Source of the DNA: a virus
Virus record (IMG/VR): IMGVR_UViG_3300032118_001412
Coordinates: 1-21,172 of that record
DNA: 21,172 nt
Strand: one strand, 5' to 3'
The position numbers were made by a program, and so were the translations under genes. The notes under the pieces are model-generated. The model was not told the origin of the DNA. It ran no database searches and saw only the letters and a list, made by a program, of their open reading frames with translations. Shown here in pieces: positions 1 through 21,172 of this stretch (positions within the stretch are counted from its first letter, which is position 1; each line of letters opens with the position of its first letter).

Positions 1-441
1 GTTCAAGGAGGCATGGCGCGTGAAGATCTCACTTCAGCTATGGACACGTTTAATAACATTGCGACGTGTCGTGTTTACATAGGTCAAGTCAGTACGGGCG
101 TAGGCATAACTTTAAATGCCGCTAATTATACCATTTATTATAATTTACCTTGGAGTTTGGAGCACTATTTACAGTCGCTCGATCGGAATTATCGTATTGG
201 ACAGACCCGTAAAGTTACGGTGTATCGCCTTCTGGGCTATCACACGTTAGACGAGTCTAAGGCCAAAGCGCTAGATCAAAAACTGGATTTTAGCTTGCTT
301 GTTACGGCAGGCAGTGTTTGTGCTACGTGTCCTGATTTTTATACACGTTGTAACAAATACAAGATTAGACTCTATGACAAAGAATGTAAATACGACCGCA
401 CCATGTTGCGCCACACTGCAAGCGTAAGGACGATACCGTGA
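1..441 (+). CDS. SNF2-family helicase, C-terminal part (5' end outside window)
   Basis: The reading frame is open to the first base, so this is the 3' end of a longer gene; the ATG at 13 is internal. The visible part is the end of the second RecA-like domain of an SF2/SNF2 helicase. It has a motif V-like stretch (GQVSTGVGITLNAANYTI), then NLPWSLEHYLQSLDRNYRIGQ, matching the conserved SNF2 pattern of W-x(n)-Q-x2-D-R-x2-RIGQ (motif VI), then VTVYRLL. The ATP-binding motifs I and II must lie upstream. The last ~45 residues carry a cysteine set (CATCP, a third Cys six residues on, a fourth eleven further), likely a metal knuckle. In phages such helicases act in recombination, fork reversal or repair. 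The stop overlaps the next start by four bases (GTGA), so translation is probably coupled. The family is clear; the exact role is inferred. Confidence 0.9.
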   Translation, partial: VQGGMAREDLTSAMDTFNNIATCRVYIGQVSTGVGITLNAANYTIYYNLPWSLEHYLQSLDRNYRIGQTRKVTVYRLLGYHTLDESKAKALDQKLDFSLLVTAGSVCATCPDFYTRCNKYKIRLYDKECKYDRTMLRHTASVRTIP

Positions 442-893
442 AACTAACTTTGGAATTTGAAGAGAATGATTTACGTAAGATGATTGTAGACCATTTTGTA
501 CGTGAAGGTTTTCTGGTGAAAAACCTGAATACGGTTTGTCAGCAGTTTTTACAGGCGTTTCCAGATGGCCTTAGAATAGAGGCAGACATTGCACCGATGT
601 CGGAACAGGTGGAAGAGTCGGTTTCAGAAGATTCCGTTGCGACTCCCATTGACAGGCATGTTGTGTACACCAGTGATGCTGACGCTGACGCTGTTGCTAT
701 TGATGAAGTGCCCGTCGATTCTACCGAGCCTCTTACACTAACGGACCTGATGGACCCAACACCGCGTATGCGGCGTTCTGAAACGAGTCGCCCGTCTAAA
801 CCCGTGCGTATACTGTCTAGTGTTGACGATGTAGGTGTAGGTATTGAAAGTATTGTACGTCAGAGTCGAAATATGGAGAAGCGCCCTAAATGA
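438..893 (+). CDS. Acidic hypothetical protein
   Basis: A 151-residue protein I do not recognise. It starts with GTG at 438, inside the stop of the helicase gene, and ends in an ATGA overlap with the next gene, so it sits in a translationally coupled run. The N-terminal ~50 residues (LEFEENDLRKMIVDHF, then KNLNTVCQQFL) look like a small folded helical domain. Residues ~55-115 are acidic and low in complexity, with a short DADADA repeat; the C-terminal ~35 residues are Arg/Ser/Pro-rich and end in KRPK. There is no signal peptide or membrane segment. Its position between a helicase and a nuclease suggests an accessory role in DNA processing, but nothing in the protein itself shows that. Confidence 0.8.
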   Translation: MKLTLEFEENDLRKMIVDHFVREGFLVKNLNTVCQQFLQAFPDGLRIEADIAPMSEQVEESVSEDSVATPIDRHVVYTSDADADAVAIDEVPVDSTEPLTLTDLMDPTPRMRRSETSRPSKPVRILSSVDDVGVGIESIVRQSRNMEKRPK

Positions 894-1768
894 TGGACGA
901 GATAGATAATGAGGAGCTAGTAAGTATTCCTCCGTTACCGCTGGATGACACGTTCAGAGATAAGCTGCCGCAAGGTTACTTGTCAGTGTCGCAAGTGACC
1001 CAGTACATGAAGTGTGGGGAGGCTTATTACTTCCGGTACGTGATGCGTCGTAAAGTCCCGTCCAATAGTTTTCAGGTACAGGGCAGGGCCGTACACAAGG
1101 CAGCGGAAAAACTGCATTTGAGTATGATTGATGATACACCTATCAGTGAAGTGGAGATGCTCGACGTATACTCAGAGCTTCACGATGAAGAGATAAAGAC
1201 TGCTGTCATTGATGATGAGGATACAGACAATGATCTCGGAAAGATAAAAGATGTAGGTATTAGGCTTACTAAGCGGTACCGAAATGCTGCGACAGGGCAG
1301 GAACGCAATAAAGCTACCGGCGAGAATTACGCGCCAGTAAAGCCTATTGCGGCCGAGCGTATTGTACGTATGGACATCATAACGAGTGAAAGCCTTGTGA
1401 TTCCTTTCCTAGGTGTTATCGACCTAGAAGAAGAGTTTGCGATTGGGGACGTCAAGACCAAGAAAAGGGCCTCGCCTCAAGCAGACGCAGACAACAGTTT
1501 ACAACTAAGTTTGTATGCGCACGTAACCGGCAAGCCTGTTGTACGGTTGGAACAACTCATAAAACCCACGAAGACCCTGCCGGACAGATTTATTCGTACC
1601 GAATCGATACGTACAAGCCAGGAAGTGCTACATGCGCTAGACGTTGTTAGCCAAGTCGCGCAAGATATAGCCGCAGGTCGCTTCCGGAAGACTAATCCTG
1701 AAAACTGGTGGTGCTCTGCTAAATGGTGCCCTTATTGGGGTGATTGTCGCGGAAGGAAGCGTGTATGA
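890..1768 (+). CDS. PD-(D/E)XK (RecB/Cas4-like) nuclease with Fe-S cysteines
   Basis: A 292-residue RecB-family nuclease. The N-terminal signature YLSVSQVTQYMKCGEAYYFR includes C42; GRAVHKAAE carries the motif-I His69; FLGVIDLEEE gives Asp178; GDVKTKK gives the Asp187/Lys189 catalytic pair; SLQLSLYAH gives the QxxxY motif (Q205, Y209). The C-terminus has C275, C280 and C286. Together with C42 this is the one-plus-three cysteine arrangement that binds a 4Fe-4S cluster in Cas4 and AddB nucleases. Such enzymes are metal-dependent exonucleases acting on DNA ends. It lies in an overlapped run with the SNF2 helicase upstream, as expected for a helicase/nuclease recombination or end-processing unit. 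It is not a CRISPR Cas4: there is no cas1, cas2 or array here. All catalytic residues appear intact. Confidence 0.92.
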   Translation: MMDEIDNEELVSIPPLPLDDTFRDKLPQGYLSVSQVTQYMKCGEAYYFRYVMRRKVPSNSFQVQGRAVHKAAEKLHLSMIDDTPISEVEMLDVYSELHDEEIKTAVIDDEDTDNDLGKIKDVGIRLTKRYRNAATGQERNKATGENYAPVKPIAAERIVRMDIITSESLVIPFLGVIDLEEEFAIGDVKTKKRASPQADADNSLQLSLYAHVTGKPVVRLEQLIKPTKTLPDRFIRTESIRTSQEVLHALDVVSQVAQDIAAGRFRKTNPENWWCSAKWCPYWGDCRGRKRV

Positions 1769-2193
1769 CCGATTATTGGGATAACACCGGGGGTAACGCT
1801 AATCTTGCGAAGCTACCGCTACACGTTCGCGAGGGTATGACGCAGCACATTCCGCACCGCCAGGATGAGTGCAATGCGTCTTTTATGATTTTCAGACAAA
1901 CACCAGGGCTCAACCACCCGAATGCCCGGTGTAACGTGGTTGCTTTCAAGAAAGAACCCAATTCATCTATCAGTATTAATTCAGGTATTCAGCTTGATTT
2001 TACCGATTTTACTGGCCGGTTAGCGTTAGCGACCGCTATTGTAGATCAGCAGTTCTTTGGTCGAATGTTAACGGGAATGATTCGTGCATTCATCTCCGCG
2101 GGTGGCGACCTAGACGCGGTATTGCAGGCCAGTAACGTTGTGCGCCTCAAGGCTGAGAACGTGGCTTATTTTGAAGAACCTGCGGACGACTGA
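1765..2193 (+). CDS. Hypothetical protein, 142 residues
   Basis: Not recognised. I chose the ATG at 1765, which overlaps the nuclease stop as ATGA and has a GGAAGG ribosome-binding site at 1751-1756; an in-frame TTG at 1744 is less likely. The protein is compact and soluble: an N-terminal polar stretch, a middle part with alternating hydrophobic residues (VVAFKKEPNSSISINSGIQL) suggesting beta strands, then DFTGRLALATAIVDQQFFGRM and a helical C-terminus ending in acidic residues. No membrane segment or metal site is visible. It is the last gene of the run of four- to five-base overlaps, before a 79-base gap, so it is probably co-expressed with the nuclease. Function unknown. Confidence 0.85.
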   Translation: MTDYWDNTGGNANLAKLPLHVREGMTQHIPHRQDECNASFMIFRQTPGLNHPNARCNVVAFKKEPNSSISINSGIQLDFTDFTGRLALATAIVDQQFFGRMLTGMIRAFISAGGDLDAVLQASNVVRLKAENVAYFEEPADD

Positions 2194-2227
2194 TATACGC
2201 TGTATAAAGACAAAACACCAACTAAAT

Positions 2228-2271
2228 AAGGTAAAAGAGATTGTATCCTTTGCTTACCTTGGAAAGTAAGG
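2228..2271 (+). promoter_or_regulatory. Candidate switching hairpins over a ribosome-binding site
   Basis: Between the genes ending at 2193 and starting at 2273, AAGGTAA (2228-2234) is exactly complementary to TTACCTT (2254-2260). CTTAC (2253-2257) is also complementary to GTAAG (2266-2270), which overlaps the likely ribosome-binding site of the zinc-ribbon gene. The two pairings exclude each other: the first frees the site, the second hides it. The complementarity is visible directly; a regulatory role is inference and the helices are short. Confidence 0.3.
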
Positions 2272-2272
2272 C

Positions 2273-2443
2273 ATGGAGAAGTACGGCGTTGATGAGAATC
2301 CGTCTAGTTTCAAACTAGGGCAAATTGACCTTGACCGCTGCCCCCTTTGTGGGGCAGTGTTGGCCAAACACGGATCTATTGTTTTATGTCCGATTCACGG
2401 ATCGAAGCCATTTGAAGATGCCGCAACTGAGCAAACGAAGTGA
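2273..2443 (+). CDS. Small zinc-ribbon protein, 56 residues
   Basis: A 56-residue gene with ATG at 2273, preceded by TAAGG at 2267-2271 (one base from the start, so the pairing register is tight). The centre holds CPLCG (C23, C26), then LCPIHG (C39, H42) after a 12-residue loop: a CxxC...CxxH set typical of a small zinc ribbon. The rest is hydrophilic and acidic at the C-terminus. Such small zinc proteins are common in phages and often bind nucleic acid or modulate host RNA polymerase, but the sequence does not decide between roles. Its end overlaps the next gene's preferred start by 26 bases. The metal site gives the best support that this short frame is a real gene. Confidence 0.7.
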   Translation: MEKYGVDENPSSFKLGQIDLDRCPLCGAVLAKHGSIVLCPIHGSKPFEDAATEQTK

Positions 2444-2672
2444 AATAGTTCGCGCAGTAAGCGACTTAATTACACAACGGGCTAGTATTATTCGCGCGAT
2501 ATACATTGTAAGTGTCGCTGCGAATGGGCCTCGTGACGAGGTGTTGGTAGAGTTTCACCAGGCAGTGGGTGACGTACTTGAGGGGGTAGCGTTATCACAA
2601 CTGAATCTCACTTATATCAACAAAGATAAAGTGAGACAGGAGGCCGCTTGGTTACAGGAACGTCGAGAGTAG
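2418..2672 (+). CDS. Small hypothetical protein, 84 residues
   Basis: Not recognised. The frame is open further upstream (a TTG at 2325), but that region is already used by the zinc-ribbon gene, so I prefer ATG 2418, giving 84 residues. The protein begins with a basic segment (MPQLSKRSEIVRAVSDLI), is predicted mainly helical by its hydrophobic spacing, and ends in a charged helix (KDKVRQEAAWLQERRE). No membrane segment, cysteine cluster or known motif. It overlaps the zinc-ribbon gene by 26 bases and the following small frame by 25 bases. The start is uncertain because the purine stretch before 2418 is weak. Confidence 0.6.
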   Translation: MPQLSKRSEIVRAVSDLITQRASIIRAIYIVSVAANGPRDEVLVEFHQAVGDVLEGVALSQLNLTYINKDKVRQEAAWLQERRE

Positions 2673-2875
2673 CACCGTTAGTTTACAGTTTTGGATCCGT
2701 GGCATCTGTAATGCCGCCAGCGTACGTGAACTGGGGGGCAACGCGTACGCCTCCGACCGTTTATATTGCTACCCGCATTATTGCAGGAATTGTTGAATGG
2801 CTGCAGTCACCGAAGGTGTTGGCGGCTATCTCAGGGTTTCTAACCTTTATTAGCCGTTTACTCTTCAGCGTTTAG
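2648..2875 (+). CDS. Small hydrophobic protein, start uncertain
   Basis: A 75-residue frame. The proposed TTG start at 2648 has a perfect AGGAGG at 2638-2643, although the four-base spacing is short; in-frame GTG 2699 and ATG 2711 are alternatives. The C-terminal half is hydrophobic (TVYIATRIIAGIVEWL, then VLAAISGFLTFISRLLFSV), which could be a membrane-associated or amphipathic helix pair. Holin-like or membrane-targeting roles are possible but unsupported: no lysis genes lie nearby. It fills the space exactly up to the ParB-like gene's ribosome-binding site, which argues that it is real. Confidence 0.45.
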   Translation: MVTGTSRVAPLVYSFGSVASVMPPAYVNWGATRTPPTVYIATRIIAGIVEWLQSPKVLAAISGFLTFISRLLFSV

Positions 2876-2886
2876 GGGAAAAGTAC

Positions 2887-3912
2887 ATGCCAGCCAAGAA
2901 ACGTGTCGTCTCGGTACCTTTTGAGTCCATTGAGGCGGATGTTGATTTCAATTGCAGAAAAGAATACACGGATATTGAAGAATTAAAACAGTCCATCATG
3001 GAGGATGGGCTGCTTCAACCTGTAGGCGTTGCTGTCAGGAATCAGAACGGTGAGGGTGAAGACGAGCCTGAGCGTTCTAAGTATTTTCTAGTATACGGCT
3101 TCCGCCGTTATTACGCGATACAGAAAATACGTGAAGAATTAGGCGAAGATGCCTACATGACGCTGGACGTCGTATTGAACGAGGGGAACCTCGAAGATTT
3201 GCGCGTTCGTAATCTCAAAGAGAATATTGAACGTAAAAGTCTCTCGACGTATGAGATTTCTCAACAGGTCAAGAAACTTGTATTAGCCGGCTTCGAACAG
3301 AGACAGATTGCAACCCGACTAGGGCGCAATCAGTCCTGGGTTAGCTATCACTACAAAGTAGCTACGCAACTCACGCACCAAGCACAACAGGCATTGAAAG
3401 CCGGTGAGATAACGCTCGAACAGGCGTTGCACATCGCGGATGTTCCTGAAAACAAACAGAATGAGCTTATTGAACAAGTCGGGAATGCCGGTACGCGCGC
3501 CGATGCCCGTAAGCTACTGAAGGACGCTTCCAGCGAAAGCGGTAAGCGTCGTAAATATTCGAATAAAGGGCGTCCGACGTCCAAGAACCTTGTGCAATTT
3601 GTAAGTGACGTGTCTTTCGAAGCATGTTCCAAATTGAATAACAAAGATGAAAAGGCGTTCTATAACGGAGTAGCTGCAGGTATTCGTGTTGCGTTGGGGG
3701 ACGCTGGCGTAGCGGATGTGAAAGATCTTAAAGCAACCGAACAATACTCCGATGTCAACTACCATGCGAAGCTGAATAAGAAAGAAGAAGCTGACGCAGT
3801 AGATGAGACGCCTGCGGTTAGCGCTGAAGAAGTATCGAACCAAGACGAACAGCCGCCTAAGAAGAAGCGCGGACGTCCGCGAAAGACACCTGTATTAGAA
3901 CAGTCATTGTAA
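2887..3912 (+). CDS. ParB-like protein with C-terminal AT-hook
   Basis: A 341-residue ParB/Srx-fold protein. Residues ~1-115 form the ParB N-terminal domain: FESIEADVDFNCRKEY, IEELKQSIMEDGLLQPV, then YGFRRYYAIQ in place of the usual GERR-x-RA box. NLKENIERKSLSTYEISQQV matches the conserved ENIqRxxLxxxE element, followed by a helix-turn-helix (RQIATRLGRNQSWVSYHY). The C-terminal ~60 residues are charged linker ending in an AT-hook (KKKRGRPRKTP, core G329-R330-P331); a second basic NKGRP stretch lies mid-protein. ParB proteins bind specific DNA and use CTP for clamping; related phage proteins serve in segregation, transcription or as nucleases. No ParA is visible here, so segregation is unproven. 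AGGGGA at 2874-2879 is the ribosome-binding site. The modified GERR box makes CTP use uncertain. Confidence 0.88.
   Translation: MPAKKRVVSVPFESIEADVDFNCRKEYTDIEELKQSIMEDGLLQPVGVAVRNQNGEGEDEPERSKYFLVYGFRRYYAIQKIREELGEDAYMTLDVVLNEGNLEDLRVRNLKENIERKSLSTYEISQQVKKLVLAGFEQRQIATRLGRNQSWVSYHYKVATQLTHQAQQALKAGEITLEQALHIADVPENKQNELIEQVGNAGTRADARKLLKDASSESGKRRKYSNKGRPTSKNLVQFVSDVSFEACSKLNNKDEKAFYNGVAAGIRVALGDAGVADVKDLKATEQYSDVNYHAKLNKKEEADAVDETPAVSAEEVSNQDEQPPKKKRGRPRKTPVLEQSL
3857..3881 (-). terminator. Candidate terminator of the sigma gene inside the ParB-like gene
   Basis: The 14-base perfect palindrome CGCGGACGTCCGCG (3868-3881) encodes the RGRPR core of the AT-hook on the + strand. Read on the - strand it forms a five-pair GC stem with an ACGT loop followed by CTTCTTCTT, about 33 bases past the sigma-factor stop. 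Shape and position fit a terminator; the U-tract is interrupted, so this is moderate evidence only. Confidence 0.35.
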
Positions 3913-3913
3913 A

Positions 3914-4594
3914 TTAGATAAAACGGGCTGCGGACGTGCGCAGTTTTGTAACTGCTGTTTCACGAAGTTGGCGCACCCGCTCACCTGTGATCTCTAATAC
4001 GCGTCCTATTTGTTTTAAGGTTTTAGGCGCGGTGTGTATTCCGAAAGATGTTTTAATTATGAATACTTCTCTGATAGAGAGATCCGTGAGTTGAAATAGT
4101 TTTAGTAGACTTTGTTGTATCTCTACGTCGATAGCGTAACCTTCTATATACGCATCGGTGTCTACAATAATATTCTCGGTAAATTCAGTCGTATGCGGCG
4201 CGCGCATGCCTTTCGCCATGGCGTGTGCGGGTACGTGCACGAGGCCTAAACGCCGTCCTTCCTCACGCATCTCGTGCCGCACCCACCAACTCGCGTACGT
4301 AAGAAATCGAGTACCTGCTTCTGGTTTGAATTTCTTTAGTGCACGTATTAGGCCTATATTTCCTGCAGCAATTAGGTCTTCTAAAATAGACCTGTCCATC
4401 ATACTACGTGGGTGTTTACGGGCTTCAGATATTACATAACGCAAGGCGCCTTGAACTATTAAATCACGCGCTTTGGAGTCTTTCGTTTTTTGGTACTGCT
4501 GTATAAGCTCCCGCTCTACCTCTGCGGTTAGCATTCGCGTTGTTTCGACTTCTTTGTAATAACGCGAAAGAGAATCTGCAGAATTAGAACGCAC
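3914..4594 (-). CDS. RNA polymerase sigma factor, sigma-70 family
   Basis: A 226-residue sigma factor that would redirect host RNA polymerase to phage promoters. Residues ~8-34 resemble region 1.2 (SLSRYYKEVETTRMLTAEVE). Region 2 spans ~44-109: DLIVQGALRYVISEARKH (core binding), LEDLIAAGNIGLIRALKKF, then GTRFLTYASWWVRHEM (the -10 recognition and melting helix with its aromatic WW pair). Region 3 is short. Region 4 is at the C-terminus, with a helix-turn-helix of the form TLKQIGRVLEITGERVRQLR. It is closer to bacterial RpoH/RpoS-type factors than to the minimal T4 gp55 type. Start GTG at 4594 has TAGGGG six bases upstream. It converges on the ParB-like gene with one base between stop codons and diverges from the SSB-like gene across an 86-base gap. 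Confidence 0.92.
   Translation of the reverse strand: MRSNSADSLSRYYKEVETTRMLTAEVERELIQQYQKTKDSKARDLIVQGALRYVISEARKHPRSMMDRSILEDLIAAGNIGLIRALKKFKPEAGTRFLTYASWWVRHEMREEGRRLGLVHVPAHAMAKGMRAPHTTEFTENIIVDTDAYIEGYAIDVEIQQSLLKLFQLTDLSIREVFIIKTSFGIHTAPKTLKQIGRVLEITGERVRQLRETAVTKLRTSAARFI
3926..3948 (+). terminator. Candidate terminator of the 1-3912 operon
   Basis: CTGCG (3928-3932) and CGCAG (3939-3943) form a stem with a six-base loop. It can be lengthened by two G-U pairs and runs into TTTT (3944-3947), fifteen bases past the ParB-like stop. It lies inside the 3' end of the oppositely oriented sigma gene. The stem is short, so confidence is moderate. Confidence 0.4.
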
Positions 4595-4606
4595 GTATTA
4601 CCCCTA

Positions 4607-4616
4607 AACAGCTGTT
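4607..4616. promoter_or_regulatory. Palindrome in the divergent sigma/SSB-like control region
   Basis: The 86-base gap 4595-4680 must hold promoters for both the sigma gene (-) and the SSB-like operon (+). It contains a perfect ten-base palindrome AACAGCTGTT (4607-4616) and a GCAGC/GCTGC hairpin (4627-4645). A dyad in a divergent control region is a plausible operator. I found no convincing -35/-10 pair by eye. Confidence 0.3.
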
Positions 4617-4680
4617 GTGCTTATGCGCAGCTTACGTTAGGCTGCCGGTTCCCAACAAGCTCTATGCAGAGCAGGAAAAA

Positions 4681-5523
4681 ATGACCTCTGAAAATCAAAT
4701 ACAAAAATACGACGAAACGTTGAACAGTGTAGCCGATACGCTCAAGAAGTACGCAGACACTGTAGATGACACTGAACTTGGTCTCAATCTACATGTATTA
4801 GCTAGCAAGACAGAACCAGCAGTTAAAGGAATTGAGGCGCCGCAGCGCATACAAATTCCGCGTATCTCGCTGAAGCAGAACAGCTCCAGCTCTGACAAGG
4901 TACCCGCTGAGACGAAGGTTGGTCAATTATATACGTCTCAGAGTGTACACATTGGGGACGAGATTACAGTTCTTCCTATCCATACACACAACATACGCGT
5001 ACGTTGGGGTGAGGATGACAAGATCGAATGTCAATCAATGGATGGCATCACCGGGAATCGCTACGGCTCATGCAAAGCATGTCCCTACGGACAGTTTGTA
5101 AAAGGAGAACGTCCGGCGTGTAGTCCTGGTTCTACTTATTACGTGGTGTCTGAGAACCTTCAGAACATCTACCGTATTGACTTTACTAAGACGAGCGCCA
5201 AGGCGGGTAAGAATATTCGGCAACTCGCACTCGCGCCTAATATGTGGAGTCGAGCCTTCACGATCAGCGTAGAGAAAGTAGTAACGGGAAAGAATACGTA
5301 CTACACGCTTAAGACGAGCGTACAGGCTAAATTCACGCCCGAGGCTGTATCCAAAGCCTGTGATATTCTGTATGACTATTTCAATTCGAATTACCACAAG
5401 ATGCTCCTGCTGCAAGCCGAGTATAACGCGCGGAGTGTGGTTAGCGGCGGTGCTCCGGTAACTGCGCTCTCTGACGGAATAGTAGGAAATGAAGCAGACC
5501 TTAATTTCTCTGATTCAGTCTGA
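4681..5523 (+). CDS. Putative ssDNA-binding-like replication protein with Cys knuckle
   Basis: A 280-residue protein starting at ATG 4681 (AGGA at 4673-4676); an in-frame TTG at 4615 would place the start inside the control region and is unlikely. Residues ~1-50 are a helical acidic segment. From ~55 on the pattern is that of a phage protein usually found beside primase and polymerase genes: RIQIPRISLKQN, a GQLYTSQ...IGDEITVLPIH strand set, RVRWGEDDKIECQS, then a cysteine set C117, C131, C134, C147 (CKACPYGQF...PACSP), then strand-rich sequence with NIYRIDFTKTSAKAGK and a hydrophobic C-terminal helix. This layout resembles proteins proposed to bind single-stranded DNA. It ends in an acidic tail (EADLNFSDSV), a feature common to SSBs that recruit partners. 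Metal binding and DNA binding are inference. Confidence 0.8.
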   Translation: MTSENQIQKYDETLNSVADTLKKYADTVDDTELGLNLHVLASKTEPAVKGIEAPQRIQIPRISLKQNSSSSDKVPAETKVGQLYTSQSVHIGDEITVLPIHTHNIRVRWGEDDKIECQSMDGITGNRYGSCKACPYGQFVKGERPACSPGSTYYVVSENLQNIYRIDFTKTSAKAGKNIRQLALAPNMWSRAFTISVEKVVTGKNTYYTLKTSVQAKFTPEAVSKACDILYDYFNSNYHKMLLLQAEYNARSVVSGGAPVTALSDGIVGNEADLNFSDSV

Positions 5524-5580
5524 AGCTACGTAACAGCTTTCTAAGAGCGCGGGTATTTAAAGTACTCGCGCTTTTTATTT
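5522..5580 (+). terminator. Rho-independent terminator, preceded by a small hairpin
   Basis: The main stem is AGCGCGGGTA (5546-5555) pairing with TACTCGCGCT (5563-5572) across a seven-base loop: ten pairs, one of them G-U. It is followed by TTTTTATTT (5572-5580), sharing its first T with the stem. A smaller hairpin, AAGCT (5523-5527) with AGCTT (5535-5539), overlaps the stop region. It separates the SSB-like gene from the nuclease-primase-polymerase operon; read-through or a promoter within this gap must drive the latter. Confidence 0.85.
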
Positions 5581-5588
5581 AGGTACCA

Positions 5589-6401
5589 ATGTCTAAACAA
5601 TTGCCGCTTGTTAAATACGGACCTTGGTCGCCTTCGAAAGCTGCCTTAGCTACAACGTGCGCGCTTGCGTTCAAATACAGGTATATCGACAAAGTAGCAA
5701 CAGGTCCGCGCGGATCTGCGGCAACGGTCGGTGTCACTGTACATCGTGCGCAAGAACTTGTTTTACAGGGCATGCACGTTACCGAAGCTATGGACATAGC
5801 AATTTCTGAATCAGACGCGGAATTAACGCACAAGGATAAAGAGAAGGTAAAGACCTTCGCACAGGCCCTGATCGACTTTGAGACACGTATTCGTAAATTT
5901 GAGCTGAATTTCCCCGTGAAGCACAAATTATTAGAAAACAAGTGGGCAGTGACGAAAGATTATGAGGCCTGTGATTTTTTTGATGAACGAGGAATCGTTC
6001 GAGGCATCGTCGATATGAGCTTGGTTCTGGAGAGCGGACACGTTATCATCATCGACCACAAGACGGGGAGGGTCCGTCCTGCTGCGTATTACACTACGCA
6101 ATTACACTTCTATACTGTAATGGCCTTGGCGCACTTTCCAGATTTAAAAGGGGTACAGTGCGCCCTACACTACGTGGCACATAGTAAGTTGGAATGGTCT
6201 AATCCGGTTAAACCGTCTTATATAAAAGACGTGTTGCAGCCTTGGTTAATCGACTATTTAAACAAGAAATCCATAAAGGCGGAAACACCGGACGCAACAG
6301 TTGGTAAACATTGCGATTGGTGTGATTTCCGTACGATTTGCACGGTCCGGGGGCCGAATGTCAAAGCAGGAAAAGAGTATATTGAAGGTAGCGAAGCTTG
6401 A
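5589..6401 (+). CDS. Second PD-(D/E)XK (RecB/Cas4-like) nuclease with Fe-S cysteines
   Basis: A 270-residue nuclease of the same superfamily as that at 890-1768 but clearly diverged. WSPSKAALATTCALAFKYRY carries C24; GVTVHRAQE gives His52; E116 lies in the conserved helix; IVRGIVDMSL gives Asp142; VIIIDHKTGR gives Asp156 and Lys158; TTQLHFYTV gives Gln171/Tyr175. The C-terminus has C242, C245 and C251 (CDWCDFRTIC), completing a four-cysteine Fe-S set with C24. Expected activity is metal-dependent DNA exonuclease. It heads the primase-polymerase operon, right after a terminator, and overlaps the primase start by 44 bases. A role in processing replication or recombination ends fits this context. 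Catalytic residues look intact. Confidence 0.92.
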   Translation: MSKQLPLVKYGPWSPSKAALATTCALAFKYRYIDKVATGPRGSAATVGVTVHRAQELVLQGMHVTEAMDIAISESDAELTHKDKEKVKTFAQALIDFETRIRKFELNFPVKHKLLENKWAVTKDYEACDFFDERGIVRGIVDMSLVLESGHVIIIDHKTGRVRPAAYYTTQLHFYTVMALAHFPDLKGVQCALHYVAHSKLEWSNPVKPSYIKDVLQPWLIDYLNKKSIKAETPDATVGKHCDWCDFRTICTVRGPNVKAGKEYIEGSEA

Positions 6402-9400
6402 TCAAGCAGAATTGCGTAAACTCTGGAAGCAGCCTACCGCAGCCTGGGTATCACTATTAAATACGTTAGGTGCCCAGAAGGTTAAAGAGGCTGGAGAGAA
6501 CATTAAACTCCAGTGCCCGTACCACCCGGACACTAATCCGTCAGGCGTATTGAGTCCCTTAAAAGGACATTACCGCTGTTTTTCCTGCGGTACCTATACA
6601 TCAGATCCCATCCGTTTTGTTAATCAATATTTACGTTCTACATATATTGAAGTTGCGCGTACATTCCGAGATCATTTTAAGCTTGAAAAGCTAGACATTA
6701 AGAAGCTCGATGAAGCAGAGCTTGAACAACATCGCTTAAAGATGTTGAACGAGGTCTTTCATCGCTACTTATGCAACGTATGGTTAGCGGACAAGGTGCC
6801 GCAAAATGCGGCAAATACCGTAATATGGCTTAAACAGCGTGGGATCACATCCGTAGAGATGCTTGGATCCTTGGGGATGTTGCCGACATCAACCGATCTA
6901 CAGAAACTGTGTGCCCAACTAGGAGGTAACGAAGAAGATATTACCTGGTGCATGCGTCTAGTAGGTGATTATTTAAATATAACTTACATGAATTGCGTAA
7001 CGTATACGTATGCAATTTCACCTGATGAAGTGTCTGCGTTTAAATTACGCATCCCCGGACCTAGTAAAGATTCTGTACGTTTTGTACGACCGAGAGATGG
7101 CGGAGAACTCGGAGCATTTGGCGTGCTCACTTCTTCGTTTTACAAACACTACGCAAGTGAAAAAGTAACGCGTTTTATTGCGGTTGAAGGTGAACACGAC
7201 GCATTAGCCTTAACCCAGGGCATGCTTACTGAATGCGCTGAGGTTGATGAAGTTGTCATTGCCTTGGGTGGTAATGGGCATAACGGCGTAGATTTCATGG
7301 CGGATCTCGGATTTACCGAGTGTAGGCTAATTGGTGACGATGACGCCGCAGGCGATAGTTACCCAGTAAGTGTATTGTCTAAGACACGTCGTGTTGCAAT
7401 ACAAATATTTAAATGGCCACAGCGCATTCGAAGTCCGGTACCTGGTAAAATAGATCCGGATGAAGCGGTTAAGATACACAGTTTCCCTGTAGTCTTTAGA
7501 GAAGTATGCGAGCCTAAGAATTACGTATTCGCAACGCGATGGTGTATTGAACGGGCAAAGACCCGAATAAAGGGTATTCACCAGGACAATATACTGGGCT
7601 TACAAGAGGTGGGTACTGAATTCAGTGCTGTTTTGCGTAATGACGCAGAACGGCAGGTATTCGCCGAAGAATTCTCGAAGATGTGTCCGGCGGTACCTGC
7701 AACAGAACTGCTCCGTAAGACACAGTTGCAAGACGATACAGCCCTTGGGTTCGTAGAGAAAATCACAGACTGGATTCGTACACACTACCAGGTGACTACC
7801 TGGGACTGTGAACACGCTATTCTAAAACTATGGAATAAGAAACGTAAACAGTACCTATATGTTCAAGTAGACCATAAAGCAGCGGTTACCCAGTTTAAAC
7901 GCTATACGCAGAAAGGGAGCCTTTATTATTGGGCACGTGATGAAATTGGACTCCCCTCTTATTTCCCCTCCGTGGACGACCCGGAAGCTGCGCAAACTGC
8001 CTTAGACAAGGCCGAGGACATGATTGAAAAGGACGTACAGCGTGCATACAGCATGTTGTCGTCTGAGGCTGTTGACGATGCTGGAGGCTTCATTAAAGGC
8101 CAAGGCATTCATCTTGAAAACGTAGATAAGGGTAAGCCGGGGTATATTGTTAATGGCAATCGTGTTTATCGTCTTAAATGGCAACCTGATCTGTCATGCC
8201 TTGCATCTGCTACGGAGCTAGAAGGGCCTACCGATAAGGGTATGGTCTTCGACCTTGAGCATAGACGCAACCTTATCGAAGATATGAGCCAAGGCTGGAC
8301 GTCTCAAATAAAGTGCGCCGCAGATATCACACAACGGCCACCGTATACCGCGCAGCAGACGTTCACTCTGGTGCATAAGTTAATCAATGTTGGCTTCGGT
8401 TTTCGCAACCAAGAAGTCGATTCTCTGTATTGTGCGGGTCTGGTATTTTACAACCACCTATACGACGTCATTACGGGTCGCCGTATGCTTACGCATTATC
8501 AGGCGCAGTTTGAATCGGGTAAAACGACACTGCTATCCGTCACGGCAAATCACACACAACTTAGGGAATTCTCGCTATGTGATCATGCTCTAGCGCTGGA
8601 TAGCTTTACGCAAGCAGGGTTTTATCAGATATTTACGAATACACGTTTAATATCAGCGCTTGATGAAATGAATGATCCTGATGATGGCTCTATAGAATCT
8701 AGGAACAAGAAGACGTTCTACCAGCGTTGTCGCACGCTTGCTACTTCGGGCAAAGCCACGTTAAGTCAAGGCACCGTCGAAGGGCAGAGTCGTGCGTACC
8801 ATATACATAACAACGTTATTACAGCAAGTGGTACGCCTATTGTAGACGCAATGGATGAAAGCCGTTTTAATACCATAAATCTTAAGAAGAATCCTAATCA
8901 TAACAACGTACGGTTAGAGTTACGTAATGCCTTCTCTCTGGATGAGATTGAAAAGTTACGTCTAAGTGTATTGCTACATTCCATTAATTTAGCGCCACGA
9001 GTCAAGCAACGTTATTCCGATTTGTATAATCAGTTCGGTAGACGGCAGGCTGGTGATGGTACGCTGAATATTCAGAATATCGATCGTTTTACTGAGAATC
9101 TCATGCCTATGGCGGCTATTCTCGACGCATTTGGTGTTGACGGTAAGAAGTTCATTGAGGACTATCGAGACACCCGCAAGCAACAAGTTTATGAGCGTAA
9201 TAGAAGCACGGCGGGACACAATATTATCGATACCGTGCTCAACGCTCCGATACCATCTAAAGATGAAGCGAATCAATTCACAAATATTAAGTCTATGTTG
9301 TTGGATCAGAATCAGCGGGATAAGATAAGCCCGAGTAAGGTGGGCGTGTACTATGATGAGCGTTCACAGTGTATTGGCATTATGTGGTCTGAGGTAAAAC

Positions 9401-9726
9401 AGAATCTACTCAGAGGCCATCAGTATCGTAACAAGACGCCGTTCGCTTTGAAGTCTGAAGCAGAAACGGCGGGTGAGTGGTTGATCGATAAAGGTGAGGC
9501 CGCGAAACTCGGTATTGTCACACGTCTTATGGCTTCAGGTATGACGAGTTCCTCAGATGTATATAGCCTAGTAACTGTGGGCGCTCTGATCCATAAACAT
9601 TTGAAAGCACGTGCCGATTCTGAAGCGTTCGATAAGACCGGAAAAGTGTCTGAAGTAGCTGAGGTAATCCCCCTTAGGCCTTCGTATAACATTGACGAAG
9701 GAGACCCTTTACAAGGAATTGATTGA
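6358..9726 (+). CDS. Primase-ATPase/helicase: CHC2 zinc finger, TOPRIM, P-loop ATPase
   Basis: A 1122-residue multidomain replication protein. I start it at ATG 6358, 44 bases inside the nuclease gene; a TTG at 6382 with better-spaced AGGAAAA is an alternative. The N-terminal CHC2 zinc finger is C53-P-Y-H56...C74-F-S-C77, as in DnaG primases. A TOPRIM catalytic domain follows: VEGEHDAL with the metal-binding Glu277, and GDDDAAGD with Asp327-329. A ~380-residue middle region without a motif I recognise leads to a P-loop ATPase: FESGKTTL (Walker A, Lys722), SALDEMND (Walker B, Asp769/Glu770) and a sensor-like ITASGTPI. The protein would synthesise RNA primers and probably unwind DNA ahead of the polymerase encoded next. 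The ATPase is not the RecA-type of T7 gp4; its helicase activity is inferred. Confidence 0.88.
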   Translation: MSKQEKSILKVAKLDQAELRKLWKQPTAAWVSLLNTLGAQKVKEAGENIKLQCPYHPDTNPSGVLSPLKGHYRCFSCGTYTSDPIRFVNQYLRSTYIEVARTFRDHFKLEKLDIKKLDEAELEQHRLKMLNEVFHRYLCNVWLADKVPQNAANTVIWLKQRGITSVEMLGSLGMLPTSTDLQKLCAQLGGNEEDITWCMRLVGDYLNITYMNCVTYTYAISPDEVSAFKLRIPGPSKDSVRFVRPRDGGELGAFGVLTSSFYKHYASEKVTRFIAVEGEHDALALTQGMLTECAEVDEVVIALGGNGHNGVDFMADLGFTECRLIGDDDAAGDSYPVSVLSKTRRVAIQIFKWPQRIRSPVPGKIDPDEAVKIHSFPVVFREVCEPKNYVFATRWCIERAKTRIKGIHQDNILGLQEVGTEFSAVLRNDAERQVFAEEFSKMCPAVPATELLRKTQLQDDTALGFVEKITDWIRTHYQVTTWDCEHAILKLWNKKRKQYLYVQVDHKAAVTQFKRYTQKGSLYYWARDEIGLPSYFPSVDDPEAAQTALDKAEDMIEKDVQRAYSMLSSEAVDDAGGFIKGQGIHLENVDKGKPGYIVNGNRVYRLKWQPDLSCLASATELEGPTDKGMVFDLEHRRNLIEDMSQGWTSQIKCAADITQRPPYTAQQTFTLVHKLINVGFGFRNQEVDSLYCAGLVFYNHLYDVITGRRMLTHYQAQFESGKTTLLSVTANHTQLREFSLCDHALALDSFTQAGFYQIFTNTRLISALDEMNDPDDGSIESRNKKTFYQRCRTLATSGKATLSQGTVEGQSRAYHIHNNVITASGTPIVDAMDESRFNTINLKKNPNHNNVRLELRNAFSLDEIEKLRLSVLLHSINLAPRVKQRYSDLYNQFGRRQAGDGTLNIQNIDRFTENLMPMAAILDAFGVDGKKFIEDYRDTRKQQVYERNRSTAGHNIIDTVLNAPIPSKDEANQFTNIKSMLLDQNQRDKISPSKVGVYYDERSQCIGIMWSEVKQNLLRGHQYRNKTPFALKSEAETAGEWLIDKGEAAKLGIVTRLMASGMTSSSDVYSLVTVGALIHKHLKARADSEAFDKTGKVSEVAEVIPLRPSYNIDEGDPLQGID

Positions 9727-12700
9727 TGTTTACAGAAGCAGAGTACAAAGGACAAATGTGTGACGGCTGTCCCCGGTACCCTAGTAAACGCTGTGGTAGC
9801 TCAAAAATAGACGTTGACGTAGACGTTCTTTTTATTGCGGAGCAGCCGGACGGACCCTCAGTATCCTCCGGCAAACCCATGTCGGGCCATGGTGGTAGAA
9901 TTTTAGCGACGGCGCTTAAAGCGGTAATGGGCGCAGACAAACGCTATGCGGATATGCGGTACGCGTATACGTACGCTGTTCAATGTATTTCTGAGACTGA
10001 AGACGAAACAGCCGCGCCTACTAGGCTGGTCGTACATCAATGTCGTCCTTATTTACAGGGGACCATACAGAAGCTTAAACCTAAAGTCATTGTTGCAATG
10101 GGTTCAACCGCGTTGCGTCAATTGGGCGTCAAGCAACAATATAATGATATACGCAATAAGTTCACAATACAGCTGGGGTACGACGCACCGATTTACACAA
10201 CCTTCAGCGAAAAAGCATTGCTTGCAGCTCCGGGCGTGTTTGAGACGTTTAAGCTAAACCTTATTAACATATTCGATAAGGTCATTAATAATGGCATTGT
10301 TGCGCCTCCTTTGGAAGAAATATCCAAAGACTACCTCTTACCTAAAACGATGGACGACGCGCTTGCGGCTTGCGACGTGATCCTCAATTATGGCGATGCT
10401 ACAACACCGGCAACGCATTGGCCCATCTCGGTAGATACTGAAACGACTACGCTTTATCCTGAGAAGGACAGCGCCAAGATTATTGCGTTTTGTTTTGGTT
10501 GGGACGCAGGAAAAGCAGCGACTATTCTGTACGACCACCCCCACGCAGGGGCGGAGTATTTAGCGCGTCTACCCGAACTCGATGTGAAGATACGCGAGAT
10601 ATTGGCTAGTACCAAGCCTAAGATATTTCACAACGCGAAGTTTGACTTGAAGTTTATTGAACGCAAGTACGGCATGCAAGTGAATGCAGTGGCCTGGGAT
10701 ACGCTGTTGGGTGAACATTTGTTAGATGAGGACAAGAAAGGCAATTACGGCCTGAAGGTACTCACAGCTAATTTCCTGCCGCAGTACTGCGGGTACGAAG
10801 ATAAACTGTACGATCTATTAAACAACGAAGAAAGCGCTTCTAAAGTCGATGAAGCAGAAAAAGAACTAGAAGATCTACGTGAGATTATTGCTACAGAACA
10901 CCCAGGCTATCTCAGAGCATTAGAAGAGTATAAGGAAGCACTAGTTGTCTACGAAAAGGACCTCAAGCTATTTGAGGCTAACGATAGAATATATCACATC
11001 GCTTATGACGACTATTTGTTCTGTAAATATGCTCTAGCGGGTAAACAGGCAGCCTGGGATGTTGAGGTAGCGGACTGGCCTAAGGGTAAGCGCGGTAAGC
11101 CCAAAAAGCCCGTGAAGTGGTTTTCTAAGCCTGCAAAACCTAGTGCGGTAAAAGAGCCCAAAAAGCCCGATGATCCGCGTTCAAAAAAAGAACAGCAAAT
11201 TAGTCAAGATGCCGGTTTTGAAAACCTTCCCATACATGACTTACAAGTTTATGGTGCGGTCGACGGTGATGTAACTCGACAACTAGCGCGGCTGCAACGT
11301 CGTCGCATTGCGAAGGAACAGTCTAAAGTTGTCCCTTTAATGAAGACGCACGCCATTCCTGCTTCGCGCGTTTTAGGCCGTATGGAATTCGGAGGCATGC
11401 GTGTTGACACGCCTTACATTGATGTTCTCGAAGAAGCGCTCACTGTTGTTATAGAGAAGACAGAGCGAGAGCTCTATGAAATGGCTGGTCGTACCCAACC
11501 TGGTGGTATAAAGGAACTCAATTTAAATGGCGCTGCTACGCTAGCCAACGTTTTGTACAATTGGGGTTGGACGCACCCCAACGGTAATAAAATGGGCGCG
11601 TATGACATACTTGCGTACACCAAAAAGGGACAGGCTAGTACTTCAGAGAAGATCCTACGACAGTTCGTTGCATACGAAGATGACAAAAAACAATGTCCGA
11701 CCGAAACGGCTTACTTTGTTGAACGGCTGATCAAGTACCGCAAGGCTAGTAAAGCCCGTAATACTTTCCTGGCCAATATTAGAGCGCTGTCCAAGCGTGA
11801 CGGGTTTCTGCATACGCAGTTCCATTTGAACGGCACGGGAACCGGCAGGCTAAGTTCCAGTGATATGAATATGCAGAACCTGCCCAAGTTCTTGGCAGGT
11901 TGGAACCTCAAGAAACTGTTTATTCCCGACGATGACAGCATGGTCTTCGCCAACATGGATTACAAGGGCGCAGAGGTTCGTGTTTTCTGTGCCTACGCCC
12001 GAGATCCCGCACTTATCCAAGCCCTCAATGATGGCATGGATATGCATAGTTTCTTTGCAGCTAAAGTATTTAAGCGTCCCTACGATATGTACGCGCGCAG
12101 GGACGACACTGCCTTTATTCCTGACGGCGCTCTACGTAAACTCTTAGACTTAGAACGCAGCAATATTAAACGTGTGGTATTCGGTATTCTTTACGGGGCA
12201 GGTCCTGAGAAAATATCAGAGACCATCGGCGTTAGCGTAGACGAAGCTAAGGTCCTAATTGCACTTCTGTATCTAATGTTTCCCGAGATTGCGCGCTATG
12301 CTACCAATGTGGAGTACGAAGTTGAACGAAACCATTTCGTCGATACTTTCTTCGGTCGCCGTCGTCGTTTCCCGTTAGCCGGTATCTCCAGACACGCTGG
12401 ACGTGCAAAGCGTCAGGGCCGTAATTTCAAGATACAATCAACGAGTTCGGATATTGTGATCGGGCAGCTCGTTGAAATGGAAGAGCCTCTACGCTGTGAT
12501 TTAGGCGGGCGTATGCTACTAACTGTGCACGATTCTATTGCATTCCAATTACCGAAGAAGCATATTGGCCAGCTCCACGACTTTGTAGAACATTATGCTA
12601 AGAAGCGCGTTGCCGATAAGTACGCATGGATGGCAGTACCTTTCGAAGCAGATACTGAAATTGGAGAGAATTACGGTGAATGCCAGTCTATTTCAAAGTA

Positions 12701-12797
12701 TCTGGCAAAACACCCATTACTGTTACAACCCGAGGGAGTGATTGAAGAACATGAGCTACTCACAGAACTCAGAAACGACGCCTTCGAGGCAGCTTGA
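9726..12797 (+). CDS. DNA polymerase family A with N-terminal UDG-like Fe-S domain
   Basis: A 1023-residue replicative polymerase; ATG 9726 overlaps the primase stop, with AAGGA at 9713-9717. Residues ~1-180 resemble family-4 uracil-DNA glycosylases: C12, C15, C87 and C106 form the 4Fe-4S set, with VLFIAEQPDG and KPKVIVAMGSTALRQLG. The glycosylase motif-2 His-Pro is replaced by Ser161-Glu162, so glycosylase activity is doubtful. The DEDDy proofreading domain has D237/E239 (VDTETT), N303/D307 (FHNAKFDL) and Y509/D513 (YGAVD), with an enlarged segment between the last two. Polymerase motifs: TGTGRLSSSDMNMQNLP, motif A with Asp745 (NMDYKGAEVRV), motif B R811...K815...Y823 (RSNIKRVVFGILYG), motif C H935-D936-S937. 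HDS instead of HDE is common in phage PolA. A UDG-like/PolA fusion is also reported for SPO1-type phages. Confidence 0.95.
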   Translation: MFTEAEYKGQMCDGCPRYPSKRCGSSKIDVDVDVLFIAEQPDGPSVSSGKPMSGHGGRILATALKAVMGADKRYADMRYAYTYAVQCISETEDETAAPTRLVVHQCRPYLQGTIQKLKPKVIVAMGSTALRQLGVKQQYNDIRNKFTIQLGYDAPIYTTFSEKALLAAPGVFETFKLNLINIFDKVINNGIVAPPLEEISKDYLLPKTMDDALAACDVILNYGDATTPATHWPISVDTETTTLYPEKDSAKIIAFCFGWDAGKAATILYDHPHAGAEYLARLPELDVKIREILASTKPKIFHNAKFDLKFIERKYGMQVNAVAWDTLLGEHLLDEDKKGNYGLKVLTANFLPQYCGYEDKLYDLLNNEESASKVDEAEKELEDLREIIATEHPGYLRALEEYKEALVVYEKDLKLFEANDRIYHIAYDDYLFCKYALAGKQAAWDVEVADWPKGKRGKPKKPVKWFSKPAKPSAVKEPKKPDDPRSKKEQQISQDAGFENLPIHDLQVYGAVDGDVTRQLARLQRRRIAKEQSKVVPLMKTHAIPASRVLGRMEFGGMRVDTPYIDVLEEALTVVIEKTERELYEMAGRTQPGGIKELNLNGAATLANVLYNWGWTHPNGNKMGAYDILAYTKKGQASTSEKILRQFVAYEDDKKQCPTETAYFVERLIKYRKASKARNTFLANIRALSKRDGFLHTQFHLNGTGTGRLSSSDMNMQNLPKFLAGWNLKKLFIPDDDSMVFANMDYKGAEVRVFCAYARDPALIQALNDGMDMHSFFAAKVFKRPYDMYARRDDTAFIPDGALRKLLDLERSNIKRVVFGILYGAGPEKISETIGVSVDEAKVLIALLYLMFPEIARYATNVEYEVERNHFVDTFFGRRRRFPLAGISRHAGRAKRQGRNFKIQSTSSDIVIGQLVEMEEPLRCDLGGRMLLTVHDSIAFQLPKKHIGQLHDFVEHYAKKRVADKYAWMAVPFEADTEIGENYGECQSISKYLAKHPLLLQPEGVIEEHELLTELRNDAFEAA
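11099..11169 (+). repeat. In-frame 14-base direct repeat in the polymerase linker
   Basis: GCCCAAAAAGCCCG occurs at 11099-11112 and again at 11156-11169, 57 bases apart and thus in frame. Both copies encode PKKP within the Lys/Pro-rich linker of the exonuclease-domain insertion. This suggests the linker grew by a local duplication. Confidence 0.7.
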
Positions 12798-13311
12798 AGT
12801 CAAGAATTTTGAAAAGTACGGAATGGAATTCCGTTATGGCGTAACTATACACACGCAGCCTGAGTGGGAATCTGTCGGTGTTATGACAGACGGCGTTATG
12901 CTGGTTGATTGGCGTTTAACCGGTAATCTAATTGAGAGTAGTTACGTTGAGTACGCGATGATAAAAGACGTGGACTTTTGTGCTAGCGGTAAATCCATTG
13001 AGGTTTACTCTACAGCCGACGGCCCCATACTGGGGATAAGCTTCGAAGAAACGGAGCAGGACCTAGTTCTAGTAGACCCCTGCGTTGTGATGTTCGATAG
13101 CGTGAGCGCAAAGATCAAGCTAATGCCCATTTTTAATGTAGCACGTAAGCTCCGATTGAAGAAGACAGCAATACGCGCGGTACAGGCTCCGGCAGAGCTC
13201 TTGATCGCAGCTTATCCCGGATTCTTAATTAACAACCGCATGTCAAAGTACCAGCTCAAGCCTTCAGTACCTCTAGCGATAACACCGGAGCTTACAAACA
13301 GCGCCTCATAA
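12751..13311 (+). CDS. Hypothetical protein, 186 residues
   Basis: Not recognised. ATG 12751 is preceded by GAAG and GGGAG purine stretches and overlaps the polymerase end by 47 bases; an internal ATG at 12820 would shorten the protein but lacks a clear ribosome-binding site. The protein looks strand-rich: YGMEFRYGVTIHTQPEWESVG, GVMLVDWRLTGNL, KSIEVYSTADGPILGISFEE and LVLVDPCVVMFDS read like a beta sandwich or barrel, followed by a basic stretch (ARKLRLKKTAIRAV) and a hydrophilic tail. There is no signal peptide or metal cluster. As last gene of the replication operon it may assist the polymerase, but this rests on position only. Confidence 0.75.
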   Translation: MSYSQNSETTPSRQLEVKNFEKYGMEFRYGVTIHTQPEWESVGVMTDGVMLVDWRLTGNLIESSYVEYAMIKDVDFCASGKSIEVYSTADGPILGISFEETEQDLVLVDPCVVMFDSVSAKIKLMPIFNVARKLRLKKTAIRAVQAPAELLIAAYPGFLINNRMSKYQLKPSVPLAITPELTNSAS

Positions 13312-13326
13312 AAGGTTCGCTTTTAT
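13308..13326 (+). terminator. AT-rich hairpin over the stop codon
   Basis: ATAAAAG (13308-13314) and CTTTTAT (13320-13326) pair perfectly around a GTTCG loop, covering the TAA stop of the preceding gene. The helix is seven pairs and AT-rich with no U-tract beyond it. It may help end transcription or protect the 3' end, together with the larger hairpin just downstream. Confidence 0.3.
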
Positions 13327-13339
13327 GGTACAAGTAATT

Positions 13340-13458
13340 GAGTAACAATCCCCATTTATCAACTTCATGCCCAATCCTTGTCGTTACACGGTCCTGCAAA
13401 TAATTGCGCCGTGTGATGTTTGGTGCTGAGGTCTGATTTATGGCGAGGGTTGTTACTC
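13340..13458 (+). ncRNA. 119-nt imperfect hairpin between convergent genes (structured RNA or terminator)
   Basis: Nearly the whole gap between the convergent genes folds on itself. From the base up: GAGTAACAA-T-CCC (13340-13352) pairs with GGGTTGTTACTC (13447-13458), one bulge; CATTTATC (13353-13360) with GATTTATG (13435-13442), two central U-U mismatches; ACTTC (13362-13366) with GAGGT (13428-13432); A, GC and CCAA (13367, 13369-13374) with T, GC and TTGG; CGTTACACGG (13382-13391) with CCGTGTGATG (13409-13418); GCAA with TTGC at the tip. That is about 44 pairs. Three G-U pairs (64/430, 83/417, 85/415 in the last digits) would be A-C mismatches on the other strand, so the + strand RNA folds better. 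The right arm is followed by TCTTTTA, so termination is one plausible role. No protein-coding frame explains it. Confidence 0.6.
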
Positions 13459-13462
13459 TCTT

Positions 13463-15142
13463 TTAGCCGCTGTTGTATGTAAACATCGGGTCCAGGGTCA
13501 TCATTTTAGCGGCCATCCAACCAAATATCTGTGCATGCAAACAGTCGTCAGGTTGAGACGGCGCATGCCGCCATACTTTACGACCTTGCTGCGTTACCTC
13601 CTCGTATTCGTTTAGTAGGTCCCGTATAGGCACCTGCATTAAACGAACATTGGGAAATATTACACCACGACGTTTTACGAACATGAAGTAGTTATCTATC
13701 ATGGTCGTGCGTTCTGCTAAGAATCTATCTATTTTATTCCAATAAAAAGGGCGTGAGTTACCACCTCCGCCTGCGCTTGAAACACCTCTATACTGCACTT
13801 GCATGGCTTTGTGCGGACCCAGACGTTCCCGTAAGTTGGAGTTAGCAAGAGCCCCTTCACCGGCATCTCCAAATATGATCTGGACACTGTAACGACTGCA
13901 CATGTCTACTATATGGTCAATTACTCCTCCGGATATCGGATTGGTTTCCGGGTATATCTTAAAGTACAAAGTCTTTAATTTAAATGAATGCTCTGCAGTC
14001 GCACTGCTGATGCCCCATATCCAAAGTACTGAGCGGGAATTACCTGTGGTGCCGCCACCCGACCAATCGACTCCAGCTACTACTGCACGCGTGTCTGTTA
14101 GCAATAAGTTGCTGGCAGGCATCTCGGGTATGTCGTAGTCCTGACAAAGGCTTTCCAATTCTTCCTTGGAAAGTAGGCGAGTACCTATGGCATCGGATAC
14201 GCCCATTACTTCGTTCTTGAACTTCGCGACTGGATATACTGAATGTTTTTCTAAAATACGGCGCCAACGACTATGTGCTACCTCCTGATTCTTAAAATCA
14301 GTAGGCATAGAAATAGGCACGTTCTTTGGTAGAATTACCTGGGGTACATGAAAACCCTTGATACGTTTCCCGTCAAACTCTTTAGGATACGTATGCAGGT
14401 CTATCCATTCGCCATTACGGACGTCCAAGTATTTACCGCATTTAAGACATATGGGGCCTAGTTTACCTAAGCATTTATCGTCTTCAAAGTATTGATACGT
14501 TTTACATCCGGTACATTTTACAATCCACTCTGTTTGACTGCTCCACTGCCATAGTTGTTCAATGGTGTTTTCCATTGACTTTGGCGTTCCGCAGTACGTT
14601 TCATACGCGAAATCAGAATTCGCCATACATTCGTTAATAACAGGAATGACTTCATCGTATAAAATATCCTGTACTTCGTCATAGGCTACGCGATCAGCTG
14701 ACACACCGCGGGCACGGTCCGGATCATCGCTAGCATACGAGAAGGCTAACTCTGAGCCGTTAGTAAACATTTTCTGGAATACGCGGCTAGACAGTTCTTT
14801 AGATACCCAGCGTTTGCGTATGTCTGGAGAGTAAAATATAGTCTTACCTACACGAGTCTGAGAGAATTTAGTAGTCTGCTCTTGACTCGGTGCGATGAAG
14901 AAACTTTTCCAGTGCGGCGTACTACACGCTTCCATAATCAAAAAATTAGCTAGAGTCGTACTCTTAGCTACCTGCCGCGCTGTCTTAAGTAGCATCGCGG
15001 GATAGATATTGTCATACACATGTCTATAAAACGGAAAATGCTCTAAAGAAAATGGATGGCCGTCTAGATGCAGCAGGGTAGTCACCCACTCCGAACGTCG
15101 GATGGCTAAATTCTGTGCAGGCGCTGTCTGTTTTAATTTCAT
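13463..15142 (-). CDS. terL: Terminase large subunit
   Basis: A 559-residue DNA-packaging motor that translocates DNA into the prohead using ATP and cuts it to length. The ATPase domain has the Walker A variant RQVAKST (56-62), Walker B VAYDEVQDI (Asp155/Glu156) and a YCGTPKS coupling-motif-like segment (~183-189). A zinc finger follows (C210, C213, C232, C235), as seen in lambda gpA-like terminases. The RNase H-fold nuclease has VAGVDWSGGG (Asp359), IIFGDAGEG and PDDCLHA (Asp532/533). Start ATG 15142 has no Shine-Dalgarno; a TATTAT lies 12 bases upstream, suggesting a very short leader. It diverges from the MoxR gene across 25 bases. No small terminase subunit is visible. Confidence 0.93.
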   Translation of the reverse strand: MKLKQTAPAQNLAIRRSEWVTTLLHLDGHPFSLEHFPFYRHVYDNIYPAMLLKTARQVAKSTTLANFLIMEACSTPHWKSFFIAPSQEQTTKFSQTRVGKTIFYSPDIRKRWVSKELSSRVFQKMFTNGSELAFSYASDDPDRARGVSADRVAYDEVQDILYDEVIPVINECMANSDFAYETYCGTPKSMENTIEQLWQWSSQTEWIVKCTGCKTYQYFEDDKCLGKLGPICLKCGKYLDVRNGEWIDLHTYPKEFDGKRIKGFHVPQVILPKNVPISMPTDFKNQEVAHSRWRRILEKHSVYPVAKFKNEVMGVSDAIGTRLLSKEELESLCQDYDIPEMPASNLLLTDTRAVVAGVDWSGGGTTGNSRSVLWIWGISSATAEHSFKLKTLYFKIYPETNPISGGVIDHIVDMCSRYSVQIIFGDAGEGALANSNLRERLGPHKAMQVQYRGVSSAGGGGNSRPFYWNKIDRFLAERTTMIDNYFMFVKRRGVIFPNVRLMQVPIRDLLNEYEEVTQQGRKVWRHAPSQPDDCLHAQIFGWMAAKMMTLDPMFTYNSG

Positions 15143-15167
15143 CGACTAATCAAGATAATAGGGGTTT
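15143..15167. promoter_or_regulatory. 25-base divergent control region, terL / MoxR gene
   Basis: All promoter signals for two divergent genes must fit in or around 25 bases. Read toward terL (-) it has TATTAT (5 of 6 matches to TATAAT), with the transcript start predicted about six bases before the ATG. Read toward the MoxR gene (+) it has GATAAT, then AGGGG as ribosome-binding site. It shares the octamer TAATCAAG (15147-15154) with the other divergent gap at 18125-18150 (there on the - strand). No -35 element was evident. Confidence 0.4.
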
Positions 15168-16454
15168 ATGGCGGATAAAAAGGATGCAGTATCCACATGG
15201 GAGAAACTTGGAGTTGGCCCGACGAGTATCGGCATGGTACCGCGCCTACTCGACTTACTTTGGGCTATGGAGCCCAAACTTACAGTGTGCCTAGTTGGTG
15301 AAACGGGAATTGGAAAAACCCCGATTGTACACCAATGGTGCAATGATAAGAAAGGATTTATGTACGTACTGAACTTTGGCCATATGACACAAGAAGAAGT
15401 GTCGATGATCATGTTCAGTGAAAAGGGGGACTCTTTCGGATTCGTTCCTCCCGAATGGTTGTTGGAGTTGAACCAGCATGCCATTTCTGATGGCTGCGCC
15501 GTACTCTTCCTCGACGAATGGAATCGCGGTGACAAAGCCATGGTTAATGCTTTGTTTACGCTAACGGATGAGCGCCGCGTACATAACTTCAAATTACATC
15601 CGAATGTATTGGTTGTCGCGGCCATGAATCCTAGTGATGGGAGCTACTTGGTCAACGAAGCGGAAAAAGATCACGCGATACGGAAGCGTTTAAACTTCGT
15701 GTACTGTACACATGATCTCCATGCCTTCATAGTGTATACTAAAGAAGCAAATTGGCACCGCCTAGTTCCTGCCTTTCTAAAGGCAGCTTCAACATATCTG
15801 TACGATGCGGGTGCTCGCGATGCGGGCAAAGCTTTTCCTTGTCCTGCCAATTGGGAGAAAGTATCCAATATACTGTACGCGGCGGAACGCATCCGTATTG
15901 ATATTGCCGATTCGGCCGTACGTACACTTGTTGTGGGACAAATTGGGAGCATTGCGGCGGACAAGTTTATGGACTTTGTAGCCGACCAGAATACACTTAT
16001 TCAACCCGTTGAGATACTGAATGAATATCTCAACAGGTCAAGTGTTCGTAACCGTGTAGCAGCGGTCCTAAACTTCCGAATCGATAAGGACACTAACGCC
16101 TTCATCGAAAAGGAAAGCAAAGCTAAAAACCGCGCCAGTGTCATTAGCGAGCTCAATAAGGGCGTGGCTGTAGAACTATTTAGTTCTATGCCTGATCCCC
16201 TCAAAATCGCCCCGCAACTAGCCCTGTACATGGGGGATATACCCAATGAACTGCTGTCGCCTTTCGTAGGGCAACACATTGCCGAACAAAGTAAAATCAA
16301 AGGCCAAGAAGGAGACAAGTATTTGACCAAGCTCTCGGCAGCACTGGCTAAGCAAAAGCCGTATCAGGCTAAAATGAAATTTATCCTTGATACAATGCGC
16401 GAGTACAAGAGGAGCGCAAATCTAATTACGGACCCAGATCCTATGAACCCTTAG
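15168..16454 (+). CDS. MoxR-type AAA+ ATPase
   Basis: A 428-residue AAA+ ATPase of the MoxR/CbbQ kind. Walker A is GETGIGKT (44-51, Lys50), Walker B is VLFLDEWNR (Asp116/Glu117), sensor 1 is VVAAMNPS (Asn154), and AIRKRLNF carries the likely arginine fingers (Arg172, Arg174). The FGHMTQEEVSMIMFSEKG segment matches the MoxR/CbbQ insertion after Walker A. The C-terminal ~200 residues form the helical lid and an unassigned extension. MoxR ATPases work with a VWA-domain protein to remodel or activate target complexes, and just such a protein is encoded at 18151-19869, separated by two opposite-strand genes. AGGGG at 15160-15164 is the ribosome-binding site. The target is unknown. Its end overlaps the convergent next gene by 14 bases. 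Confidence 0.92.
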   Translation: MADKKDAVSTWEKLGVGPTSIGMVPRLLDLLWAMEPKLTVCLVGETGIGKTPIVHQWCNDKKGFMYVLNFGHMTQEEVSMIMFSEKGDSFGFVPPEWLLELNQHAISDGCAVLFLDEWNRGDKAMVNALFTLTDERRVHNFKLHPNVLVVAAMNPSDGSYLVNEAEKDHAIRKRLNFVYCTHDLHAFIVYTKEANWHRLVPAFLKAASTYLYDAGARDAGKAFPCPANWEKVSNILYAAERIRIDIADSAVRTLVVGQIGSIAADKFMDFVADQNTLIQPVEILNEYLNRSSVRNRVAAVLNFRIDKDTNAFIEKESKAKNRASVISELNKGVAVELFSSMPDPLKIAPQLALYMGDIPNELLSPFVGQHIAEQSKIKGQEGDKYLTKLSAALAKQKPYQAKMKFILDTMREYKRSANLITDPDPMNP

Positions 16455-17133
16455 GGCCTGCCTTAAACGGTATTAATTGCTTTTCACGTGCGTTAAGACG
16501 GGTGTCGAAATACACCTGTACGGCAGCTAATCGCGCAAGTTGTACACCCGCGGGAGTCTCTGGGTACGCCGCATCCGATAGGGCTTGCCCTCTTGGCGCG
16601 ACAGCCCAGGCTTCCCGTACCGTATTTGCTAGCTTAGCCGCTTCTTTAGGTAGGCGCCTCGTGAGTTCATCCTGCGCCATTTCAAGCATAGGCGGCGCAA
16701 TTACGAAGCCTTCTCTATACAACTGAATTGCCGTGTAACCGATAGGCTCCCGGTCAAACTCAATGGTAGATTGCAGAAAATCGTGGTGTATTAAATTAGC
16801 TTCGAATACGGCCCAATTAATAAACGCGATAGGCGCGTCTTCAAGGCCAAAGTAGGTAGGCGTTTCATTACTGAACGCAATACTAGCCACCTCAAAAGCA
16901 GTAGCGTCGTACCAAAAACGCCCAGTCGTAAGCAACGACCGGCCAGCCATTATTTGTTGTCTATTACCTACAGGTACTCTAGCACCTAAATGTTCTAGCT
17001 CTAACCATATCGTTTCAGGTTCCCAATTAAGCCAGACATTAGAAAAAAGATGGAACACTGCATGCATACATGCGCTCGTACCCGTATCCGGGTCACGCAG
17101 AGCAGTTAATGCTACGGCCTTAAGTTCAGGCAT
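16441..17133 (-). CDS. Hypothetical late protein, 230 residues
   Basis: Not recognised. A soluble, mixed helix/strand protein with an aromatic-rich N-terminal half (MHAVFHLFSNVWLNWEPETIW, split by strands) and a helical, alanine-rich C-terminal half. No membrane segment, signal peptide or catalytic motif is seen. Its ATG at 17133 overlaps the stop of the upstream - strand gene by eight bases, so the two are co-transcribed and coupled. Its 3' end overlaps the MoxR gene tail to tail by 14 bases. Lying on the same strand as terL suggests late or structural timing, which is inference from position. Codon usage does not look foreign. Confidence 0.85.
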   Translation of the reverse strand: MPELKAVALTALRDPDTGTSACMHAVFHLFSNVWLNWEPETIWLELEHLGARVPVGNRQQIMAGRSLLTTGRFWYDATAFEVASIAFSNETPTYFGLEDAPIAFINWAVFEANLIHHDFLQSTIEFDREPIGYTAIQLYREGFVIAPPMLEMAQDELTRRLPKEAAKLANTVREAWAVAPRGQALSDAAYPETPAGVQLARLAAVQVYFDTRLNAREKQLIPFKAGPKGS

Positions 17134-18124
17134 TCGCTAAATGTTCGCGCAAAGTCATTTTTACATCAAGGGGTAACGTTGAAAATAGTTGTTGAAATTG
17201 TGTAGGATCCCCGCTCTGTGCGACAGCACCAAGTTCGCTTGCGTCCACCTGGTCCCATACCTGCTCCGGAAGATGCATGAGTTCAGAGATAGGAACGGTC
17301 AGCCCCGCTACGTCACAAGTCATCTCTGCGATCTTTTCAGTGTTGAAAACAGTAAGCAGCGGGTCTAATAATTTTTTGCCGTAATGTTTATCAAGCCCCG
17401 CATGCTTATCAATCTGTGCGATAGTAGTCGCTAATTTTACGAGTTTTTCGCGGTCATTGACGAGCCCCGCCATATTTTTTGTAGCTTCGGCTAATTGGGC
17501 GTACGCTGTTTTTTGTACGAGCGTAGGGGCTGATTCAGTACGCGCGTCTAACCAATCCCGCAGTACACGGGTATCGGACGCCGTAACGCCTGCGAACTTA
17601 AGAGATTCGGGCATTAACGTAACGTTACACCGTTTGGCAGCCATGTATAGGCGGCTGTACGCATCTGCGCGCTTTTCAAGCGTTAAGTACTTACCATCGC
17701 GGTGTAACACTTCTTCGGCCATTTTTACTTGATCCGCCCCGACCAAAGGCAGTCGTTTTTCGTCGGGCAACGCGTACTCAGTAGGTTCTGCCGAAGCTGT
17801 TTTCATGGCTGAAAACATTGAAATATCTAATTGGTAAATTTCCCGCGCAGTAGCTAATTTGACATCAACATGTGCCGGTACGTTAGAACCGAGCTTACTG
17901 CGGTAAAAGATACTAGCGAGTGTATCTTCGCGGGTGTGAATCGGAAAACGTCGCTCGTCTTCCCATGCGAAGACTGTATTAGGTAAATCCTCTACAGCCA
18001 GCTTAGTAGTTTCGAACTCCGCTGTTTTTAGCATTTCACGCGCTAACGGAAAATCCCGTGTAAGAACATGCAAGTGCGCGTAAACCGGGTCACCGCTGTA
18101 TTGATCGATAATCATTGAGGACAT
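17126..18124 (-). CDS. Hypothetical late/structural-type protein, 332 residues
   Basis: I cannot name a family with confidence. The segments DERRFPIHTREDTLASIFY (~55-73) and TEYALPDEKRLPLVGADQVK (~114-133), followed by an amphipathic helix with RADAYSRLYMAAKRCNV, form a paired pattern (Y/F-A-x-P...R-x-P-L/I...) that I recall from uncharacterised proteins in other large phages; that recall should be checked. The rest is helical, with no membrane segment. The ATG at 18124 is preceded by a perfect extended -10 (TGCTATAAT) placed so that transcription should begin at or next to the A of the ATG. It is first in a two-gene - strand operon. Confidence 0.85.
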   Translation of the reverse strand: MSSMIIDQYSGDPVYAHLHVLTRDFPLAREMLKTAEFETTKLAVEDLPNTVFAWEDERRFPIHTREDTLASIFYRSKLGSNVPAHVDVKLATAREIYQLDISMFSAMKTASAEPTEYALPDEKRLPLVGADQVKMAEEVLHRDGKYLTLEKRADAYSRLYMAAKRCNVTLMPESLKFAGVTASDTRVLRDWLDARTESAPTLVQKTAYAQLAEATKNMAGLVNDREKLVKLATTIAQIDKHAGLDKHYGKKLLDPLLTVFNTEKIAEMTCDVAGLTVPISELMHLPEQVWDQVDASELGAVAQSGDPTQFQQLFSTLPLDVKMTLREHLANA

Positions 18125-18150
18125 ACCTTGATTATAGCAGTAGGTAGGAC
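18125..18150 (-). promoter_or_regulatory. Extended -10 promoter implying a leaderless mRNA
   Basis: On the - strand the gap reads TGC-TATAAT (hexamer 18136-18131), a perfect TGnTATAAT extended -10 element, then CAAGGT, then the ATG at 18124. With usual spacing the first transcribed base is the A of the start codon. No TTGACA-like -35 was found, as expected for extended -10 promoters. The + strand gene at 18151 uses the AGG at 18142-18144 or AGGA at 18146-18149 as ribosome-binding site; its own promoter was not identified. Confidence 0.55.
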
Positions 18151-19869
18151 ATGAGAACAGGCATAGAAAAACTAGATAATAAAAACACCATGACTATGGA
18201 AGAAGCAACAAGTCGCGGACGAGATTCTGTGGCGAACGCGCTGACATATCTAACTAGCAGTAAAGTTCAGAATTTTTACGCACGAGTCATAGGGCTCATG
18301 GACAAGGTAGCAGTGCCTGGTTTTGGAACCATGGCCGTTAGCGCACACGCCGGACGTTACCTGTTTCTTTACGATCCGCTTTTTGCAGCGGTTACGTCTT
18401 ACGAAGAGGTCTGCGCAACATGTGAGCATGAAGTCCTACACCTGATCTTAGAGCACATCCCGCGTGTCCAAGTTCTTATGCGCATCTATTCGGAAGAGAC
18501 TGACAGACATCTGATGTTGCTCACGTCTAACCTTGCGACAGATGCGGCAGTAAACGAGTTGCTTGCACGTAGTTGGCCTAAAATTAAATACCCGGATAAA
18601 CCCCTGGGTTATTGGGTGATTCCAGAGAATTTTACGCCGCCGCTTCCTAAGGACATGGCTTACGAAGATTATCAGCGACTACTCATTGACCTTCTAGCCA
18701 GAAAACTCAAGTCCTCCCCCACACAGCTGTATAACCTTGCCAAGAAAATTCTTGAAAAACAGTCTAAAGCTGTTCAGGACGCGCTCAAACAACAAAGTAA
18801 GAATAATAGTCCGGACGACGAAGAGGACTCTGAAGGCACAGGACAAAAGCCCAAACAAAATCCGCAGTCGGGCCAAGGTCAAGATACACAACCCAACCAA
18901 GGCCAAAGTCAAAGCCAAGGTCAAAGCCAAAGCCAGGGCGCCGGCAGTCAAACAGAAGACGATCCACTGGGCGGCATGACCCCAGAGGAATTGCAGAATG
19001 AAATAGGGAATCTAGACCCCGTAGACCAGAAGATTCTGGAAATGCTTGTTAATGCAATGCGCCCGCATTTGGCTTGGGATCAAGGGAAAGGCGCCGATGC
19101 TGAAGGGGACACACATAAGTTAATTGAGAATGGCAAGGAGTTAATTAAGGCGACACTCTCGAACGCAGATAAATCACGTGGTACGCTACCGGGTCACATT
19201 ATGGAAATTATCCGTAAGATGCTGACCCCGCCCACCGTGCCATGGACGCAGTTTCTGCACGATATGGTGCAGCGTACACGTCAAACTAAAAAGCAACGCG
19301 GTATGAGCCGGCCGTCCAAGAAGATTTCGGCGCTCAAAGTATTTGCACGTAAGATGGAGGAAGAGGGTAATCCTCTCTTTGCGCGACTTCCGCATATTCG
19401 AAAGATGCCGGTATTTCCAGGGATTAAACACAGTAATAAATTCACTATTTATTACGTCGTGGATACGTCCGGTTCAATGTCTACCCGTGAGTTGCAATTA
19501 GGGTTATCTGAATTGCAACACATTCAAAAGGCTGATTCCGAAGTGAGTATCTGTGTGATTTACGCAGATACCCACATTTGCAAGGAATATTGGATCACAG
19601 CAACGAGCGAGATCGACACAGCACTCACTGGACGCGGTGGTACGGATTTCGAACGCGTATTTCAGCACATAAAGACAATGTGCGGGCATCAATCTAAAGC
19701 CCCAGACATTGTTATTTACTGTACTGACGGTTACGCGCCTCCCCCGCAAACCCGTATTTCTGTGCCTACGGTATGGCTATTAACGCCTGGTGGCAGTCCC
19801 GTCATGAAAGAAATGGGGCATGTGACAATAAATATGAAGGATTATCAATTGGAGGATCCGAGTGTCTAA
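18151..19869 (+). CDS. VWA-domain protein with N-terminal zincin-like (HExxH) domain
   Basis: A 572-residue protein matching the two-part layout of the DUF2201 family: an N-terminal putative metallopeptidase domain and a C-terminal von Willebrand A-like domain. HEVLH (93-97) sits in ATCEHEVLHLILEH, a zincin signature. The VWA fold has an intact metal-ion adhesion site: DTSGS (438-442), Thr498 in GRGGTDFE and Asp526 in CTDGYAP. Between them lie a helical region and a Gln/Gly/Ser-rich flexible linker (~231-264). In bacteria such proteins are encoded beside MoxR-type ATPases, so the ATPase at 15168-16454 is the likely partner. Whether it cleaves protein or only scaffolds is unknown. ATG 18151 is the preferred start; ATG 18190 is possible. 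The end overlaps the next gene by eight bases. Confidence 0.9.
   Translation: MRTGIEKLDNKNTMTMEEATSRGRDSVANALTYLTSSKVQNFYARVIGLMDKVAVPGFGTMAVSAHAGRYLFLYDPLFAAVTSYEEVCATCEHEVLHLILEHIPRVQVLMRIYSEETDRHLMLLTSNLATDAAVNELLARSWPKIKYPDKPLGYWVIPENFTPPLPKDMAYEDYQRLLIDLLARKLKSSPTQLYNLAKKILEKQSKAVQDALKQQSKNNSPDDEEDSEGTGQKPKQNPQSGQGQDTQPNQGQSQSQGQSQSQGAGSQTEDDPLGGMTPEELQNEIGNLDPVDQKILEMLVNAMRPHLAWDQGKGADAEGDTHKLIENGKELIKATLSNADKSRGTLPGHIMEIIRKMLTPPTVPWTQFLHDMVQRTRQTKKQRGMSRPSKKISALKVFARKMEEEGNPLFARLPHIRKMPVFPGIKHSNKFTIYYVVDTSGSMSTRELQLGLSELQHIQKADSEVSICVIYADTHICKEYWITATSEIDTALTGRGGTDFERVFQHIKTMCGHQSKAPDIVIYCTDGYAPPPQTRISVPTVWLLTPGGSPVMKEMGHVTINMKDYQLEDPSV
18871..18938 (+). repeat. Low-complexity repeats coding a Gln-rich linker
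   Basis: Imperfect copies of GGCCAAGGTCAA and CAAAGCCAAGGT-like units fill 18871-18882 and 18901-18938. They encode GQGQ and SQSQ repeats in the linker between the zincin-like and VWA domains. The pattern suggests slippage-driven length change of a flexible spacer. Confidence 0.75.
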
Positions 19870-20542
19870 CATCTTAGATATACACATCACGCGCACGGCT
19901 GCGGGTACGCTCATCCCGTTCGATAAATTATATCTAGTAAAACCCGAAGACACTGAACTTATCTCTAAAATCTTTGGGTATGGCATCGTACTTCCGTTCA
20001 CGACAGAGTTGCAGGAAACGCTCTACACACTCAAACCTGCGTCAATAACGCGTAAACACTTCCGGCGTAATGATCAGGACAAAGCAGTCCCTGCCGAGAT
20101 AAACGGTAAAGATCTCATAGAAGGCCGATTCCCACCGGCAGCTATTCGTAATTGGTGGGTTGAGTTCGGGGAAGAATTCGAGCTTAGTAAACGTCTTGTG
20201 GTTATTCCGGTATTAACAAGTATTGCTCGGCGTAAGATCCGTCCGAGATATTTAGCGAACCAAAAATGGTTCATGCCCCACACACAGCAAACCGTGAAGC
20301 GCAAACTTACGGTCGTTGGTTCAAAGGAAATCGCTCCGGCACTAAGCGATTATGCCTATCTAGCAACACCTCTGAAAGCTCCGCAGGATAAAATACGTCC
20401 TTTATGTACAATATGTCCGCGGCTTATGCGGCATGTGCAAGGAGAGTGCGTGCCAGGACAGTTGATCTGTTATGCATCTTTGAATTTCGCAGACATTGCG
20501 GGGGATGGAAACAGTGCCAGCGTACAATCAAACAACGATTAA
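19862..20542 (+). CDS. Hypothetical protein with C-terminal Cys4 knuckle, overlaps RT gene
   Basis: Not recognised; 226 residues from GTG 19862, with a strong GGAGG six bases upstream at 19851-19855. The N-terminal half is strand-rich (ILDIHITRTAAGTLIPFDKL); the middle is basic (ITRKHFRRN, RRKIRPRYLANQKW, TVKRKLTVVG), suggesting nucleic-acid contact. The C-terminus has a metal-type cluster C182, C185, C196, C203 (CX2CX10CX6C, starting CTICPRL), then a polar tail. It is coupled to the VWA gene upstream (eight-base overlap), and its last 38 bases overlap the start of the reverse transcriptase gene. It could be an RT accessory protein or belong to the VWA gene; the sequence does not decide. Confidence 0.85.
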   Translation: MSNILDIHITRTAAGTLIPFDKLYLVKPEDTELISKIFGYGIVLPFTTELQETLYTLKPASITRKHFRRNDQDKAVPAEINGKDLIEGRFPPAAIRNWWVEFGEEFELSKRLVVIPVLTSIARRKIRPRYLANQKWFMPHTQQTVKRKLTVVGSKEIAPALSDYAYLATPLKAPQDKIRPLCTICPRLMRHVQGECVPGQLICYASLNFADIAGDGNSASVQSNND

Positions 20543-21172
20543 TATTATTGATCTTCCGCATTTCGAGAAGATCCCCGATAATGTTCCGTGGGTTATTGAT
20601 ACGATGACCCTAGCACATGTTATGGGCATACGAAATCGTACGTTAATGAGTATGATTATCGGTCGGCATAAAATGTATAAAAAGTGGACTATCCCGAAGA
20701 AGTCCGGTGGGACACGCACGATTCATGCGCCAGAGCCCAAACTCAAATTTGTACAAAGCCGTCTACTAGAGCGATTTTTCACGAAGATTGCGTACCCGGA
20801 ACATATTGCGGCATACGTGCCAGAGCGCACTACCCGATACAGCGCGGAACAGCATTGCGGTAAGCAAGTTCTCATTGTGATCGATTTGAAAAACTTCTTT
20901 CCTTCGACACGGCGTGCGTGGATCCGACGTGCGTTACAGGACCTATTTCATCTGCCGTTTGAAGTGGTTAGTGCAATAGCTGACTTATCTACCATTCCAG
21001 TCGAAACTGCGGTGGGTACACGATACGTTGTTCCGCAAGGTGCTCCTACCAGTGGCGCGGTCTGTAACTGGGTGGCGCATCACAGGCTAGATATCCCGAT
21101 TTTGGAAGAATGCAAGAAATGGGACATGGCGTACACCCGCTATGCTGACGACTTAGCCTTTTCGTGCAAAGA
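20505..21172 (+). CDS. Retron-like reverse transcriptase, N-terminal part (3' end outside window)
   Basis: This frame has no stop before the window ends. From ATG 20505 it gives 222 residues. The start has GGGGG directly before it and lies inside the preceding gene; ATG 20604 is an alternative. Seen in order: TLAHVMGIRNRTL, then KWTIPKKSGGTRTIHAP (61-76), KLKFVQSRLLERFF, SAEQH (113-117), VIDLKNFFPS with catalytic Asp127, VVPQGAPTSGAVCNWV, and YTRYADDLAFS with Asp215/Asp216. These are RT blocks 1-5 with all visible catalytic aspartates. The IPKKSGGTR-x-IHAP and YTRYADDL forms, and SAxxH in place of the retron NAxxH motif, place it near retron and related 'unknown group' RTs rather than group II intron or diversity-generating RTs. 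The thumb and any VTG motif are outside. No retron RNA fits immediately upstream. Confidence 0.93.
   Translation, partial: METVPAYNQTTINIIDLPHFEKIPDNVPWVIDTMTLAHVMGIRNRTLMSMIIGRHKMYKKWTIPKKSGGTRTIHAPEPKLKFVQSRLLERFFTKIAYPEHIAAYVPERTTRYSAEQHCGKQVLIVIDLKNFFPSTRRAWIRRALQDLFHLPFEVVSAIADLSTIPVETAVGTRYVVPQGAPTSGAVCNWVAHHRLDIPILEECKKWDMAYTRYADDLAFSCK

What the first reader, a model, noticed from the sequence alone, without database searches (positions are those of the whole stretch)
20505..21172. Phage-encoded retron-like reverse transcriptase with a modified NAxxH motif and no adjacent upstream RNA locus
Seen: a frame with RT blocks 1-5, an intact first Asp and YADD, IPKKSGGTR-x-IHAP, and SAEQH where retron RTs have NAxxH. 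Known: retron RTs normally follow a non-coding msr-msd RNA directly; defence RTs of the unknown groups often have other arrangements. Here the gene starts inside the preceding coding frame, so the usual RNA position is filled by protein-coding sequence. Inference: this may be an RT type adapted by a lytic phage, perhaps for competition with other phages, with its RNA downstream or elsewhere.
Basis: partly seen in the sequence, partly recalled or inferred. Interest (0 to 1): 0.7.

Follow-up and report, generated by a model that had tools for sequence, protein, structure and literature searches.

The report
Core phage retron with distant RNAs
A lineage of large phages carries, as an inherited core gene beside its DNA-packaging genes, a retron-type reverse transcriptase whose likely RNA templates lie not next to it but elsewhere in the genome, often as tandem arrays; this would be a new arrangement of a known DNA-making system.

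Summary
In detail: window 20505-21170 is an intact but contig-truncated RT (DLxxFF, YADD, SAEQH) starting 38 nt inside the preceding frame. Full-length relatives (345 aa, 90% identical) put it in the retron clade, well ahead of group II RTs. It is not a stray defence gene: in about 41 large-phage records it sits in a fixed block, TerL / MoxR AAA / two phage genes / VWA-metallopeptidase - X - RT - Y, and it co-diverges with TerL. X and Y are Cys-rich proteins without known fold. No msr-msd fits beside the RT. Relatives instead carry retron-type RNA units (closing a1/a2 helix, G at the a1 end, roughly 7-bp hairpin with 3-nt loop, long hairpin) elsewhere, on the RT strand: arrays directly 3' of TerL, or loci 35-110 kb away. 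RT-less sister phages lack them; a sister RT (L047) has the canonical unit directly upstream. The window has only a covarying 119-nt hairpin behind TerL (13340-13458); its canonical unit probably lies outside the 21-kb contig. Best reading: a vertically inherited phage retron with trans-encoded, multi-copy templates. msDNA production and function are untested.

The parts
20505..21170 (+). retron-clade reverse transcriptase, 5' 222 codons, cut by the contig end (full-length relatives about 345-360 aa)
19862..20542 (+). gene X (226 aa), invariant C-x2-C-x10-C-x6-C near the C-terminus; overlaps the RT start by 38 nt; no known fold
18151..19869 (+). DUF2201 protein: HExxH metallopeptidase-like domain plus VWA with MIDAS
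17126..18124 (-). W332, marker gene of this phage lineage (unknown function), kept also where the RT is absent
16441..17133 (-). W230, block gene of unknown function
15168..16454 (+). MoxR-like AAA ATPase; present with VWA, absent in the bare module
13463..15142 (-). terminase large subunit
13340..13458 (+). 119-nt structured element on the RT strand, closed by GAGTAACAA/TTGTTACTC; position of the retron-like arrays in relatives; possibly a simplified unit or a terminator

Best explanation
It is the RT of a phage-encoded retron-type system whose RNA templates are supplied in trans. Shown by sequence: intact retron-clade RT; fixed position in the block MoxR / VWA-X-RT-Y next to TerL; co-divergence with the phage backbone; in relatives, retron-type RNA units on the RT strand behind TerL or 35-110 kb away, often as arrays of units with different long hairpins; none found in RT-less sisters. 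Inferred: the RT binds the 3-nt-loop hairpin, primes at the G after a1 and copies the long hairpin into several msDNAs. Further inferred, weaker (about 0.4): X, Y and MoxR-VWA form with RT-msDNA a sensing or effector complex that guards the infected cell against competitors or host defence, as cellular retrons do.
For: Retron families lead: PADLOC RT_XIII 2e-70, NCBIfam St85 1e-53, group II 6e-17; PDB: Ec67 5e-33, Ec86 1e-29, group II 4e-8. One RT in each of 20 records. Block synteny; RT distances track TerL/W332/VWA, r about 0.83, 0 of 2000 permutations. Units: 50 three-nt-loop hairpins with stem of 6 or more in 13.4 kb of RT+ TerL gaps against 3.3 in shuffles. Strict descriptor: 11 hits in 540 kb of RT+ block loci, all on the RT strand and all but one in the gap behind TerL; 0 in 403 kb of RT- loci and 0 in 333 kb of two RT- genomes. 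G003 array with covarying hairpin stems (4 of 7 pairs changed on both sides), ending in a terminator-like site; G014/G015/G017 homologous units with compensatory changes; G001/G002 units. Sister RT L047 has the canonical unit directly upstream, z -7.8. Ec86 region Y binds an 8-bp stem with a 3-nt UUU loop (PMC6868368).
Against: No cDNA, msDNA or transcript was seen. The strict descriptor was shaped on some of the units it then found; it finds units upstream of only 6 of 118 other RT loci, so its sensitivity is low, and it gives about 0-1 hits per shuffled genome. The window itself has no canonical unit; its element is one long hairpin without the 3-nt-loop hairpin. L226/L257 are RT+ without a TerL gap and their genomes were not searched. 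Several RTs of the lineage have YSDN. G003 a1 ends in ACG|G or CAC|G, not TTA|G. VTG is replaced by LLG.
Confidence: 0.72

Rival explanations
1. The structured noncoding regions are terminators, packaging sites, origins or packaging RNAs of the phage and have nothing to do with the RT; the RT has some other, unidentified template.
For: Many lie between convergent genes behind TerL; the window and G001 closing helices are followed by T runs; the G014-type gap units look different from the others.
Against: Absent in RT-less phages that keep the same TerL neighbourhood; similar units occur at unrelated loci far from TerL; a1-G-hairpin-long hairpin-a2 order and strand agree with retrons and with L047 upstream of its RT.
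Confidence: 0.17
2. A cis msr-msd is hidden inside the VWA-X-RT-Y coding region.
For: Retron RNAs are normally upstream of the RT (PMC6868368).
Against: Synonymous sites are nearly saturated and no strong block of suppression was found except at gene overlaps and one VWA stretch; overlap leaves no spacer.
Confidence: 0.04
3. The RT acts without a dedicated RNA (template-free or host-RNA synthesis, like some DRT/Abi enzymes) or is being lost.
For: YSDN active site in some members.
Against: Catalytic residues kept in 30 of 34 RTs at about 35% median identity; retron-clade sequence; arrays present.
Confidence: 0.06
4. It is a diversity-generating or group II intron RT.
For: All share RT motifs.
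Against: Scores; no direct repeat of 30 nt or more in the window; no group II RNA in the Rfam scan.
Confidence: 0.01

Closest known systems
Retrons Ec86 / Ec67 / St85 (standard retron cassette)
   Same: RT clade; in relatives RNA with a1/a2 helix, G after a1, short 3-nt-loop hairpin, long hairpin
   Different: RNA not next to the RT but in trans, often several units in an array; RT is a core gene in a phage packaging block; SAExH and LLG instead of NAxxH and VTG; partners X, Y, MoxR-VWA
Type XIII retrons (PADLOC RT_XIII)
   Same: best-scoring RT model, 2e-70
   Different: X and Y match no PADLOC model; cis RNA missing
Retron-Nex1 (Ne160) of Nannocystis
   Same: repeated msr-msd copies without an RT within a kilobase (PMC6868368)
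   Different: there read as duplicated insertions; here in a phage lineage together with one core RT
MoxR-vWA conflict systems with RT (PMC7159879)
   Same: MoxR plus vWA associated with an RT
   Different: those RTs are diversity-generating; here the RT is retron type
RT of Staphylococcus S6-like jumbo phages (PMC10638138)
   Same: RT conserved across a large-phage lineage
   Different: only about 28% identity over 185 aa; no RNA known

Membership tests
retron | RT in the retron clade | tested here: met
retron | region X NAxxH | tested here: inconclusive
   SAEQH: A and H kept, N to S; N is variable in known retron-like RTs (PMC4244168, PMC6868368)
retron | region Y VTG | tested here: inconclusive
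   relatives have LLG or similar, literal VTG absent; VTG present in only 47% of retron-like RTs (PMC4244168)
retron | msr-msd directly upstream of the RT (standard cassette) | tested here: not met
retron | ncRNA with a1/a2, priming G, recognised stem-loop and msd hairpin anywhere in the genome | tested here: inconclusive
   anatomy met in relatives; the window contig holds no canonical unit
retron | branched msDNA product | not testable with these tools
   needs experiment
diversity-generating retroelement | template/variable repeat pair near the RT | tested here: not met
   no direct repeats of 30 nt or more in the window
group II intron | group II intron RNA around the RT | tested here: not met
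   Rfam: nothing at gathering in the window and six loci; RT score far below the cut-off
DRT/UG antiviral RT | match to a DRT family over its cut-off | tested here: not met
   Drt2 7e-9, 35 bits against cut-off 390

The most novel reading that the evidence does not exclude
One phage RT serves an array of RNA units with different msd hairpins, so that a core phage function rests on a whole set of distinct msDNAs made in trans, for example as decoys or sensors.
Probability: 0.45. Interest if true: 0.9.

Novelty: new variant of a known kind. Interest (0 to 1): 0.77.

Why it matters
Retrons are known as bacterial anti-phage cassettes with one RNA beside the RT. Here an RT of that kind is an inherited core gene of large phages, kept over divergence to about 30% identity, apparently with many RNA templates in trans. 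That would separate enzyme from template, suggest that phages use msDNA for their own ends, and offer natural multi-template sets. Presence/absence sister phages make the function testable.

Tried and rejected
Upstream or embedded cis RNA: no space, no synonymous-site signal. Rfam: nothing. Intergenic comparison G001/G002/G003 at first gave mostly small coding genes; only the comparison G014/G015/G017 revealed conserved noncoding structure. Perfect-hairpin clusters (stem 9 or more): none, wrong descriptor. Folding scan of all windows timed out once, rerun coarser. Fold searches with X and Y models (pLDDT 77 and 86): no match in PDB, and for X none in BFVD; a weak Tudor/chromo-like hint in Y (Z below 3) was not used. 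Type XIII SWIM partner paper search: nothing held. Searches for phage-encoded or trans retrons in the held literature: none, subject to the library's limits.

Full report
OBSERVATION. It is truncated by the end of the 21,172-bp virus record. Its 90%-identical relative L002 continues to 345 aa. The start lies 38 nt inside gene X.

WHAT THE RT IS. PADLOC ranks RT_XIII first (2e-70) and other retron RTs next; NCBIfam ranks retron St85 (1e-53, below its curated cut-off) far ahead of group II (6e-17). Against solved structures the profile finds Ec67, Ec78 and Ec86 at 1e-33 to 1e-29, group II at 4e-8. In a tree of 104 RTs the RTs of the block form one cluster, apart from four long-branch rows whose place is unsure.

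THE BLOCK. 34 distinct relatives, 41 with later loci, share the order TerL(-), MoxR(+), W230(-), W332(-), VWA(+), X(+), RT(+), Y(+), Z328(-), with a few departures. Record lengths reach 198 kb; one RT per record in 20 of 20. RT distances follow those of TerL, W332, VWA, X, Y and Z328 (r 0.83-0.89, 0 of 2000 permutations): mainly vertical inheritance. W332 has no match in the phage records searched. Sister phages show gains or losses: a bare module without MoxR, VWA, X, RT and Y (L245-247, L252, L253, L258, L262), and one with MoxR and VWA but another protein in place of X-RT-Y (L222-225, L227-230, L240, L244, L248) or nothing (L217). Fifteen RT-less records, up to 175 kb, show no RT of this family anywhere (PF00078 rang in every RT+ record). 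The VWA protein has HExxH and MIDAS motifs. X has four invariant Cys, Y seven; neither has a recognisable fold.

WHERE IS THE RNA. In nearly all loci X overlaps or abuts the RT, and Y overlaps its end. Synonymous sites show no hidden RNA. The comparison of three 187-190-kb genomes (G014, G015, G017) showed conserved noncoding, structured DNA, including a region directly 3' of TerL with three copies of a two-hairpin motif. The space behind TerL is long in most RT+ phages and mostly short in RT- phages. In RT+ gaps 50 hairpins with 3-nt loop and stem of 6 or more were seen against 3.3 in mononucleotide shuffles (maximum 7); RT- gaps gave 2 against 0.4, in only 1.8 kb. Other intergenic DNA of six RT+ genomes has 1.06 per kb, their own TerL gaps 2.27, and all RT+ gaps 3.7 per kb.

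ANATOMY OF THE UNITS. On the RT strand: closing helix a1/a2 of 8-17 bp, G directly after a1 (often TTA|G), usually one hairpin, a further hairpin of 6-8 bp with 3-nt loop starting mostly 12-24 nt after a1, then a long hairpin, then a2. Examples: L236:13573-13781 and 14048-14142, L249:8836-8965 (UUU loop), L251:14412-14526, L231:15038-15166, L259:15532-15651. Outside the TerL gap: G001:142577-142707 and G002:101685-101810, in similar noncoding DNA; G014:167753-167883, G015:8250-8378, G017:8063-8193, homologous with compensatory changes in all three helices; G005:145.9-148.3 kb, about eight candidates; G003:93785-94545, five units head to tail and two further UAC-loop hairpins, stems covarying, ending in a terminator-like hairpin. 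In the seven RT+ genomes the convincing units lie on the strand of the RT. RT- genomes G025 and G027 gave no hit. Among other RT loci the strict descriptor finds units directly upstream in 6 of 118, including the sister viral RT L047 (z -7.8), which is the canonical arrangement and serves as positive control.

THE WINDOW. Its 152-nt gap behind TerL holds a 119-nt hairpin, the most stable RNA window of the record, z -7.9. Its closing helix shows three pairs changed on both sides in five sequences, with none of 500 shuffles reaching the observed pairing. It lacks the 3-nt-loop hairpin, so it may be a simplified unit or a terminator. By analogy with G001 the canonical unit would lie tens of kb outside the contig.

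INTERPRETATION. Most likely a retron-type RT working on trans-encoded templates (0.72). What the msDNAs do is not shown; a conflict function with X, Y and MoxR-VWA is my preferred guess (about 0.4), a role in packaging or DNA metabolism is the alternative. The published MoxR-vWA conflict systems that include RTs use diversity-generating RTs (PMC7159879), so they are a parallel, not a membership.

LIMITS. The descriptor was refined on units seen in L236, L249, L251 and L231; independent support comes from G001-G005, G014-G017, L259, L269 and L047. Gene calls in whole genomes were made by a simple hexamer script. RT- genomes scanned whole: two. Poisson figures use rates chosen after the fact and are not relied on. 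IMG/VR records may be incomplete.

Noticed in passing
L222:6213-7361 (-) and L227, L229, L240, L248: A roughly 390-aa protein without Pfam match takes the place of X-RT-Y behind VWA in RT-less phages; a relative lies near the RT in L048.
   Followed up: partly
L045, L050, L053, L057, L249, L254, L269: YSDN instead of YxDD in the RT active site.
   Followed up: partly
G001:150790, G002:92580, G003:103200: Conserved GTCGAAAATTTTTAG where one short frame stops and another continues; possible programmed frameshift.
   Followed up: no
G014:38306-40161: 1.85-kb conserved noncoding region with internal repeats, not explained.
   Followed up: no
window 9723-12797: Uracil-DNA-glycosylase-like domain fused to a family A DNA polymerase.
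   Followed up: no
L074:4154-6900: VWA-like gene directly upstream of an RT in another virus.
   Followed up: no
L232/L234/L238 TerL gap: Two adjacent hairpins with complementary loops (CTAC/GTAG), a possible kissing pair, repeated three times.
   Followed up: partly
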